Shown: piece by piece, positions 1 to 64,000 of the stretch
Position numbering within the stretch: the stretch's first letter is position 1
How the letters are laid out: each line of letters begins with the position of its first letter
From: Planctomycetia bacterium
Lineage (GTDB): Bacteria > Planctomycetota > Planctomycetia > Pirellulales > PNKZ01
Length of the DNA: 64,000 nucleotides
Reading direction: 5' to 3'
Assembly (NCBI GenBank): GCA_021413845.1
Contig: JAIOPP010000074.1
Span: 1-64,000 of the forward strand
The notes under the pieces: generated by a model
The model's input: only the letters and a program-made list of their open reading frames with translations
What the model was told of the DNA's origin: nothing
Database searches by the model: none
Made by a program: the position numbers and the translations under genes

Positions 1-80
1 GCCCCCCAGACGTCGCCGAAAGGCACGAACGCCCCGACCCGAACGTAACCCCCGAACAAGCCCCTCTCCGACAAGAAGAG

Positions 81-102
81 AAAAAAGCGGGCCCGCGCCC
101 GC
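81..102 (-). terminator. Rho-independent terminator of the DUF11 lipoprotein gene
   Basis: Read on the minus strand, a perfect 6-bp GC stem (GCGGGC / GCCCGC, four-base loop) is followed directly by six T residues. It lies about 80 bases beyond the stop codon of the minus-strand gene ending at 185, the expected place and form of an intrinsic terminator. Confidence 0.8.
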
Positions 103-133
103 GGTGTATCTTGACCGAGAGCTTCCTATAGGT

Positions 134-163
134 GCCACCCGCGACTTGCGGGTCCTGGGTGGC
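134..163. repeat. Inverted repeat downstream of the DUF11 gene
   Basis: GCCACCC (134-140) and GGGTGGC (157-163) are perfect reverse complements. A competing inner stem, CCCGC with GCGGG, uses part of the left arm. It sits between the stop at 185 and the terminator at 81-102. It may be a second RNA 3' structure or a small repetitive element; nothing here decides between them. Confidence 0.5.
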
Positions 164-184
164 GCGGAATCTTGAAACGATTCT

Positions 185-2572
185 CTAAAACTGCGTCGTC
201 GAGGTCGTGGCCGTGATCGGCGTTGGTTGCAGTTGGCTCACCACCGTGGCTTGCGCCGTTGCGGTGCCGGGTTGTCGGGCGATGCCGTGAACCTTAAAGA
301 TCTGCTCTTCGCCCGGTCGCAATTCGGCGATCGGTTGAAACCGAATGATCCGACCTTCTACCGAGAACGGCGTCGGGCCCTGGTGCCCGGCCGACGGCGT
401 CATCTGCTCCGGCAGCAACACGCTCACGGCCACTTGCCGATCCGGCACGTTGCCTAAGTTGCGAACGCGCACATCGTAGATCTGTTCCTCGCCGACCGGT
501 CTTGGGTCGCGCTCGTCTTCGATATTCAGCGCCAGCGTCGTCTGTCGGGCCGTGATCTCCAAGCAAGCTTCCGAATCGGCTCGGGCTCCTTCTTGGCAAA
601 TCAACGTGGCTCGGTTGCAGATCCGTTGCCCGGCCGCTTGGGCCACGCTTTCGACTTGGTACCGAAACGCTTGTCCCGGGGCGAGCGTCGGCAACGTCCA
701 AAACAAGTTATTGCCGTTCGATTTCCAACCGTCGGTCGCTTGCATCGGCGCGATCCCGAGATCGTACGTGTCGTCGAGGCGGACGTTCGTCGCCGTGGTC
801 TGACCAACGTTCGCGATCTCGATCGTAAACATCACGGCGTCGCCGACCATGGCCCGCGTCGTGGCTACCGTTTTGCGAACGGTGAGTTGCGGCAGAGTCG
901 CGGTGCTCGGGGCCGACGGAGGCGGCGTTACCACCGGCGGCACGGCCTGCACCGTCGCCGCGACGGCCGTCACGCACGCTTGCGCACTGCCTCGGTTGCC
1001 GTTGTTGCCGGTAAGCTCCATCGTGTTGCACCAGCGTCCCGGTTGCACGGCCTTGAGCCGCACGTTCACCTTCCGCGATTCGCCCGGTGCCAAGTCGCCA
1101 AGCTCACGATTCTCGATCGGGCTCGCGGCAAACTCGTGCTTCAAGCCGTCGTCGAAGCGGTCGATCAACACGATGCCGGTCGCTTTCGTGCTCCCCCGGT
1201 TCGTGACCGTCGTGACGAACGTAATGTCTTCCCCGACGGCTGCCTGCTGCGGCGCGACCATCGTGATCTCGACCGAAGGGCTCGTCACCGTCGTCGCGGC
1301 GCAGTCTTGAGCCGAGACGCCGTCGGCCGAGCGGACCGTCGCGCAGTTGTTGATGATGCCGGCTTGCGACGTGCGGAAACTGAGCTCCAACGAGCGCGAC
1401 TGCCCGGCCGGCAAGTCGCCGAGTTGCCAGGTCACCGTGCTCCCGGTAACCAAGGCCGGCGGGTTGCTGCCGATCAACGTCAACGTGTTCGGGATCGCAT
1501 CGGTCACGGTCAGCAGCCGCGCCGAAAGATCGCTCGGGTTGCGCACGTCGATGCGGTACGTTACCGTGCCGCCGACGGCGACTTCGGCCGGGCCGCTCTT
1601 ATCGATCGACAGCCCTGAAGCCGTCGTGCTCCAAGTCATCTGTGTCGATCCGGTGCCGACGGCGAGCTGCGTCCCGTCGCCCCCCGGCCAATCCGCCGGA
1701 CGAATCACTTGGATATTGACCGTGTTCGTGCCCGCGCCCGGCTGTTGTTGAAAGATCTCGACCGGTGCTTGGCCGAGCGCGTTGGTCGTGACTTCGATGA
1801 TCTGCGAGCCGCTGGGCGCAAAGCCGGCAGGCGGACCGCCGGCGATCTCGTAGCGCACCCGGTATCCGGCGAGCGGACAATGGTTCGAGTGCTTCACCAG
1901 CATGGTCGTGAAGGTATGCCGCGAGCCGGCGGGGTTGATCGCCGGCGGCGGAAACGTCCATTGGCAATCGACCCAATAGACGGTCGCTGTTTGCTTATGC
2001 GCATTCCAACCGCGCACGCTCGGCGCCACGGCCGACACGAACGATGTTCCTTCCGTCGGCGACGACATCGTCACCCAAGCCTGACCGCGCAGCACCGGCA
2101 CGTCGTCGGTCGACTCGGGCGTTCCTCGATTGAGCATGATGAACTTCGGCGACGTCGAGCTCACGGCGAACGTGTTGTCGATCTTCCGCGTCGTCCGACC
2201 GACGTGGTGCAACCATTCGAGCGGGCCCGTCTCGCCGGCTTGCACGAAGTAGCCGACCGAGTTCGGCGCGATCGACCATTCGACCGGCTCGTTGGCGATG
2301 AGAGCTTTCCCCTCGCCGCACACCGCCGCTTGCACGACCACTTCGCTGCCGACCGGCGCGATGATCTTCGCCGGAGTCACCATTACGGCGGTCGTGTCGT
2401 GCTTCGACGGCGGGCCCGGCCGCTGGTGGTAGGGGGTGTCCGTCGTAAAGATCCGCTTCCCCGTCGGGTCGATATGCGACGTATGTTTCGCACAGCCGGC
2501 CGACAACGCGACGCTCGCGACGAGCAGCAGCGCCGTCGTCGTGCAGGAGCGGGTTGTTCGGGAAACGAACAT
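185..2572 (-). CDS. DUF11-repeat surface lipoprotein
   Basis: Protein of 795 residues. The N-terminus has an Arg-containing start, a hydrophobic segment and a lipobox (LSAGC), so it is predicted to be exported and lipid-anchored. Residues ~50-310 form a non-repeated region. Four DUF11-type beta-sandwich repeats follow at roughly 325-420, 435-530, 565-660 and 680-780, each with the family pattern of a charged start, VG(D/E)x(I/V)x(F/Y) and a downstream NxG. DUF11 repeats in planctomycetes and other bacteria occur in large envelope or extracellular proteins; their specific role is unknown. The gene stands alone, has a terminator at 81-102, and a hairpin just upstream of the ATG replaces an obvious ribosome-binding site. 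Confidence 0.85.
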   Translation of the reverse strand: MFVSRTTRSCTTTALLLVASVALSAGCAKHTSHIDPTGKRIFTTDTPYHQRPGPPSKHDTTAVMVTPAKIIAPVGSEVVVQAAVCGEGKALIANEPVEWSIAPNSVGYFVQAGETGPLEWLHHVGRTTRKIDNTFAVSSTSPKFIMLNRGTPESTDDVPVLRGQAWVTMSSPTEGTSFVSAVAPSVRGWNAHKQTATVYWVDCQWTFPPPAINPAGSRHTFTTMLVKHSNHCPLAGYRVRYEIAGGPPAGFAPSGSQIIEVTTNALGQAPVEIFQQQPGAGTNTVNIQVIRPADWPGGDGTQLAVGTGSTQMTWSTTASGLSIDKSGPAEVAVGGTVTYRIDVRNPSDLSARLLTVTDAIPNTLTLIGSNPPALVTGSTVTWQLGDLPAGQSRSLELSFRTSQAGIINNCATVRSADGVSAQDCAATTVTSPSVEITMVAPQQAAVGEDITFVTTVTNRGSTKATGIVLIDRFDDGLKHEFAASPIENRELGDLAPGESRKVNVRLKAVQPGRWCNTMELTGNNGNRGSAQACVTAVAATVQAVPPVVTPPPSAPSTATLPQLTVRKTVATTRAMVGDAVMFTIEIANVGQTTATNVRLDDTYDLGIAPMQATDGWKSNGNNLFWTLPTLAPGQAFRYQVESVAQAAGQRICNRATLICQEGARADSEACLEITARQTTLALNIEDERDPRPVGEEQIYDVRVRNLGNVPDRQVAVSVLLPEQMTPSAGHQGPTPFSVEGRIIRFQPIAELRPGEEQIFKVHGIARQPGTATAQATVVSQLQPTPITATTSTTQF

Positions 2573-2948
2573 CGTCGTCGTGTTCCCGGGGGAATCGGGA
2601 ACGCCTCAGGGTCCGTGATACTTCCATGTGCCGCACCGGGGAAGGTGCGTGAGAGGTTTTCAGAGCGCGAACGGGGGAAGTTCGCAATGCGCAGAAATCT
2701 CTCATGGAAACGTAGCATGCGTTTTGGCAACATGGTGAAAATCTGCGCCCCACCTCGTCGTTAAAACGCTTCCGCGCATCGTGCGATCGCTACGAGCCGC
2801 ACAATCGGGGGATAAACGGCGGGCCACGCGTTCGCACACGCACTTCCTTGAACTCGACGCCCGTGCTTGGTAGGTTGCTACCGGTCCGATCGCCGGCCGT
2901 TGATCTTTGTTTTCCCTCCCCTTTTGCGTCAAAGACCCTTCACCGCTC
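2573..2948. other. Divergent intergenic region, no gene seen
   Basis: These 376 bases separate the divergent DUF11 gene and RraA-like gene, so they should hold both promoters. I find no convincing -35/-10 pair. The only clear structures are the hairpin at 2582-2602 and a short GGTAG / CTACC hairpin near 2870. The longer open frames here are poor in coding character. Confidence 0.5.
2582..2602 (-). promoter_or_regulatory. Hairpin in the 5' leader of the DUF11 gene
   Basis: On the minus strand GTTCCCG and CGGGAAC form a perfect 7-bp stem with a 7-base loop, ending nine bases before the ATG at 2572. It covers the position where a Shine-Dalgarno would lie, and no other purine-rich site is visible. 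A role in translation control is possible but inferred. Confidence 0.35.
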
Positions 2949-3677
2949 ATGGCTCTCACTCCAGCTCAGCTCAACCAACTCGCCAAATACGATACCCCGA
3001 CGATCTGCAACATCATCGAGTTGTTCGATGTCGTGCCGCGCAACCGCGGCTACATGGACGCTCGCATCCGTTGCAACTTCCCGGAGCTTCCTCCGATGGT
3101 CGGCTACGCTTGCACGGCCGCTTTCCGCAGCGACGCGCCGCCGAAGGGGGGCGATGCCTACGGCTCGATCGATAAGCAGCTCGACCAGTTCGCGTCGTTG
3201 CCCGGCCCCGCCGTCGTCGTGTTTCAAGATCTCGACGATCCGGCCGTGGCGGCGACCTTCGGCGAAGTGATGTGCTCCACGTATCAAGGCTTCGGCTCGA
3301 GCGGCCTCATCACGTCGGGCGCAGGGCGCGACATCGACCAAGTCCGCGCGATCAAGTATCCCGTCTTCACCAACGGCTCGATCGCCTCGCACGGCTATTG
3401 CCACATGCTGCACCTCGGCTTGCCGGTCCGCATCGGCGGCATCACAGTCAACCAAGGGGACTTGCTGCACGGCGACGTCAACGGCGTGGCGCGGATCCCG
3501 GTCGAGATCGTTCCGGCGATGCTCCAGATCGCCGACGAGTTCGTCGACGCGGAAAAGATCGTGCTCGACTATGTGCGCGAGACCGGCCCGAAGAGCGTCG
3601 CCACGTTCGCCGCCAAGCGTAAGGAGTTCTCCGCCGTCGTGGCGAAGATCACCGAGAAGGCCAAGAACTCGCGTTAA
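2949..3677 (+). CDS. RraA-family protein (aldolase/decarboxylase-like)
   Basis: 242 residues from the ATG at 2949. I prefer this start because the 14 codons upstream (TTG or ATG choices) look non-coding and MALTPAQLN fits the usual start of the family. The fold family includes the RNase E regulator RraA and metal-dependent 4-hydroxy-4-methyl-2-oxoglutarate / oxaloacetate aldolases. Visible family signatures are TPTICN near the N-terminus, the substrate and metal motif GAGRDIDQVR, and the glycine-rich IGGITVNQGDLLHGDVNGV. At 242 residues it resembles the longer enzyme-like branch rather than the ~160-residue RraA, so a cytoplasmic keto-acid aldolase or decarboxylase is more likely than an RNase inhibitor. 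Substrate unknown. Confidence 0.85.
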   Translation: MALTPAQLNQLAKYDTPTICNIIELFDVVPRNRGYMDARIRCNFPELPPMVGYACTAAFRSDAPPKGGDAYGSIDKQLDQFASLPGPAVVVFQDLDDPAVAATFGEVMCSTYQGFGSSGLITSGAGRDIDQVRAIKYPVFTNGSIASHGYCHMLHLGLPVRIGGITVNQGDLLHGDVNGVARIPVEIVPAMLQIADEFVDAEKIVLDYVRETGPKSVATFAAKRKEFSAVVAKITEKAKNSR

Positions 3678-3725
3678 GTTTTCGCCGCTGCCGGGCCACC
3701 GGCGCGTGGAGAGGAGTTCTCGTCG

Positions 3726-5054
3726 ATGCGGCACGCCGGACGCCTACGCTCGTTCGTCGGTCTCTCGCTCGTCGCGATTCTATCGCTTCAAGCCGTGTCG
3801 TTCGCGCAGCGAGCGCGCGGGGCCGAGGTCGTAGAAACCGACGAAACGATCGCGGAGCTCGTGCGCGAGCTCGATGCTCCACAGAAGGCCCGTCGCGAGG
3901 AAGCGGAGCGGAAGCTCATCGCGATCGGGCCGAGCGTCGTCGAGCGATTGCCGAAGCCGGGCCCGAGCGTCTCGGCCGAGGTCGTCGGACGTTTGAACCG
4001 CGTCCGGGCGGCCCTCTATCGAGCCCGCGCCGAAGCGAGCGTCCACGCGTCGACGATCACGCTCGCCGTGAAAGACGCCTCGCTCGCGCAAGTCTTCGCG
4101 GAGATCGAGAAACAAACCGGCAATCATCTCGTCGATTTCCGCCGGCAGTTCGGTCAGCAAGCGGCCGACCTCCGACTGACGCTCGACATGGCGAAGCAGC
4201 CGTTTTGGAAAGCGCTCGACGCCGTCGCCGAACAAGCCGGCATGGAAGTGTATCACTTCGCCGGCGAAGACGGCTTGGCCTTGGTTGCCGCACCGCAAGA
4301 TAAAGCCAAGCCGCGCGTCTCACCGCACACTGTGAGCTATAGCGAAGCGTTTCGCATCGAGGCGCGCCGCGTCACCGCTTCGCGCAACCCCGCCGTCGCC
4401 GACGGGGGCGAGCTTCGGGTCGAGCTCGAAGTCGCTTGGGAGCCGCGGCTGAAGCCGCTGTTTCTCACGTCGAAGATGAGCAAGGTCGCCGCGATTGACG
4501 ACCGGGGCGAGCCCATCGCGCCGGGCAATGCCGAACTCGCGACCGAGATTCCTCCGCAAGGGAAAGCCTGCCGCGCCGAGATCGCCTTAAGCTTCAAGTC
4601 TCCCCCGCGCTCGGCGCAGGCGATCAAAACGCTGCGCGGCACGCTCGATGTCTTGCTCCCCGCCGAGTTGCACACGTTCCGCTTCACGAAACTCAACGAC
4701 GCCGGCCGACAAGAGCAGCGCGCCGCGGCCGTGACGGTCGCGATCGAAGAGCCGCGCAAAAACAACGACCTCGTGCAGATCGCGCTCGCGTTGAAGTACG
4801 AGAATCCGGCGAACGCCCTGGAGTCGCATCGGGCCTGGTTCTACAAGAACCCCTGTTATCTTGAAGCGGCCGACGGCACGAAGACCCCGCCCGGCACGAT
4901 CGAATTGACGCGCCAATCGAACGATGAGCTGATGCTCAATTTACTATTCGCCCCCGACGGCGATTGGACGCGACAGACGTTCGTCTATCAAACGCCGGCC
5001 GATATCGTCGTGCTGCCGGTCGTCTACGAATTCTCCGATCTACCACTGCCGTAA
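3726..5054 (+). CDS. Secreted protein of unknown function with STN-like segment
   Basis: 442 residues. A Sec-type signal peptide is clear (basic start, hydrophobic core, AQRARGA region), so the product is exported. Residues ~35-110 are charged and helical (ELDAPQKARREEAERKL). Residues ~115-180 (ITLAVKDASLAQVFAEIEKQTG) resemble the short STN domain found at the N-termini of secretins and TonB receptors, but no secretin or receptor domain follows. The C-terminal half is probably beta-rich. It ends 11 bases before the next gene, so it is probably co-transcribed with the peptidyl-prolyl isomerase and mutY. Function unknown; a periplasmic binding or scaffold role is a guess. Confidence 0.75.
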   Translation: MRHAGRLRSFVGLSLVAILSLQAVSFAQRARGAEVVETDETIAELVRELDAPQKARREEAERKLIAIGPSVVERLPKPGPSVSAEVVGRLNRVRAALYRARAEASVHASTITLAVKDASLAQVFAEIEKQTGNHLVDFRRQFGQQAADLRLTLDMAKQPFWKALDAVAEQAGMEVYHFAGEDGLALVAAPQDKAKPRVSPHTVSYSEAFRIEARRVTASRNPAVADGGELRVELEVAWEPRLKPLFLTSKMSKVAAIDDRGEPIAPGNAELATEIPPQGKACRAEIALSFKSPPRSAQAIKTLRGTLDVLLPAELHTFRFTKLNDAGRQEQRAAAVTVAIEEPRKNNDLVQIALALKYENPANALESHRAWFYKNPCYLEAADGTKTPPGTIELTRQSNDELMLNLLFAPDGDWTRQTFVYQTPADIVVLPVVYEFSDLPLP

Positions 5055-5065
5055 TCGAGGTTCCC

Positions 5066-6112
5066 TTGCCGCATCGCATTCGTTTCGCACGCTCCCCCCG
5101 GCGCAACTTCGCTTGGCTCGCCTGTTGCTCCGCGATCGGCTTGTTGCTCGCCGCCGCCGGCGCGGCGCATGCGCAGTCGTCGCCGGGCGGGCTTCCGCCG
5201 GAGTTGACGAAAGTGCCCGACGACACCGTCGTAGCGACGGTCGACGGCGCCCCGATCAGGTTCGTCGACGTGCGGCGGCAGATACTCGGCTCGTTGGAAG
5301 GGCGGAAGATTCCATCGCAAGCGATGCCGCTGGTCTATGCGCAAAGCCTCGACCAGATCGTGCAACGGCGTTTGATCGCCGCGAAGCTCAAGGCCTTGAA
5401 GTTCGAGCCGACGCCGGAAGAACTCGCGCAAGCCGAAGCGGTCTTTCAAGCCGGCTTGAAAGCCCGCGACAAAACGCCCGAAGCCTATTTCCGCCAGACC
5501 GGCTTCACCGCCGGCGATATCGCCGAGATTCGCTATTGGGACATTTGCTGGCACCGTTACGTCGCCGAGCAACTGACCGACGCGGCGCTGGAAAAGTATT
5601 TCGCAGCGCACCGCCGCGACTTCGACGGCACCGAAGTGCGCGTCAGTCACATCCTCTTGCGGATCGAAGGGCAACAAGATCAAGCGACGGTTGCCGCGGC
5701 CCTGCAAAAGGCCGGCACGATCCGGAGCGAGATTCTCGGCAAGCAGACCACGTTCGCCGAGGCCGCGAAGAAGTATTCGGCCGGCCCGAGCCGCGAGCAA
5801 GCCGGCGACCTCGGCTTCATTCCGCGACAAGGGCGGATGGTGGAAGCGTTTTCCAAAGCCGCCTTCGCGCTCAAGAAAGACGAGCTCAGCGAACCGGTCG
5901 TATCGCCGTTCGGCGTGCATCTGATTACCGTGACGGAAGAAAAACCCGGCGACACCGACTGGCGCAAGGTGCGTGAACCACTGGTCGCCGCCGCGCGGCT
6001 CAGCCTATTTCAATCGCTCGGAGCCGAACTCAAGGGGACGGCGAAGATCGAATTCACCGGTGCGATCCCGCATTTCGATCCCACGACCGGCAAGATCGTC
6101 GCGGGTAAGTAA
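5066..6112 (+). CDS. Parvulin-type peptidyl-prolyl cis-trans isomerase, exported
   Basis: 348 residues from a TTG at 5066. I chose it because CGAGG lies just upstream, it falls after the previous stop codon, and it gives a clean signal peptide ending AAGAAHAQ. The N-terminal part (~50-190) is a SurA/PrsA-like helical chaperone region; residues ~195-295 form the rotamase domain with VSHILLRI, a GDLGFI motif, and FGVHLI near its end. The family isomerises prolyl bonds and helps exported or outer-membrane proteins fold in the periplasm. It follows the STN-like gene closely, and its TAA overlaps the ATG of mutY by one base (TAATG), indicating translational coupling although the functions are unrelated. 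Confidence 0.85.
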   Translation: MPHRIRFARSPRRNFAWLACCSAIGLLLAAAGAAHAQSSPGGLPPELTKVPDDTVVATVDGAPIRFVDVRRQILGSLEGRKIPSQAMPLVYAQSLDQIVQRRLIAAKLKALKFEPTPEELAQAEAVFQAGLKARDKTPEAYFRQTGFTAGDIAEIRYWDICWHRYVAEQLTDAALEKYFAAHRRDFDGTEVRVSHILLRIEGQQDQATVAAALQKAGTIRSEILGKQTTFAEAAKKYSAGPSREQAGDLGFIPRQGRMVEAFSKAAFALKKDELSEPVVSPFGVHLITVTEEKPGDTDWRKVREPLVAAARLSLFQSLGAELKGTAKIEFTGAIPHFDPTTGKIVAGK

Positions 6113-7230
6113 TGGCGCTGCCGATGCCCGACGCGCGCTGGAAGAAAGCGTTTACGCGCAAGCTGCGAGCGTGGTTCGACGAGGCGAAGCGCGATCTTCC
6201 CTGGCGCCGCTCGCGCGATCCCTACCGCATCTGGATCAGCGAGATCATGCTGCAGCAAACGCAAGTTGCAGCGGTCATCGATTATTTCAATCGCTTCCTG
6301 GCGGCCTTCCCGACGGTCGCCGAGTTGGCCGCCGCGCCGGAGCGCGAGGTGCTTAGGCTCTGGGAAGGGCTCGGCTATTATCGCCGCGCGCGGCAATTGC
6401 ATCTCGCGGCACAGCAGATCGTCGGCGAGCACGGCGGCGCTTTTCCTCGCGATCCCGTCGCGGTGCGTGCGTTGCCGGGCATCGGACGCTACACGGCCGG
6501 CGCAGTCTGCTCGATCGCCTACGATCTGCCCGAGCCGATCTTGGAAGCGAACACGGTCCGGCTCTTAAGCCGGCTCTCGGCCTATCGCGACGACCCGCTC
6601 GCGAAAGCCGGCCAAGATCATCTTTGGGCCTGGGCCGGGGCGATCGTCCCTCGGGAAGAGCCCGGCCTCTTCAATCAAGCGCTGATGGAGCTCGGCGCGC
6701 TCGTCTGCACGCCGCGCGAACCGCGCTGCGTAGAGTGTCCCGTCGCGGGCCTTTGCGCTGCGCGCAAGCTCGGCCTGGAGCGCGAGATTCCGCAGCCGAA
6801 AGCGAAGAAGGAAATCGAAGCGGTGCGCGAAGCGGCGGTGCTGGTGCGGCAGCGCAACAAAGTGCTCCTCGTCGAACGAGCCGCCGGCGAACGTTGGGGA
6901 GGGCTCTGGGACTTCCCTCGCTATAGCGTCGTCGCGGAGCAGCCCGAGAACATTCGCGTAGGACTACAAGCCGAGATGCTCGCCACGCTCGGCATCGAAG
7001 TCGCCGTCGGCGAACGGCTGCATACGCTCAAACACGGCGTTACGCGCTTCCGCATCACGCTCGAAGCCTACGCCGGCGAATACGTCCGCGGCAAACTCAA
7101 GCCCGAGGGCTTCGCCGCGGCCCGCTGGGTAAAGCCGAGCGAACTCGCGGAATATCCGCTGAACGTGACCGCGAGAAAACTCACGAAGCTGCTGGATGTG
7201 AAACAGCAGCGCCTCGGTTTCAGCGAGTAA
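6112..7230 (+). CDS. mutY: A/G-specific adenine glycosylase MutY
   Basis: 372 residues, normal for MutY. It removes adenine mispaired with 8-oxoguanine in base-excision repair. Visible features: the SEIMLQQTQV motif with the general-acid Glu44; the helix-hairpin-helix LPGIGRYTAGAV (121-132); a [4Fe-4S] cluster C199-X6-C206-X2-C209-X5-C215; and a C-terminal NUDIX-like MutT-type domain from ~230 that reads 8-oxoG. Oddity: the position of the catalytic Asp in the E. coli LDGNV motif is Glu145 here (LEANT). Glu could keep a carboxylate in place, so this may be a lineage variant rather than loss of activity. Start overlaps the upstream stop by one base. Confidence 0.93.
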   Translation: MALPMPDARWKKAFTRKLRAWFDEAKRDLPWRRSRDPYRIWISEIMLQQTQVAAVIDYFNRFLAAFPTVAELAAAPEREVLRLWEGLGYYRRARQLHLAAQQIVGEHGGAFPRDPVAVRALPGIGRYTAGAVCSIAYDLPEPILEANTVRLLSRLSAYRDDPLAKAGQDHLWAWAGAIVPREEPGLFNQALMELGALVCTPREPRCVECPVAGLCAARKLGLEREIPQPKAKKEIEAVREAAVLVRQRNKVLLVERAAGERWGGLWDFPRYSVVAEQPENIRVGLQAEMLATLGIEVAVGERLHTLKHGVTRFRITLEAYAGEYVRGKLKPEGFAAARWVKPSELAEYPLNVTARKLTKLLDVKQQRLGFSE

Positions 7231-7233
7231 AGC

Positions 7234-7875
7234 TCAGCCCAAGATCGCGGCGACTTCGAACGCGGCTTCCGGAAAAGCCAGGCAATGCAGCGGCTCGCCG
7301 CGCCGGAGCGTGTGCAGCTCTTCGTAAGCGGCGCCGTTCGGCTTGCGGCGCACTTCGATCGTCTCCGCGTGTAAATCGACAAGCCAATATTCCAGGATAC
7401 CTGCCGCGGCGTAAAGTTGTGCCTTCAAGCCTCGGTCGTAAGCGAGCGATGTATCGGAGACCTCGATCGCCAGTAAGACCTCATCAGGTCCCGGGTGCGC
7501 TTCAGCCCCTTTTTGTCTCAGCTTAAAGATCAGGCAATCCGGTTGCGGCTCCGATTGACGGCCCAATCGAACCGGGCCTTGAATGCGAGTCGTCGCCTTC
7601 TTGGTAAAGGCAAGAACTAATAGTTCGGTCAGTCGATCCACGCATTCCGCATGTCGATTCCCGATCGGGTTCATCTCTATGATTACTCCGTCGATGAGTT
7701 CGACCCGTTCGAGTTGCGAGAGAATGCCGGCTTCCGCCATCTTGTAATACTCATCGACATCAAACCGTCGCTGAGTCGGGCCTGTCGAAGACACGGCCTG
7801 CGCTACAGGTGCGGCCGGCACGGTCGGTAAGGCGACTTCGGGAGGAGCGGCGGGAGTAATATCTGCGATAGCCAT
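7234..7875 (-). CDS. Uma2-family (DUF820) putative restriction-endonuclease-fold protein
   Basis: 213 residues from the ATG at 7875; an in-frame ATG 18 bases upstream (7893) is possible. Core family signatures: a YYKMAEAGIL segment, LIDGVIIEM, PVRLGRQSEPQPDCLIF and LLAIEVSDTSLAYDRG with LYAAAGILEYWLVD. The Pxx-D and IEVxxxS-x-K elements match the PD-(D/E)XK-like core of Uma2 proteins, a family greatly expanded in cyanobacteria and planctomycetes with unproven function. TATAAT occurs at 7882-7887, seven bases before the ATG at 7875, a perfect -10 that would give an almost leaderless message if used. It is convergent with mutY, three bases between stop codons. Confidence 0.85.
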   Translation of the reverse strand: MAIADITPAAPPEVALPTVPAAPVAQAVSSTGPTQRRFDVDEYYKMAEAGILSQLERVELIDGVIIEMNPIGNRHAECVDRLTELLVLAFTKKATTRIQGPVRLGRQSEPQPDCLIFKLRQKGAEAHPGPDEVLLAIEVSDTSLAYDRGLKAQLYAAAGILEYWLVDLHAETIEVRRKPNGAAYEELHTLRRGEPLHCLAFPEAAFEVAAILG

Positions 7876-7925
7876 GTCGCAATTATACCCCATGAAAACT
7901 GCCCGGAAAACAAGGGGGATTCGCT

Positions 7926-8711
7926 CTATATCCGCCCCAGCAACTCATCCACCGCCGCGCCGATATCCGCGTGGCGCATCAAGCTTTCGCCGACGAGCAT
8001 CGCATCGATTCCCGCCTGCTGCAAGCGCTCGGCCTCGGCCCGTCCCGCGATCCCGCTTTCGCTCACGAATACGCAATCGTCGGGCACCAGTTCGTGCATC
8101 CGCATCGAGTGCTCGAGGTCGACCTCAAAGGTGTGCAGGTTGCGGTTGTTCACGCCGATGAGCGTCGCACCGGCTTCGACGACGCGCGACAAGTTCGCCG
8201 GCTCGTAGAACTCGACGAGCGGCGTCATCCCTAGCTCGACGATCAAACGATGCAGGCTGCGGAGGCCGCAATCGTCGAGACACTCGGCGATCAGCAGCAC
8301 GGCGTCGGCTCCCGCGGCGCGCGCTTCATACACCTGATAAGGATCAAGAATGAAATCCTTGCGCAACACCGGCAACGCCACGGCCGCGCGCACGGCGCGC
8401 AGATAGTCGAGGCTCCCTTGAAAGAACTGCTCGTCGGTGAGCACGCTTAAGCACGTGGCACCATGACTCTCGTAGATGCGGGCAATGGCGACCGGGTCGA
8501 AGTCGGCTCGGATCACCCCCTTCGAAGGGCTCGCCTTCTTCACTTCGGCGATCAAGCGAATCGGCCCTGCGGCGGCGAGCGCGCCGAAGAAGTCGCGCGG
8601 CGGCGGAGCAGCGGCGGCCGCACGCTCGACTTCGCTCAGCGGTCGCACGGCTTGGGCCTGCGCGATCTCGCCTCGCTTCACCTTCGTGATCTTATCGAGA
8701 ATCGTCGCCAC
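7926..8711 (-). CDS. trpC: Indole-3-glycerol-phosphate synthase TrpC
   Basis: 261 residues, the usual length of monofunctional TrpC. It closes the indole ring in tryptophan synthesis, turning CdRP into indole-3-glycerol phosphate. TIM-barrel motifs are all present: IAEVKKASPSKG (phosphate/catalytic Lys), PVLRKDFILDPYQV, a second catalytic region with AVLLIAECL, LIGVNNRNL, SESGI and MLVGESLM. It lies 22 bases downstream of purH on the same strand, so the two are probably one transcript, linking purine and tryptophan synthesis (both use PRPP). No other trp gene is in the window. Confidence 0.96.
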   Translation of the reverse strand: MATILDKITKVKRGEIAQAQAVRPLSEVERAAAAAPPPRDFFGALAAAGPIRLIAEVKKASPSKGVIRADFDPVAIARIYESHGATCLSVLTDEQFFQGSLDYLRAVRAAVALPVLRKDFILDPYQVYEARAAGADAVLLIAECLDDCGLRSLHRLIVELGMTPLVEFYEPANLSRVVEAGATLIGVNNRNLHTFEVDLEHSMRMHELVPDDCVFVSESGIAGRAEAERLQQAGIDAMLVGESLMRHADIGAAVDELLGRI

Positions 8712-8733
8712 GCGGGATGCTGCGCCTCTGCTA

Positions 8734-10311
8734 CTAGTGCTTGAAGTGTCGTCGGCCGGTGAAGATCATCGCCAGTCCGTGCTCGTCGCAAGCGGCGATC
8801 ACATCCGGGTCGTTGCGCGAGCCCCCCGGCTGAATCACGGCCTTCACACCGGCTTCGGCCAGCAGTTGAATCGAGTCGGGAAACGGGAAGAACGCGTCGC
8901 TCGCGATCACGGCCCCTGCGATTCGGTCACCGGCTTTTTGCAGCGCGATCTGCACGGAGTCGACCCGGCTCATCTGCCCCGCCCCGGCTCCGAGCAGCAT
9001 CATCTCCTTCGCGGCGACGATCGCGTTCGATTTCACATGCCGCACGACCGACCAACCGAACCGGAGATCGGCCAGTTGTTCCGGCGTCGGCTGAGCCTTC
9101 GTCACGATCTTCCATTCCGCTTCCGGATCCGGCAGCGAGTCGGCCGTTTGCACGAGCATGCCGCCGGCGATCCGTCGATATTCGGTCCACTCCGCGGCGG
9201 CGGCGAAAGGGCCCGTCGCTAGGAGCCGGACGTTGGCCTTCCACTTCGGCTTGGTCGTCAGTAGCTCGAACGCGCCGGGATCGAAACTCGGCGCGGCGAT
9301 CGCTTCGATGAACAGGCCCGGCTCGCAGAGGACTTCGGCCGTCGCGGCATCGACGTTGCGATTGAAGCCGATGATGCCACCGAACGCACTCTGCGGGTCG
9401 CCGGCCAGCGCCCGCTTACAAGCTTCCACCAGCGTCTCGGCCGCCGCCGCTCCACAAGGGTTGTTGTGTTTCACGACCGAAGCGGCCGGCAGCGGCAAGC
9501 CTCGTACGACGGCGAGCGCACCATCGAGATCGAGCAGATTGTTGTACGACAGTTCCTTGCCGCTCAGCTTCTTCGCATCGACGAGCGTGCCCGACGGTGG
9601 CGCCGCTTCGGCATACAGGGCCGCGGTTTGGTGCGGGTTCTCGCCGTAGCGCAGCGTCTCGACGCGGCGCAGCCCGATCGAGAGCCGGCTCGGGTACTTC
9701 TCCCCTTCCGCAGCGCCGGCCGTTTCGCGCGCGAAGTAGGCGGCGATCGCCGTGTCGTAGGCTCCGGTTTGCGCATAGGCTCGGCCGGCGCATTTGCGAC
9801 GCGTGGCGAAGCTCGTGCAGCCGTCGGCCAGAAACTCGGCGAGGACTTCCGCGTATTGGTCGGGCGCGGTCACGATCGTCGTGAAGGCGTGGTTCTTCGC
9901 GGCGCCGCGCACCAGCGACGGCCCGCCGATATCGATGTTCTCGATCGCTTCTTCGTCCGTCACACCGGCTCGCGCAATCGTCGCCTCGAACGGATACAGA
10001 TTCACGACAACCAGCTCGAACGTGAGGATGCCGTTTTCCTTGAGCAGCCGCATGTCTTCCGGATGGTCGTGGCGGCAAAGAATGCCGCCGTGAATCTTCG
10101 GGTGCAGCGTCTTCACGCGGCCGTCCATCATTTCCGGAAAGCCGGTGTATTCGGCGACGTCGCGCACGGCGAGCCCGAGCCCTTCGAGATACTTGCGCGT
10201 GCCGCCGGTGCTGAAGAGCTCGACCCCCTTGGAGACGAGCCCGCGGGCGAACGTATCGAGGCCCGACTTATCGCTGACGCTGAGGAGTGCCCGACGAATG
10301 GGAGGATTCAT
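8734..10311 (-). CDS. purH: Bifunctional AICAR transformylase / IMP cyclohydrolase PurH
   Basis: 525 residues, full length. It performs the last two steps of de novo purine synthesis: formylation of AICAR with 10-formyl-THF and ring closure to IMP. The N-terminal IMP cyclohydrolase domain starts RRALLSVSDKSGL with LFSTGGTRKYLEGLG and TLHPKIHGGIL; the transformylase domain has the catalytic KHNNPCGAA and SAFGGIIGFN; the C-terminus carries the family ending DAFFPFPDSI ... IFTGRRHFKH. Upstream lies the PQQ-like gene on the same strand; trpC follows closely. The start MNPPIRRALLS fits the family. Confidence 0.97.
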   Translation of the reverse strand: MNPPIRRALLSVSDKSGLDTFARGLVSKGVELFSTGGTRKYLEGLGLAVRDVAEYTGFPEMMDGRVKTLHPKIHGGILCRHDHPEDMRLLKENGILTFELVVVNLYPFEATIARAGVTDEEAIENIDIGGPSLVRGAAKNHAFTTIVTAPDQYAEVLAEFLADGCTSFATRRKCAGRAYAQTGAYDTAIAAYFARETAGAAEGEKYPSRLSIGLRRVETLRYGENPHQTAALYAEAAPPSGTLVDAKKLSGKELSYNNLLDLDGALAVVRGLPLPAASVVKHNNPCGAAAAETLVEACKRALAGDPQSAFGGIIGFNRNVDAATAEVLCEPGLFIEAIAAPSFDPGAFELLTTKPKWKANVRLLATGPFAAAAEWTEYRRIAGGMLVQTADSLPDPEAEWKIVTKAQPTPEQLADLRFGWSVVRHVKSNAIVAAKEMMLLGAGAGQMSRVDSVQIALQKAGDRIAGAVIASDAFFPFPDSIQLLAEAGVKAVIQPGGSRNDPDVIAACDEHGLAMIFTGRRHFKH

Positions 10312-10475
10312 TGCCGTATCCGAATGCCTGACGGATGCCTTACCGAAATCGGCCTCGGCTGATCAGGGCCGAGGCAAACCCCTGGTTTATAACAAACCCG
10401 GCAGACGTGGAAGGGGCGACGAGGCCGGCAAGCGGCGATTGTGCGATCGCAGGCCGAACGGCGTTGCTGCCGCCG

Positions 10476-11738
10476 TTACGACCCGAACGGATTCGCCGCA
10501 GCGCCCGGCGCGGCAGGCGCGGCGGGTGCGGCACCCTCGGCCGGCGCAGCCCCTTCGGCGGCCGGGGCTTCCCCCGGCTTTTTCACCGGCGGAATCGCAT
10601 AGCCCCGCACGTGCCGGAGCGGCTGCACTTGTTGCAACTCGCGCAGGCACTGAATCAAGCCGGTCGAGTCGCACAGATAGATGCGGTCGGTCTCCATGTT
10701 CACGGTCGGCACGTCGAACGTGCCGCGACTGCTGAGCACGGCCAAGCGCGAACCGGAAGCGGCGTCGAGCACGTTCACGCGCCCTTGCGGATCGAGCACA
10801 TAGAGCCGGCCGGCACTGGCAGATAGAAACTTCGACACGTTCGGGGCAAACCAGATTTGCGTTCCGACGCGCGGATCGAGCCGGAACATCTGCGCCGCCT
10901 CGGTGATGACGAGCAATTTGCCGTCGATCGTGATGATCGGCTCCGAGATCGAATTCTCGGTGGGGAACTGCCACACTTCGACTCCGCGGGCATCGTCGAC
11001 GGCGTAGACCCGACCGCCGCGCGAAGCCCCGTAGACGAACGGCGAAAGAAAGGCCGGCGCCGCGTCGACCTTATCGTCGAGGCTAAAGCGGAATTGCAGA
11101 ATCGTTTTCGCGATCTCGCGCGAGTAGATGTAACCTTGGTGCGACGACCACAAGGCGCGGTTGCCGACGATGATCGGCGCCGTGGTGGCAGCCCCGGTGC
11201 CGCTATAGCGCTGCGGAATCTGATCGACGGGCCGGGTGCGGTCGAGCTTGTAAGCCTCGAGGATGCCGTTGCTTAGCGGCACGAGGGCGTCGTGATCGCT
11301 GGTAGCCGAGCCCGCGCTGGGAGCTCCGCCGAGCCGCTGTTGAAAAAGAATGGCTCCGGTCGGGCGGGCCAAGACGTACAACGTCGAGCCGTTCGTGACG
11401 GACACATACTTATCGTTGATGCCCGGCGGGGTCGTCTCGAGGTTCGCGCTGCCGACTTCCGTCGACCAATAGGTGCGCCCGGTTTCGGCATCGATCGCCT
11501 GCACGATGCCGAGGCTCGTTTGCGCTAAGACCAAGTTCGCGTGAAAGCGAATGCTCTGCACTCGGCCGCGAGCCGGATCGACGCGCAAGGCCGTCGACCA
11601 CATGCGCTCCAAGCCGACTTGATGGGCCGCCGTGCTCGAAATCAGCTCGCCCGCGTTTTGGGCTCGGCCGACTTGTGCGGCAAACAACATCGCCATAGCG
11701 GCGCAGAAACCTGGAATCAAGCGATTCGAAATCGGCAT
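10476..11738 (-). CDS. Exported PQQ-like beta-propeller protein
   Basis: 420 residues from the ATG at 11738; the longer frame upstream adds a basic, non-coding-looking stretch, whereas this start gives a good signal peptide (FCAAMAMLFAAQVGRAQ). The body consists of repeats of PQQ/pyrrolo-quinoline type blades (for example AIDAETGRTYWSTEVG, AVDDARGVEVWQFPTE, FRLDPRVGTQIWFAP, VLDAASGSRLAV), the pattern of BamB and related propellers. The C-terminus is an Ala/Pro/Glu low-complexity tail (~390-420). No catalytic residues of quinoprotein dehydrogenases are evident, so a periplasmic scaffold or binding role is more likely. Function in planctomycetes unknown. Confidence 0.8.
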   Translation of the reverse strand: MPISNRLIPGFCAAMAMLFAAQVGRAQNAGELISSTAAHQVGLERMWSTALRVDPARGRVQSIRFHANLVLAQTSLGIVQAIDAETGRTYWSTEVGSANLETTPPGINDKYVSVTNGSTLYVLARPTGAILFQQRLGGAPSAGSATSDHDALVPLSNGILEAYKLDRTRPVDQIPQRYSGTGAATTAPIIVGNRALWSSHQGYIYSREIAKTILQFRFSLDDKVDAAPAFLSPFVYGASRGGRVYAVDDARGVEVWQFPTENSISEPIITIDGKLLVITEAAQMFRLDPRVGTQIWFAPNVSKFLSASAGRLYVLDPQGRVNVLDAASGSRLAVLSSRGTFDVPTVNMETDRIYLCDSTGLIQCLRELQQVQPLRHVRGYAIPPVKKPGEAPAAEGAAPAEGAAPAAPAAPGAAANPFGS

Positions 11739-11968
11739 CGAGCTCACTCGTCGGCAAAGGCGTAGGGACAAAGGCGTAAAAAAACCGGCGCAACGAATAT
11801 CGGCAAGCGACTTGGGAATCATGAAATCCGGAACCGAGGCCGCCCCGTAATGACGGGGGGCCGTAGCGTATCCGGGTCGCCCCCTTTATGATAATCCCCG
11901 CGATGGCGATGGTAACGTAATTTGGTCCGGTTCCGGCGAATTCCGCGCGCTCAGACGACGGCAAGATC

Positions 11969-14900
11969 ATGGATGTAGCGAATGTAACGCCGCCCGAGCG
12001 TTCGCCGAGTCATGAGATCGTCGGCTATCTCAACTTTTCGGAGGGGCCGGAAGATCCGCGATTCTACCGCGCGGTGAACGAGGCCTACCGTCGTTTCGAG
12101 GAGTCGGAAGACGGCCGTAAGCTGCGCCCAAGCGACCCGGCAGCCTCCTCGCAACTTCCGACATGGAAGCGATTTGCGGCTTGGCTCGAAAGCGAAATGC
12201 AGCGCCTCCAGCGCGACGAAGCGGCGTTTAAGACCCTCGATCAGGCGCAGGCTGTGTTCGTCGGCACATTCCAGGCGGTGCTGCCGGCGTATCTCGAGTT
12301 CCATCGAGATCTGCTGTTTCATCACAACGACGACGAACTGTTTCGCCCTTTTTTTCTCGCGCGCGTCCTGCAATCCGTGCTTCGCTTGCGAATCGCCGGG
12401 GTCGAAGATGCGGAACTGGTCCCGCACGCGCTGGAAAAGCTGAACGACTTCATCGGCCATCGCCCGACCGCGGTCTTGCAAAACGATCGGAAGCACGAGC
12501 CCTACGAGCATGAGTGGGTCGCGCCGATTCCGGTGTATCTCGCCGGAGCGGGCTTCGCCGAAGATCGCTACCGACCGTTGTTGGAACAAGCCCTGGCGAT
12601 CCTGCGCGACGTCGAGCCCGACGTGCAAACGCTTGCCTACTTCGATCCCGCGCTGCTGCAAGAACTAGCCGTCGACCCGCGCGCCTACGACTTCGATCAT
12701 CCCGTGAACAAGCGCCCCAACTACCACTTCGGGCAATGGGATCCGCAGCACATCGACCAGCGCGGCCGCTACCGCAGGTTCGTGCTGCAAGAAGTGACGC
12801 TGCATGCCATCTGGCAGCGCACGAAAGAGCAACAGGAAGTCCCCCGCGCCGAACTCTTGTTCGAGGCCGGCGCCGTGCTCGCCGGCACGATGCTGATGGC
12901 CTCGACGATCAGCGGAAACGGGCCCGACGCGCATGATTCGAGCGTCACTCTTTCCACATTGCTGCCGCGCATCGTCCGCTGCCGCGAAGAGTTCTACTCG
13001 CGTTTGCTGAAGCGCGTGCCGGGCGAGCAGGGAGACCGCTTGCGGGCCGAAGCGGAGACGCTGCGTCAGCCGTTCGGGGGCGCGCGGCAGCATCTCAACC
13101 AACGCTTGGCCCGGCTGCGCGCCGTGCAGTTGCAACATGTCCACCTCGCACAACTCTTCGCCAAGATGGGCTACGCCGACGCGGCCCGTCGCCAGGCGCA
13201 GATCGTACCGGTCGCTTCGGCGCGGATGCTCTGCGAGATCAACGGCCTGATTACGACGATCCATCAACTCGTCGATCGAGGACTGTTGCCGCAAGCCTCG
13301 GCCGAGGTGCCCGAGGCGGTGGCGCTATTGCATCGCGCGATCGAATGCGGCGCGCTCGTCGATCCTTGGAACATCCTCGGCTTTCAGGGCCAATTCAGCT
13401 TGTTCCCGGCGCTCGAGAATACGGTGCGCGATCATCGGGTCGACGTGCTCGTGCATCTCGTCAAACGGATTTTGTCGCTCTTAGTTCGGCTCGTCGGCGA
13501 AGCCGCGGCCTCGGGCGAGCGCGATCTGCAACTACGCCTGCAAAGTCTGCTCGACGTCATGGCCGAATGGTGGGACCAGTTCGCCGCGGTCGAAGTGTCG
13601 GGCATCGATCCGGTAAGCGGTCGCGATGCCGTGCAATCAGCCGAGCAAATCTCGGAAGCGCTCGGCGCATGGCACGCCGGAGGTGCGGAAGCCGGCGACA
13701 TTCAGTTCTGGCGCAAGCATGTCGCGCCGTTTACGAGCCCTAAGGCGTATGCGTTGGTCGTCGAGACGCTGCTCGACAAGCGCGACTACGTGGCGGCGAT
13801 GGGCTTGCTGATGCAGTGGCTCGGGCGGTTCGGCGAGATCGCGCTGGTCGAAGGAGATTTCTCGTTCCACGCGCTCGCTTCCCGCTGGTTGAACGAAGTG
13901 CAGGACGGGGCCGTGATTTCCGGAGCCGCATCCGGCGCGGCTCCGATTCCTCGGCGCGATCTGATCGCGAAGTTCTTCGACTATCTCGAAGCCAATGCCG
14001 ACGACTATTGGAACGTGCCGCGCTTCGAGTTCGCCTCCGGCAAGAAACCTCGCAAACCGCCGAAAACGCTCGGCGATGAGCTCGAAGCGGTCGACGACTC
14101 CGACGCCGATGCGAACGACGGGGACGAAGACAAAGCGCTCTTCGGCGCGGCTTACGAAGACGTCGTCTATCGCGACAGCACGCGCGACGGCAACGAAGGG
14201 AACACCGTTTCCGGCGACGACGACCACACCACGGAATACGAACTCGAAGCCGAAGCCCAGCGTCTCATCACGCGCCTCGCGTTGACGGAAACCGCCGCTC
14301 GGCTCTGGAAAACGGCCGTCGTCGGCGCGGGAGAGTCGGCCGCGCCCGATCGCGATCGCTTGGAGCAGTGGTATCATCAGGCCGAAGAAAATCGGCGTGG
14401 GCTATTGCAACTGCTCGACGACCTGCACGCTCACGACTTGCCTGCCCCGCGCGGCACGCACGCATCGCTCGTCGAGTACGATCGACGTCGCCAAGTGAAG
14501 GAAGATCTCGAAGCCCGGGTGATCATCGCGGCGGTCGAAACGATCGAAGCCGGCCGGATGCTCTTGGCAGCGATGACGCATCCCCCGGCCGGCGAAACGC
14601 TCGCCGAGTGGTCGGCGAGGTTCGTCGAAGTCGTGCGTGGCTTGCAGCGCGGCGATCGCACAGCCTTGGCGGAAACGATGCCCCGCTTGCGCACGGCGCT
14701 CTTGGAATTGCCGATCCTGTACGTTCCCTTAGCCAAGGGAGGAAAGCCCCGCGAGATCGTCGAAGCGCAGAGCGTGCAGGCCGCGGCCGTGTTGCTGTTG
14801 CAGGCGCTGCCGCGCGCCGGCCTCTTAGCCGAGGCCTATCGCGTGATCTCGGTCGTGCAGTTGATGGAACGACATCGCCCGACCGGCGACGGTGCGGTCA

Positions 14901-15988
14901 CGGAGTTCGACCGGTTGTTTCAAGTCGGCTTCGAGGCTTCCGTGCAAGCGCTGATCGACGCGGTCGAAGTCGACTCGCCGAGCCTGAGCTACGGGGAAGA
15001 CGTCGAGCATTCGGCCGAGTTGTACGAAGGGTTGCAATCGCTCACCGAAGGCTGGCTCAAGCGCTGGAACACCCATTCGCGCAGCCTGCGGTTGTCGTCG
15101 TTGGAAAAGGCGGCCGATAAGAAACGCTGGGAAGCGCTCGTCGAGTTCATCAAGCGCTTCGGACGCGATCTCTTCACGCCGAAGTTTTTGAACCTCGGCA
15201 ATCTGCGGGCCGTCTTGCATCAGAAGGTCGACGTCTATCTGCGCCGGCTCGAAGAAGACGACGATGCCGAAACACGCCCGGCGCTGCTCGACGAGCTCGA
15301 CAAGAGCATCCCGCGGGCCGAAGCTTGCGAACTGCTGACGATCACGATCGAAACTCTGATCGAAAGCTACGGCGAGTTCAAAGACTACAACAGCACGACG
15401 ACGCAATCGGATCAAGGAGACATGCTCTACGTGCTCCTCGATTTTCTGCGCCTCCGCCTCGGCTACGAACGCTTCGCTTGGAATTTGCGGCCCGTGATGA
15501 TGGTGCATGAGGTTCTCGTACGCCGGCAGAAAACGGCGACCGCCGAGCTCTGGCGCCGCGCCGTTACCGATCGGACCTGCGAAGCGGCCGACTGGCACCT
15601 CACGCAACTCCGCGAGCTGAATCGGAAATACGGCGTGCGCCTGCCGACAATCGCCGATCGGCTCGGCGAGCGATTCGTCCGGCTGTTGGCCGTCGATCGG
15701 TTGCGCGCGCTGATCCGGCCCGCGATCGTCGAACTGCGCACCGACGAGCAACACACCGCGTTCTCGCTGCTCGAACAAGAGCTGCACGAGTTCACCGACA
15801 ACCCGAGCGGCTCGGGCCTCGACGTGCCGGCGTGGCTCTTAGCGCTCGAAGACGAAGCGCGCCGCGTGCAGGCCCAGGTCGATCGCCACTCGGCAATTCC
15901 ACCGAGCCTGCCCGAACGGATTCCCCGCGTGCCGCTGTCGTGGGAAGAAGCGCTGGCGCAAGTGAAGTTGTGGGAGACGGCGGGGTAG
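11969..15988 (+). CDS. Very large orphan protein, 1339 residues, predicted mostly helical
   Basis: I recognise no family. The protein starts MDVANVTPPERSPSHE, has no signal peptide or membrane segment, and is rich in Leu, Ala, Arg and Glu with heptad-like stretches, so it is probably a soluble, largely alpha-helical cytoplasmic protein. Residues ~690-720 form a strongly acidic linker (many D/E) that splits it into two halves. Both halves carry long helices of the kind seen in scaffold or solenoid proteins, but I see no clean repeat period. It stands alone between the divergent PQQ gene and a repeat-rich island; its stop codon is two bases before the left G-rich repeat arm. Codon use is like the neighbours, so it is probably a native planctomycete gene. 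Confidence 0.75.
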   Translation: MDVANVTPPERSPSHEIVGYLNFSEGPEDPRFYRAVNEAYRRFEESEDGRKLRPSDPAASSQLPTWKRFAAWLESEMQRLQRDEAAFKTLDQAQAVFVGTFQAVLPAYLEFHRDLLFHHNDDELFRPFFLARVLQSVLRLRIAGVEDAELVPHALEKLNDFIGHRPTAVLQNDRKHEPYEHEWVAPIPVYLAGAGFAEDRYRPLLEQALAILRDVEPDVQTLAYFDPALLQELAVDPRAYDFDHPVNKRPNYHFGQWDPQHIDQRGRYRRFVLQEVTLHAIWQRTKEQQEVPRAELLFEAGAVLAGTMLMASTISGNGPDAHDSSVTLSTLLPRIVRCREEFYSRLLKRVPGEQGDRLRAEAETLRQPFGGARQHLNQRLARLRAVQLQHVHLAQLFAKMGYADAARRQAQIVPVASARMLCEINGLITTIHQLVDRGLLPQASAEVPEAVALLHRAIECGALVDPWNILGFQGQFSLFPALENTVRDHRVDVLVHLVKRILSLLVRLVGEAAASGERDLQLRLQSLLDVMAEWWDQFAAVEVSGIDPVSGRDAVQSAEQISEALGAWHAGGAEAGDIQFWRKHVAPFTSPKAYALVVETLLDKRDYVAAMGLLMQWLGRFGEIALVEGDFSFHALASRWLNEVQDGAVISGAASGAAPIPRRDLIAKFFDYLEANADDYWNVPRFEFASGKKPRKPPKTLGDELEAVDDSDADANDGDEDKALFGAAYEDVVYRDSTRDGNEGNTVSGDDDHTTEYELEAEAQRLITRLALTETAARLWKTAVVGAGESAAPDRDRLEQWYHQAEENRRGLLQLLDDLHAHDLPAPRGTHASLVEYDRRRQVKEDLEARVIIAAVETIEAGRMLLAAMTHPPAGETLAEWSARFVEVVRGLQRGDRTALAETMPRLRTALLELPILYVPLAKGGKPREIVEAQSVQAAAVLLLQALPRAGLLAEAYRVISVVQLMERHRPTGDGAVTEFDRLFQVGFEASVQALIDAVEVDSPSLSYGEDVEHSAELYEGLQSLTEGWLKRWNTHSRSLRLSSLEKAADKKRWEALVEFIKRFGRDLFTPKFLNLGNLRAVLHQKVDVYLRRLEEDDDAETRPALLDELDKSIPRAEACELLTITIETLIESYGEFKDYNSTTTQSDQGDMLYVLLDFLRLRLGYERFAWNLRPVMMVHEVLVRRQKTATAELWRRAVTDRTCEAADWHLTQLRELNRKYGVRLPTIADRLGERFVRLLAVDRLRALIRPAIVELRTDEQHTAFSLLEQELHEFTDNPSGSGLDVPAWLLALEDEARRVQAQVDRHSAIPPSLPERIPRVPLSWEEALAQVKLWETAG

Positions 15989-15990
15989 GA

Positions 15991-16024
15991 GAAGGGGTCG
16001 GGGGTCAGAGGTCGGGGGTCAGTT
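15991..16024 (+). repeat. Left arm of a 34-base G-rich inverted repeat
   Basis: Two tandem copies of a ~15-base G-rich unit (GGGGTCGGGGGTCAG type). The reverse complement recurs at 17124-17157 with one mismatch in 34, about 1.1 kb away. It begins two bases after the stop of the 1339-residue orphan and abuts the 132-bp inverted-repeat element at 16025. Confidence 0.85.
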
Positions 16025-16156
16025 AGCCGGAACGCGTTAGCGTCCGGTCCTACGCACTAATCAGCGATCGGGTCGTCGTCGCTGCAAACACTTGTTCTCT
16101 CCGCAACTCGTCACTGCGCCGTGTCGCGATGGACCGGACGCTAACGTGTTCCGGCT
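16025..16156. repeat. 132-bp element with 26-base terminal inverted repeats
   Basis: The left arm (16025-16050, starting AGCCGGAACGCG) and right arm (16131-16156, ending GTGTTCCGGCT) are reverse complements over 26 bases with one mismatch. The 80-base centre has no ORF. Size and form suggest a MITE- or REP-like palindromic element, but no transposase or target duplication is visible. Confidence 0.8.
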
Positions 16157-16187
16157 GATAAAGACATCCGCTACGCAGTGACGATCG

Positions 16188-16832
16188 CTACGCTGTGAGG
16201 TCGATCGAACCGGATGTCGCGATGCTGCTCGCCCCGCTGCTCTCGGCTGTGTAGCCGGATGCAGCGTAGCCCGACGTCGGTGTTGCTGTGGCCGCGCCGC
16301 TCGCGGCGGCGGCGTTCGCCCTTTTCTTCGCGGCTTCGGCCTTCTCCGCTTCGGCTTTCGCTTTCAGTTTTTGTTCGTAGGCGATTTGCTCTTGGAGCGA
16401 GACCTTGCCGTCTTTGTTCGTGTCGGCGTCGTCGTAGTCTTCCTTCTGCTCCGACGCCTCTTTCGATTTGCCGCCCCCTTGAGCGCCGCGCGGTCCACCT
16501 CCAGGCGGAGGCCCACCTGCCGGCCGGCCGCTCCCCGGGCCGGGCCGTGGCGGCGCGGCTTGCTTCAGATCCGAGGCTGCCGAGCGTGCGGCGCCGAGAT
16601 CACCGGAGTCTAAGGCCTTGCCGAGAGCTTCGACCTTTTCCGTCACGGGTCCGTTGGCGGCAGCCTTCGCCGGACCGTTCGACTTCACTTGCGCAAACGC
16701 GAGCTTCGCGGCGGCGAGATCGCCCGACTTCAGCGCCGTCTCGAGGTCGTCGAGCGCTTGCTTCGTTTTGACGAAGCGTCCGCCGCCGGCTACGGCTTGC
16801 GAGGAACTACCGGTGATGGCGCCGATCGTCAT
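16188..16832 (-). CDS. EF-hand protein with two helical repeats
   Basis: 214 residues from the ATG at 16832 (a GTG start at 16901 would add 23 basic residues). Two similar helical segments come first: LDDLETALKSGDLAAAKLAF and VEALGKALDSGDLGAARSA, each followed by a Lys/Ala/Pro turn. A Gly/Pro-rich linker follows, then one EF-hand-like Ca-binding loop DADTNKDGKVSLQE (D-x-D-x-N-x-D pattern intact), a Lys/Glu/Ala helix and a Ser/Ala/Thr-rich tail. There is no signal peptide from this start. Proteins of this build occur in planctomycetes without a known role. It is the only gene enclosed by the 34-base inverted repeats. Confidence 0.7.
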   Translation of the reverse strand: MTIGAITGSSSQAVAGGGRFVKTKQALDDLETALKSGDLAAAKLAFAQVKSNGPAKAAANGPVTEKVEALGKALDSGDLGAARSAASDLKQAAPPRPGPGSGRPAGGPPPGGGPRGAQGGGKSKEASEQKEDYDDADTNKDGKVSLQEQIAYEQKLKAKAEAEKAEAAKKRANAAAASGAATATPTSGYAASGYTAESSGASSIATSGSIDLTA

Positions 16833-17160
16833 ACGGGTCGCTGAAACAAGTCGCTCGGATATTATTGCGCGCAGGAACGCGGCTCGCAAAATGCCGCGCA
16901 CTTTATAGGTGTTATCGAACGTAGTTCGCGTTTCTTCTCGACGAAGGTTGCAAAATGCGGGCTATGCGGATCGCGCCGACTAGGCAACTTACGTCGCGCC
17001 GGCAGCAGCATTAGGCAACATCTCTCGGCAGCGATCCCACGGCCGCTCTGCCTTCGGGTTGAAGCTTCGACCGCAACTTGGCATATTGAACAAGCGTTCA
17101 CGACGGTCAGTCGGCCCCTCCCCAACTGACCCCCGACCCCTGACCCCCGACCCCTTCCCC
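16833..17160. other. Divergent intergenic region with the right repeat arm
   Basis: 328 bases between divergent genes. It holds the right G-rich repeat arm (17124-17157) and the motif TAGGCAAC twice about 35 bases apart (near 16982 and 17010). No ORF with coding character and no convincing promoter was found. Confidence 0.5.
17124..17157 (-). repeat. Right arm of the G-rich inverted repeat, G-quadruplex motif
   Basis: Read on the minus strand this arm has four G-runs (4, 5, 4 and 5 G) separated by 2-3-base loops, a textbook G-quadruplex pattern. It lies three bases before the ATG at 17161, exactly where a Shine-Dalgarno should be; on the mRNA strand it is C-rich, so that gene has no visible ribosome-binding site. 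Confidence 0.85.
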
Positions 17161-18825
17161 ATGTCCACTTCCCTGCCGCTCGAAGCCGCTGAGTTCCGCA
17201 TGGAGTCGCCGGGCGAGATGTCGCTCCGGCTCGAGGTCGACGATCCGGAAACGATCGCAGCTCTGGCGCAGTTCGCCGAGGGGGCGCAGCGCGAGGCGTT
17301 TGCGTTGAAGGCCCTGCGGATCGGCGTGCTCGCGCTCGGTCAGGCTCGCGGGCAGATCGACACGGTCGCCGTGCGCGGCGAGTGCGAACGGATGCTCGTG
17401 TCGCTGCAAAGCCAACTCGGCGAACATGCCCGTTCGATACAACAGAAGCTCGCCGGATCGTTGCAAGAGTATTTCGATCCGCAGAACGGCCGGTTCCACG
17501 ATCGCGTCGAACGCCTCATCAAGCGCGATGGCGAACTCGAACAAGTGTTGCGTCGCCAAGTCGGCCACGACGACTCGCTGCTCAGTAAGACCCTCGCCGC
17601 GCATTTCGGCGTCGAGAGCCCGCTGATGAAACGGCTGAATCCGAACGAAGCGGAAGGCCTGCTGGCGGCGCTGCGCGAGACGTTCGGCAAGCAGCTGGAA
17701 ACGCAGCGCGAGGCGGTGCTTAAGGAATTCTCGCTCAACAACCGCGACGGGGCGCTGGCCCGGCTCGTCGGCGAACTTACCGAGAACCAAGGGAAGCTGA
17801 CGACGACGTTGCAAGGCAAGATCGAGAACGTCGTGAAAGAGTTTTCGCTCAACGACGACAACTCCGCCCTGAGCGTGCTCGTGAAGAAAGTCACGCACGC
17901 GCAACAAATGATTACGGGCGAGTTCTCGCTCGACAACGATCAATCGGCTCTGTGCAAGCTCACGAAGCTGTTGAAGTCGACCGACACCGCGATTCACGAC
18001 AACCTCACGCTCGACAACGACGCCTCGGCCCTATCGCGCCTCAAGCGCGAACTCGTCACGATCCTCGACGGCCACGCGAAGACGAACCGCGAGTTTCAAG
18101 AAGAGGTGAAAGTCGCCGTCGCCACGATCACGGCGAAGAAAGAAGCCGAACGCCAAACGACGCGGCACGGCCTCGTCTTCGAGCAAGCGTTGTTCACCTA
18201 TCTGCAAGACTATTGCAAGCAGACCGGCGACATGCCCGAGTTTCTCGGCAACTCGACCGGCTTGATCAAGAACTGCAAGAAGGGAGATTGCGTCGTCGAA
18301 ATCGGGCCCGAGCACGCGGCGGCCGGCGCGAAGATCGTGTTGGAAGCGAAGGAAGTGGTCGGCTTCGATCTGCGCCAAGCGCGCGCCGAAATCGAAGAAG
18401 GCCGCAAGAACCGCGATGCGCAAATCGGCCTGTTCGTCTACTCGAAAAAGACCGCGCCCTCAGGCATCGAGCCGATCACCCGCTTCGGCGACGACGTCAT
18501 CCTCGTCTGGGACGCCGAAGATCCTGCGACCGATCTTTTCTTGCGCCTCGGCCTCACCGTGGCTCGCGCGCTCTGCACACGCCGGCGCGACGAGCGAGAA
18601 GCGCAGAAGGTCGACTTCACGCTCATCGACAAAGCATTGCTCGCCATCAAGAAACGCTACGACGACTTCGACCTCATCAACAAGCACGCCGAAGACATCA
18701 TCGGCACCAGCCAGAAGATCAAAGATCGAGCCCGCATCGCCCGCGAAGACCTGGAGCGTCAGGTCGATCGCCTCGAACAGCAAGTGACCGACTTGAAGCA
18801 ACTCGCGAACATTTCTCCAGAGTAA
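17161..18825 (+). CDS. Predicted PD-(D/E)XK-fold protein with four FSL-D/N repeats
   Basis: 554 residues from the ATG at 17161. Residues 1-185 are helical. Four repeats of pattern (E)FSLxxDxSALxxLxxxL begin near residues 189, 227, 254 and 282. The C-terminal domain (~335-480) resembles DUF2130-like nuclease-fold proteins: VFEQALFTYLQDYC, then GD376-CVVEIG and LE395-A-K397, fitting the D-Xn-ExK core of PD-(D/E)XK enzymes, followed by DLRQARAEIEEGRKNRDAQI. A coiled coil (ARIAREDLERQVDRLEQQV) ends the protein. A DNA-related enzyme or nuclease-derived scaffold is inferred. The aminotransferase gene starts 6 bases downstream, so they share a transcript. Confidence 0.75.
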   Translation: MSTSLPLEAAEFRMESPGEMSLRLEVDDPETIAALAQFAEGAQREAFALKALRIGVLALGQARGQIDTVAVRGECERMLVSLQSQLGEHARSIQQKLAGSLQEYFDPQNGRFHDRVERLIKRDGELEQVLRRQVGHDDSLLSKTLAAHFGVESPLMKRLNPNEAEGLLAALRETFGKQLETQREAVLKEFSLNNRDGALARLVGELTENQGKLTTTLQGKIENVVKEFSLNDDNSALSVLVKKVTHAQQMITGEFSLDNDQSALCKLTKLLKSTDTAIHDNLTLDNDASALSRLKRELVTILDGHAKTNREFQEEVKVAVATITAKKEAERQTTRHGLVFEQALFTYLQDYCKQTGDMPEFLGNSTGLIKNCKKGDCVVEIGPEHAAAGAKIVLEAKEVVGFDLRQARAEIEEGRKNRDAQIGLFVYSKKTAPSGIEPITRFGDDVILVWDAEDPATDLFLRLGLTVARALCTRRRDEREAQKVDFTLIDKALLAIKKRYDDFDLINKHAEDIIGTSQKIKDRARIAREDLERQVDRLEQQVTDLKQLANISPE

Positions 18826-18831
18826 CGGCCC

Positions 18832-19779
18832 GTGTCGCAGCGAGTTGTCTACTTCAACGGCCGCATCGTGCCCGAGAGCGAAGCGAAGGTTTCGATCTTC
18901 GACTCGGCGCTGCAACTCGGCGACATGGCGTTCGAGGTGACGCGCACCTACCGCGGCGAGCCGTATCGCCTCAGCGACCATCTGCGCCGGCTCTGGAACA
19001 GCATGACCGCGCTCGGCATCGAGCCGGGCCTCTCCCCCGACGCGCTTGAGCGAATCACGCTCGACCTCTTGGCGCAAAACCGTGCGACGGAAACCGCGGA
19101 CGTCGATTGGAACATCATCCACGACGTTTCGCGCGGCCCTGCTTCGGCGTTTCGCAGCGCGTTCGCCCCGGCAGACCGGAGGCCGACGGTCGTCGTCGCT
19201 TGCTTTCCGTTGGCCGAGAAGATGGCTGCCCTCGCGCCGGCTTACGAGACCGGCGTCGAGTTGGTCGTTCCGGCGCAGCGCTCGCTGCCGCGCGAGCTGT
19301 TCGACCCGGCCGTGAAGTGCCGTAGTCGGGCCCATTATCAGCTCGCGAATCTCCAGGCCGAAGCATTGCGCCCCGGCTCGACCGCCGTGCTGCTCGATCC
19401 AGATGGGTTCATCACAGAAGGAACTTCGGGCAACGTTTTCTTCGTCCAAGCCGGCAAGCTTTCGACGCCGACGGCCCGCAACATCTTGCCGGGCATCACG
19501 CGCGGCGTCGTGCTCGGGCTCGCCGCGCGGCTCGGCATCGAGGCGAACGAAGCGGACATCACGCCGGCCGAGGCGCTCGCGGCCGATGAGGTCTTCGTCA
19601 CATCGACGAGCATCGGCGTGCTGCATGCCCGCTCGTTCGCAGGACGCACGATCGGCACGGGCCGGATCGGCCCGACGACGCTCCGATTGCGCGACGCGCT
19701 GACGACGGAAGTCGGCCTCGATTTCGCCGCGCAGGCTCGCGCCTATGCGGCGAAATACGCGCCGCCGGCGCGAACCTAG
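18832..19779 (+). CDS. Class IV PLP aminotransferase (branched-chain/D-amino-acid type)
   Basis: 315 residues, starting with GTG six bases after the upstream stop. The sequence opens VVYFNGRIVPESEAKVSIFDSAL and has GDMAFEVTRTYRGEPYRLSDHLRRL, the usual N-terminus of IlvE / D-alanine aminotransferase / aminodeoxychorismate lyase. The PLP lysine should be the Lys of VKCRSRAHYQLAN, and EGTSGNVFFVQ and LPGITRGVVL are the usual C-domain motifs. Because ilvN and ilvC follow on the same strand, branched-chain amino-acid transamination is the best guess, but the RSRxHY context after the lysine differs from classical IlvE, so substrate is uncertain. Confidence 0.85.
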   Translation: MSQRVVYFNGRIVPESEAKVSIFDSALQLGDMAFEVTRTYRGEPYRLSDHLRRLWNSMTALGIEPGLSPDALERITLDLLAQNRATETADVDWNIIHDVSRGPASAFRSAFAPADRRPTVVVACFPLAEKMAALAPAYETGVELVVPAQRSLPRELFDPAVKCRSRAHYQLANLQAEALRPGSTAVLLDPDGFITEGTSGNVFFVQAGKLSTPTARNILPGITRGVVLGLAARLGIEANEADITPAEALAADEVFVTSTSIGVLHARSFAGRTIGTGRIGPTTLRLRDALTTEVGLDFAAQARAYAAKYAPPART

Positions 19780-19948
19780 CGAGGGCTCGGAGCGTCTCCT
19801 CCGGGTCGCGAAAGCGAAGCAGAGAATGACGAGCCGTTACAATCGTCGTAAACGGCGTAATCGCACCGCTTTATCGCCTTTCTCGGCCCCTTGTCGCTGA
19901 GAAAAGGGCTGATTACCATAGTGGTTTATTATCTTCCCGGAGTCCTTC

Positions 19949-20449
19949 ATGCGTCACGTGCTCTCGGCAGTCGTACAGAACCTCCCCGGCGTGCTGGCCC
20001 ACATCTCGGGCATGCTCGCCTCGCGCGGTTACAACATCGACAGCCTCGCCGTCGGTGCGACGGAGAACCCCGCGTTCTCGCGCATGACGTTCGTCGTCGT
20101 CGGCGACGACCATGTCTTGGAACAGGTCCGGAAGCAGCTCACGAAGATCGTCACGGTCGTGCATGTCGACGACATCAGCTCGAAGGATTTCGTCGAGCGC
20201 GATCTGATGTTGATCAAGGTCTCGAGCGAGCCCGGCACGCAACGGGCCGCGGTGAAGGAACTAACCGACATCTTCCGCGGCCGGATCGTCGACGTCGGCG
20301 CAGCGGAAGTCATGATCGAGATCTCGGGCCAAGAACGGAAGATCGAGGCCTTTATCGAACTCATGCGTCCGTACGGAATCAAGGAAATGGTCCGCACCGG
20401 CCGCATCGCGATGGTTCGCTGTGCGAAACCTGCCGACGTCGCTAAATAA
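19949..20449 (+). CDS. ilvN: Acetolactate synthase small (regulatory) subunit IlvN/IlvH
   Basis: 166 residues, the normal size. It is the regulatory subunit of acetolactate synthase and gives valine feedback control over the first step of branched-chain amino-acid synthesis. The ACT domain is clear: HVLSAVVQNLPGVLAHISGM, RGYNIDSLAVG, then a second ACT-like domain with VKELTDIFRGRIVDVG. GGAG lies nine bases before the ATG. The catalytic subunit ilvB is not next to it, unlike in many genomes; ilvC follows after 205 bases. Confidence 0.95.
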   Translation: MRHVLSAVVQNLPGVLAHISGMLASRGYNIDSLAVGATENPAFSRMTFVVVGDDHVLEQVRKQLTKIVTVVHVDDISSKDFVERDLMLIKVSSEPGTQRAAVKELTDIFRGRIVDVGAAEVMIEISGQERKIEAFIELMRPYGIKEMVRTGRIAMVRCAKPADVAK

Positions 20450-20484
20450 AAAAACTGCGAGCTCAAACTCGCGAACGAGAAACC

Positions 20485-20505
20485 GGGCCGGGTAATCTTC
20501 GGCCC
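20485..20505 (+). terminator. Hairpin between ilvN and ilvC, weak terminator candidate
   Basis: GGGCCG and CGGCCC form a 6-bp stem with a 9-base loop. No T-run follows, so it may be an attenuating or mRNA-stabilising hairpin and not a strong terminator. Confidence 0.3.
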
Positions 20506-20654
20506 CCTAAGTGAAACCCGCGGAATTCGTTTCCGCAAACCAAGCAACGCTCTCGTCGAGCCCGTTGCTCGCGAAGTTCGGCGCTGGGCGTCGCTTCGTT
20601 TACCACGCACAATCGTCCACCTCATCACGCCTTTAGAAACACCGGAAACCTTTC

Positions 20655-21659
20655 ATGGCCGCTACGATTTTTTACGACAAAGACGCCGATCTCGCCGCGC
20701 TGAAGAACAAGACCATCGCCATCATCGGCTACGGTTCGCAAGGTCATGCCCAGGCCCAAAACCTGCGCGATTCCGGCCTGAACGTCATCATCGGCCAACG
20801 TCCGGGAAGCCCGAACTACGATCTCGCGGTGAGCCACGGCTTCAAGCCGGTTTCGGCCGCCGAAGCGACGAAGGCCGCCGACGTCGTCAACATCTTGCTC
20901 CCCGATGAAGTGCAAGGAGACGTGTATCGCAACGACATCAAGCCGAACCTGAAAAAGGGCGCGATCTTGATGTGTTCGCACGGCTTCAACATCCACTTCG
21001 GCCAAGTCGAGCCGCCGGCCGGGCACGACGCCTTGCTCGTCGCTCCGAAGGGCCCCGGCCACTTGGTGCGCAGCGAGTTTGAAGCCGGCGGCGGTGTGCC
21101 GTGCCTCATCGCTTTGAGCGCCGGCGCGAGTGAAGAAACGCGCCGCATCGGCTTGGCCTACGCCAAGGGACTCGGCGGCACGCGCGGCGGCGTGATCGAA
21201 ACCACGTTCGCCGAAGAGACCGAAACCGATTTGTTCGGCGAGCAGGTCGTGCTTTGCGGCGGCGTCAGCGCGCTGGTGAAGGCGGGCTACGAGACGCTCG
21301 TCGAAGCCGGCTACCAACCGGAAATGGCCTACTTCGAGTGCATGCACGAATTGAAGCTGATCGTCGACTTGTTCTACCAAGGCGGCTTGAACTACATGCG
21401 TTACAGCATCTCGAACACGGCCGAATACGGCGACTACACGCGCGGCCCGCGGATCGTCACGGAAGAGACCAAGAAGGAAATGAAGAAGATCCTGCACGAG
21501 ATCCAAAGCGGCCAATTCGCTCGGGATTGGCTCTTGGAGAACAAGGCCAACGCCCCGGCGTTCAAAGCCACGCGCCGCCGCGAGCGCAACCACCCGATCG
21601 AAGTCGTCGGCAAGCAACTGCGCCGCCTGATGAGCTGGATCAAGGCGAAGGAAGTTTAA
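20655..21659 (+). CDS. ilvC: Ketol-acid reductoisomerase IlvC
   Basis: 334 residues, class I short form. It isomerises and reduces acetolactate / acetohydroxybutyrate in valine, leucine and isoleucine synthesis. Rossmann motif [52 protein letters not shown]; catalytic [15 protein letters not shown] and the C-terminal knot with [12 protein letters not shown] and [13 protein letters not shown]. The cofactor loop reads [10 protein letters not shown], lacking the classic Arg/Ser pattern of NADPH-specific enzymes, so cofactor preference cannot be assumed. A strong terminator lies at 21750-21787. Confidence 0.97.
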
Positions 21660-21749
21660 GCTCGAAGAAAATCGCCGAGCGGGCAGGTCGGAATCATGTC
21701 CCGAACCTCAGGCCGCCCGCTTCGCTTGCGATTTCGCGATGGACATATC

Positions 21750-21787
21750 TCCCTCGGTAGAACTCATTGCTCTACCGAGGGATTTTT
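21750..21787 (+). terminator. Strong rho-independent terminator after ilvC
   Basis: A perfect 12-bp stem (TCCCTCGGTAGA / TCTACCGAGGGA) with a 9-base loop is followed at once by TTTTT. It lies 90 bases beyond the ilvC stop and should end the ilvN-ilvC transcript. Confidence 0.92.
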
Positions 21788-21812
21788 ATGCGCAGGCACG
21801 GCGTCAGACTTC

Positions 21813-21899
21813 GCGGGGTGGCACGGACAAATGTCCGTGCGCCGCAGGCGCAAGAGGAATCAGTTTTTCGTCCCGATCACTTTCCGCCTTTTGTCGCTG
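21813..21899 (+). repeat. 87-base direct repeat, copy 1
   Basis: Nearly identical to 22391-22477 in the same orientation over 87 bases. The core holds two stem-loops: CACGGACA / TGTCCGTG (8-bp stem, AA loop) and GCGCC-GCA-GGCGC. It ends 18 bases before the ATG of the low-GC orphan at 21918. Form is REP/MITE-like. Confidence 0.9.
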
Positions 21900-21917
21900 G
21901 GGAAATTGGAAGCATAA

Positions 21918-22388
21918 ATGGACCTCAAAGCCGACATTATTTCTGGAAAGTCGATTGCCGGTATAGGAATCGGCGAGGACATTGGCGTAGTGTTGTCAAA
22001 CCTCAGAGACGATCACGTCTCTTTTGTTGAATCAGCATTTGAAAACCACGAAATGGGATTCAAGAAGCTTGACATTGCTGATGCAAAAGTGTCGGTCATT
22101 GCCAACGATACGGGTCGTATCGTTCGGCTCTTCTGCCGCCCAGGCTATTTAGGAAAATACAAAGCCGTGTTCTTCCCCGGAATGAGCGTTAAAAGAATAC
22201 GTCAGCACTCGTCAAAACAACTTATCATGCACGGGGTTCTTATGGTTAATGACGACTATGGGGCGGGCTTTAGTATCCCAGACTTATATGAAGGAAAGCA
22301 GTACGATGACGTGGACCATATAGCAGAGTTGCCTGACGGAATGATTCTCGAAGAATTAAACGTAATGGCTTCAGAGTGGTGGCGTTAG
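21918..22388 (+). CDS. Low-GC orphan gene between direct repeats
   Basis: 156 residues, no recognised family. The opening DIISGKSIAGIGIGEDIGVVL has the GIxxGxxxxxVL pattern often seen at the start of small immunity-like or lipoprotein domains, but I cannot assign it. There is no signal peptide. GC content is about 48% in the first codons against over 60% around it, and codon use differs sharply (many AT-ending codons). The gene sits exactly between the two 87-base direct repeats: its ATG is 18 bases after copy 1 and its stop two bases before copy 2. This suggests horizontal gain or a cassette. A defence or immunity role is speculation. Confidence 0.7.
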   Translation: MDLKADIISGKSIAGIGIGEDIGVVLSNLRDDHVSFVESAFENHEMGFKKLDIADAKVSVIANDTGRIVRLFCRPGYLGKYKAVFFPGMSVKRIRQHSSKQLIMHGVLMVNDDYGAGFSIPDLYEGKQYDDVDHIAELPDGMILEELNVMASEWWR

Positions 22389-22390
22389 AC

Positions 22391-22477
22391 GCGGGGTAGC
22401 ACGGACAAATGTCCGTGCGCCGCAGGCGCAAGAGGAATCGGTTTTGCCTCCCGATAGCTTTCCACCTCTTGTCGCTG
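22391..22477 (+). repeat. 87-base direct repeat, copy 2
   Basis: Second copy of the element at 21813-21899, with the core palindrome CACGGACAAATGTCCGTG and the second hairpin conserved and scattered substitutions only in the outer part. It starts two bases after the stop of the orphan gene. Confidence 0.9.
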
Positions 22478-22636
22478 CGCGAACGCAAGCTCGAATGCCT
22501 GCCTGAGGGGGCGAGATTGGAATCAAGCCTCGGAGCGACTGCAAGAGAAGTCGTGTAGTTTCCCTTGCGCCCGAGCCGGAGCTCGAATTTCGCCCGGCGG
22601 CTTGCTCTTTCACGGCCGACCGGAAAGAATATCGAC

Positions 22637-22945
22637 ATGAACACTCCCAACGCTGCGACGAAGCCCGACCTGTCGGACCATACCGATATTACGACCCGGC
22701 CCGAGATCAACGCCCTGAAAGCCGGCGAGCGGATCGAGGTCGTGCATGAAGTGAAGGTCGGGCTCAAGGTTTGGATGACGACGACGGTCGGCACGGTCGA
22801 GCGGATCGAGCGTCGTCGGCAGGGCTTGCACTTCCGTCGCAACAACGACGACAAGGCCTTCGCCGACCTGATCGTGCTGCGCCTTCCCGACTCGTCGCTG
22901 ACGACCCTGACGATCGACGAGTTTTCCCGCATTCGCAAGCTGTAG
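22637..22945 (+). CDS. Conserved-looking small protein, 102 residues
   Basis: Start at the ATG 22637; the in-frame codons before it look non-coding. After an N-terminal Thr/Asp-rich stretch, ALKAGERIEVVHEVKVGLKVWMTTTVGTVERIERRRQGLHF suggests a small beta-barrel (SH3- or KOW-like) with a basic RRRQGLHFRRN strand, so nucleic-acid binding is possible. No family recognised. It lies 33 bases upstream of the radical SAM gene and is probably co-transcribed with it. Confidence 0.65.
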   Translation: MNTPNAATKPDLSDHTDITTRPEINALKAGERIEVVHEVKVGLKVWMTTTVGTVERIERRRQGLHFRRNNDDKAFADLIVLRLPDSSLTTLTIDEFSRIRKL

Positions 22946-22978
22946 TCGGCCCAGGCTCCGCTTGCGGCCGAGGTCGCC

Positions 22979-23884
22979 GTGACTGCTATCGATCGCACTT
23001 CGGCGGAAGCCGCGCCGGCCACGCCGCTCTTCACTTCGCACTCGCGTTCGTTCGAGACGAATCGCTTCGTCTATCCCGTCGTCAGCCGGCGCTCGGGAGG
23101 CGTTTCGATCGGCGTGAATCTGAATCCCGACAAAGTTTGCAACTTCGATTGCATCTACTGTCAGGTCGATCGGGTGAGCGCGGCGGAAACGAAGTTCGTC
23201 GACATGGCGCAGCTCACCGGCGAACTCGACCACATGCTTGAGATCGTCTTAAGCGGCGAACTGTTCGCGCACGGCAAGTTCGCCGCCACGCCGCCGCAGC
23301 TTCGCCGCTTAAACGACATCGCCTTCTCCGGCGACGGCGAGCCGACCACGTATCGCAATTTTGACGAGATCATCGCCGCCTGCGCCGAAGTGAAGCGGAA
23401 GCATGCGTGCGAGGCCGTGAAAATGGTGCTCATCACCAACGCGAGCATGCTCCATCGTCCGACCGTTGCGCAAGGGCTTGCGATTCTCGACGCGAACAAC
23501 GGCGAGATTTGGGCGAAGCTCGAAGCCGGCACCGAGGAGTATTACAAGCTCGTCGAACGAACCGTGATTCCGTTTCGCCAAGTGCTCGACAACATCACGG
23601 CCGCGGCGCGCGCCAGGCCGCTGGTGATTCAAGCCCTCTTCATGCGCATCGCCGGCGATGCGCCGAGCGCGGTGGAGCTCGCAGCGTTTTGCGATCGATT
23701 GAACGAGATCGGCGCAGCCGGCGGAAAGCTCAAGCTGGTGCAGATCTACACCGTAGCCCGACGCCCGGCCGAGAGCTTCGTCGCGCCGCTCGACGATGCC
23801 GAGGTCGACGCGATCGTGAAGCTCGTCGCCGAGCGAACCGGGCTGACCGTGCAAGCGTTTTACGGCGCAGTCGCCGGCGGTTAA
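22979..23884 (+). CDS. Radical SAM protein, COG0731-like
   Basis: 301 residues, GTG start with GAGG a few bases upstream. The [4Fe-4S] motif is C-NFD-C-IY-C (CX3CX2C), and AFSGDGEPTTYRNF plus LITNASML match the SAM-binding glycine-rich and beta-4 motifs of COG0731 Fe-S oxidoreductases, distant relatives of the wyosine enzyme TYW1. Length and motif order are normal for a stand-alone radical SAM enzyme. Substrate unknown. Its TAA overlaps the stop codon of the convergent amidohydrolase gene by four bases, so there is no room for a terminator between them. Confidence 0.88.
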   Translation: MTAIDRTSAEAAPATPLFTSHSRSFETNRFVYPVVSRRSGGVSIGVNLNPDKVCNFDCIYCQVDRVSAAETKFVDMAQLTGELDHMLEIVLSGELFAHGKFAATPPQLRRLNDIAFSGDGEPTTYRNFDEIIAACAEVKRKHACEAVKMVLITNASMLHRPTVAQGLAILDANNGEIWAKLEAGTEEYYKLVERTVIPFRQVLDNITAAARARPLVIQALFMRIAGDAPSAVELAAFCDRLNEIGAAGGKLKLVQIYTVARRPAESFVAPLDDAEVDAIVKLVAERTGLTVQAFYGAVAGG

Positions 23885-25449
23885 TGCTTGTACTTCAACC
23901 AGCGGCCCGGCCAGTCGGGTGCGAGGTCCAGCGGTTTCCCTTCGGCCACGATCGGGCGCCCCGCGACGAACACATGCGCGATGCCGATCGGCGTTTGCCG
24001 CGGCTCGTCGAACGTGGCCCGATCGGCGACGGTCGCGGGATCGAACAGCACGAGATCGGCGAACGCTCCGACGCAGACCGTGCCTCGATCGATCAGCCCG
24101 AACCGCGCGGCCGGGATGCTCGTCGCTTTCCGCACCGCCTCTTCGAGCGTGAACCAACGGCGGTCGCGCACAAGCGGGCCGATGAGACGCGGAAAGCTGC
24201 CGAACTGGCGCGGGTGGACCGGCCCGTCGGGCTGGAAAATGCCGTCGCTGCCGACCATGAACTTTTCGTGTTTCAAGAACGGCTCGACGAGCGCATCGTC
24301 GCCGCGATGAAACACGCAGAGCACTGCGAGCCCCTCTTCGATCAGCAAGTCGCACAGCGCATCGACCGGCGACTTGCCCACCGCGGCAATGTATTCAGCC
24401 AGCGAGCTCCCTTGATGGCAGGCATTCGCCTTGCTCGGCACCCAGGCGATGCGGATGCGTTCGAGTTGCGGGCGATAAACGGTTGCTAAGTCGAAAGCGA
24501 AGCGTTCGCGGATCGCCGGCTGGCCCAGTTTTCGAACCACGCCGAGCGGCCCGTCGTCCCATGCTTCGTAGGGCAGCAGGGAGTTGAGCATCGTCGAGCC
24601 AGGGAGATACGGATAGACGTCGAACGAGAAGTCGACCACGTTCACCGCCACCGAGTCGATGCAGCCCAAGACGGCGTCGATCTCTTCCGGAGTGTCGGCC
24701 TTCAGGTGCGAGACGTGCAATTTTACATTAGCTCGCTGCGCAATTGCTACCGCTTCACACAACGCCGGGATGAGTCCACGTTTGTAGCGAATGTGCGTCA
24801 CGTAGATTCCGCCGAACGGCGCAGCGGCCTCGATGACTTCCACCAACTCCTCGGTCGAGGCGTGACACTGGTTCACGTAATCGAGACCGGTCGACACGCC
24901 GACGGCTCCGGCCGCCATTCCTTCTTCAACCATGGCGCGCATCGCACGAAGCTGACGGTCATCGAGCGTGCGCGCGTTCCAACCGGAGGCGAGCACACGC
25001 AGATTCGCGTACGGAATCTGCGCAACGACGTTTTGCGCCGTGCGGCCCTCGAACTGAGAATAGTAGTCTTCGAGCGTTCGCCAGCCACGGTCGTCGGCTT
25101 GTTGCAAGCCGTTGAGAGAGCGGAGGTAGTAGATCCACTCGCGGCGGAGCTCCGCCGAAGTCGGGGCATAAGAGATGCCGTCCGACATCAAGACTTCGGT
25201 CGTCACCCCTTGCAGCGTCTTGCTCGCGAAATTCGGCTGACGCAGCAGCCAGCCGTCGCTGTGGTTGTGGACGTCGATGAAGCCGGGAGCGACGACGAGC
25301 CCGCGGGCGTCGAGCACGTTCAGGGCGTCGTCCGGATCGAGCTTGCCGACCACGGCGATCCGATCGCCGCGGATCGCGACATCGGCCTCGTAGCGCTGCC
25401 GGCCGGAACCATCGACGACGGTTCCGCCGCGAATCACGAGATCGTACAT
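23881..25449 (-). CDS. N-acyl-D-amino-acid deacylase family amidohydrolase
   Basis: 522 residues, normal for the family. It starts MYDLVIRGGTVVDGSG with a small beta domain, then the metal-binding motif PGFIDVHNHSD at the beginning of the TIM barrel, GVTTEVLMSDGISYAP, VGVSTGLDY, THIRYKRG, KLHVSHLKAD and the C-terminal ADLVLFDPATV. The family removes acyl groups from N-acyl-D-amino acids or related amides. The exact substrate cannot be read from sequence. No signal peptide. It lies 48 bases after the esterase-like gene on the same strand. Confidence 0.88.
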   Translation of the reverse strand: MYDLVIRGGTVVDGSGRQRYEADVAIRGDRIAVVGKLDPDDALNVLDARGLVVAPGFIDVHNHSDGWLLRQPNFASKTLQGVTTEVLMSDGISYAPTSAELRREWIYYLRSLNGLQQADDRGWRTLEDYYSQFEGRTAQNVVAQIPYANLRVLASGWNARTLDDRQLRAMRAMVEEGMAAGAVGVSTGLDYVNQCHASTEELVEVIEAAAPFGGIYVTHIRYKRGLIPALCEAVAIAQRANVKLHVSHLKADTPEEIDAVLGCIDSVAVNVVDFSFDVYPYLPGSTMLNSLLPYEAWDDGPLGVVRKLGQPAIRERFAFDLATVYRPQLERIRIAWVPSKANACHQGSSLAEYIAAVGKSPVDALCDLLIEEGLAVLCVFHRGDDALVEPFLKHEKFMVGSDGIFQPDGPVHPRQFGSFPRLIGPLVRDRRWFTLEEAVRKATSIPAARFGLIDRGTVCVGAFADLVLFDPATVADRATFDEPRQTPIGIAHVFVAGRPIVAEGKPLDLAPDWPGRWLKYKH

Positions 25450-25497
25450 TCCAAGCTCACCTTCTCGCTCGCAGCGCGAAGCGACTCCGCCGAAGTG

Positions 25498-27582
25498 TTA
25501 TCGTGCCGCAGCCGTCTTGGCCGGGGCCGCCGGCGGCTCGTCTTTCGGGCGGACTTCCCACCGCTCGCCGAAGAAATCGGCCGCCGCGATCTTCCCCGGC
25601 AGAACCGGATCGGGCTTCTGACGAAGATCGACGACCGCCCAATCGGGCAGCATCGGCACCTGGCGGGCATTGTTCAAATAAGCGTATTCGCGAAACGTGA
25701 ACGAGCTGTTCGTCACCACGTAACGGTTCGGGTTCAACGGGTTCGGGTAGATCAGAATCGGCGCGTGATGCTCGGCCGCGAACTTGCTTTCGACTTCGCC
25801 GGAGCCGACGACGAGCGAGTCGCCGGAGTATTTCAGAGGCAACTTATCGGCGATGCGGGCCCACACGGAGTTGGCTTGGTCGTCGCCCCAGAGAACGAGA
25901 TTCGCGCCGGCGATGTCGGCGTCGGTGATCTCTTTGTCGAGCTTCACACGGGCCTGTCCGCGAAAGTGGCGGCGCCAATGTTCGATCGCTCGTTCAAGCT
26001 CGGCTTTGCTCCAGGCGTCGACCAACTCGCTCCGGCATTTACCGCTCGGGCGGACGAAGATGAAGGAGTCCATGAAGGCGTCGTCGATCGGTCCTTGCAG
26101 GTCGTGGCGTTTGACGAGCCCTTCGACGGGGGCCGGCCCGAGCTTCCAATCTTCTCCGACCTTGTGCAACTGCATCCGGCAACCACGGTCGCTCTGCAAG
26201 CCCGGCCCGGCGATCGTTTGCCCGTCGACTTCGAGCTCGATCGGTTGATCGAAGGCCGTGCTCAAGAGCGCGCCGGGCGGATAGTCGACCGTGAAGGCCG
26301 TGACGTTCGACGTCGAAACGGTGTACTCGTTCCACTCCAAGCGAGCGGGCTCCCAATGCCGCCCGACGGCGTCGATCGCGTACTGTCCGGCGACGTTGTA
26401 TTTGAGCGTGTAAGTGACGAACGCGCCGGTTACGGGAAGGGCGTCTTTCGGGCTCCTGAGAATGCTCGTCATGCGGCGTTCGATTTCGTCGCGCGCCTTA
26501 GGCTCAAAGGAGTGGCCGGTCTTCGGGCCGATGATGTGGGTGAGCTCCAAGCCTTCTTCGGCGAGCGCCGCAGCCATGATGTCGGCCGCTTGCTTCTGCT
26601 TGTCGTTCTCGCCGCTGTAGGCCACGGTCGGGCAAAGATAAAGATTCACGGCCCAATCGGGACAGTCGTACAGATGCAGCAGGCTTTGCTGATACACGGT
26701 CGGGTTGATCTTTTCGTTTTGAAACTTCGCCAAGAAATCAGGCGTTTCGCTGAAGCCGGCGCCGGGATTCGCCGCGACCCATAACGTCGGGTAGTGGACG
26801 GCGAGATGCCATGTCGATGCGCCCCCCATCGAGAAGCCGCGCACGCTGATCAGGTCGTCGTTGATCTTGTAGTGCTTCTTCACGCTCTCGAGCGCTTCGA
26901 AGACGTCTGTTTCGCCGGCAAACTTGTTGGCGTTCGAGTAGCGACCATAAGGATGCAGGACGATCGTATCTTCCGGCGCGAACGTGCCGACTTTCTTGCG
27001 GCGATCTTGGAGGAAGTTGACCTCGCTCAGCGTTTCGCCTCGGCCATGGAACCAGAAGTCGAGCCGATAGCGATAAGGGCCCGGCACGTAGCTCGACGGT
27101 ATCACTAGGCCGTACGGTTGCACGGAATGATCGATCTTCGAGACGTAGCCGCGAACGACGAGGCCGGTCTGCGTCGTCCACGGAGCGCGCCCTGCGGCGA
27201 GGTCCGTGGCGCGCTGCTTCCCTTCGGCGAGAAGTTCGAGCGCCGCGGCGGTTTCCTTGAGGTCGAAGAACTCTTGATAGGTGAGTGCCGCGGCGACCGC
27301 TTCGCGATAGATGCGCACGTCGGGCAAGAGCTCGAGCACGCGCGGTTCTTTCGATTTCAAGAGGGGCGCGAGTGCGTCGTCGAGCTCCTTCAAGCCGGCT
27401 TCGAGCTCCGCTTTCGTTGCGGCCGGCAACTCGACGCCGAGCTTCGGAATGCGCCGCACATCGGCAGGCTTGTTGTCGGTCGGACCATCGGCACGAACAT
27501 TCGCCGGCGAGGCAACCAGCAGGCAGAAAATGCCGAGCAGCGACGACAACGGTGCGGCGGCGAAGGGAAAGCGGCGAGACAT
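25498..27582 (-). CDS. Exported alpha/beta hydrolase (prolyl-oligopeptidase-like esterase)
   Basis: 694 residues with a signal peptide (LLGIFCLLVASPANVRA). After an N-terminal helical part (~35-150), residues ~165-400 form an alpha/beta hydrolase: LDFWFHGRGE as oxyanion strand, VRGFSMGGAST with the nucleophile Ser in G-x-S-x-G, and a late His in GPKTGHSF. The C-terminal ~290 residues are beta-rich and include NPNRYVVTNSSFTFREY. Planctomycetes have many such secreted hydrolases; polysaccharide ester or peptide substrates are both possible. It is followed by the amidohydrolase and preceded by a small secreted protein. Confidence 0.82.
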   Translation of the reverse strand: MSRRFPFAAAPLSSLLGIFCLLVASPANVRADGPTDNKPADVRRIPKLGVELPAATKAELEAGLKELDDALAPLLKSKEPRVLELLPDVRIYREAVAAALTYQEFFDLKETAAALELLAEGKQRATDLAAGRAPWTTQTGLVVRGYVSKIDHSVQPYGLVIPSSYVPGPYRYRLDFWFHGRGETLSEVNFLQDRRKKVGTFAPEDTIVLHPYGRYSNANKFAGETDVFEALESVKKHYKINDDLISVRGFSMGGASTWHLAVHYPTLWVAANPGAGFSETPDFLAKFQNEKINPTVYQQSLLHLYDCPDWAVNLYLCPTVAYSGENDKQKQAADIMAAALAEEGLELTHIIGPKTGHSFEPKARDEIERRMTSILRSPKDALPVTGAFVTYTLKYNVAGQYAIDAVGRHWEPARLEWNEYTVSTSNVTAFTVDYPPGALLSTAFDQPIELEVDGQTIAGPGLQSDRGCRMQLHKVGEDWKLGPAPVEGLVKRHDLQGPIDDAFMDSFIFVRPSGKCRSELVDAWSKAELERAIEHWRRHFRGQARVKLDKEITDADIAGANLVLWGDDQANSVWARIADKLPLKYSGDSLVVGSGEVESKFAAEHHAPILIYPNPLNPNRYVVTNSSFTFREYAYLNNARQVPMLPDWAVVDLRQKPDPVLPGKIAAADFFGERWEVRPKDEPPAAPAKTAAAR

Positions 27583-27678
27583 CGGCAGAGGCTCCAGTTC
27601 ACGATTCCGGCAAAGCGCGAGACCGTGAAACTACCGCAGACCGGGGGCCAGAGCAATCGGCCGGAGCAAAACGGAGGA

Positions 27679-28026
27679 CTAAAGCGTAACGCCGAGCTTC
27701 GCGGCGCGCTTGCGGATCGCGAATTGGAAATAAATGAACGGATAATGCGAGCTCTGCGAGCGCGCATAGTCGAATGTCTCGTTCACCATTTTCTGCGGGA
27801 TCGAACCGTTGTCGATGTTCGCGACCACTGTCTGAATGAACGTGAAATCGCTCGGGCGACGAGCCTTCAGCCCCTTCTCCAGCTGTTGCTTGAACGTGAA
27901 CGATGGAGAAAGCCCTTTGCCGAGCGTCGGGGGCTCGGCAATCAGACGAGCCGCATGCGCGAAGCCCGATAAGACGACCGCCGACAGCAGGGCGCAACGA
28001 GCGAAGAAGGTACGGCGCGTCGACAT
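27679..28026 (-). CDS. Small secreted protein, unknown
   Basis: 115 residues with a good signal peptide (MSTRRTFFARCALLSAVVLSGFAHA). The mature part has FIQTVVANIDNGSIPQKMVNETFDYARSQSSHYPFIYFQFAIRKRA, a helical segment like small periplasmic proteins seen in planctomycetes. No family is assigned. It lies between the hydrolase and msrA genes on the same strand. Confidence 0.65.
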   Translation of the reverse strand: MSTRRTFFARCALLSAVVLSGFAHAARLIAEPPTLGKGLSPSFTFKQQLEKGLKARRPSDFTFIQTVVANIDNGSIPQKMVNETFDYARSQSSHYPFIYFQFAIRKRAAKLGVTL

Positions 28027-28151
28027 GGTTCACCCTGGAAGTGCGAAGTCTTCCGGGGCTTGTACCTAAGCCGGGTGCGGCGAGCAAGGTCGCTTCGCGC
28101 CGGCAGGCATATGCGAGCGTGCAAGAACATCAGCCGCTCGCACCGACGCTA

Positions 28152-28832
28152 TCACAGGTGGCAGCTGGTCTTGCCGCGCTTTTCGTTGTACTGCTGATGG
28201 TAGCCTTCGGCCGGGTAATACTTCACGAACGGCACGATCTGCGTGACGACCGGTCGGCCCCAGCGCTTGCTATCGTCCAAACGTTGCTTCGCTTCTTCGG
28301 CGGCGAGGCGTTGCGCGTCGCTATGGGCAAACACGACGGAACGGTATTGCGTACCGAAGTCGGGGCCTTGGCTATTGAGCGTCGTCGGGTTGTGGTTCTT
28401 AAAGAAGATGTCGAGCAATTGCGCGTAGGACACCTGCTCGGGATCGAACTCGACCTGTACCACCTCGGCGTGGCCGGTCGCCGAAGTGCAAACGTCTTCG
28501 TAGGTCGGGTTATCCGTCTGCCCGCCGGAGTAGCCGACGGAAGTGCTCAACACGCCGGGGAGAGCGCGGAACGTCGACTCAACACCCCAGAAACATCCGG
28601 CGCCGAAGGTCGCTTGTTCGACTTTGCCGCTCTTCGATTCGGCGATCTTCGAGGTAATCATTTTCTTCGTCTCCTGCGGGGCGTTCTTTTGGATCGAATC
28701 GATCGGCTCGGCGCACGGTTCACCAAACACGGTCGGAGGAATGTTGCCGGCGTAGTACAGAGCCCCCGCTGCAACAGCCGACAACACGCCCATTGCGAGC
28801 ACGGTGGCGACGACGATAAATCGGTTCGTCAT
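28152..28832 (-). CDS. msrA: Peptide methionine-S-sulfoxide reductase MsrA, membrane-anchored
   Basis: 226 residues from the ATG at 28832 (MTNRF); an ATG five codons earlier is possible. An N-terminal hydrophobic helix (IVVATVLAMGVLSAVAAGALYY) anchors or exports it, so it repairs oxidised Met in the periplasm. The catalytic motif GCFWGVES contains the nucleophilic Cys, and YSGG, GHAEVVQVEFDP and KNHNPTTLNSQGPDFGTQYRS are family motifs; two downstream Cys (VCTS, TSCHL) could serve for recycling. There is no msrB domain. It is on the same strand downstream of the NtrC-like regulator. Confidence 0.93.
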   Translation of the reverse strand: MTNRFIVVATVLAMGVLSAVAAGALYYAGNIPPTVFGEPCAEPIDSIQKNAPQETKKMITSKIAESKSGKVEQATFGAGCFWGVESTFRALPGVLSTSVGYSGGQTDNPTYEDVCTSATGHAEVVQVEFDPEQVSYAQLLDIFFKNHNPTTLNSQGPDFGTQYRSVVFAHSDAQRLAAEEAKQRLDDSKRWGRPVVTQIVPFVKYYPAEGYHQQYNEKRGKTSCHL

Positions 28833-28958
28833 GGCGACACTTCCCATCTACGCAAGCTGCTTAGAAACCGTTCGTACGACGGAATCTATTATAGCGGGGT
28901 CGGCGCCGACGTCGCTATGTCGATCGCCATGCCGTCGAAAATCGAATTCGCGGCAGGC

Positions 28959-30338
28959 TCAGACCTCGCCGGTCCACCCTTTCAGGCGGCGTTGCAATGT
29001 GCGGACGGAGATGCCGAGGGCCTCGGCGGCCCGAGTTCGGTTCCCTTCCATCCGTTTCAGAGTCTGCAAAATCACCGATTTTTCGAGCCGCGAAAGTTGC
29101 AGATCGTCGGCCGCCGAGCTTTCGTCGGCCGGTTCGGCGACCGCACCTTCCGGTCGTATTCCGGCGATGTTCGCCGGCAGGTCGTGCAGCGTCAGTTCTT
29201 GCGATGCCGACAGCACGATCATGCTCTCCAGACAGTTGCGCAGCTCGCGCACGTTTCCGGGCCAATCGTAGCTGATGAGAAAGCCGTGCAGCTCGGCAGT
29301 CAGCTTCGGCAGGGGCTTTTGAATGCCCGACGCGAAGCGGGACGCCAAGTGATGCACGAGCAGCGGGATGTCTTCGCGCCGTTCGCGCAGCGGCGGCATC
29401 TCGATCGTGACGACGTTCAGTCGCTGGAACAGCTCTTCGCGAAAGCGTTTCTCTTGCACCATCTTGCGCAGGTTGTTGCTCGACGCCGCGATGAGCCGGG
29501 CGTTGACCATGCGATCTTCGCTGCTGCCGACCCGTTGCACGATCTGCGTTTCGAGAGCGCGCAACAACTTGGCCTGCGACGGCAACGGGAAGCCGCCGAC
29601 TTCGTCGATGAACAACGTGCCGCCGTCGGCCGCTTCGAACCGCCCGATGCGATCGGCCGTGGCGCCGTGGAACGCCCCTTGAACGTGCCCGAAAAGTTCG
29701 CTGTCGATGAGCGCCTCGGGCACGGCGGCGAGATCGATCACGACGAACGGCTTCGCGGCACGGGTGCTATGCGCATGGAGCGCTTCGGCGACCAATTCCT
29801 TGCCGGTGCCGGGCTCACCGACGATGAGGACGATCGAATCGCTCGGGGCGACGCGGCGCACTTGCTGCCGCACGCGCTCGATGCCGGTCGACACGCCGAT
29901 CAACCGTTCGACTCCGTGGGCGACGTCGACGGCCCGAGCGGTGGAAGAACTTTTATCGGCGGCTTCCGCGAGGAGGCATTCGCGAATCAGGTCGAGCAGC
30001 TTCGGAGGGTCGATCGGCTTCGTCAGAAAATCGGTTGCGCCGAGCTTCATGGCGCTCACGGCGGAGTCGACGTCGCCGTAGGCGGTCACGACGATGAAGG
30101 GGGTCGAGGGACGGCGGCCGCGCCACGTGCGCATCAGATCCAAACCGTTTCGCGCACCCATTTTCAGGTCGGTAACGACGAGCGAGACGGGCTCATCGAG
30201 CAACGTCAGCGCGTGGTCCGGGTTGTGCGCCGTGAGGACTTCATAGCCTTCGAGCTTGAGCACGCGGGCCAGCGCTTCGCGCTCGCCCGGCCCATCTTCG
30301 ACGACCAAGATTCGGTGCTTCGCGTGATGATCTTCCAT
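28959..30338 (-). CDS. NtrC-family response regulator with variant GAFTGA loop
   Basis: 459 residues: receiver domain with phospho-acceptor Asp57 and Lys107; AAA+ domain with Walker A GEPGTGKE (174-181) and Walker B GGTLFIDE (239-246); Fis-type helix-turn-helix at the end (TRAAEALGISVRTLQRRL). Such proteins open sigma-54 promoters when phosphorylated. The sigma-54-contact loop, normally GAFTGA, is GAFHGA (221-226): the Thr that touches sigma-54 is His. The region around it also differs (GHVQGAFHGATADRIG). It may use sigma-54 poorly or act in another way. The cognate kinase gene is 51 bases upstream on the same strand, so the pair forms an operon. Confidence 0.92.
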   Translation of the reverse strand: MEDHHAKHRILVVEDGPGEREALARVLKLEGYEVLTAHNPDHALTLLDEPVSLVVTDLKMGARNGLDLMRTWRGRRPSTPFIVVTAYGDVDSAVSAMKLGATDFLTKPIDPPKLLDLIRECLLAEAADKSSSTARAVDVAHGVERLIGVSTGIERVRQQVRRVAPSDSIVLIVGEPGTGKELVAEALHAHSTRAAKPFVVIDLAAVPEALIDSELFGHVQGAFHGATADRIGRFEAADGGTLFIDEVGGFPLPSQAKLLRALETQIVQRVGSSEDRMVNARLIAASSNNLRKMVQEKRFREELFQRLNVVTIEMPPLRERREDIPLLVHHLASRFASGIQKPLPKLTAELHGFLISYDWPGNVRELRNCLESMIVLSASQELTLHDLPANIAGIRPEGAVAEPADESSAADDLQLSRLEKSVILQTLKRMEGNRTRAAEALGISVRTLQRRLKGWTGEV

Positions 30339-30389
30339 ACGTCCGATTCGATGATAATGCGATGGTGTGCGTCGAGGAGGGAGAGCCGT

Positions 30390-31841
30390 TTACGACAATG
30401 CCATTGCCGACGATGAAACCGAAGCGGCGACTTGTTTCGAGGACTTCACCAACGGCAGCTCGACTTGAAATACCGCGCCGCGCGGATTGCCGCGGCGGGC
30501 CGTGATCTTGCCGCCGGCTTCTTCGACGTAGCGTTTGACCAGCGTCAGGCCGAGACCGGTCCCGAGTTCCTTGGTCGAAAAGAACGGATCGAAAATGCGC
30601 TCGGCTTCGGCCGTCGGCAGCCCGACGCCCGTGTCGCTCACAGTGAGCGTCAGCCAATCGCCGGAGCGCTGCAGGTCGACCGCGATGCGCCCCTCGGGCC
30701 CGACCGCTTCCATCGCGTTCTTCAACAAGTTCAGCCCTATTTGGCGAAAGCGACCCCGATCGATTTTGGTGCGGAAGGCATCGGAATCGCCGGCGAGCGA
30801 GAAGTCGATCCGATCGCGCTGCAAGAGCGGAGTGAGAAAGCCGACGACCGAGCGGAGCTCCGTCGACACGTCGATGAGCTCCTGGTGCGCTTGCTCGGGC
30901 CGAGCATATTCCAGCATCGTTCGCAGCAGACCGTCGACTCGATCGATCTCATGAACGGTCTCTTCGATGACGCCCGGCTGGTCCCCTTGATCGCCGGCAT
31001 TTCCGGCGTTGGATAGTTTTTGAATCACATGCAGATTCAAGCGAATCGCATTGAGCGGGTTGCGAATTTCATGCGCGATGCCGCCGGCAAGTTGGCCCAG
31101 ATCGGCGAGGCGACGGACATGCCCCATCGCGACCGCACTTTGCAAGCTGGAAAGGCGCTTCGCGATTTGAAAGAGGGAGAAGCCGGCAAGGAGCACGACG
31201 GCCGAGATAATGAGAAACGCGACAGACCAGCGATAGGTCGTGGCGCGGCGTTTCAAGGCGAGCTCTTGCTCGAACCATTTCAAGTTGAAACCGGAATGGT
31301 AGGTCCCGATTTCCGCGGCGTCTTGAAAAATCGGAATCATAATATCGAGCGCCGTGTCGCCCCCCGTGAGGCGAGGATCGGTCGTTTCGACGACGTCGTC
31401 GCCGGCGATCGGAACCCGTTGCCGATACCAAGAGCCGTCGAGTTTTCCTCCCTCGAGCTTTTGCAGATGATGCACGAGAATGCGCCCGTCGACATCGGTC
31501 AACGCGGCGTAGATCCGGGAAGGGTCGCCTTGAATCGCGCGGATCCATTGCGCATGGAGAAACTGCTTCAACTTCGGTGAGTCGAGCTTGCCGGGTTCAT
31601 TCTCTGAATTCATGATCTCATGAATTCTTAAGACCGAGCGGACGCCATGCGTGCGGAGCGTGTTGACTTTTTCCTGCAGCAAGCTGACGCGGGCCTCTTC
31701 GAAATCGACACTCGCGCCCCAAGCGGCGATCGCCAGCACCGTCAGCAGCGCTAACCCAAACGAAGCGTAAGCGGCGAGCATCCACGGCTGGCGGCGGCTG
31801 GGAAACCGGCTATCGCGATGCAAACCGTCCGCATGCGACAT
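30390..31841 (-). CDS. Membrane sensor histidine kinase
   Basis: 483 residues. Two membrane helices (~21-43 and ~205-226) bracket a periplasmic sensor region of ~160 residues containing ALTDVDGRILVHH, resembling a PAS/Cache-like sensor. The dimerisation helix has LAGGIAHEIRNPLNAI with phospho-acceptor His257. The ATPase domain shows NLLKNAMEAV (N box), DTGVGLP (G1), FFSTKELGTGLGL (F/G2). It phosphorylates the NtrC-like regulator downstream. Signal unknown. Confidence 0.92.
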   Translation of the reverse strand: MSHADGLHRDSRFPSRRQPWMLAAYASFGLALLTVLAIAAWGASVDFEEARVSLLQEKVNTLRTHGVRSVLRIHEIMNSENEPGKLDSPKLKQFLHAQWIRAIQGDPSRIYAALTDVDGRILVHHLQKLEGGKLDGSWYRQRVPIAGDDVVETTDPRLTGGDTALDIMIPIFQDAAEIGTYHSGFNLKWFEQELALKRRATTYRWSVAFLIISAVVLLAGFSLFQIAKRLSSLQSAVAMGHVRRLADLGQLAGGIAHEIRNPLNAIRLNLHVIQKLSNAGNAGDQGDQPGVIEETVHEIDRVDGLLRTMLEYARPEQAHQELIDVSTELRSVVGFLTPLLQRDRIDFSLAGDSDAFRTKIDRGRFRQIGLNLLKNAMEAVGPEGRIAVDLQRSGDWLTLTVSDTGVGLPTAEAERIFDPFFSTKELGTGLGLTLVKRYVEEAGGKITARRGNPRGAVFQVELPLVKSSKQVAASVSSSAMALS

Positions 31842-32081
31842 ACCGAAGCTCTCCCATGCGAATTAATCAACGGCTGCGTAATCGCGGTGAACATGACCAA
31901 GCTCGCACCCGCTTGCGAATAAGAAGTGCGGTCGACCGCATTATGTTTTATTGTCGGCTCGATCCGCAATCGGAGTACCGCCTAACATGGGGAAATGGGC
32001 GCAATACCGCTCGAAGTGCGTCAATTTGTCGCACCGAATCTACGAGACCGAACTTATCGGAGAGACGTCCTAACCGACGGC

Positions 32082-33962
32082 TTAAACCAGCAGTTTTTCA
32101 CGACGAGGACGAGCCTTCGCGCTCGGCTTCGTCGCGTCGAGCGGAGCCGGTTCCGGTTCTCTCGGCAATGGTCGATTCAGCCTCGCATGCGATTCGCCGA
32201 CGACTCGGTATTGCAGCGCTAAGAGGTCGGTAAACGGGCGCTCGATCGGCCACAGGGCGACTCGAATATCGCCCGAGCGGTCGTAGAGGCGGAGCCGCGC
32301 GGAAGCCAATTGCTTGACGAGCCGGGCGCGCAGATCGGTCGTCGCGCCGATATAGAGTCGCTCTCCTTCGGCATTCAGAATGAGATACAAGCCGGGCGCT
32401 TCCGGAATCCCTTTCTCCCAGCGCTTGCCTGCCACGCGCAGCGGGGTCGCGAACTCGGGCTCCGTTTTCTTCAATTGCTCGGCCCGCACGCGCAGCTGCT
32501 TTGCTTCTTTGCGAAGCTTGAGCGCGGTCCAACGATACTCGAACGCCTTCTTACTGCCGCCGAACTTCATGGCGACGTTGTCGAACTCGGCCGCCAGCGC
32601 AGGATCGCAGAGCAATTCATCGATGCCGACCTGCGGATGCGCGGCCGACATCTTCGCGACCCCGATCTCAGCACCGAAGGCAAACGGCTCGCACGCGCTC
32701 CAAGCCAGCTCCGTCGGCATGGTCGTCGGTACGCCCTTGAGCTTGCCGGCCTTCCGCAAGCGAAACAATGTCGCGTTCCACGAGCGCACGTCGCCCGGCA
32801 CATGCAAGGCCCGACAATGCTCGACGAACGCTGCCTGTAGTTTCGGATCGGCCATGACCCGATCGGGCGAGTAGCCATGGCAAGCGCGACGAAATGCTTC
32901 GACGAGGTTCCGCTGCGGATCGTGTTCGATCAACTCCGCTTCCCCGTTCGCTACGACGACCGGCAACGCTTCCGGCTCGGCGACTTCGGGAGCAGCGATC
33001 TCGGGAGCGACGATTTCCGCAGCGGGTTCGACCGGTTGTGCGACTTCGACGATCGCCTCATCTGTTACCGAGACGACTTCCTCAGCAGCTTCCGCCGGCG
33101 CCAGCCCCGGGGTGCGCGGGGCGCTTCGTGTCGGGTCGGCCGATCCTACCAGCGGCGCTCCGACGACTGCTTCTTCCACCCGTCGTCCGCCGCGCTCGGC
33201 ATAGTCGGGCGAGAGCTCGAAGCCGATAAAATCGCGGCCGAGTTTCTTCGCCGTCACTAAGGTCGTCGCGCTCCCCGAGAAGGGATCGAGGACTAAATCT
33301 CCTTCGTGCGAGCAACTCCGCACGATGCGCCCCAACAGTTGCTCGGGCATTTGGCAACCGTGGAAGCCGGCCCGTTCTTTGAAGGTGCCGGCGACGCGCG
33401 GGAAGTACCACGTATCTTCTTCGGCTTGAAAGCAATCGGTGAGATCCTGCGGACGCAGAATCCAGGTGTCGTCCGGCAGCCGCCCTTTGGGGTTCGCGCG
33501 GGTATCGTTGTAAACCAGTTGTCGCGCCGACGGGATCCGATTCTCCGGCGCATCGCCGCGAAACGTAAACGAGGTCGGGTTCTTCACGAAGTAGAACAGG
33601 TGCGCGTGCGAGCGCGTGAACTTGTTCTTGCAATTGACGCCGAACGTGTAGTACCAGACGACCCAACTGCGCGTATGAAAGCCGAGCTCTTGGCTCATCA
33701 GCTTAAGCTCGGCGGCATACTCGTCGCCGATCGCCAGCCAGAACGTGCCGTTCGGTTTCAGCACGCGATGCACGGCCGCGATCCAACCGCGCGACCAATC
33801 CAAATAGTGCTCATGCTCGCGGCGATCGTCGTAGACGTCGTACTTGTAGCCGATGTTGAACGGAGGATCGGCGAACGCCAAGTCGACGATCTCGGCCGGA
33901 AGCGCGTTCAGGCCTGCGACGCAATCGCCGAGATGAATTCGATTGAGGAAATCGGCTGACAT
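32082..33962 (-). CDS. Beta-class DNA methyltransferase fused to a GIY-YIG domain
   Basis: 626 residues. N-terminal methyltransferase (1-265): motif IV DPPF at 32-35, then a target-recognition stretch, and SAM-binding DPFSGSATT at 226-234; motif order IV-before-I marks the beta class, and DPPF favours N6-adenine. Residues ~268-340 are an Ala/Glu/Pro/Val-rich linker. Two related helical units follow (about 363-408 and 445-490), each with xxDPxLxAxF and LRK endings. The C-terminus (520-600) has APGLYLI (GIY part) and LYIGATTDLRARL (YIG and catalytic Arg). The usual Glu of the last helix (LxxE before xxLN) is Gln584, so cleavage activity is doubtful. No restriction gene is adjacent. A solitary methyltransferase or one with a target-binding GIY-YIG module is inferred. 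Confidence 0.88.
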   Translation of the reverse strand: MSADFLNRIHLGDCVAGLNALPAEIVDLAFADPPFNIGYKYDVYDDRREHEHYLDWSRGWIAAVHRVLKPNGTFWLAIGDEYAAELKLMSQELGFHTRSWVVWYYTFGVNCKNKFTRSHAHLFYFVKNPTSFTFRGDAPENRIPSARQLVYNDTRANPKGRLPDDTWILRPQDLTDCFQAEEDTWYFPRVAGTFKERAGFHGCQMPEQLLGRIVRSCSHEGDLVLDPFSGSATTLVTAKKLGRDFIGFELSPDYAERGGRRVEEAVVGAPLVGSADPTRSAPRTPGLAPAEAAEEVVSVTDEAIVEVAQPVEPAAEIVAPEIAAPEVAEPEALPVVVANGEAELIEHDPQRNLVEAFRRACHGYSPDRVMADPKLQAAFVEHCRALHVPGDVRSWNATLFRLRKAGKLKGVPTTMPTELAWSACEPFAFGAEIGVAKMSAAHPQVGIDELLCDPALAAEFDNVAMKFGGSKKAFEYRWTALKLRKEAKQLRVRAEQLKKTEPEFATPLRVAGKRWEKGIPEAPGLYLILNAEGERLYIGATTDLRARLVKQLASARLRLYDRSGDIRVALWPIERPFTDLLALQYRVVGESHARLNRPLPREPEPAPLDATKPSAKARPRREKLLV

Positions 33963-34399
33963 GTGGGCTTCTATCGGTTAAGTGGAGTCGACGTGCGAAG
34001 CACAGGATTTTAGCGCAAGCGGAGCGCGAGCGCAAGCGGTGCGTAACGTGGAACGGCGCCGCGAGGTCGAATCTTCGTCGCACCGCCGAAATAACCGGTT
34101 CGTCGTCCGACCGGCACCTTCGCCCAGGTCGGGCCGTCGTGGAAAGAATGTTCGTAGCGAGCGCGAATGCGTCCCGTTTCACCTGCCGATGCGTGCGAGG
34201 TGTTTTGCGAGTTTTCCGCTGACGCGCAAGCGAAACATCGCTGAAAAACAGTTTGCGACGTTTACCTCGGCCGACTCTTTACCGATTCAAAATCAACGAC
34301 TAACTTGGAGCCTTCTTATTCATCTCGGCGCGCTCGATGAGTGCTTCTCTTTCCTAACACTTCTTCTTCGCTTTTGATTCTACCAGGAACCTTTCGACC
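33963..34399. other. Intergenic region upstream of amtB
   Basis: 437 bases between the divergent methyltransferase and amtB genes. Near 34015-34045 the motif AGCGCAAGCGG occurs twice in tandem. A hairpin CCGACC / GGTCGG lies near 34109-34134. I searched for a sigma-54 -24/-12 site (expected for ammonium genes) and found none. No coding frame is convincing. Confidence 0.5.
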
Positions 34400-35857
34400 A
34401 TGAATCGACTCCTTAGCGCCGCGGCCTGGGCTGCTTTGCTTCTCGCAACTTGCTTATCGGCCTCGGCACCGGCGCAAGCGCCGGCCGCTCCGGCAAGCGA
34501 ACCCGTTGCCGCCGAGCCGGCCGCGGCCTCGTTCGACCACGGCGACCACGCCTGGATGCTCACTTCCGCAGCGCTCGTCCTCTTCATGACCGCGCCGGGC
34601 CTCGCGATGTTCTACAGCGGCTTGGTCCGTAAGAAGAACGTACTCGGCGTGATGATGCAGTGCGTGTTTCTCATGGGCCTGATGACGATCATCTGGGCTA
34701 CCTACGGCTACTCGCTCTGCTTCGGCGGCAGCGGCGGCACGCCCGAGGATGTCGAAAAGACCGGCTACAGCCGTTGGATCGGCACCGGCGAGTATCTGTT
34801 GATGAAAGGGGTGCAGCCGACCTTAGGCGCCGACGGCAAGCCGAGCTATCCGATGGAAGGTGCGATCCCGCGCCTGACCCATATGGTTTATCAAGGGATG
34901 TTCTTCATCATCACGCCGGCGCTGATTTGCGGAGCGTTCGCCGAACGGATGAAGTTCAGCACGTTCGTCGTCTTCAGCGTCCTCTGGGGGACGTTCGTCT
35001 ATTGCCCTCTCTGCCATTGGGTGTGGGACGGCGGGATCCTCGCCTTCGGCAGCCCTCATGCGGTGTTCGGCACGTTCAAAACCGGCGCGCTCGACTTCGC
35101 CGGCGGAACGGTCGTGCATATCAGCTCCGGCATAACGGCGCTCCTCTGCGCCGTCGTGCTCGGCAAGCGTCTCGGCTACGGCCAAGAAGCGATGCCTCCG
35201 CACAACCTTACTTACACCGTGCTCGGCGCGGCGATGCTTTGGGTCGGGTGGTTCGGCTTCAATGCCGGTAGCGCGCTCTCGGCCGGCGACTTGGCCGCCA
35301 GCGCGTTCGTCGCCACGCATTTCGCCGCCGCCGCCGGAACGCTTGCTTGGCCGACCTTGGAATGGATCTTCCACGGCAAGCCCACCGTCCTCGGAGCGTG
35401 CTCCGGTGCCGTAGCCGGGCTCGTCGTCATCACCCCGGCGGCGGGCTTCGTGCAGCCGATGTCGGCCATCATCATGGGCCTGCTCGCCGGTTGCGTCTGC
35501 TACGTCGCTTGTACGTCGTTGAAGCGCAAGTTCAAGTACGACGACTCGCTCGACGCGTTCGGCGTGCACGGCGTCGGCGGCACGCTCGGAGCCATTCTTA
35601 CCGGCGTCTTCGCGACCCGCGTCGTTACCGATCCCATCGTGTCGGGCGGGAGCGAACTCGGCTTGCTCGAAGGGGGCCCGCTGTTGGTTCCGCAAATCGC
35701 CGCGGCCGGCGTGACGATCGTCTATTCGGTCGCCGTGTCGTTCGTCTTGCTCAAGGTGCTCGACCTCACGATGGGGCTCCGCGCCACGCAAGTCGACGAA
35801 GGCCAAGGGCTGGACTACAGCCAACACGGCGAAGAGGGATACCTGTTCCTCTCGTAG
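34400..35857 (+). CDS. amtB: Ammonium transporter AmtB
   Basis: 485 residues with a signal peptide and a Pro/Ala-rich N-terminal linker before the first membrane helix. Eleven membrane helices are expected for the family. Key residues: MFYSGLVRKKN; the twin-His pore residues in GGTVVHISSG and DAFGVHGVGGTLGA; the phenylalanine-gate region YQGMFFIITPALICGAFAERM. It conducts NH3/NH4+ across the inner membrane. The P-II gene lies 201 bases downstream, the typical amtB-glnK partnership in which P-II plugs the channel when nitrogen is plentiful. C-terminal tail GLDYSQHGEEGY is the family's end. Confidence 0.96.
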   Translation: MNRLLSAAAWAALLLATCLSASAPAQAPAAPASEPVAAEPAAASFDHGDHAWMLTSAALVLFMTAPGLAMFYSGLVRKKNVLGVMMQCVFLMGLMTIIWATYGYSLCFGGSGGTPEDVEKTGYSRWIGTGEYLLMKGVQPTLGADGKPSYPMEGAIPRLTHMVYQGMFFIITPALICGAFAERMKFSTFVVFSVLWGTFVYCPLCHWVWDGGILAFGSPHAVFGTFKTGALDFAGGTVVHISSGITALLCAVVLGKRLGYGQEAMPPHNLTYTVLGAAMLWVGWFGFNAGSALSAGDLAASAFVATHFAAAAGTLAWPTLEWIFHGKPTVLGACSGAVAGLVVITPAAGFVQPMSAIIMGLLAGCVCYVACTSLKRKFKYDDSLDAFGVHGVGGTLGAILTGVFATRVVTDPIVSGGSELGLLEGGPLLVPQIAAAGVTIVYSVAVSFVLLKVLDLTMGLRATQVDEGQGLDYSQHGEEGYLFLS

Positions 35858-35918
35858 TTCGGCTGCTTCCGCAGAATCAGCTTCGCCGTCGGTGTTCTTG
35901 CGCCGCCGGCTTGCATTC

Positions 35919-36397
<479 letters not shown>

Positions 36398-36567
36398 GCC
36401 TCGCGCGCATCGGCTCGAACATTCCTCGCGGCGACGGGGCAAAACCCGTTGCGACCGGCTGCGCGGCCGCTTAGGCTAAGTGCATCCACCCGCCGCCCTG
36501 CCGCGATGCGTATGTCGCGCTTCCAACGGCCGGTTTACACCGGCCGCTCGCCTCAGAGAGATTCGTC

Positions 36568-39500
36568 ATGCCCCTGCGCATTCACCGTGTCTATACGTTT
36601 GTATCGCTCGCCGGACTTCTCGCCGGAATCGCTTTGCTTACGGTGCGCCTTAACGCCGTTGAGCCGCAGACCGCCGTAGCCACGCCGTCGAAAGAAGACC
36701 TGCTCAAGCAAGATTTCAAGTCGCAGTTGCCGCGCATCGCTCCGACCGAGCCGGCCGACGCGCTGAAAACGTTTACCGTAGCGCCGGGCTTTAAGATCGA
36801 GCAGGTGGCCGCCGAGCCGCTGGTGAATAGTCCCGTCGCGATGGAATGGGACGAGAACGGCCGGTTGTTCGTGTGCGAGATGCGCGGCTACAGCGAGAAC
36901 CGCGACGAGAGCCTGAGCCGGGTCAGCATGCTCGAAGACGTCGACGGCGACGGCCGGTTCGACAAGAGCACCGTCTTCGCCGATAAGCTCCTCTGGCCGA
37001 CCGCGGTCTTCTGCTACGACGGCGGCCTCTTCGTCGGCGATGCTCCCGACGTCTTCTACTTCAAAGACACCGACGGCGACGGAAAAGCCGACGTGAAGAA
37101 GCACGTCTACACCGGCTTCGGCAACTCCAACGTGCAAGGCCTGCTCAACTGCTTCCGCTGGGGCCTCGACAACAAGATCCATCTGGCGACGAGCAGCACC
37201 GGCGGCGATGTGCGCAAGGCCGGCCCGGGCATCGACCCCAAGACGGCGAAGACCGTGAACGTGCGCGGCCGCGACATCGCGTTCAACCCCAACACCTACG
37301 ACTTCGAGCTCACGAGCGGCGCGTCGCAACACGGGATGTCGTTCGACGACTGGGGCCGGAAGTTCGTCTCGTCGAACTCGAACCACATTCAGCAAGTGAT
37401 GTACGAAGATCGGTACGTCGCGCGCAATCCGTTTCTCTCGGCCCCGGATGCGCGCGTGAGCATCGCCGCCGATGGCCCGCAAGCCGAAGTGTTTCGCAAG
37501 AGCCCGGTGGAGCCGTGGCGCATCATTCGCACCCAGTTGCGGGTCTCCGGAGCCGTGAAAGGCATGGTCGAAGGAGGAGGTCGGCCGGCGGGCTACTTCA
37601 CCGGCGCCGGCGGCGTGACGATCTATCGCGGCGATGCGTTTCCCGACGAATGGAAGGGGATCGCGATCGTCGGCGATGTCGGCAGCAACCTCGTTCATCG
37701 CAAGCGGCTCGAACCGAACGGCCTCGAGTTCATCGCCCGCCGCATCGACGACAAAAGTGAGTTCGTCGCTTCGACCGACGTTTGGTTTCGCCCGGCGCAG
37801 TATGCCAACGGGCCCGACGGCGCGCTCTACATCATGGACGTCTACCGCGAAGTGATCGAGCACCCGGCGAGCATCCCGCCGATGATCAAGCAACACCTTG
37901 ACCTCACGGCCGGCCGCGATCGCGGACGCCTCTACCGCGTGATCCCCGAGAAAGGATTCCAACAACGCCCGACGCCGAAGCTCGGCAGCGCCACGACCGC
38001 CGAGCTCGTCGCCCTACTGGAACACCCCAACGCCTGGCACCGCGAAACAGCCGCCCGCTTGCTCTACACGCGGCAAGATAAATCGGCGATCGAGCCGCTG
38101 AAGAAACTCGCGGCCGAATCGAAGTCGCCGCTCGGCCGGATGCACGCACTCTATGCACTCGACGGGCTCCGGGCTCTGAATGAATCGCTGATCGCCGCGG
38201 CATTCGACGATCGGCATCCGCAAGTTCGCAAGCACGCCGTGCGTCTTGCGGAACGGTTTATCAACTCGCCTAAGAGCGGACTTTTGAGTCGCTTGGCCGC
38301 ACTCGCCGACGATCGCGACGCGGAGGTTCGCTATCAACTGGCATTCTCACTGGGATCGATTTTCGAATTCGGCGGTTACGACGAAGGGGTCGTATCTTTC
38401 ATGTTTCCGGCGGTCAAGCTTGCGAAACGCGACGCCGCCGACAAATGGGCGTCGCTTGCGCTGGTCAGTTCGATGCGTGACGGTGCGCCGGCCTTTCTCG
38501 ACGCGACCCTTTCCGACGACAACGCCGCTTACGCCGACCTGCCGCAAATCCGCCCGTTGATCGAACGCCTGGTCGCCCAAGTCGCACTGCAAGACGATGA
38601 GATCGCGGTACCGATGGTGGTCGAAAGATTCAACGGAATCTCCGCAAGCCGCACCGATACGGCGCTCGCCGTGGCGCGCGGACTGATAACGGGACTCAAG
38701 AAGCCGACGAGCCAAGTCACCAAACTGGCGACCGCCGGAAAACTCGATAAGCTGAAAACGATCATAAGCTCGATGCTCAGCCGAAACTCGGCGATCGCCG
38801 TCGATTCGGAAGCGCCTCTCAAGGCTCGCATTTCCGCCATCGACGAACTCGCCGTCGGCAAGTTCGTCGAAATGCAGCCGACGCTGATAAAACTGATCGA
38901 CAACCGCCAACCGATCGAAGTGCAACTCGGTGCGGTCGCCGTCCTCGGTCGCTACGTCGACGCCGGCGTGGCCGAGGTCGTGCTCGGGGCGTGGCCGAAA
39001 CTGAGCCCGACGATCAAAGAGCCCGCACTCGAAGTCCTGTTCGCACGGCCCGAACGAATCGCCGCGCTGCTCGACGCGCTCGAGGCCGGCAAGTTCAACG
39101 CCGGCGATCTGCCGCCGGCCCGCGTGCAAACCTTGCTCGCCACCGGCGACCCCGCGCGCAAGGCTCGCGCCGAGAAATTGCTCGGCGCGATGCGCCCCAG
39201 CCGGCGGTCTGATGTCGTCGCCGCGTATCGCGAAGCGCTTGCCATTGCGGGCGACGTCGCCCGCGGGCGCGAGACCTTCAAGAAGAACTGCACGGCATGC
39301 CATAAGGCCGAAGGGGCCGGCCACGAAATCGGCCCGAACCTCTCGACGATCAAGACCCGCGGCGCCGAGACGATCCTCACGAACGTCCTCGACCCAAGCC
39401 GCGAAGTGAACCCGCAGTTCGTCAACTACATGCTCATCACCGACGACGGCCGAACCGTCACAGGGCTCATCTCCGCCGAAAGCGCCACGGCCGTGACGCT

Positions 39501-39654
39501 CAAACGGGCCGAAGGCCAGAGCGATACCGTGCTCCGCGTGAACATCGACGAGCTCCTCGGCACCGGCCTTTCGCTGATGCCCGAAGGCTTAGAGCAAAAG
39601 ATCGACAAGCAAGGGATGGCCGACCTCATTGCGTACATCATGCAGCTGCAGTGA
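36568..39654 (+). CDS. PVC-type membrane-bound dehydrogenase/HEAT/cytochrome c protein
   Basis: 1028 residues with an N-terminal signal or anchor. Domain order: propeller-like dehydrogenase domain (~75-450) with ML-E-DVDGDGRFDKSTVFAD and VFYFKDTDGDGKADVKK, the typical PVC Ca-binding-like repeats, and NPNTYDFELTSGASQHGMSFDDWG; HEAT-like repeats (~470-860); cytochrome c-like domain with heme motif C-TA-C-H (CTACHK, ~910) and distal part ILTNVLDPSREVNPQFVNYM. This architecture is a hallmark of planctomycetes and verrucomicrobia and is found on the cell surface or periplasm, thought to oxidise sugars or related compounds. Substrate is unknown. Confidence 0.93.
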   Translation: MPLRIHRVYTFVSLAGLLAGIALLTVRLNAVEPQTAVATPSKEDLLKQDFKSQLPRIAPTEPADALKTFTVAPGFKIEQVAAEPLVNSPVAMEWDENGRLFVCEMRGYSENRDESLSRVSMLEDVDGDGRFDKSTVFADKLLWPTAVFCYDGGLFVGDAPDVFYFKDTDGDGKADVKKHVYTGFGNSNVQGLLNCFRWGLDNKIHLATSSTGGDVRKAGPGIDPKTAKTVNVRGRDIAFNPNTYDFELTSGASQHGMSFDDWGRKFVSSNSNHIQQVMYEDRYVARNPFLSAPDARVSIAADGPQAEVFRKSPVEPWRIIRTQLRVSGAVKGMVEGGGRPAGYFTGAGGVTIYRGDAFPDEWKGIAIVGDVGSNLVHRKRLEPNGLEFIARRIDDKSEFVASTDVWFRPAQYANGPDGALYIMDVYREVIEHPASIPPMIKQHLDLTAGRDRGRLYRVIPEKGFQQRPTPKLGSATTAELVALLEHPNAWHRETAARLLYTRQDKSAIEPLKKLAAESKSPLGRMHALYALDGLRALNESLIAAAFDDRHPQVRKHAVRLAERFINSPKSGLLSRLAALADDRDAEVRYQLAFSLGSIFEFGGYDEGVVSFMFPAVKLAKRDAADKWASLALVSSMRDGAPAFLDATLSDDNAAYADLPQIRPLIERLVAQVALQDDEIAVPMVVERFNGISASRTDTALAVARGLITGLKKPTSQVTKLATAGKLDKLKTIISSMLSRNSAIAVDSEAPLKARISAIDELAVGKFVEMQPTLIKLIDNRQPIEVQLGAVAVLGRYVDAGVAEVVLGAWPKLSPTIKEPALEVLFARPERIAALLDALEAGKFNAGDLPPARVQTLLATGDPARKARAEKLLGAMRPSRRSDVVAAYREALAIAGDVARGRETFKKNCTACHKAEGAGHEIGPNLSTIKTRGAETILTNVLDPSREVNPQFVNYMLITDDGRTVTGLISAESATAVTLKRAEGQSDTVLRVNIDELLGTGLSLMPEGLEQKIDKQGMADLIAYIMQLQ

Positions 39655-39751
39655 CGCTCCGAGGCGAGCGGGGTGCCGTCAGGCCCCCGTTGGGAGCTGC
39701 CATACGCCTCGCGCTGCCGGTTCGATCGTTCACACCACTGTCGAGGACGCC

Positions 39752-41170
39752 ATGCATCGCACGATTCTCACGTCGCTCGTGTTCTTCAGCCTCTTTGCGA
39801 GCGCCGCTTCCGGCAATGCCGCCGAAGCATGGCGGGCCGGAGTCGCCGAAACCAGCATCACCCCCGCCGAGCCGATGTGGATGTCGGGCTACGGCGCTCG
39901 CACCGCGCCGGCCGAAGGGACGCAAGACGAGCTGATGGCGAAAGCGGTCGTGCTGGAGTCGAGCGACGCCGCCGGAGCCTCGAGCGCCGGCCGCAAGTCG
40001 CGCGTCGTCTTGATCACGCTCGACCTGGTCGGCATCGATCGGGCGATCTCGCTCGAGCTCGGCCGCCGACTGCACGAGAAGTTCGGCCTCGAGCGCCGAC
40101 AAATCGCGATCAACTGCTCGCACACGCATTGCGGGCCCGTCGTCGGCACGAACCTCGGGGCGATGTATTCCCTGACCGACGCGCAATGGAAACAAGTCGC
40201 CGATTACCAAGTCGTGCTGCTCGATAAGATCGTCGACGTCGTCGGCCGCGCGCTGGCCGATCTCGCGCCGGTGCGCCCCAGTTGGGGCTCGGGCACGGCG
40301 ACGTTCGCCGTCAACCGCCGCGAGAACAAAGAGAAGGAAGTGCCTGCGCTCCGCGCGCAAGGGGCAACGCTCCGGGGCCCGATCGATCACGATGTTCCGG
40401 TCCTCGCGCTGCACGCAGCCGACGGCCGGCTGAAGGCCGTCGTGTTCGGCTATGCCTGCCATGCGACGACGCTCGGCTTTCAGAAATGGTGCGCCGACTA
40501 TCCCGGCTACGCCTACCGCACGCTGCAAACATCGCATCCCGGCACCGTCGCTCTCTTCTGGGCCGGCTGCGGCGCCGATCAAAACCCGATCCCGCGCCGA
40601 ACCCTCGAATACGCCGAGCAATACGGCCGGCAACTCGCGGCAGCGGTCGAGAAAGTCCTCGCGTCGGGCACGTTGAAGCCGATCGCCGGCACGATCGACG
40701 CGCGCTACGAAGAAGTCTCGCTCGACCTCGCGCACCTCCCGACCAGTGCCGAGCTAGAAGCGACCGCGGCGAAGGGGAACAAGTACGAGCAAGGCCGCGC
40801 GCGGCGCCTGCTGGCGACCATCGCGAAGGAAGGGAAACTCGCGCCGACGTATCCCTACCCAGTCGAAACGTGGCAACTCGGCGACGGCCCGCGCTGGGTG
40901 ATCCTCGGCGGCGAGGTAGTCGTCGACTACGCACTGCGAATCAAGCAAGAGCGGACGCCGGCCGAGACGAGCGCCGCCGCGATCGACCCGACGCGCACCT
41001 GGGTCGCCGGCTACTCGAACGACGTGATGGCCTACATTCCCTCCCGCCGCGTGCTGGCCGAAGGAGGCTACGAAGGAGCCACCTCGATGATCTACTACGG
41101 CCTCCCGAGCCCCTGGGCCCCGATGCTGGAAGAAGCGATCATCCGCGCCGTACGCGGCGAGCGCCGGTAG
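39752..41170 (+). CDS. Neutral/alkaline ceramidase-family secreted protein
   Basis: 472 residues from the ATG at 39752, preceded by GAGGA; it yields a signal peptide (LTSLVFFSLFASAASGNA). The ceramidase N-terminal domain shows the motif AGVAETSITPAEPMWMSGY and metal-binding NCSHTHCGP. VFGYACHATTL follows. True ceramidases are longer (~650 residues or more with a C-terminal domain); this shorter form is common in planctomycetes and may cleave other amides or esters. It starts 97 bases after the PVC protein on the same strand, likely co-transcribed. Confidence 0.85.
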   Translation: MHRTILTSLVFFSLFASAASGNAAEAWRAGVAETSITPAEPMWMSGYGARTAPAEGTQDELMAKAVVLESSDAAGASSAGRKSRVVLITLDLVGIDRAISLELGRRLHEKFGLERRQIAINCSHTHCGPVVGTNLGAMYSLTDAQWKQVADYQVVLLDKIVDVVGRALADLAPVRPSWGSGTATFAVNRRENKEKEVPALRAQGATLRGPIDHDVPVLALHAADGRLKAVVFGYACHATTLGFQKWCADYPGYAYRTLQTSHPGTVALFWAGCGADQNPIPRRTLEYAEQYGRQLAAAVEKVLASGTLKPIAGTIDARYEEVSLDLAHLPTSAELEATAAKGNKYEQGRARRLLATIAKEGKLAPTYPYPVETWQLGDGPRWVILGGEVVVDYALRIKQERTPAETSAAAIDPTRTWVAGYSNDVMAYIPSRRVLAEGGYEGATSMIYYGLPSPWAPMLEEAIIRAVRGERR

Positions 41171-41305
41171 GCGAACGAGCGGTAAGCTTGGCTCCGCTAC
41201 CGAACGTTATAGGGCTGAATGGCTTTGAAGCCCTTCACGTGAGTGCGTTCCCTTAGACCGATAAATTCGTTCATTTTGGCCCCCTCACGTGGTAAGACGG
41301 CAAGC

Positions 41306-41545
41306 ATGGATCGCGATTTTGAAATCGATCGTATTCGTGAACGTCTCATCGCCGGTTGTTCGGCAGAGGAGTTCGCAGAAATGCGATGTCCGGTATGCAA
41401 CTCGCCGCTTGTTATCAACGTCCATCCGAACCACCGAGTATTCTTTGTTCGTTGTGCGGTAACCGCGGAACACATCGGTTTTCATGAAGAATCCGTTGCG
41501 AAGCCTGAGTGGTGGAAACAATGCATTCGCGGCGCCTGGTATTAG
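41306..41545 (+). CDS. Small zinc-ribbon-like protein, unknown
   Basis: 79 residues, start ATG 41306. It contains CPVCNSPL and, 20 residues later, a single Cys in VRCAV, so a half zinc ribbon or a dimeric metal site is possible. No family recognised. GC is lower than around it, roughly 48-50%, and codon use is mixed, hinting at recent gain. Coding status is probable but not proven; no strong Shine-Dalgarno is visible. Confidence 0.5.
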   Translation: MDRDFEIDRIRERLIAGCSAEEFAEMRCPVCNSPLVINVHPNHRVFFVRCAVTAEHIGFHEESVAKPEWWKQCIRGAWY

Positions 41546-41767
41546 ATAGCCGAAATGCCATGTCGCGATTGCCGCGAAAGACCAACCAAGGCCTTTTGCA
41601 CGGCGATCGATGCGCGCAAATCCAGCGGAGTTTATGCGCCCCGTATAAAGGGAGCAAAGAATAAGCCGCAATCCTGGCCCAAGAACTTCCGTTGAAATCC
41701 GGTTCCCTCCCGGGCATGATGCGGGGCGTGGAGGAGACACGTACCGATCCCGAGGGGATTTTCGACA

Positions 41768-42468
41768 CGTCGCCGTGAAGATCATTCACGGTGACGACGA
41801 ATCTCCGTTGTGAACTCGAGCCCGACGGGCGCCGCTTGTCGCTCCGGACGGGTCAGGGAAATCGACCGCTGGAACTTTTGCTCGAGGCGCGGCGGACCAA
41901 CGAGGCCGCGCCGGTTCGAGTCGTGCGTTCGGCTTCATCGCCGAGCGCCGGTCGGTGCAACGGAGACGCTTGCGAGCCGCAGAGATGGAGCAACCGGGCC
42001 GAGCCTCATCGCTCGGCGCGTGGGCTCTTGCTCGGTGGTCCGTCTTCTCCCGGCCTGCGAGGGTGCGACGAACGGTCTTCATCTGCCGGCGCTCGAGGGT
42101 GCGAGGTACGGTCCGACCTTGCTCCCGAAGAACGCCGAGCGCGCGAAGAGCGCCGGTCGCTCCGTCGCGGTCCTTGGCTGCCGCTCGGCTCGGACGAAGC
42201 CGACGGCACCCACTCTCGTTACCGAGAGAGGGAAAGCGAAGGACCGAACCATGCGCGGCGACTTCCTTGAAGGCTCGAACGACGGCGGGAGCGATCCCGC
42301 CCAGCGCGAGCCGGCGAGGAAGCCGCGACGGCTGCGGGGTGTCGTCCGGTGCGTCGTCGACCGGGGTGGTTCGAGACCGTCGCCGCGGGGCGGAGCGGCT
42401 CGCACGCCGGAGCGGGATGAAAATGTCTGCGCAGACTTGTTTGACAAGAAGCCCGCTCCAACTCGGGC
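41768..42468 (+). ncRNA. Candidate large structured non-coding RNA
   Basis: Orientation is inferred from T-runs downstream. Hairpins: 12-bp CGTCGCCGTGAA / TTCACGGTGACG with one G-U (41768-41796); GCCC-GAC-GGGC (41820-41830); 8-bp GGCGCGGC / GCCGCGCC with an outer CTCGA / TCGAG (41881-41920); 9-bp GCGTTCGGC / GCCGAGCGC (41925-41948); 7-bp GCCGAGC / GCTCGGC (41998-42017); TCGGCT / AGCCGA (42185-42203); CTCTCG-TTAC-CGAGAG (42213-42228); 7-bp GGCGGGA / TCCCGCC closed by a GNRA loop GCGA (42284-42301); AGCCG-CGA-CGGCT (42321-42333); CTTGT / ACAAG (42436-42448); GCCCG / CGGGC (42451-42468). It lacks the RNase P, tmRNA and SRP RNA signatures. Ends are uncertain. Confidence 0.5.
42037..42109 (+). repeat. 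Two tandem 36-37-base units inside the candidate RNA
   Basis: GGTC recurs at 42037, 42074 and 42110, and GAGGGTGCGA at 42059 and 42095, giving two imperfect tandem units of about 36 bases. Confidence 0.65.
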
Positions 42469-42661
42469 GACGACGCACGAACTTTTTTCGCGACCGAAAC
42501 CGGCCGCCGCCGGGCCCCGCTGCGCCTAGCGAGATTTTTCCGTTTTCTTATTACCTGAGGCTCGGTGGGGCTTCGTTCGTGCGCCGTTAGTCCGTTTTCC
42601 ACGTCGAAGCAGGGGAGAAAAGGAGGTGCGGGAATCGTCGAGCGAACGGTAAATCGGCTGC

Positions 42662-42691
42662 TTGCGGCATGTTAGGGCGATTCGCTAGAAT
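42662..42691 (+). promoter_or_regulatory. Likely sigma-70-type promoter of infA
   Basis: TTGCGG (42662-42667) and TAGAAT (42686-42691) with an 18-base spacer, 36 bases upstream of the infA ATG. The same GCTAGAATGA context occurs at the -10 proposed for the tiny genes near 58159. Confidence 0.5.
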
Positions 42692-42727
42692 GATGTTTTG
42701 AAACTTGCGCTTGGAATTGGAATTCGT

Positions 42728-42949
42728 ATGCCGGAAAAAGAAGAAGGTCTGGAAGTCGAAGGCGTGGTCACGCAGGCCCTCGCCAATACGCGCTTCCGCG
42801 TGACGATCGAAGGGGGCCACGAAGTGATCGCCCACGTCGCCGGCCGGATGCGCAAGAACTTCATCCGGATCGTGCCGGGAGACAAAGTGAAAGTCGAACT
42901 TTCCCCCTACGATCTCACCAAAGGTCGCATTACGTTTCGCGAACGCTAA
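42728..42949 (+). CDS. infA: Translation initiation factor IF-1
   Basis: 73 residues from the ATG at 42728; the in-frame TTG 30 bases earlier would add ten residues not found in IF-1. The single OB-fold sequence [63 protein letters not shown] is characteristic. IF-1 binds the ribosomal A site and helps start selection. It is a single-gene unit here, apart from a ribosomal-protein operon, which is seen in several phyla. Confidence 0.97.
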
Positions 42950-43424
42950 GCCGCGCGCCGCACCTCAGAGCCCACAAACGAATTCTTCCTCGCGCAAGGC
43001 TGCGCGACATGCAACGAACCTCGCCGATGCGATCGTCGGCAACGAGACGCGCTGCCGATGTGCAGCGGCCTTCGCTACTTCTTTCCGCCGCCGTGCTGCG
43101 CTGCCGATTGCGTACGGCACTGATTTGATTCTTTGCTTTTGATTTACGCCGGCCCGAGCCTGCGCGAGCGTTGCGGCCGGAGCGATGCATCGACTTCGAT
43201 TCCGCGCCGTTTTGCGGCGACTTGCAGTGGTCGACGTCGCGCGAATCTCGTACAAAGACGGACTTACGGCTTGACGCTGTGTGCAGGCGTTCGCTCGGCA
43301 TGGTTGCCGACGGAAATCTTGTGCAAACGAAGTTCGGTAATTCTTGCGAATATCGACCGCCGGCCGACGAAATACTCGTCGCGGACCGATCGGTTGCCGT
43401 GAAACCTTATCCAGGAGAATCGTC
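42950..43424. other. Intergenic region between infA and the next gene
   Basis: 475 bases. I see no gene, no convincing promoter and no long repeat. A TTGACG occurs near 43273 without a matching -10. AGGAG at 43413-43417 is the ribosome-binding site of the following gene. Confidence 0.5.
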
Positions 43425-43427
43425 GTG

Positions 43428-45131
43428 ATGAGAATCGTGAAGAGAATCTCGTATGTGTGGTCGGCGCTCGCGCTCTTGGCGCTCGGCGCGATGCAAACTT
43501 CGGCCGTAGCGACGGCTGCGGAGTCGAAGCCGGTCGCGGTGGTCTCGTTCGCCGGCTACGATGCGCTGAAGAAAGACGTCGGCTTCGTCGGCGAACTCGC
43601 AGGCATGCCCGAGCTCGCGCAAGCGGCCGAAGGGTTGCTCGCGATCGTGACGCGCGCTCAAGGCGCGGCAGGGCTCGACAAGACCAAGCCGATCGGCGCG
43701 GCCGTCTTCCTCAGCGAAGAGTCGAAGCCGAGCGGCTATCTGTTCATTCCGGTCGACGACGTCGATAAGTTGCTCGACGTACTGCAAGACGTCGTGACCG
43801 ACGTCGAAGACCAGGGCGAAGGCTATTCCTCGTTCAAGACGAAGCGCGGGCCGACGCTGACCATGCGCGAGACCAAAGGTTGGGTCTTCGTGAGTCTCTC
43901 GAAAGACTTTCTCACCGACGTTCCCGCCGATCCGACGACGCTGCTCGGCGACTTGCCGAAGACCTACGATTTGGCCGTGAAGCTGAACGTCGGCAACGTG
44001 CCGGAACCGCTGATTCAATTGGCGATCCAACAGATCCGCGTCGGTGCGGAGCAAGCGATGAAGAAGGCTCCCGCGCAAGACGACGAAGCGGCCGAGGCCT
44101 TCCGCAAGGCGTTTACCGAATCGTCGATCGAGAGCCTGACGCAAGCGATTCAAGATCTGCAAAGCTACACGTTCGGCTTCGCGATCGACGATAAGACGCG
44201 CAGCGCCTACCTCGACATTCAAGTCGACATGAAAGACGGCAGCCCGCTCGCCAAGCAGCTCAACGGCACCGCCGACGGCGCCAAGCCGTCCACGCTACCG
44301 GGCCTGGCCGATGCGGCCCGCGTGTTCAACTTCCATATCAACGCGCCGATCATCGGCGACGAAGCGAAGACGACGCTCAAGCTGTTGGAAGACGGCCGCA
44401 AGTTGGCCGCGGATAAGATCGCCGAAGAAGTGAAGGACGAAGAAGGACAAAAGACCTTGAAGAAGATGGCGAACGACTTCATCGACGTCATTGCGGCGAC
44501 GATCGAAGAAGGCCAGATCAACGGCGGCGCCGTCGTGACCGGCGACGGACCGTTTTCGGTCGTGCTCGGCGTTCACGTGGCCGACGGCAAGAAGCTCGAA
44601 AAGATCGTGAAGGAAGCGATCGAGCTCGGCAAGAAAGACGAGAACTTCCCGAAGGTCGAGATCGACGCCGAAGAAAAGGGAGACGTCTCGTTCCACACGG
44701 TCGTGTTGCCCGAATCCGAAGACGAAGAAGCGGCCGAGAACGTCGAGAAGTTCTTCGGCACCGATGAGCTTTCGCTCTCGCTCGGGTTCGGCAAGAAGTC
44801 GTTCTTGATTGCGATCGGCGACGATCCGATCGAAGCGACCGATTTGGTGCTGAAGGCCGCACCGGCGAGCCTGCCGTCGAAGACCACGCCGCTCACGTTG
44901 CAACTCAAGGTCGGCCCGATCATGAAGATGGCGGCCGAACAAGTGGGCGAAGAGCAACCGCTCGTGAAGGTCATGGCCGATGCCTTGGCCGAGTCGAAGA
45001 ACGACCACATCAATCTGCAAGCGCTCTTGATTAAGAACGGCGAGCGGATTCGCTTCGAGATCGAAGAAGGTGTGATCGCCGCCTTCGGCAAGTCGGTCGT
45101 CAAAGCCAGTCAAAAGGGTGGCGCTAAGTAG
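43428..45131 (+). CDS. Secreted orphan protein, 567 residues
   Basis: The ATG at 43428 (AGGAG 10 bases before) or the adjacent GTG at 43425 starts it. A signal peptide is clear (SYVWSALALLALGAMQTSAVATAA). The mature protein is acidic and Lys-rich, with alternating beta strands and helices (for example KPVAVVSFAGYDALKKDVGFVG, SGYLFIPVDDVDKLLDVLQDV, FSVVLGVHVADGKKLEKIVKEA), suggesting repeated alpha/beta units like those in planctomycete periplasmic proteins. No family or active site recognised. A strong terminator follows the stop. Confidence 0.8.
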   Translation: MRIVKRISYVWSALALLALGAMQTSAVATAAESKPVAVVSFAGYDALKKDVGFVGELAGMPELAQAAEGLLAIVTRAQGAAGLDKTKPIGAAVFLSEESKPSGYLFIPVDDVDKLLDVLQDVVTDVEDQGEGYSSFKTKRGPTLTMRETKGWVFVSLSKDFLTDVPADPTTLLGDLPKTYDLAVKLNVGNVPEPLIQLAIQQIRVGAEQAMKKAPAQDDEAAEAFRKAFTESSIESLTQAIQDLQSYTFGFAIDDKTRSAYLDIQVDMKDGSPLAKQLNGTADGAKPSTLPGLADAARVFNFHINAPIIGDEAKTTLKLLEDGRKLAADKIAEEVKDEEGQKTLKKMANDFIDVIAATIEEGQINGGAVVTGDGPFSVVLGVHVADGKKLEKIVKEAIELGKKDENFPKVEIDAEEKGDVSFHTVVLPESEDEEAAENVEKFFGTDELSLSLGFGKKSFLIAIGDDPIEATDLVLKAAPASLPSKTTPLTLQLKVGPIMKMAAEQVGEEQPLVKVMADALAESKNDHINLQALLIKNGERIRFEIEEGVIAAFGKSVVKASQKGGAK

Positions 45132-45156
45132 CGTTCGCCGATAGTTTGTTGAACGA

Positions 45157-45196
45157 AAAGGCCGGCGAGATACGCATCTCGCCGGCCTTTATTTTT
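45157..45196 (+). terminator. Very strong bidirectional terminator
   Basis: A perfect 15-bp stem (AAAGGCCGGCGAGAT / ATCTCGCCGGCCTTT) with the loop ACGC, followed by ATTTTT on the plus strand and TTTTCG on the minus strand. It lies between the secreted orphan and the convergent VWA gene (stop 45222) and can serve both. Confidence 0.95.
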
Positions 45197-45221
45197 CACT
45201 TTCGCGCTGCGACCTTCGCCG

Positions 45222-47528
45222 TTAAACTAGGCCCCACTTCTTCCGTAGAAACCATTCCGCAACGAGCAACGAAACGAAGATCGCCAGAAACTCCCACCGG
45301 TCCCACAACGATTGCAACTCCGGCGTTTCCGCCCGGCGATCGAGCGACCGATTCTGCAACTCGCGAATCACTGCGGCGAAGTCTTTCACGCCGATGGACC
45401 GACCCCCGGGCGTCATCTCGGCCAGCGCTTTGAGCATGTCGGGATACGCGTTCGGGTTGTCGAGTTCGAGATCCTGACCGAAGACATAGAACCGCGCTTG
45501 CGCACGGCCTAGCGGCTTCTTTGCGGCGTCCGTCGCCGATACTTCGACGAGATAATCTCCCGGCGGGCCGGGGGGCAACAGCAGTTCGCCGAACGTCTCG
45601 TCTCCGCGACGCCGTACCGAAGCTTTGAGCTTCGTGCCGTCGGGCAGCGTGACGATCGGCGTGAAGACCGCATCGGCGATCGGTGCCGCTTCGGCCGTTT
45701 GCGCACCGACGGCGAACTCCAACTGTGCGCCGGGACTGAACGAACGCTGTGAGAGCCGCAACCAAACGTTTTCGCCGGCTTGGTCTTCCTTATGCGCCAA
45801 CCACAACACCGTGCGACGCCAAAACCGCTTATGCGCGGTCTCGAAGCCACGCATGCGCCAGCGCCAAGTAGAGTCGATCGCCATGGCCGCCACGCGGCCG
45901 CGATCGAACTCTCGCGCCACGATCAACGGCTGCGGGTCGCCCGGTCCGTCGCTCACGGCCAGCACGAGCGCGCCGTCGGCGATGCCCGCGAAACGGTTCG
46001 CCCCTTCGAGCGGCGGCAGCGCGCGCCAAGCCTCTTCGTTCGCGGAGTCGCCGGCCGCGAGCTGCAGCAGCGATTGCGTCCGGCCGACGCGCGTCGGCAC
46101 GATGCGCAGCTTGCCGGTCAGATGCAGGTCGCCGCGAACGTCTTCGCGAAAGTTCTGGCGCTCCAAGCGGTCGAATTTGATCGGCATGATCTCGGCGAGC
46201 GGCGTCGCGCCGTATCCTCCGGCACCGAAGCTATGAATGCCGCCGAGCATGGCGAAGCCCGCTCCGCGCCGCACGGCCGTGACGAGCGCCGCAAGTTCTT
46301 CCGGCCGGAAGGCGGTCGAGTCGACGTCGCCGAAGATATAAACGTCGTACGTGCCCGGCGCAAAACGTTTCGCCAGATCGGTCGGTCGCGCATCCTGGCG
46401 CTCGGCGTTCAGCTCCACGTAGTCGACGTGAATATCGGGCGAAGCGTCGAGCGAACGGCGAATGAACGTCTGCTCGACGCGCGCCGTCCCTTCGAGATAG
46501 AGCACGTTCAAACCTTCGCCGAACACGGTGACGAACGTCGTCACTTCGTTGTTCGTGGTCTTCAGCTCGCCCGGTTGCACGGCGGCGCGCAGCGTCACTT
46601 TATATTCGCCCGGCACGGTCGGCGTGTAGTCGAACGTGAGGCGCTCGCCGAGTTCGCTCGCTTCGCGCGAGCCCTGAATGCGCTTCGTTCCGACCGCTTC
46701 CATCTTGCCGCTGCCGGGAGCGGTCTCGACGAGCAACTGCACTTCGACCGGTTGATTCTCGAACCCTTCGACAAGCGCCGTCCCTTCGACCGTCAACGGA
46801 TTCTTCACGAACACCGGTTCGCTCGTCAGCAAGTTGCGCACTTCGATGTCGCGCGCTTGGCCCGCCGCGCGCTCCTTGCCGAGCGGAACCGTGAAGAGCG
46901 GAAAGCCCCGATCGGCGAGCCACTGCTTCACGGGCACTTCCGGCAACAGCGGATCGGCGGTGAGCGTTCGCTGTGCGCCATCGGTGATGAGAAACATCGC
47001 TCCCAAACGCTTGCCGGCTTCCGGTCGCAACGCTTGCTCCATGCTCGAGCCCAGCGCCGATTCTTCGCCGGCGGGAACTCCCTCGAACGCGTACTTTCCT
47101 GCTTTCGGTTCCAGGCGTCGCGCGTCGGCATCGAAGCCGTAGACCTGATAGATCAAATCCTCTTCCGTTTCGCCGACGACGTCGTTCAACTCCGCGAGCA
47201 ATTCTTCCGCCCCTTGCCAACGGGACTTGCTCCCTTCGAGATCGTCGGTCTCCATGCTGCGCGAACGGTCGAACATCAGCAGCACCGTGTCGGGCCGCTT
47301 CTCGATCTTCGGCACCAAGAGCGAAGGGCGGAGCATCGCCAAGAGCACCAGCGCGATCACGCCCAAGCGCAGCAACACGAGCGTCAGTCGCCGTCGCGAC
47401 GAAGTTCGATCGCGCGCCGGCCCCAACAGAAGCAACAGCAACAACAGCGCGCCCATGCCGACGACCAACGGGTAACCACCCACTGGGTCGAGAATCGGAG
47501 CGTGCGTCGTGATCGTTCCTTCGGTCAT
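45222..47528 (-). CDS. VWA and glutamine-amidotransferase-like membrane protein
   Basis: 768 residues. Two N-terminal membrane helices (~18-36 and ~46-67), then a VWA domain with MIDAS DRSRS (DxSxS intact) and LITDGAQR, a beta-sandwich region (~240-350), a class I glutamine-amidotransferase-like domain (~350-560: VLYLEGTARVEQTF, YIFGDVDSTAF, FAMLGGIHSFGAGGYG), and a C-terminal membrane helix (FLAIFVSLLVAEWFL). No amidotransferase Cys-His-Glu triad is evident, so this domain is likely not catalytic. It is the last gene of the serC-DUF58-BatA-VWA set, 18 bases after the BatA-like gene. Such proteins are usually linked to MoxR-type AAA chaperones and envelope maintenance. Confidence 0.85.
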   Translation of the reverse strand: MTEGTITTHAPILDPVGGYPLVVGMGALLLLLLLLGPARDRTSSRRRLTLVLLRLGVIALVLLAMLRPSLLVPKIEKRPDTVLLMFDRSRSMETDDLEGSKSRWQGAEELLAELNDVVGETEEDLIYQVYGFDADARRLEPKAGKYAFEGVPAGEESALGSSMEQALRPEAGKRLGAMFLITDGAQRTLTADPLLPEVPVKQWLADRGFPLFTVPLGKERAAGQARDIEVRNLLTSEPVFVKNPLTVEGTALVEGFENQPVEVQLLVETAPGSGKMEAVGTKRIQGSREASELGERLTFDYTPTVPGEYKVTLRAAVQPGELKTTNNEVTTFVTVFGEGLNVLYLEGTARVEQTFIRRSLDASPDIHVDYVELNAERQDARPTDLAKRFAPGTYDVYIFGDVDSTAFRPEELAALVTAVRRGAGFAMLGGIHSFGAGGYGATPLAEIMPIKFDRLERQNFREDVRGDLHLTGKLRIVPTRVGRTQSLLQLAAGDSANEEAWRALPPLEGANRFAGIADGALVLAVSDGPGDPQPLIVAREFDRGRVAAMAIDSTWRWRMRGFETAHKRFWRRTVLWLAHKEDQAGENVWLRLSQRSFSPGAQLEFAVGAQTAEAAPIADAVFTPIVTLPDGTKLKASVRRRGDETFGELLLPPGPPGDYLVEVSATDAAKKPLGRAQARFYVFGQDLELDNPNAYPDMLKALAEMTPGGRSIGVKDFAAVIRELQNRSLDRRAETPELQSLWDRWEFLAIFVSLLVAEWFLRKKWGLV

Positions 47529-47546
47529 AGTCGTTCGCGTTCGCAG

Positions 47547-49694
47547 CTATCCGCGCTTGTAGAATCGGTTCGCCAACACTTGCTCGAGCCCCAACACGAC
47601 GGCCACGGTGCAGATCAAAATCGGAAACAGTTCCCGTCCGGCACGATCGGGATTCGACTCTCGACGGAGCTCGGCAAATTTCTTGACGGTCGCATGCGGT
47701 ACGTCGGCGAACAGTTTTTCCAATCGCGCGGCATCGATGCGGCGCAGCGATTCGCCGTCGGCAGGGAGATTGACGCTGAACCCAAGATCGACGCCGTCGG
47801 CCGAACCGCCGGCTTGCACGCGGTAGTTGCCGGCCGCATCGGTAATGGGCACCGTGAGCCGGTTCCGTTTCAAATCGGCGGCCAAGCGCAACGGCGGCAC
47901 ATCGGCGTTGCGCCGCGTGACGAGATACGTCTCGAAGCGCTTCGTCGGATCGAGTCGCACGATCGCCGCTTCCTGCGCGAGATAGTTCACCGGATCGTCG
48001 CGGCCGACCAAGTAAGTCGTCACGCCGTTCATCAACACCACGAACGGCCAAGGCCTCGGACCGATCGGCAGCAAGTTCCAACGATCATCTTCGGGCAAGT
48101 CCGTCGGCTCCGAGATCGGCGTCGTGATGGTCAGCGCGCGGCCGAGTCCGATCGGACGTTCGACGATCGCCGGCGCATCGTTGTTATACGGCGCGACGAA
48201 CGTCGTTCCTTCGGCAGGGGTGAGCTGCCAATAACGATAGACCGGAAAGTCTTCCCACGGCGTCGAACTTTTCACCGGTTTGAAATCGGCCAAGAGCGGA
48301 TGCTGATCGGCGTCGGGCCAGAAATAAAGATCCCCCTGCGGATAGCGCGCCTGAATGCCGAGCTTGCCGGCGAGCACCGTCTGTGGAATTTCGGTGTTGA
48401 ATTTCGACGGCTGCGCGTCGGGCCCGAGAAAGAGGGCCGTTCCGCCGCCGCCGCGCGCGTAGGCTTCGATCTGTTGCCACAGCGTGTCGGCCAGGGGCGG
48501 CGGATCGAGCAGCACGAGCGCCGAATACTTGTGGAAGTCTTCTTCGGCGAGCTTGTCGTAAGTGCCGTAGAAAACATCGTACGGCGCGATCCCGTTCACC
48601 TGCAGCTCGCGGCCGGCGATCGCTTGCGTGTAGTACGCCGCGCGAGTCGCAACGGGGTTCGGCGCGGCGACGAGAATGCGCGGGGCCGAGCGGACGTTGA
48701 CCGTGAAGTAGCGCACATTATTCTCGGGCAAACTATCGGCATCGTCGATCCGCAACTCCCCTTGATGCGTGCCGAGGTCGAGGCTGCCGATCGTGAAGCT
48801 CACTTCCTTCGTTTCATCGGCTGCGAGGTCGACTTCTTGCACACCTCGTTCCGCGAGCTTCCCGGTTTGCGGATCGATAACGAGCAAGCGCACGATCCGC
48901 TTCGTTCCTGCGCCGATGGCGGAAACGGCCGACGACACCAACAACGGCCGATTGCGAACGAGCATCTGATCGGACAGCGCGAGATTACCCAAAGCGTAAT
49001 CGACCGGCTTCTCGGCACCGACGTCGATGAACTCGACCTTCGCGACTCCGCCGTCGACGGCCCGCTGCGCCCAATCGCCGGCGCGATTGCCCGACCACGC
49101 ACCGACGGAGAAGTCGGTGAAGACGTAGAGCTCCTTGCGCGGGTACTTCGCTTCGCGCAAAAGCTCGGCGGCGCTCTCGCAGGTCGCCGCGAGCGGCACT
49201 CCGCGACCGCCGGTTTTCAGCTGCGCGATTCGCTCGCGGGCGATCGTCATGTCGGCTTCATACACACGCGATGGAGTCGAGGTATCGAGAATGCCGATCT
49301 CGCTCTTGGCCGGCAACGAAGCGAGCAGCTTGTCGGCGAATTCGCGCGCCGCTTCCAGGCGGGTGCGCTTCTCCGCCGTGTAACTCATGCGCGACGAAGT
49401 ATCGAACACCAGCACGGCCGTAACCGGGCCTTCTTCATCGCCGAGCATTCCGAAGAGCTTCGCGCTCGGCCGTGCCAGCGCAAAGGCCAAGAGCGCGAGC
49501 GCCGCCATGCGCAGTAACAACAACAACAGATGCCGCAGCTTAAGCGTGCGGCGGTTCGAAGTTTGCCGCGCTTGCAAGAAACGGAGCGCAGGAAACTCCA
49601 ACTGTCGCGGACGCTGGCGCATCATTAGATGCAGCACGACCGGAATTCCGGCCGCTAAGGCTCCGAACAACATTCCGGGATGCATGAATTCCAT
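47547..49694 (-). CDS. BatA-like membrane protein with degenerate VWA domain
   Basis: 715 residues from the ATG at 49694 (MEFMHPGMLFG), the usual N-terminus of the double-membrane-helix BatA domain; the longer frame is out-of-character and overlaps DUF58. Helices at ~6-24 and ~56-74. The VWA MIDAS reads FDTSSRM: the DxSxS motif has Arg in the last place, so metal binding may be weak. Beta-rich region and TM segment at the end (LFPILICTVAVVLGLEQVL). It lies eight bases after the DUF58 stop, so these genes form an operon. Confidence 0.87.
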   Translation of the reverse strand: MEFMHPGMLFGALAAGIPVVLHLMMRQRPRQLEFPALRFLQARQTSNRRTLKLRHLLLLLLRMAALALLAFALARPSAKLFGMLGDEEGPVTAVLVFDTSSRMSYTAEKRTRLEAAREFADKLLASLPAKSEIGILDTSTPSRVYEADMTIARERIAQLKTGGRGVPLAATCESAAELLREAKYPRKELYVFTDFSVGAWSGNRAGDWAQRAVDGGVAKVEFIDVGAEKPVDYALGNLALSDQMLVRNRPLLVSSAVSAIGAGTKRIVRLLVIDPQTGKLAERGVQEVDLAADETKEVSFTIGSLDLGTHQGELRIDDADSLPENNVRYFTVNVRSAPRILVAAPNPVATRAAYYTQAIAGRELQVNGIAPYDVFYGTYDKLAEEDFHKYSALVLLDPPPLADTLWQQIEAYARGGGGTALFLGPDAQPSKFNTEIPQTVLAGKLGIQARYPQGDLYFWPDADQHPLLADFKPVKSSTPWEDFPVYRYWQLTPAEGTTFVAPYNNDAPAIVERPIGLGRALTITTPISEPTDLPEDDRWNLLPIGPRPWPFVVLMNGVTTYLVGRDDPVNYLAQEAAIVRLDPTKRFETYLVTRRNADVPPLRLAADLKRNRLTVPITDAAGNYRVQAGGSADGVDLGFSVNLPADGESLRRIDAARLEKLFADVPHATVKKFAELRRESNPDRAGRELFPILICTVAVVLGLEQVLANRFYKRG

Positions 49695-49701
49695 GGGTCG
49701 C

Positions 49702-50598
49702 CTATCCGCGTGCTCGCCGGCCGACGAGATAGCCCGTGAGCGCCTTATCGAATTGCATGCCGGTATCGATCGGCACGTAGTCGACGCCGCTTTGCGCGCA
49801 CTCGCGACGATAGGTTTCGCGAAACTTGTCGATCTCGCGCAGGTAGTCGACGCGGTACGAATCGGCATCGACGAGCAACCGATCTTGCGACTCCGGTTCC
49901 TCGAATTCGCAGATGCCGTGGAACGGAAACTTCACTTCCGCTTCATCGAGAATGTGGAACAAGATGACGTCGTGTCCGCCGTGGCGGAGCCGTTGCAACG
50001 ACTTCACGACCGGTTCCGGATCGGTCAACAAGTCGCTGAAGATCATGACGAGGCTGCGGTGCCGAAGCATCGCCGCGACTTGAATCAAACACTTCGCAAT
50101 GTCGGTCTTGCCGCTCGGCTTGAGGTTGGCGAGGATCGACAGGACGGTGCCGAGCTGCGTTCGTTTCGAGCGGGGCGGAATGCTCGCGCGAATCCGTTCG
50201 TCGAACGTGACGAGTCCGACCGGGTCTTGCTGATGCACCATCAGGTAGCACAGCGCGGCGGCGATGCAAACGGCGTAGTCGAACTTCGTCGTCTCGCCTT
50301 GATAGGTGTAGCCCATCGATCCGCTGAGATCGATCACCAAGTAGCCGGTGATGTTCGTTTCGGCTTCGAACTTTTTGACGTAATACTTGTCGGTCTTCGC
50401 GAAGACGAGCCAATCGATATCGGCCGGATTGTCGCCGGCCGTATATTTGCGATGTTCGCTGAACTCGACGGAGAAGCCTTGAAAGGGGCTCGCGTGCAGC
50501 CCTTGCAAGAAGCCTTTGACGATGAACTGCGCGCGAAGATCGAGCCGGGAGATCTGTCGCGCGACTTCCGGCTTAAGATACTTTTCCGCGGCGGACAT
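49702..50598 (-). CDS. DUF58 domain protein
   Basis: 298 residues, typical for the family. Signature SPFQGFSVEFSEHRKYTAGDNPADIDW followed by a VWA-like fold with MIDAS DLSGSMGYT and a late region LQRLRHGGHDVILFHILDEAE. DUF58 proteins normally sit beside a MoxR ATPase, BatA-like and VWA proteins in clusters for envelope or cofactor maturation. Here the MoxR gene is not in the window; serC is upstream at 124 bases with a repeat-rich gap. Confidence 0.93.
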   Translation of the reverse strand: MSAAEKYLKPEVARQISRLDLRAQFIVKGFLQGLHASPFQGFSVEFSEHRKYTAGDNPADIDWLVFAKTDKYYVKKFEAETNITGYLVIDLSGSMGYTYQGETTKFDYAVCIAAALCYLMVHQQDPVGLVTFDERIRASIPPRSKRTQLGTVLSILANLKPSGKTDIAKCLIQVAAMLRHRSLVMIFSDLLTDPEPVVKSLQRLRHGGHDVILFHILDEAEVKFPFHGICEFEEPESQDRLLVDADSYRVDYLREIDKFRETYRRECAQSGVDYVPIDTGMQFDKALTGYLVGRRARG

Positions 50599-50603
50599 GG
50601 GAG

Positions 50604-50718
50604 AAAACCAGAAGTCAAAAACCAGAAACTAGAATTTGGAAACCAGAAGAGGAGAGCATTAGGACATGAGTACCGTCCGCACCTACTTTCTGGTTTCTAG
50701 TTTCTGGTTTCTGATTTT
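50604..50718. repeat. CCAGAA-rich inverted repeat between serC and DUF58
   Basis: On the left, 50604-50649 has three CCAGAA copies with AAACTAGAA; on the right, 50686-50718 carries the reverse complement (TTCTAGTTTCTGGTTT type). The arms can pair to a long imperfect hairpin in the serC-DUF58 gap. It could end the serC transcript or be a repetitive element. No gene lies in it. Confidence 0.7.
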
Positions 50719-50722
50719 TGCG

Positions 50723-51823
50723 CTATTTCTTCCGGAATTCCTGCATGAAGCCGGCGAGCGCTTCGACCCCTTCGATCGGCATCGCGTTGTAGATCGACGC
50801 GCGGATGCCGCCGACCGAGCGATGGCCCGGCAAGTAGTGCAGATCGCGAGCTTCGGCTCCCTTGATGAAGCGCTTTTGCGTTTCCTCGTCGGGAAGCTTG
50901 AAGGTGACGTTCATCAACGAGCGGCTGTTCTTCTGGGCATGGCCCGTATAGAAGCCTTCGGAAGCGTCGATCACGTCGTAGAGCAGCTTCGCTTTCTTCT
51001 TGTTGTGCGCGAGCATCTTGTCGAGCCCGCCGATGTCGTTCTTCAGCCAGCGCGTGACGAGCAGCATGATGTAGATCGCGAACACGGGCGGCGTGTTCAA
51101 GAGCGACTTCTCTTTCGCATAGAGCGCGTAGTTCATCATCGTCGGCAGCTTCTCGCTCGAACGAGCGAGCAAGTCTTCGCGCACGATCACGGTCGTCACG
51201 CCGGCAGGGCCCGAGTTCTTCTGAGCGCACGAATAGATCAAGCCGTAGCGGTCCATCGGCAACGGGCGGCAAAGGAAGTCGCTCGACGCATCGCACACGA
51301 GCGGGATGGCGCCGGGCGTGGCGCTGCCGGTTTCCGGTTCGTCGAGAAACTGCACGCCTTGGATCGTTTCGTTCGACGTGAAGTAGGCATACGCGGCTTT
51401 CGGGTCGACCTTCGATTCGCCGGCCGCGGGAAGGCGATCGTAGTTCGTCGCTTTCGCGTCGTACACGTTCCGTACGGTTCCGAACTTCTTCGCTTCGTCG
51501 AGCCCCATTTTGCTCCATGCGCCGGTGACGATGTAGTCGGCCGATTGGCCTTCCGGCAGCAAGTTCATCGGCACCATCGAGAACTGAAGCCGACTTCCCC
51601 CTTGCATGAACAAGACTTTGAAATTCGCGGGAATCTTCAGCAAGTCGCGCAAATTCGCTTCCGTCTCTTCGAGCACCTTATCGAACCACGGACAGCGGTG
51701 GCTGATTTCCAAGGCCGATACGCCGAGGCCCGGCAGACTGAGCAGGTCGCGTTGCGCTTCCTGGAGAACGGAGAGAGGGAGCGTCGCAGGACCGGGGGAA
51801 AAGTTGTAGACTCGCTTATCCAT
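50723..51823 (-). CDS. serC: Phosphoserine aminotransferase SerC
   Basis: 366 residues, full length. It makes phosphoserine from 3-phosphohydroxypyruvate (serine synthesis) and may act in pyridoxine synthesis. NFSPGPATLP at the start, EISHRCPWFDKV, MQGGSRLQFSMVP, DASSDFLCRPL and the PLP lysine in SCAQKNSGPAGVT; C-terminal GHRSVGGIRASIYNAMP. The DUF58 gene follows after 124 bases of repeats. Confidence 0.96.
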   Translation of the reverse strand: MDKRVYNFSPGPATLPLSVLQEAQRDLLSLPGLGVSALEISHRCPWFDKVLEETEANLRDLLKIPANFKVLFMQGGSRLQFSMVPMNLLPEGQSADYIVTGAWSKMGLDEAKKFGTVRNVYDAKATNYDRLPAAGESKVDPKAAYAYFTSNETIQGVQFLDEPETGSATPGAIPLVCDASSDFLCRPLPMDRYGLIYSCAQKNSGPAGVTTVIVREDLLARSSEKLPTMMNYALYAKEKSLLNTPPVFAIYIMLLVTRWLKNDIGGLDKMLAHNKKKAKLLYDVIDASEGFYTGHAQKNSRSLMNVTFKLPDEETQKRFIKGAEARDLHYLPGHRSVGGIRASIYNAMPIEGVEALAGFMQEFRKK

Positions 51824-52044
51824 GATGCGGAAAACTCTCGAAATGGGCGGCGTCGGGCTGCCAGGTTACGGTCGGCGTCTTACCAGGTCGTGATAGGCGG
51901 CGGCGGAACCTGTTACGCCTCGACGCGGCTCGACGACGGTAGGGCGACCAACGCGAAAAACAATCGTCTTTCGCTTACGGCAGCGGAAACCTCCTAAGAT
52001 ACACTTTCTCGCACGACGTTGACCAGTCCTACGAAGACCCTCTC

Positions 52045-53421
52045 ATGAAAACCCGGCAATTCACGCATTCTTCCCAAGTCGCGGCTTCCGCCGAAGAGAC
52101 GTTTGCATGGCATGCGCGACCGGGAGCTTTCCAACGCCTAACGCCCCCTTGGGAGCGGGTCGAAGCCATCGACCAAAAAGGAACCATTCGCGATGGCGAT
52201 CGCCTCACGATCCGCTTGAAGATCGGGCCGGTGTGGCAACAGTGGATCGCCGAGCACGTCGACTATATCGAAGGCCGGCAGTTCTGCGATCGCCAAGTCG
52301 CCGGACCGTTCGCCGAATGGGAACATCTGCATCAGTTCACTCCGGAAGGTTCCGGCCATTGCCGGCTGGTCGACCGAATCGAGTATGCGTTGCCGATGGG
52401 TGCGGTGAGCAACCTCGTTGCCGGCCGCGCGGTCGAGCGAAAGCTGCGACGGAACTTCAAGTATCGCCATCGCATTACGTCCGACGACATCGCGGCCCAT
52501 CATCGCTTCGCCGGCCGCGCGCCGTTGCGAGTGCTGCTCAGCGGCTCGAACGGAATGGTCGGCGCGGCGCTGCTGCCGATGCTCACCTCCGGCGGCCACA
52601 CCGTCTTGCGGCTCGCGCGGGCCGCGAGCTCGCGCGGCGGTATTCGTTGGGATCCCGAGGCCGGCGAGATCGATCCTTCGTCGCTCGAAGGGTTCGATGC
52701 CGTGGTGCATCTCGCGGGCGAAAACATTGCGAGCAGTCGCTGGAGCGATGCGCAGAAGAAAAAGATCTTAGAGAGCCGCACGCTCGGGACGCGCTTGCTC
52801 GCCGAAACCCTCGCGAAGCTCAAGAACCCACCGAAGGTTTTCCTCTGTGCCTCGGCCGTCGGTTTTTACGGCGACCGCGGTGATGAGCAGTGCGACGAAA
52901 GCTCGCCGCGCGGCCAGGGCTTTCTCGCCGATGTCTGCGCGGCCTGGGAAGCAGCGACCGAACCGGCGCGCGACGCCGGGATTCGCACGGTCAATCTGCG
53001 CTTCGGCGTGATTTTGTCGGGGTCCGGCGGAGCCTTGGCGAAGATGCTGCCGCCGTTTCTCGTCGGCGCAGGGGGACGCATCGGCAGCGGCAAGCAGTGG
53101 ATGAGTTGGATCGCGCTCGACGACGTCATCGGCGCGATCCATCATGCGCTGTTCACCGAGAGCATCGCGGGTCCGACGAACGTCGTGAGTCCGCATCCGG
53201 TCACGAACCGAGAGTTTACGCGCGTGCTCGGCAGAGTTTTGCGTCGACCGACGATCTTCCCGCTCCCGGCGTTTGCCGCACGGCTCGCCTTAGGACAGAT
53301 GGCCGACGAACTGCTGCTCGCGGGACAGCGCGTGTTGCCGCGCCGGTTGCAAGCGAGCGATTACCCGTTTCGATTCGCAGAGCTTGAGCCGGCGCTACGG
53401 CACTTACTCGGCCGCGCGTAA
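52045..53421 (+). CDS. TIGR01777 SDR oxidoreductase fused to an SRPBCC domain
   Basis: 458 residues. Residues ~1-155 form a ligand-binding SRPBCC (START-like) domain (FTHSSQVAASAEETFAWHARPGAF, WIAEHVDYIEGRQFCDRQVAGPF). Then an NAD(P)-binding Rossmann domain with VLLSGSNGMVGAALL, a VVHLAGENI motif, SSAVGFYGDRGD and the DUF1731 end (QRVLPRRLQASDYPFRF). TIGR01777 enzymes are epimerase-like and of unclear substrate; the fused SRPBCC domain suggests a lipid or hydrophobic substrate. SD-like sequence near the ATG is weak. Confidence 0.88.
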   Translation: MKTRQFTHSSQVAASAEETFAWHARPGAFQRLTPPWERVEAIDQKGTIRDGDRLTIRLKIGPVWQQWIAEHVDYIEGRQFCDRQVAGPFAEWEHLHQFTPEGSGHCRLVDRIEYALPMGAVSNLVAGRAVERKLRRNFKYRHRITSDDIAAHHRFAGRAPLRVLLSGSNGMVGAALLPMLTSGGHTVLRLARAASSRGGIRWDPEAGEIDPSSLEGFDAVVHLAGENIASSRWSDAQKKKILESRTLGTRLLAETLAKLKNPPKVFLCASAVGFYGDRGDEQCDESSPRGQGFLADVCAAWEAATEPARDAGIRTVNLRFGVILSGSGGALAKMLPPFLVGAGGRIGSGKQWMSWIALDDVIGAIHHALFTESIAGPTNVVSPHPVTNREFTRVLGRVLRRPTIFPLPAFAARLALGQMADELLLAGQRVLPRRLQASDYPFRFAELEPALRHLLGRA

Positions 53422-53450
53422 CGCGTTCGTTAGCGAATGCGTATGCGTTA
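53419..53450. terminator. Possible hairpin terminator between convergent genes
   Basis: TAACGC (53419-53424) pairs with GCGTTA (53445-53450), and TTCG/CGAA form an inner stem. It lies between the stops of the TIGR01777 and PfkB genes. There is no T-run, so support is weak. Confidence 0.3.
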
Positions 53451-53458
53451 ACGCCTCG

Positions 53459-54361
53459 TTAAAACGCCAACATCTGCTTGTATTCCGTCATCCGTTGGTC
53501 GAGATCTGCACGTTTGATTTGCTTCATCCGGTCGAGGCTGAAATCTTCGACGTTGTAGCTCGCGACGATCGTGCCGTAGGCGAGCGCTTCTTTAAGCGTG
53601 CGAGGCTCGAAGTTTCCCTTCGCTGCCAAGTAGCCCATCATTCCTCCTGCGAAGCTGTCACCTGCTCCGGTTGGGTCGACGACGTTCGACGTCGGGAACG
53701 CCGGCAAGACATACGTTTCGTTCTCGCCGCAGAACATCGCGCCGTGTTCCCCTTTCTTGACGATGACGAACTTCGGCCCGAGCTTGCGGACTTCTTGTCC
53801 TGCGCGGACGAGGTTTTCGTGGCCGGTAAGCAGCTTGGCTTCGCTGTCGTTGAGCACGATCCCGTCGATGCGTTTCAGCAGCTTCAAGAGGGGCTCGCGT
53901 TGGATATTGATCCACAAATCCATCGTGTCGCAAACGCTCAGTGCCGGCTTCTCGACTTGCTCGAGCGTGTTGAGCTGCATGATCGGCGAGCCGTTTGCGA
54001 GGAACACGAACTTGCTTTTCTTTTCGGCGTCGGAGAGCTTCGGGTTGAACGTCTCGAAGACGTTCAGTTGCACTTCGAGCGTCTCACGGTCGTTCATGTT
54101 CGGCATGTACTTCCCGCGCCAGCGAAACGTCTTCGCTCCCGGCACGACGCGCAAGCCGTCGGTGTTCACCTGCTGCGACCGGAGCAGCTTCGTATGTTCT
54201 TCCGGCCAATCTTCGCCGACTTCCGCGACGAGGCTCACCGGCGTGAAGTAGCCTGCGGCGTAGGAGAAGAACGTCGCCGAACCGCCGACGACGTTGTCGC
54301 GCTTGGCCGTAGGAGTTTCGACACTATCGAAAGCGACCGAACCGACGACGAGCAGAGACAT
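53459..54361 (-). CDS. PfkB-family carbohydrate kinase
   Basis: 300 residues from the ATG at 54361 (MSLLVVGSVAFDSVETP). Signature GGSATFFSYAAGYF for the substrate loop and the ATP/anion-hole motif VDPTGAGDSFAGGMMGYLA with the catalytic Asp (GAGD). Ribokinase-like family; sugar, nucleoside or other substrates cannot be told apart, although the adenosine/ribokinase branch is the closest feel. It is divergent from the acyltransferase gene. Confidence 0.88.
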   Translation of the reverse strand: MSLLVVGSVAFDSVETPTAKRDNVVGGSATFFSYAAGYFTPVSLVAEVGEDWPEEHTKLLRSQQVNTDGLRVVPGAKTFRWRGKYMPNMNDRETLEVQLNVFETFNPKLSDAEKKSKFVFLANGSPIMQLNTLEQVEKPALSVCDTMDLWINIQREPLLKLLKRIDGIVLNDSEAKLLTGHENLVRAGQEVRKLGPKFVIVKKGEHGAMFCGENETYVLPAFPTSNVVDPTGAGDSFAGGMMGYLAAKGNFEPRTLKEALAYGTIVASYNVEDFSLDRMKQIKRADLDQRMTEYKQMLAF

Positions 54362-54527
54362 ACCGAGCACTCCCGAAGCTGAAACGGATAAGCGAAGTTA
54401 GTTATCGCGGATTGTGCGAAATTATCTCTCCCGGCGGCGTCTGTGCAAGGAGTCGACTTGGCCGCGAACGGGAAAAGCGCCTAAGATATGCCGGCATACG
54501 GCTTCTCCGTCTCTCGCGATCGGTCTC

Positions 54528-55454
54528 GTGAACCCGCTGAAACTTCGCCATCTCGTCGAGTATTTCGTCGCGAGGGTCTTCGTTTGCGCCTTGCAAACGC
54601 TTCGCCCCGAGACGTGCCATGCGCTGGCGCGCGCGCTCGCTTGGCTCTGCGGCGACGTGCTGAACGTGCGCGGTCAGACGGTTGACGAGAATCTTCGACT
54701 CGCGTTTCCCAAGTGGAACGCGGAGCGCCGGCAGAAGTGCCGCCGCCGGATGTGGGTCCATCTGTTTCTCTTCGCAGCCGAAGTGACGCAAGCGCCGCGG
54801 CGCATCCGCATCACCAACTATCGCGACTTCATCGATTTTAGAAATCGCGACGTGTTCGGCCGGACGATGTTCGACAAGCGCGGCGTAATCTTCGTCACCG
54901 CGCATTTCGGGGTCTTCGAGATGCTCGGCTACAACTCCGGCCTGACCGGCTTCCCGACGTACTCCGTCGCGCGAACGCTCGACAACCCGTATCTCGAAGC
55001 GTTCATCGGCCGCTTTCGCGGCGCGACGGGACAACATCTCATTCCGAAAGAAGGAGGCTCCGAGCGACTGATGAAAGTGCTCGGCGACGGCGGCATCGTC
55101 GGCATCTTGGCCGATCAATACGCCGGCTCGAAGGGTTGCTGGGTCGACTTTTTCGGCAGGCCCGCCAGCGCACACAAAGCGATCGCGCTCCTCTCGCTCG
55201 GCAACGACATTCCGCTCGTCGTCGTCTCCTGCAAGCGAACCGGCGGGCCGATGCACTTCACGCAGTATGCACATGCCGTCTTCGATCCACGAACCGCGCC
55301 GCCGGAAATGCAAAACGTCAAAGCGGTAACGCAATGGTTCACGCATGAATTCGAAAAATTCATCCGCGAAACGCCCGACCAATACTGGTGGCTCCATCGC
55401 CGCTGGCGCGACAAGCGCGAGAAGAAGAAAAAGAAGGTCGACGTCGCAAGCTAA
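54528..55454 (+). CDS. LpxL/HtrB-type lysophospholipid or lipid A acyltransferase
   Basis: 308 residues from the GTG at 54528. I prefer this start because the upstream in-frame codons read as non-coding and MNPLKLRHLVEYFVARVF gives a typical N-terminal membrane helix. The active-site motif HX4E is HFGVFE; the family motif ADQYAGSKGCWVDFFGRPAS follows and PLVVVSCKR near the end. Such enzymes add secondary acyl chains to lipid A or related lipids at the inner membrane. Overlap with the PfkB gene is avoided with this start. Confidence 0.85.
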   Translation: MNPLKLRHLVEYFVARVFVCALQTLRPETCHALARALAWLCGDVLNVRGQTVDENLRLAFPKWNAERRQKCRRRMWVHLFLFAAEVTQAPRRIRITNYRDFIDFRNRDVFGRTMFDKRGVIFVTAHFGVFEMLGYNSGLTGFPTYSVARTLDNPYLEAFIGRFRGATGQHLIPKEGGSERLMKVLGDGGIVGILADQYAGSKGCWVDFFGRPASAHKAIALLSLGNDIPLVVVSCKRTGGPMHFTQYAHAVFDPRTAPPEMQNVKAVTQWFTHEFEKFIRETPDQYWWLHRRWRDKREKKKKKVDVAS

Positions 55455-55477
55455 CACAGCCGCAAGCTAGTTCGCTC

Positions 55478-55825
55478 TCAAGCCGACTCGCCGACGATTC
55501 GCTCCGCACTGCCGACGTTTTCTTCGATCCATTGCAGGTAGGCGGCGCTGGTCGCCACGATGTCGAACGCCACGATCTCGGGCATCTCGTAGGTATGCAA
55601 CTCGCGAATCGCCGTCGCGACGGCGTCGAACCGATCGCGGCGCGTCTTGAGAGTCAGCGTCCACTCTTCCGTCGTTTCGATTTGGCCGTGCCAGCGATAC
55701 ATGCTCGCGATCGGGCCGCCGACCTGCGCGCATGCGACCAGCCCGCGACGTACCAATTCCAGACCGACTTCTTCGCCGGCCGTGCGGTTGGAAAACGTCG
55801 TGACGATCTGAATCGCTTCGATCAT
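55478..55825 (-). CDS. cutA: Divalent-cation tolerance protein CutA
   Basis: 115 residues from the ATG at 55825. Family motifs: IVTTFSNRTAGEEVGLELVRRGLVACAQV, SMYRWHGQIETTEEWTLTLKT, and HTYEMPEIVAFDI. CutA1 proteins are trimeric, linked to copper tolerance in E. coli though their role is not settled. It is convergent with the acyltransferase gene and 79 bases downstream of the UbiD-like gene. Confidence 0.93.
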   Translation of the reverse strand: MIEAIQIVTTFSNRTAGEEVGLELVRRGLVACAQVGGPIASMYRWHGQIETTEEWTLTLKTRRDRFDAVATAIRELHTYEMPEIVAFDIVATSAAYLQWIEENVGSAERIVGESA

Positions 55826-55904
55826 GGCTACTCTCGAATAAGAATCGTGATGCGGCCGAATGTATTGTGTAGGAAGCCGAAGTACCAGACGACGTGTGAA
55901 TTTT

Positions 55905-57728
55905 CTAGATAATTCCCCGCAACGGCCCGCCCGGAGCGGCCAATGCATCGACTTTCCGCGTCACTGCCGCGTCTTCAATGAGCGGCGGCGCGTGATGCGG
56001 TTTGATCCGCGCATCGATCACCAGCGAGCCGCGGCAGCCCCAATGTTTATCCCGAGTAAACTCTCCGATACCGTAAGTATCGGTCGCCGGATTCGAGCGC
56101 GTGAACGTCGTCCACAGAAAATTATTCAACGATCGGGCCGCGAACTCCGCATCGTCGACGATCACGACGAGCGGCCAGCGGTTGATCGGATCGTCGGGCG
56201 TGAACCGACCGCAAAACTTCTCAGCCGAGGTGTTTCCGCCTTCCAAGACCAGTACTCCCGGCAGCGCCACGCGCGGGTTCTCGAAGCCGTCGCCGAGCTT
56301 TAGTTCACTCGGATCGCTCGGAAGCTCGGTCGGCAATGTGCGCCGCTTCGGGCCGACTGCCGCGAGGACGACCTTCGATCCTTCGTTCAGCCCGGTGCCG
56401 CTGTAGTCGAGCGTGTCGATCGTCGTTTGGGTTTGGAAATGGAGGTCGCGCGTCCAATCGATCCGCTCCAGCAGGTGGCGGAAGAAGCCGGCGATATCGT
56501 GAAGCTCGAGCGCCGGAGCGTCGTCGCGCGCGGCGATCATCAAATACTTCGCGAGCGACATCTGACCTTGTCCGAGAATCGCGTTGGCTTGCGTCAGCAA
56601 TTCTTGCGGCCTGCGCAACTCGGCGTAAGGCATGTACCGTTCGCTGCCGAGCGCGAGCAGCAACGGATGCACTCCGGCCGCATCGACCGCATGCACGCCA
56701 TGCACGCCCGGAATGACGGTCGGGATGATCGGCCCGGTGAGTTCGTGAATGAACGCGCCGAACGAAGTGTCTTCTTGCGGCGGCCGGCCGACGACCGTAA
56801 ACGGCCAGATCGGGTCCGGGCGATGATAAACCTTGTCGACACGCAAGACCGGAAAGTCGTGCGTCTTCGCGTAGTAGCCGAGATGGTCGCCGAAAGGGCC
56901 TTCGGGCAACGTCCGATCCGGGTCGATCGTGCCGGTGATGACGAAGTCGGCCTCGGCGTGAATCGCCGGCCCTTGCGCCGGGCGGATCAACGGAATGCGC
57001 CGACCTCCGAGCGCACCGGCGAACGACACTTCGGGAATCGCTTCCGGCAGCGGCATCACCGCCGCGACGGTCATCGCCGGCGGACCACCGACGAAGATCG
57101 AGACGCGCAGCGGTTCGCCGCGCCGGCGCGCGGCCGTGTGATGCACGCCGATGCCGCGATGCAGTTGATAGTGCAGCCCGACTTCGCGGTCTCGCTCGTA
57201 GCGATTGCCGGAAAGTTGGATCCGATACATGCCGAGGTTCGAGCGTTGCCATCCGCGCCGCTCGGGATGTTCCGTATAGACCTGCGGCAGCGTCACGAAC
57301 GGGCCGCCATCGTCGGGCCAACTCACGATCGGCGGCAGCGCGGAGATCGTCGTTTCGTGCGCGAGCGCCGGGCCGGTGCGCACGTAACGCGGCAGCATCC
57401 GCAGCGCCGCGGGCACCGCCGAGAGATAACGCCAAGGGCGTGTCATGTCGCGCGCGGGATCGATCTTCAGCCGAATCAACTGCTCGACTTGCGCCAACGT
57501 ATCGCGAAAAAGATAGCGCGTCCGTTCGATGGTGCCGAACAGGTTCGAGACGGCCGGGAAGCGGCAACCCTTGAGCCGCGAAAAGTAAATCGCCGGTCCT
57601 CCGGCTTGGTAGACCCGTCGTTGAATCGCGGCCGCTTCGAGGCGCGGATCGATCTCGTCGTCGATCCGAATTAGTCGGCCCGACGTCGCCAGATCGTCGA
57701 CGCATTCACGAAGCGTGCGGTAACCCAT
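55905..57728 (-). CDS. UbiD-family decarboxylase
   Basis: 607 residues, longer than E. coli UbiD (497), as seen in menaquinone-pathway and planctomycete homologues. The prenylated-FMN-dependent decarboxylase motifs are present: EGPFGDHLGYYAKTHDFPVLRV with the catalytic Glu-Asp pair and DDAEFAARSLNNFLWTTFTRSNP near the end. It would remove a carboxyl group from an aromatic acid, perhaps in menaquinone (futalosine) synthesis. The partner UbiX/MqnP is not in the window. ATG start overlaps nothing upstream. Confidence 0.9.
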   Translation of the reverse strand: MGYRTLRECVDDLATSGRLIRIDDEIDPRLEAAAIQRRVYQAGGPAIYFSRLKGCRFPAVSNLFGTIERTRYLFRDTLAQVEQLIRLKIDPARDMTRPWRYLSAVPAALRMLPRYVRTGPALAHETTISALPPIVSWPDDGGPFVTLPQVYTEHPERRGWQRSNLGMYRIQLSGNRYERDREVGLHYQLHRGIGVHHTAARRRGEPLRVSIFVGGPPAMTVAAVMPLPEAIPEVSFAGALGGRRIPLIRPAQGPAIHAEADFVITGTIDPDRTLPEGPFGDHLGYYAKTHDFPVLRVDKVYHRPDPIWPFTVVGRPPQEDTSFGAFIHELTGPIIPTVIPGVHGVHAVDAAGVHPLLLALGSERYMPYAELRRPQELLTQANAILGQGQMSLAKYLMIAARDDAPALELHDIAGFFRHLLERIDWTRDLHFQTQTTIDTLDYSGTGLNEGSKVVLAAVGPKRRTLPTELPSDPSELKLGDGFENPRVALPGVLVLEGGNTSAEKFCGRFTPDDPINRWPLVVIVDDAEFAARSLNNFLWTTFTRSNPATDTYGIGEFTRDKHWGCRGSLVIDARIKPHHAPPLIEDAAVTRKVDALAAPGGPLRGII

Positions 57729-57833
57729 AATGGTCGGAGATCCCGTTCTGTGGAGTCGATCGCTACGAACCAGTTCTCCGGCTTATAGATTCCAACGCGA
57801 CGTTTGTCGCGACGGCGGTGTTCACGCAATCGC

Positions 57834-57956
57834 TCAATCGTGCTTTGCGTCGCGTCTGTCTTGGCGCTTCTCGAGCTTGCCTCGTTTTTGGGTCGAGAGG
57901 CGTTTAGCCTTCTGTTCTTCGATCTTCTTCGCCGACATCTTATTGGGATTCGCGAT
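57834..57956 (-). CDS. Tiny basic protein B, 40 residues, apparent AUC start
   Basis: Minus-strand frame from ATC (57956) to TGA (57834). AAGGAG (57963-57968) lies six bases before ATC, an ideal spacing. An ATG occurs at codon 7 (57938), 24 bases after the AAGGAG, too far for normal use. The protein is Lys/Arg/Gln-rich, starting (M)ANPNKMSAKKIEEQKAKR and ending RDAKHD. Aligned without gaps to the neighbouring protein A, 17 of 40 residues are identical, and both are exactly 40 residues. Function is unknown; charge and size suggest RNA or ribosome binding. Confidence 0.65.
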   Translation of the reverse strand: MANPNKMSAKKIEEQKAKRLSTQKRGKLEKRQDRRDAKHD

Positions 57957-57975
57957 ATATCGCTCCTTAGAAAAT

Positions 57976-58020
57976 TTACGGCAGCTGTGCTTATGGCGAC
58001 TGTACTTATGGTGACTGTGC
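57976..58020 (-). repeat. Three tandem 15-base units at the 3' end of the tiny gene A
   Basis: Units at 58006-58020, 57991-58005 and 57976-57990 (minus-strand form GCACAGTCACCATAA, GTACAGTCGCCATAA, GCACAGCTGCCGTAA). The first holds the last four codons and stop of gene A; the next two repeat the same codons with in-frame TAA. Confidence 0.85.
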
Positions 58021-58128
58021 GGCTTTTAGTTCTTGTCGCTTCACCCGTTTCAATCGTTTGTCGTCCGCTTTGCGCTTCTGTTCCTGCTCGCGGATCTTCT
58101 TCGCTACGGTATTCTGTTGCTTTGCGAT
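58006..58128 (-). CDS. Tiny basic protein A, 40 residues, apparent AUC start
   Basis: Minus-strand frame from ATC (58128) to TAA (58006). AAGGAG (58135-58140) lies six bases before ATC. Between the preceding in-frame TAG (58162-58164) and this ATC there is no ATG, GTG or TTG, so the reading frame has no canonical start unless translation begins deep inside it (TTG at codon 26). The protein reads (M)AKQQNTVAKKIREQEQKRK and ends LKAAQSP, strongly basic. Gapless alignment with protein B (57834-57956) gives 17 identities in 40, with the same AAGGAG, spacer length, AUC and GCN second codon. The upstream -10 TAGAAT at 58159-58164 gives a short leader. Confidence 0.65.
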   Translation of the reverse strand: MAKQQNTVAKKIREQEQKRKADDKRLKRVKRQELKAAQSP

Positions 58129-58158
58129 AACGCGCTCCTTAAAAAAATGCGGCCCGTC

Positions 58159-58187
58159 ATTCTAGCAGTACGCCGAAAAACCGACAG
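58159..58187 (-). promoter_or_regulatory. Possible extended -10 promoter of the tiny gene pair
   Basis: Minus strand TGC-TAGAAT (extended -10, hexamer at 58159-58164) with a weak -35 CTGTCG 17 bases upstream. The same GCTAGAATGA context occurs before infA. Confidence 0.4.
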
Positions 58188-58346
58188 GCGTCATCTCATC
58201 CGACGCCAAGAGGCAAACGCATTCCGTGCTATAGTTAAGCGACAGGGTGTTTTCCGCTGCCGGCACGCGGAATGCTGAATCTTTCGGCATCCGATTGCCG
58301 GAAGCGGGCGGATTTCGAGAGAGCCGTGTGCGAGGGGTCGTGAGCG

Positions 58347-59246
58347 ATGAACGGAAAACTGCATAGCGCATGGTCGATGCTGAAGGAAGCGGTCGTCGAT
58401 TTCGTCGACCACAACTCCACACGGCTCGGGGCCTCGTTTGCGTTTTACAGTATCCTTTCGCTCGCCCCTTTGCTCGTCTTCACCATTGCGATCGGCGAAA
58501 CGTTTCTCGATGCCGATGAAGTGCGCAAGTACCTCGTCGACGAAGTGCGACGGGCCGTCGGCAACGAGGGAGCCAAGGCGGTCGAAACGATGCTCGCGAA
58601 ACGCCGCCCGGCCGAAGGAAGTTTGCTCGCGACGTTGCTCGGCCTGGGGACGCTGCTGTTCGGCGCGTCGGGAGCGTTCGGCGAAGTGCAAGCCGCGCTG
58701 AATACGATTTGGGGGGTGCAGCCCAAGCCGAACGCCGCGCTCTGGACGATGCTTCGCTACCGCTTTCTTTCGTTTTGCTTGGTGCTCGGCACCGGCTTTC
58801 TCATGCTCACGTCGATGGTGATCGGCACGATCGTCACGGCGGCCGGCACTTTCGTCAACGATTCTTGGCCGAACATCCAACCGCTGGAGCATTGGCTGAC
58901 CATGCTCGCGGCGTTCGTCCTCGCGACATTGCTCTTCGCGATGATCTTTAAGATCCTGCCCGACGCTAAAGTCCCGTGGCGCGATGTCTGGAGCGGGGCC
59001 TTGCTCACGGCCTCGCTGTTCACGATCGGCAAGTTCTTGATCGGGCTCTATATCGTTAAGAGCGGGCTCAGCTCGGCCTACGGAGCAGCGGGGTCGCTCG
59101 TGGTGCTCGTCGTCTGGATTTATTACTCGGCGCAGATTCTCTTCTTCGGCGCCGAGCTCACGCATGTTTACTCGAAGCGCCGCGGCGCGGAAGTGCCACC
59201 GACCGAAGTGGCGTACAAAAAGAAGCCGGCGAAAGCGCGCCGCTGA
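58347..59246 (+). CDS. YihY/BrkB-family inner-membrane protein
   Basis: 299 residues with six expected membrane helices. Family motifs: GASFAFYSILSLAPLLVFTIAIG, GASGAFGEVQAALNTIWGVQ, PDAKVPWRDVWSGALLTASLFTIGK and YGAAGSLVVLVVWIYYSAQILFFGAELT. The family was once called RNase BN; its role is not settled (possible transport or envelope function). Ends in a Lys/Arg-rich tail. DUF3445 gene follows 44 bases later on the same strand. Confidence 0.92.
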   Translation: MNGKLHSAWSMLKEAVVDFVDHNSTRLGASFAFYSILSLAPLLVFTIAIGETFLDADEVRKYLVDEVRRAVGNEGAKAVETMLAKRRPAEGSLLATLLGLGTLLFGASGAFGEVQAALNTIWGVQPKPNAALWTMLRYRFLSFCLVLGTGFLMLTSMVIGTIVTAAGTFVNDSWPNIQPLEHWLTMLAAFVLATLLFAMIFKILPDAKVPWRDVWSGALLTASLFTIGKFLIGLYIVKSGLSSAYGAAGSLVVLVVWIYYSAQILFFGAELTHVYSKRRGAEVPPTEVAYKKKPAKARR

Positions 59247-59290
59247 GCGGGCTCCGAGTTATCTTTCCTCTTTTGCGATTCGACGTCGTC

Positions 59291-60130
59291 ATGCCTGACT
59301 GGCTCCGCATTTTTCCCGACTCGAACCATCGCTGGACGATGGGAGTGCGCCCCGGCGACGTGGCGAACTACTTCGCCTCGCGCGATGAGACCGGTACGCT
59401 CTTGCCCGAACGCGCGCGGCTGCTTGCCGACGAGCCGGAGAAGTACGCGCTGTTGTTGCCGGAAGGGGAACCGTCTCTGCGGGAAACGGTAGCGCTCGCG
59501 CAATCGCTCGGGATCACGATTCCTGAGCTGCACTCTCGGGAACCACGAACCGCGCTCACGGCCCTAGGATCTGCTTGGGAGCCGGATCTCGTTTGGCTGT
59601 TGCCTGCGGCCGGCGGCGCGCATCGGGTCGTCGGCGGTGTCGTCTGCTTTCCGAGCTCGTGGGCCCTGGCCGATAAGCTGGGGCTGCCGATGGCGGAAGT
59701 ACATGCTCCCGTGCCGGGCCTCAACGAAGTGCTCGGCCGGCAGGTCGATCGGTTTCTCGAAAAACTTGCGCCCGGCGATTCCTGGACGCGCGAGAATTGG
59801 AGCTTGAGCCGCACCCCTGCGCGGAACCAACACACATCTCTCCAGCACGCAACATCGAACTGGCCGCGGCTCGACGCCGAAACGCCGGCCGACGAAGTCT
59901 GGATTCGGCTCGAACATCAGATCTTGCTGCGTCTGCCGCAGAGCGGCGCGGTGTTGTTCGGAATCCGAATCGAATCGGTGCCGCTGGGAGATCTGCTTCT
60001 CGATGCGACGGCGTCGGCGCGCTTCGCTCGCACGCTTGAAACGATGTCCGACGAGGCGGCGGCCTATAAGAACTTCCTCGCGATGCGAGCGCGGCTGATC
60101 GGATTCTTGCGCGACGCCGCGGCTCGCTGA
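59291..60130 (+). CDS. DUF3445 (heme-dependent oxidative N-demethylase-like) protein
   Basis: 279 residues from ATG 59291. Motifs of the DUF3445 / HODM alpha-subunit family: CFPSSWALADKLGLPMAEVHAPVPG and WTRENWSLSRT, with RLEHQILLRLPQSGAVLFGIRI further on. Characterised members bind heme and oxidise methylamines; the conserved His that would ligand heme may be in this region. No partner subunits adjacent. It is convergent with the NuoM-like gene (31 bases). Confidence 0.85.
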   Translation: MPDWLRIFPDSNHRWTMGVRPGDVANYFASRDETGTLLPERARLLADEPEKYALLLPEGEPSLRETVALAQSLGITIPELHSREPRTALTALGSAWEPDLVWLLPAAGGAHRVVGGVVCFPSSWALADKLGLPMAEVHAPVPGLNEVLGRQVDRFLEKLAPGDSWTRENWSLSRTPARNQHTSLQHATSNWPRLDAETPADEVWIRLEHQILLRLPQSGAVLFGIRIESVPLGDLLLDATASARFARTLETMSDEAAAYKNFLAMRARLIGFLRDAAAR

Positions 60131-60161
60131 ACGAAACGCCGCAGCGAAGCTGCGACGATGC

Positions 60162-61706
60162 TTAATCCCGTTTCGGTATCGTGCCGTGCGGGCCGGCGCG
60201 ATCGCCCCGATGCACGCCGTCGTGCTTGTCGTCGTCGTCGTGATCATCATCGTCGACGTCGTCGTACCACGCTTCGGGTAGCGGCGGTTCGGTGAGCAAG
60301 GCATTGCGATGTGTGAGAATATCTTCCGCGGCATGATACCGAGAGCGAACGTTGTATTGCGGAATGAAGCCGCCGACGATGATGAGTGCGGCGAGCGACA
60401 ACACGGCGAGCTTTTCGCGCGGCCCGATGGCAAGCGAAACGCTGGAGGCGTAACGCGTTCCCGTGAACAGCACGAAATACGCTTTGACGAGCGCGATGCC
60501 GTTCAACGCCGCCGCGACGACGACCGCCAAGCCGATCGACGGATAAACGCCGACCGCACCGTCGACCAAAAGCTCGGTGCCGATGAAGCCGGCCGTGCCC
60601 GGGAACCCGACGCTGGCAAGCCCGGTAAGCACGAAGCAACCGGCGAGCTCGGGCGTGTGGTCGTAGAGACCTTGAAATTCGACGAGCGAGAGCCGACCGC
60701 GGCGCGATTCGAGCGCCCGCAAAGTCAGGCCGAAGCCCCCGAGCGAAACCCCGATCGAGAGCCAAACGCAGAGCGCGCCGGTGAGGCCGATCGGCGTGAC
60801 GATCTCGAGGCCGACGAGGACGAGCGAGGAGTGGCTGAGGAATAAGTAGCAAAAGAAACGCCGAGCTTCACGCTGCACAAGCGCCATGCCGGCCGCATAG
60901 ACGGCGGTGACGAGCGAGATCAACCCGATGGCACGCAACACCTCGTCGGATGCGACGGGGAGAACGAGCCGGACCGCGGCGTAGGCCCCGACCATCGGCG
61001 TGACGAAGAGGAGTGCGGAGCCGAACGTCGCTCGATCGAACAGGTCGACCATCCAGGTGTGAAACGGAGCGACGCCGCTGCGAATCAGCACCGCGGCCAA
61101 CAGCGGCAGCACGGCGACGAGCGACGGCACGCCCTGAGTTCCTTCCGCTTCGATTCGCCACCAACCGAACAACAAGAGCGCGATGAACAGACCCATGTGG
61201 ATCGCAAAGACACGCGAGGAGCCTCCGCGCGCCCGGATCTCGATATACGGCGGCAAGGTTCCGAGCATGAGCAGCGCGACGATCCCCCACGGAATCTTGC
61301 AGCTGAACGTAGCAAGTAGAATCGCTTCGCCGACGAGCATCCAAGAGAAGGAGAACCGCCGAATCTTGGTGCGCAGCGTGGCGAACGTCGTGAGGAAATA
61401 CAGCAAGGCCGCTAGCGGCAAGAGCGGGGCGCTCAATTGGTCGATCACGAAGATTTCGCGACCGAATATTTCCGTCATCACATGCCAACGATCTTCGGCG
61501 TCGATCGCTTCCTGGCCGGCCGCTTGAGCCGCTTGCAGCCACCCGAAATCTTGCCAAGCGCCGACGGCGCAACAAAACGCGATACCGGTAAACACGACCG
61601 ACCATTTCCGAGCTTCGAACGGATTCTTCATCCGCGCGACGAACAGCGCGCCGAGCAGCGGAACGAGAATCGCGCACTCGATAAAGGGGAAATGCAGCTC
61701 TTTCAT
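60162..61706 (-). CDS. NuoM/NuoL-like proton-channel subunit with Asp/His-rich tail
   Basis: 514 residues from ATG 61706; the longer frame covers the previous gene's end. Multi-pass membrane protein of the proton-antiporter (Mrp/NuoLM) family: [73 protein letters not shown]. The last ~30 residues are Asp/His-rich ([17 protein letters not shown]), an unusual acidic, potentially metal-binding tail. The ATG overlaps the preceding stop by four bases (ATGA), so it is translationally coupled to the NuoL-like gene. With DabA it forms an inorganic-carbon-type transporter. Confidence 0.85.
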
Positions 61707-63145
61707 TGCATCTCCTCCAGGCCGGCCGAAGCCGCTTCCGAGTCGCGCGGCTCGTTCTTCGTCGAGCCCGCCAACAGATCGATCCAGCGCCGTTCCACAC
61801 GATCGCAGAACCGGAACACTCCCAAAAGCGGCGCTACGAAATAAGCTTCCAAAGCGTCGTCGAGATAACCCCGTTCGATCGCTAAGCGATAGAACCAAAT
61901 GCGAACTTTCGTCGGCAGCAGGCGTTCCCACATGCCCGACTTATGCGGCAGGTGGTCGCCGATCGCGTTTTCAAGAATGCGGTAGTCGTGCAACAGCGAG
62001 GGAGCGCGCACGAATTGAAGCGTGCGCAAGCAACCATGCCCGAGAATATGAATCAGCGCCAAGTAACGAATGAACTCGCCGGCCGCAGGGTCGAACCAAA
62101 TCGAGACGAGCGACGCAAGCCCGATCTCGGCCGTGATGAAGCCGACCTGGGTGAGCGAAGCGAACGACAGCGCGCTCTTGATATCCGTTTGCACGCGGCC
62201 GGCGAAGGCCGAGAAGATCGACGACGTCAGTCCGAGCAACACGACCGCCACGCTCAAGCTCACGGAAAGATCCAAGAGCGGGCTCGCGCGCAACAATAAG
62301 AAAGCACCCAGGTGGACCGATAAGGCCCCGTAGAACACGGCACTCGACGGAGTCGGGCCTTCCATCGCGCGGGGCAACCAGCCCGAGAACGGCACCATCG
62401 CCGATTTTCCCGCCGCGGCGATCACTAACAACGAGCCGACCAGAAACGCTTGGCTCGCGCTCAACGTGGCATCTCCCTCGGGCCACGGAGCCGAGCCGAG
62501 AAACTTCGCGAAGTCGCCGCCCCCTTTCATGTGATGCAGCGCCACGGAGGCGAACAACAGCGCGGCATCGGAGATGCGATACACGCACCAGACGCGGAGC
62601 CCGTTGCGCACGGGTCCGGGCCGGTCGTGATAGAAGGCGACCAACAAGGCGGAGGAAAGTCCGACGAGTTCCCAACCGGCGAAGAGGGTCTCGATCGTGC
62701 CGGCGACCGACGTGACGATCATGCCGAGCATGAACATCGCATATAAAGCGAAGAACCGATTGAAGCCTTGTTCGCGATGCATGTAGCGAATCGCGAACTT
62801 GCCGATCGTGCCGCAAAGCAAGAACGTGAGGATCACGAACGGCACGGAAAGCCGATCGAAGACGAACTTCACGGCGAAATGGTAATGCACGTGACCATGC
62901 TCGAGCTGAACCCAGTTGCCGAGTTCGACCGGCACTTGTCGGGTGCCGAGCGAGAGCATGAGCCCGAGGATCGCGACCCCGGCGGCGAAGCCGGCAACGA
63001 CGGCCACTTGCACCAAGCCGCCGATCACGCGCTCGGAGAACGGGCGGCCGATGAACGAGGTGACGCCGAGCAGCAGCACGAGCAACGTCGGGATGCCGAC
63101 TATCGTTTCGCCGAGGATCTTCAGAAGCAGCGTATCGTCGGGCAT
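61703..63145 (-). CDS. dabB: NuoL-like membrane subunit of a DAB-type bicarbonate transporter
   Basis: 480 residues. NuoL/DabB motifs: [17 protein letters not shown] with the conserved Glu, [35 protein letters not shown] with the pumping Lys, and [14 protein letters not shown]. The HAATMV found in complex I is FYGALSV here, as in DabB-type proteins. No complex I peripheral subunit genes surround it. It lies 75 bases after the DabA gene and overlaps the NuoM-like gene. It would pass cations to power DabA-mediated CO2 hydration / bicarbonate accumulation. Confidence 0.85.
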
Positions 63146-63220
63146 AGTCGTCGGCGTAGGGAACTGCGGAAGCGAAACAAGCGGTCGGGTCGGCGGATGC
63201 CGAATGAAAGAGAGCGAATT

Positions 63221-64000
63221 CTACGGCTGAATGACTGCGAAACCGAGATGATCGCGCCAGCCGCGATACCAATCGGCCGAAGTCGGCGCGGTCGGAAGCT
63301 CATCCCCCGAGGATCGGTACTCCTCGAACGAACCGTTGCGATACGTGAGTATCTTCGACGAAAGGGGATCGAGCAATGCGAGCTGCGCCCAACCGTTGCG
63401 CAGGATCCGGCCGACCGTTTCGTTGCGCTTCATGATGCCGAGAATCTTTTCGGGCGTCGTTTCGATGACGAACAACAGCCGAACCGGTTCGTGAATTTCA
63501 ACCCCTTGCCAAGGCAGGCCCGTCCGCAGATCGCTCTGCGCGCCGTCCATCACGCCGAGGAGCGATGTGACGTTGTGAGGGAGCTTCGTACCGCAACCCC
63601 AACCCGGATTATCGATATAGGAAAGGGTGTATTGCAGGTTGATCCCCGAGCAAACCGGCACGGCGGCCGCTAAGATGCGCGCCAAGATCGTCCCGTCTGC
63701 GTCGTCTTGCAGCGGATCGTAGGAGTTCAAGAACGAACGGCGATCCAAATATAAGCCGCGTACGCGGGCTCGCCGACCGACGAAGCAGATCGCATTCGAA
63801 GCGTTGCCGAACTCGGGCCTCGTCTGCGCGAGATCTTCCGAGCGACCTTCGACGTGACGGCGCGCGCCGGCGAATGAGATGTTCAGCGGCGCCGAGTCGA
63901 AGCGGCGGCAGCGTTCGTGGGCGTTGCGCTCGCAGACGCGCTCCAGCGAGTTGAGCGCGTTCTCGAAGTCGTTGCGGTGCGATTTGGGGAGCAGGTCCAA
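63221..64000 (-). CDS. dabA: DabA (DUF2309) subunit, C-terminal part, cut by window edge
   Basis: 259 residues of the C-terminal region; the start lies beyond 64000. DUF2309 motifs: HVEGRSEDLAQTRPEFGNASN, RRSFLNSYDP, INLQYTLSYIDNPGWGCGTKLPHNV, GVMDGAQSDLRTGLPWQGVEI and HEPVRLL. In the DAB system DabA is a carbonic-anhydrase-like zinc subunit that works with DabB to build up bicarbonate in the cell. The Zn ligands lie in the part outside the window and cannot be checked. It is the first gene of an apparent three-gene operon. Confidence 0.88.
   Translation of the reverse strand: MDLLPKSHRNDFENALNSLERVCERNAHERCRRFDSAPLNISFAGARRHVEGRSEDLAQTRPEFGNASNAICFVGRRARVRGLYLDRRSFLNSYDPLQDDADGTILARILAAAVPVCSGINLQYTLSYIDNPGWGCGTKLPHNVTSLLGVMDGAQSDLRTGLPWQGVEIHEPVRLLFVIETTPEKILGIMKRNETVGRILRNGWAQLALLDPLSSKILTYRNGSFEEYRSSGDELPTAPTSADWYRGWRDHLGFAVIQP

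Follow-up and report, generated by a model that had tools for sequence, protein, structure and literature searches.

Only a very small number of bacterial genes are known to have a conserved non-canonical start codon. IF3 disfavours and destabilises initiation on codons that form weak third-base pairs (PMC10158994), and it represses infC, which starts with AUU, and sigR, which starts with GTC (PMC5472188). Conserved AUU and AUA starts in S. aureus, which are accompanied by a strong Shine-Dalgarno sequence, give expression of about 10% of that obtained with AUG (PMC13009471). The E. coli proteins YmcF and YnfQ are small cold-shock proteins with AUU starts that are linked to csp genes. No paper on non-canonical starts in planctomycetes was found in the literature searched, nor was anything useful found there on the cold response of Rhodopirellula.

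The stretch of DNA analyzed here, referred to as the window, consists of 64,000 nucleotides from a bacterium of the Planctomycetia, and carries on its minus strand two short adjacent genes, A and B, in which a strong Shine-Dalgarno sequence likewise precedes a codon that is not a canonical start:

58006..58128, minus strand: protein A gene, with ATC start, 40 codons and TAA stop; a member of the planctomycete 'AKNQNTFAKRQREMEKKRKAEEKR' family
58135..58140, minus strand: Shine-Dalgarno sequence of A, AAGGAG, six bases 5' of the ATC
57834..57956, minus strand: protein B gene, with ATC start, 40 codons and TGA stop; a divergent paralogue of A
57963..57968, minus strand: Shine-Dalgarno sequence of B, AAGGAG, six bases 5' of the ATC, with the same motif and spacing in both B orthologues

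The tandem A and B frames and their protein family

A preliminary description of the locus had claimed tandem 40-residue frames with the layout AAGGAG-N6-ATC-GCN and 17/40 identity, and this held in full: each frame consists of AAGGAG, six bases, ATC, GCA or GCG, 40 sense codons in all and TAA or TGA, and the ungapped identity of 17 out of 40 compares with a maximum of 14 in 100,000 shuffles of B. Also upheld was the claim that no ATG, GTG or TTG lies between the upstream in-frame stop and the ATC of A, and the same is true of B, which has none in frame 5' of its ATC. The first in-frame canonical start of B is the ATG at codon 7, where the two orthologues have CTG and AAG. Three copies of the pattern AAGGAG-N6-ATCGC are present in the 64 kb window, compared to 0.03 expected in shuffles; the third occurrence, at 20914, lies inside ilvC and out of frame, and was rejected as a chance match.

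Protein A is predicted by AlphaFold to form one long helix (pLDDT 90, single-sequence input), and the calculated pI values are 10.8 for A and 10.5 for B. On the reading favoured here, A and B are genuine genes that encode small proteins of basic, helical character. In the window the pair is flanked by genes for UbiD and BrkB, and no sigma-70 promoter match was found. Two further features of the locus were observed. Three imperfect 15-nt direct repeats at 57975-58019 on the minus strand (CACAGTCACCATAAG, TACAGTCGCCATAAG and CACAGCTGCCGTAAA) cover the final codons of A, its stop codon and the gap between the genes, and a terminator-like hairpin with a T-run at 58187-58207 on the same strand, about 60 nt 5' of A, may act as an attenuator or mark where another transcript ends.

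The family of A is an unnamed planctomycete family with the consensus 'xAKNQNTFAKRQREMEKKRKAEEKR'. A single-sequence search with protein A returned both true relatives and chance matches, and profiles were therefore used. The first profile, built from A, the three B proteins and the six first relatives, identified 70 places in 64 of the 296 genomes of the order, and a wider profile identified members in 66 of the 241 genomes of family f15 and, in a sample of the phylum, in 11 genomes of f21, which belongs to the same class and another order, together with a few from other classes. A profile restricted to canonical-start relatives, without any ATC member, still retrieves A (E=1.3e-11). Neither independent profile retrieves B, which is found only when its own orthologues are included; a three-protein B profile matches A with an hhalign probability of 93% (P 3e-7). 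B is thus tied to the family through A and through its own orthologues, as a divergent paralogue. The family has no significant match in Pfam, NCBIfam or PHROGs (curated cut-off or E<0.001), and no relatives were found among PDB sequences or on plasmids.

The only other genomes in which B was found are G003 (80%) and G006 (85%). Both orthologues retain the AAGGAG, the six-base spacing and the ATC, and the genes flanking B differ among its three genomic locations. The differing codons are synonymous in 15/21 and 13/21 cases, and since most of the codon differences are synonymous, the B frame must be under protein-level selection. In G006 a TGA immediately follows the AAGGAG, so a start near the Shine-Dalgarno sequence can be only the GTC or the ATC beyond it.

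It might be argued that the frames are not translated, and that their conservation is that of an RNA or DNA element, given that they are two short frames without expression data. This alternative is all but ruled out by the predominance of synonymous changes, by the absence of any RNA family in an Rfam search, and by leader regions that fold no better than shuffles.

Start codons across the family and the onset of coding selection

The first codon was aligned at 139 family loci, and is ATC at 60, ATT at 4, ATG at 59, GTG at 8, TTG at 7 and AAG at 1, with no ATA or CTG among them. In three loci the ATC lies two codons 5' of the aligned position and was assigned by eye from the flanking sequence, and ATG starts lying one or two codons 5' (in f24, f30, f37 and f88) were also assigned by eye. 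The 64 ATC/ATT loci, which satisfy the criterion that a non-canonical codon should occupy the homologous start position, come from 27 genera of two orders (2 in f1, 18 in f15 and 7 in f21); the ATT starts include those of three g73 genomes whose sisters have ATC. Of the ATC/ATT genes, 56/64 have a GGAG in the 16 nt upstream, as against 26/59 of the ATG relatives. On the family tree the start class changes about 5 times, compared to a mean of 46 after shuffling, and although the tree is poorly resolved the start class is clearly inherited on it.

The point at which protein-level selection begins was located by computing pN/pS over 22 disjoint pairs of ATC/ATT genes. The value is 0.07 for codons 2-14, 0.20 for codons 15-33, and 0.90 in the 14 in-frame triplets just upstream. 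Because pN/pS is so much lower downstream of the ATC than upstream of it, protein-level selection must switch on at the ATC, and this step argues strongly against an upstream start, as well as against an internal Met start as the source of the main product.

The rival reading to be considered here is that the true start lies elsewhere, either at an upstream canonical codon or at an internal ATG (such as codon 7 in B or, in many relatives, a Met near codon 15), and that the ATC is an ordinary Ile codon. In its favour, some in-frame ATG, GTG or TTG is present upstream in 30/64 of the ATC/ATT loci, and many relatives have the internal Met at about codon 15. However, selection sets in abruptly at the ATC and is at its strongest over codons 2-14, the upstream open frame contains no canonical start anywhere in 34/64 of the ATC/ATT genes, the Shine-Dalgarno spacing fits the ATC, the ATG, GTG and TTG codons of relatives occupy this same column, and neither the upstream nor the internal starts are conserved. 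This rival is accordingly very unlikely. The pN/pS values and the 34 genes without an upstream alternative together satisfy a second criterion, namely that coding selection should run from the ATC with no canonical start serving in its place. Initiation at AUC is very likely, but it is inferred from sequence alone, without ribosome profiling, proteomics or reporter data. What the analysis does establish is the reality of the genes, the position of their start, their conservation and their context.

The preliminary description had proposed a count of start codons in relatives, and had predicted that ATC would be conserved together with the strong Shine-Dalgarno sequence; this is what was observed over the 27 genera. 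Neither of the outcomes which it named as refuting was seen, since ATG orthologues use the same position rather than a different one, and conservation at the codon level, which is strong downstream from the ATC, is lacking upstream of it. AUC is nevertheless not indispensable, because many family members elsewhere use ATG, as does one f15 gene (in G319) that lies in the helicase/csp position described below.

Gene neighbourhood and the start of infC

The ATC/ATT members differ from the canonical-start members in their surroundings. A DEAD-box helicase gene lies directly upstream of 38/64 ATC/ATT members compared to 2/74 canonical-start members (Fisher 3e-14; 4e-7 at genus level), and a gene for a cold-shock-domain (CspA-like) protein lies downstream of 40/64 compared to 3/74 (Fisher 2e-14; 1e-7 at genus level). 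One or both of these neighbours, whose identities were checked against Pfam, are present at 51/64 ATC/ATT loci; neither the upstream helicase nor the downstream cold-shock-domain gene is present at the window copies. An RRM protein gene precedes 23/74 of the canonical-start relatives, and much of the family therefore tracks RNA-chaperone genes. It was observed separately that this RRM RNA-binding protein gene, and not the helicase, often stands before canonical-start members in f7 and in f15 (g32), for example at L056 and L061.

One readable layout is that of L157, on the minus strand, where the helicase gene (3003-1657) is followed by the small gene and then by the cold-shock-domain gene (1321-1115). 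The helicase start is TTG in 24/26 readable cases and the cold-shock-domain gene almost always starts with ATG, so the ATC is specific to the middle gene. As a side observation, the order helicase, small protein, csp with starts graded as TTG, ATC and ATG recurs over many genera (L157 1115-3003 and similar loci).

The starts of infC in the same bacteria were read by eye from aligned N-termini. The codon is ATC in each of the seven f1 genomes, for the window's own genome in both of its copies, and also in many other genomes of f2, f3, f7, f15 and f21 (same class), while g73, g71 and their relatives have GTG. Because infC itself begins with ATC, AUC initiation is expected to work in these bacteria. 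The presence of two infC (IF3) copies in the window's genome (G000), at C84:71749-71955 and C119:21275-21481, both apparently with ATC, was noted in passing. A simple co-occurrence of an ATC infC with an ATC small gene across genomes was considered and failed within f15, where in several genomes the small gene has ATC but infC has GTG, and several others combine an ATC infC with an ATG or GTG small gene.

Start-codon stringency and comparison with known systems

A third criterion, that the start codon should belong to the class against which IF3 discriminates, is satisfied by ATC and ATT, given the published specificity of IF3 (PMC10158994). By analogy with the IF3 data for infC and sigR and with the S. 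aureus measurements, an AUC gene should be low-dose and sensitive to the ratio of IF3 to 30S subunits. The reading that is favoured here, and which is likely overall, is that A and B are AUC-started, IF3-sensitive low-dose genes, with the IF3 dependence being inferred as the best mechanism by analogy with infC and sigR. Translation of A and B would start at AUC with initiator fMet-tRNA, guided by the strong AAGGAG; the AUC would be an inherited and selected feature of the family, whose AUC members typically lie between a DEAD-box helicase gene and a cspA-like gene; and the third-base mismatch between codon and anticodon would allow IF3 to destabilise these initiation complexes. The small protein would then be made at low dose, with output rising, as in the case of infC, once IF3 falls short relative to 30S subunits, and its dose would be uncoupled from those of the helicase (TTG) and the Csp (ATG) of the same operon, together with which, as RNA chaperones, it would probably act on RNA or ribosomes. 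Co-transcription, IF3 dependence, the direction of regulation, binding to RNA or ribosomes and a role in the cold are all inferred. The earlier suggestion of initiation-factor-linked regulation is supported by the ATC start of infC and by the helicase and cold-shock neighbours, with IF3 control of these genes still an inference, and the suggestion of a small RNA-binding protein likewise remains inferential as regards RNA binding.

A possible but less likely alternative is that AUC initiation, although real, does no more than hold expression at a constant low level and does not respond to IF3 in a regulated way. A strong Shine-Dalgarno sequence combined with a weak start would yield a stable low dose, and canonical-start relatives also use the weak codons GTG and TTG. 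Against this, GTG or TTG would lower the dose too, yet ATC/ATT has been kept with few switches, and every ATC start is in principle IF3-sensitive.

A second alternative is that AUC is cold-permissive, in that low temperature or cold-adapted ribosomes relatively favour initiation on a mismatch, and the cold would thereby induce the small protein along with its operon. The helicase/csp context of the ATC members is in its favour, as is the example of the AUU-start cold-shock proteins YmcF and YnfQ, whose start codons were not confirmed in the literature searched. However, IF3 per ribosome increases about 3-fold in E. coli cold shock (PMC6511846), and a rise of this kind would oppose the effect; moreover the window copies are without the helicase/csp context. 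In the absence of temperature data this alternative is considered unlikely. If the E. coli result holds here, AUC initiation would fall and not rise in the cold, but the direction of the response remains uncertain.

A bolder reading, which is less likely than not, is that of a phylum-specific operon module, originating before the split of two planctomycete orders, in which graded start codons would set the doses of a helicase (TTG), of a small basic protein (AUC/AUU) and of CspA (ATG), and in which the small protein would sense initiation stringency, or act as its effector, under cold or ribosome stress. The retention of AUC over 27 genera, for the most part next to RNA-helicase and cold-shock genes, suggests that the dose of these small proteins depends on the stringency with which the ribosome selects start codons. 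Gene finders restricted to ATG, GTG and TTG would miss or truncate this family, in which nature has provided replicate pairings of AUC with AUG homologues, and infC can serve as an internal comparison, for the study of stringency control outside infC.

The closest described systems share some of these features. The gene infC (AUU, AUC or AUA start) has a conserved non-canonical start of the same class as A and B, apparently ATC in both copies of the window's genome, but it encodes IF3, to which the small protein bears no relation, and so closes a feedback loop. Streptomyces sigR is, like the small gene, a non-IF3 gene in which an IF3-discriminated start sets the dose relative to an operon partner (PMC5472188), an effect that is only inferred for the 40-residue, ATC-started A and B, while sigR encodes a sigma factor, starts with GTC and has been tested experimentally. 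The S. aureus genes cvfC1 (AUU) and ccpN (AUA) likewise combine a conserved non-canonical start with a strong Shine-Dalgarno sequence, and cvfC1 is also small (PMC13009471); they belong to other protein families and are supported by ribosome profiling and reporter evidence, and conservation within staphylococci is reported for cvfC1, while for ccpN it is reported for S. aureus compared with B. subtilis. YmcF and YnfQ come from a different phylum and are a lead only, with no sequence comparison made. Set beside these systems, the family is a new addition to the short list of genes whose start codon is non-canonical, distinguished by an unusually deep conservation and by its link to RNA-chaperone genes.
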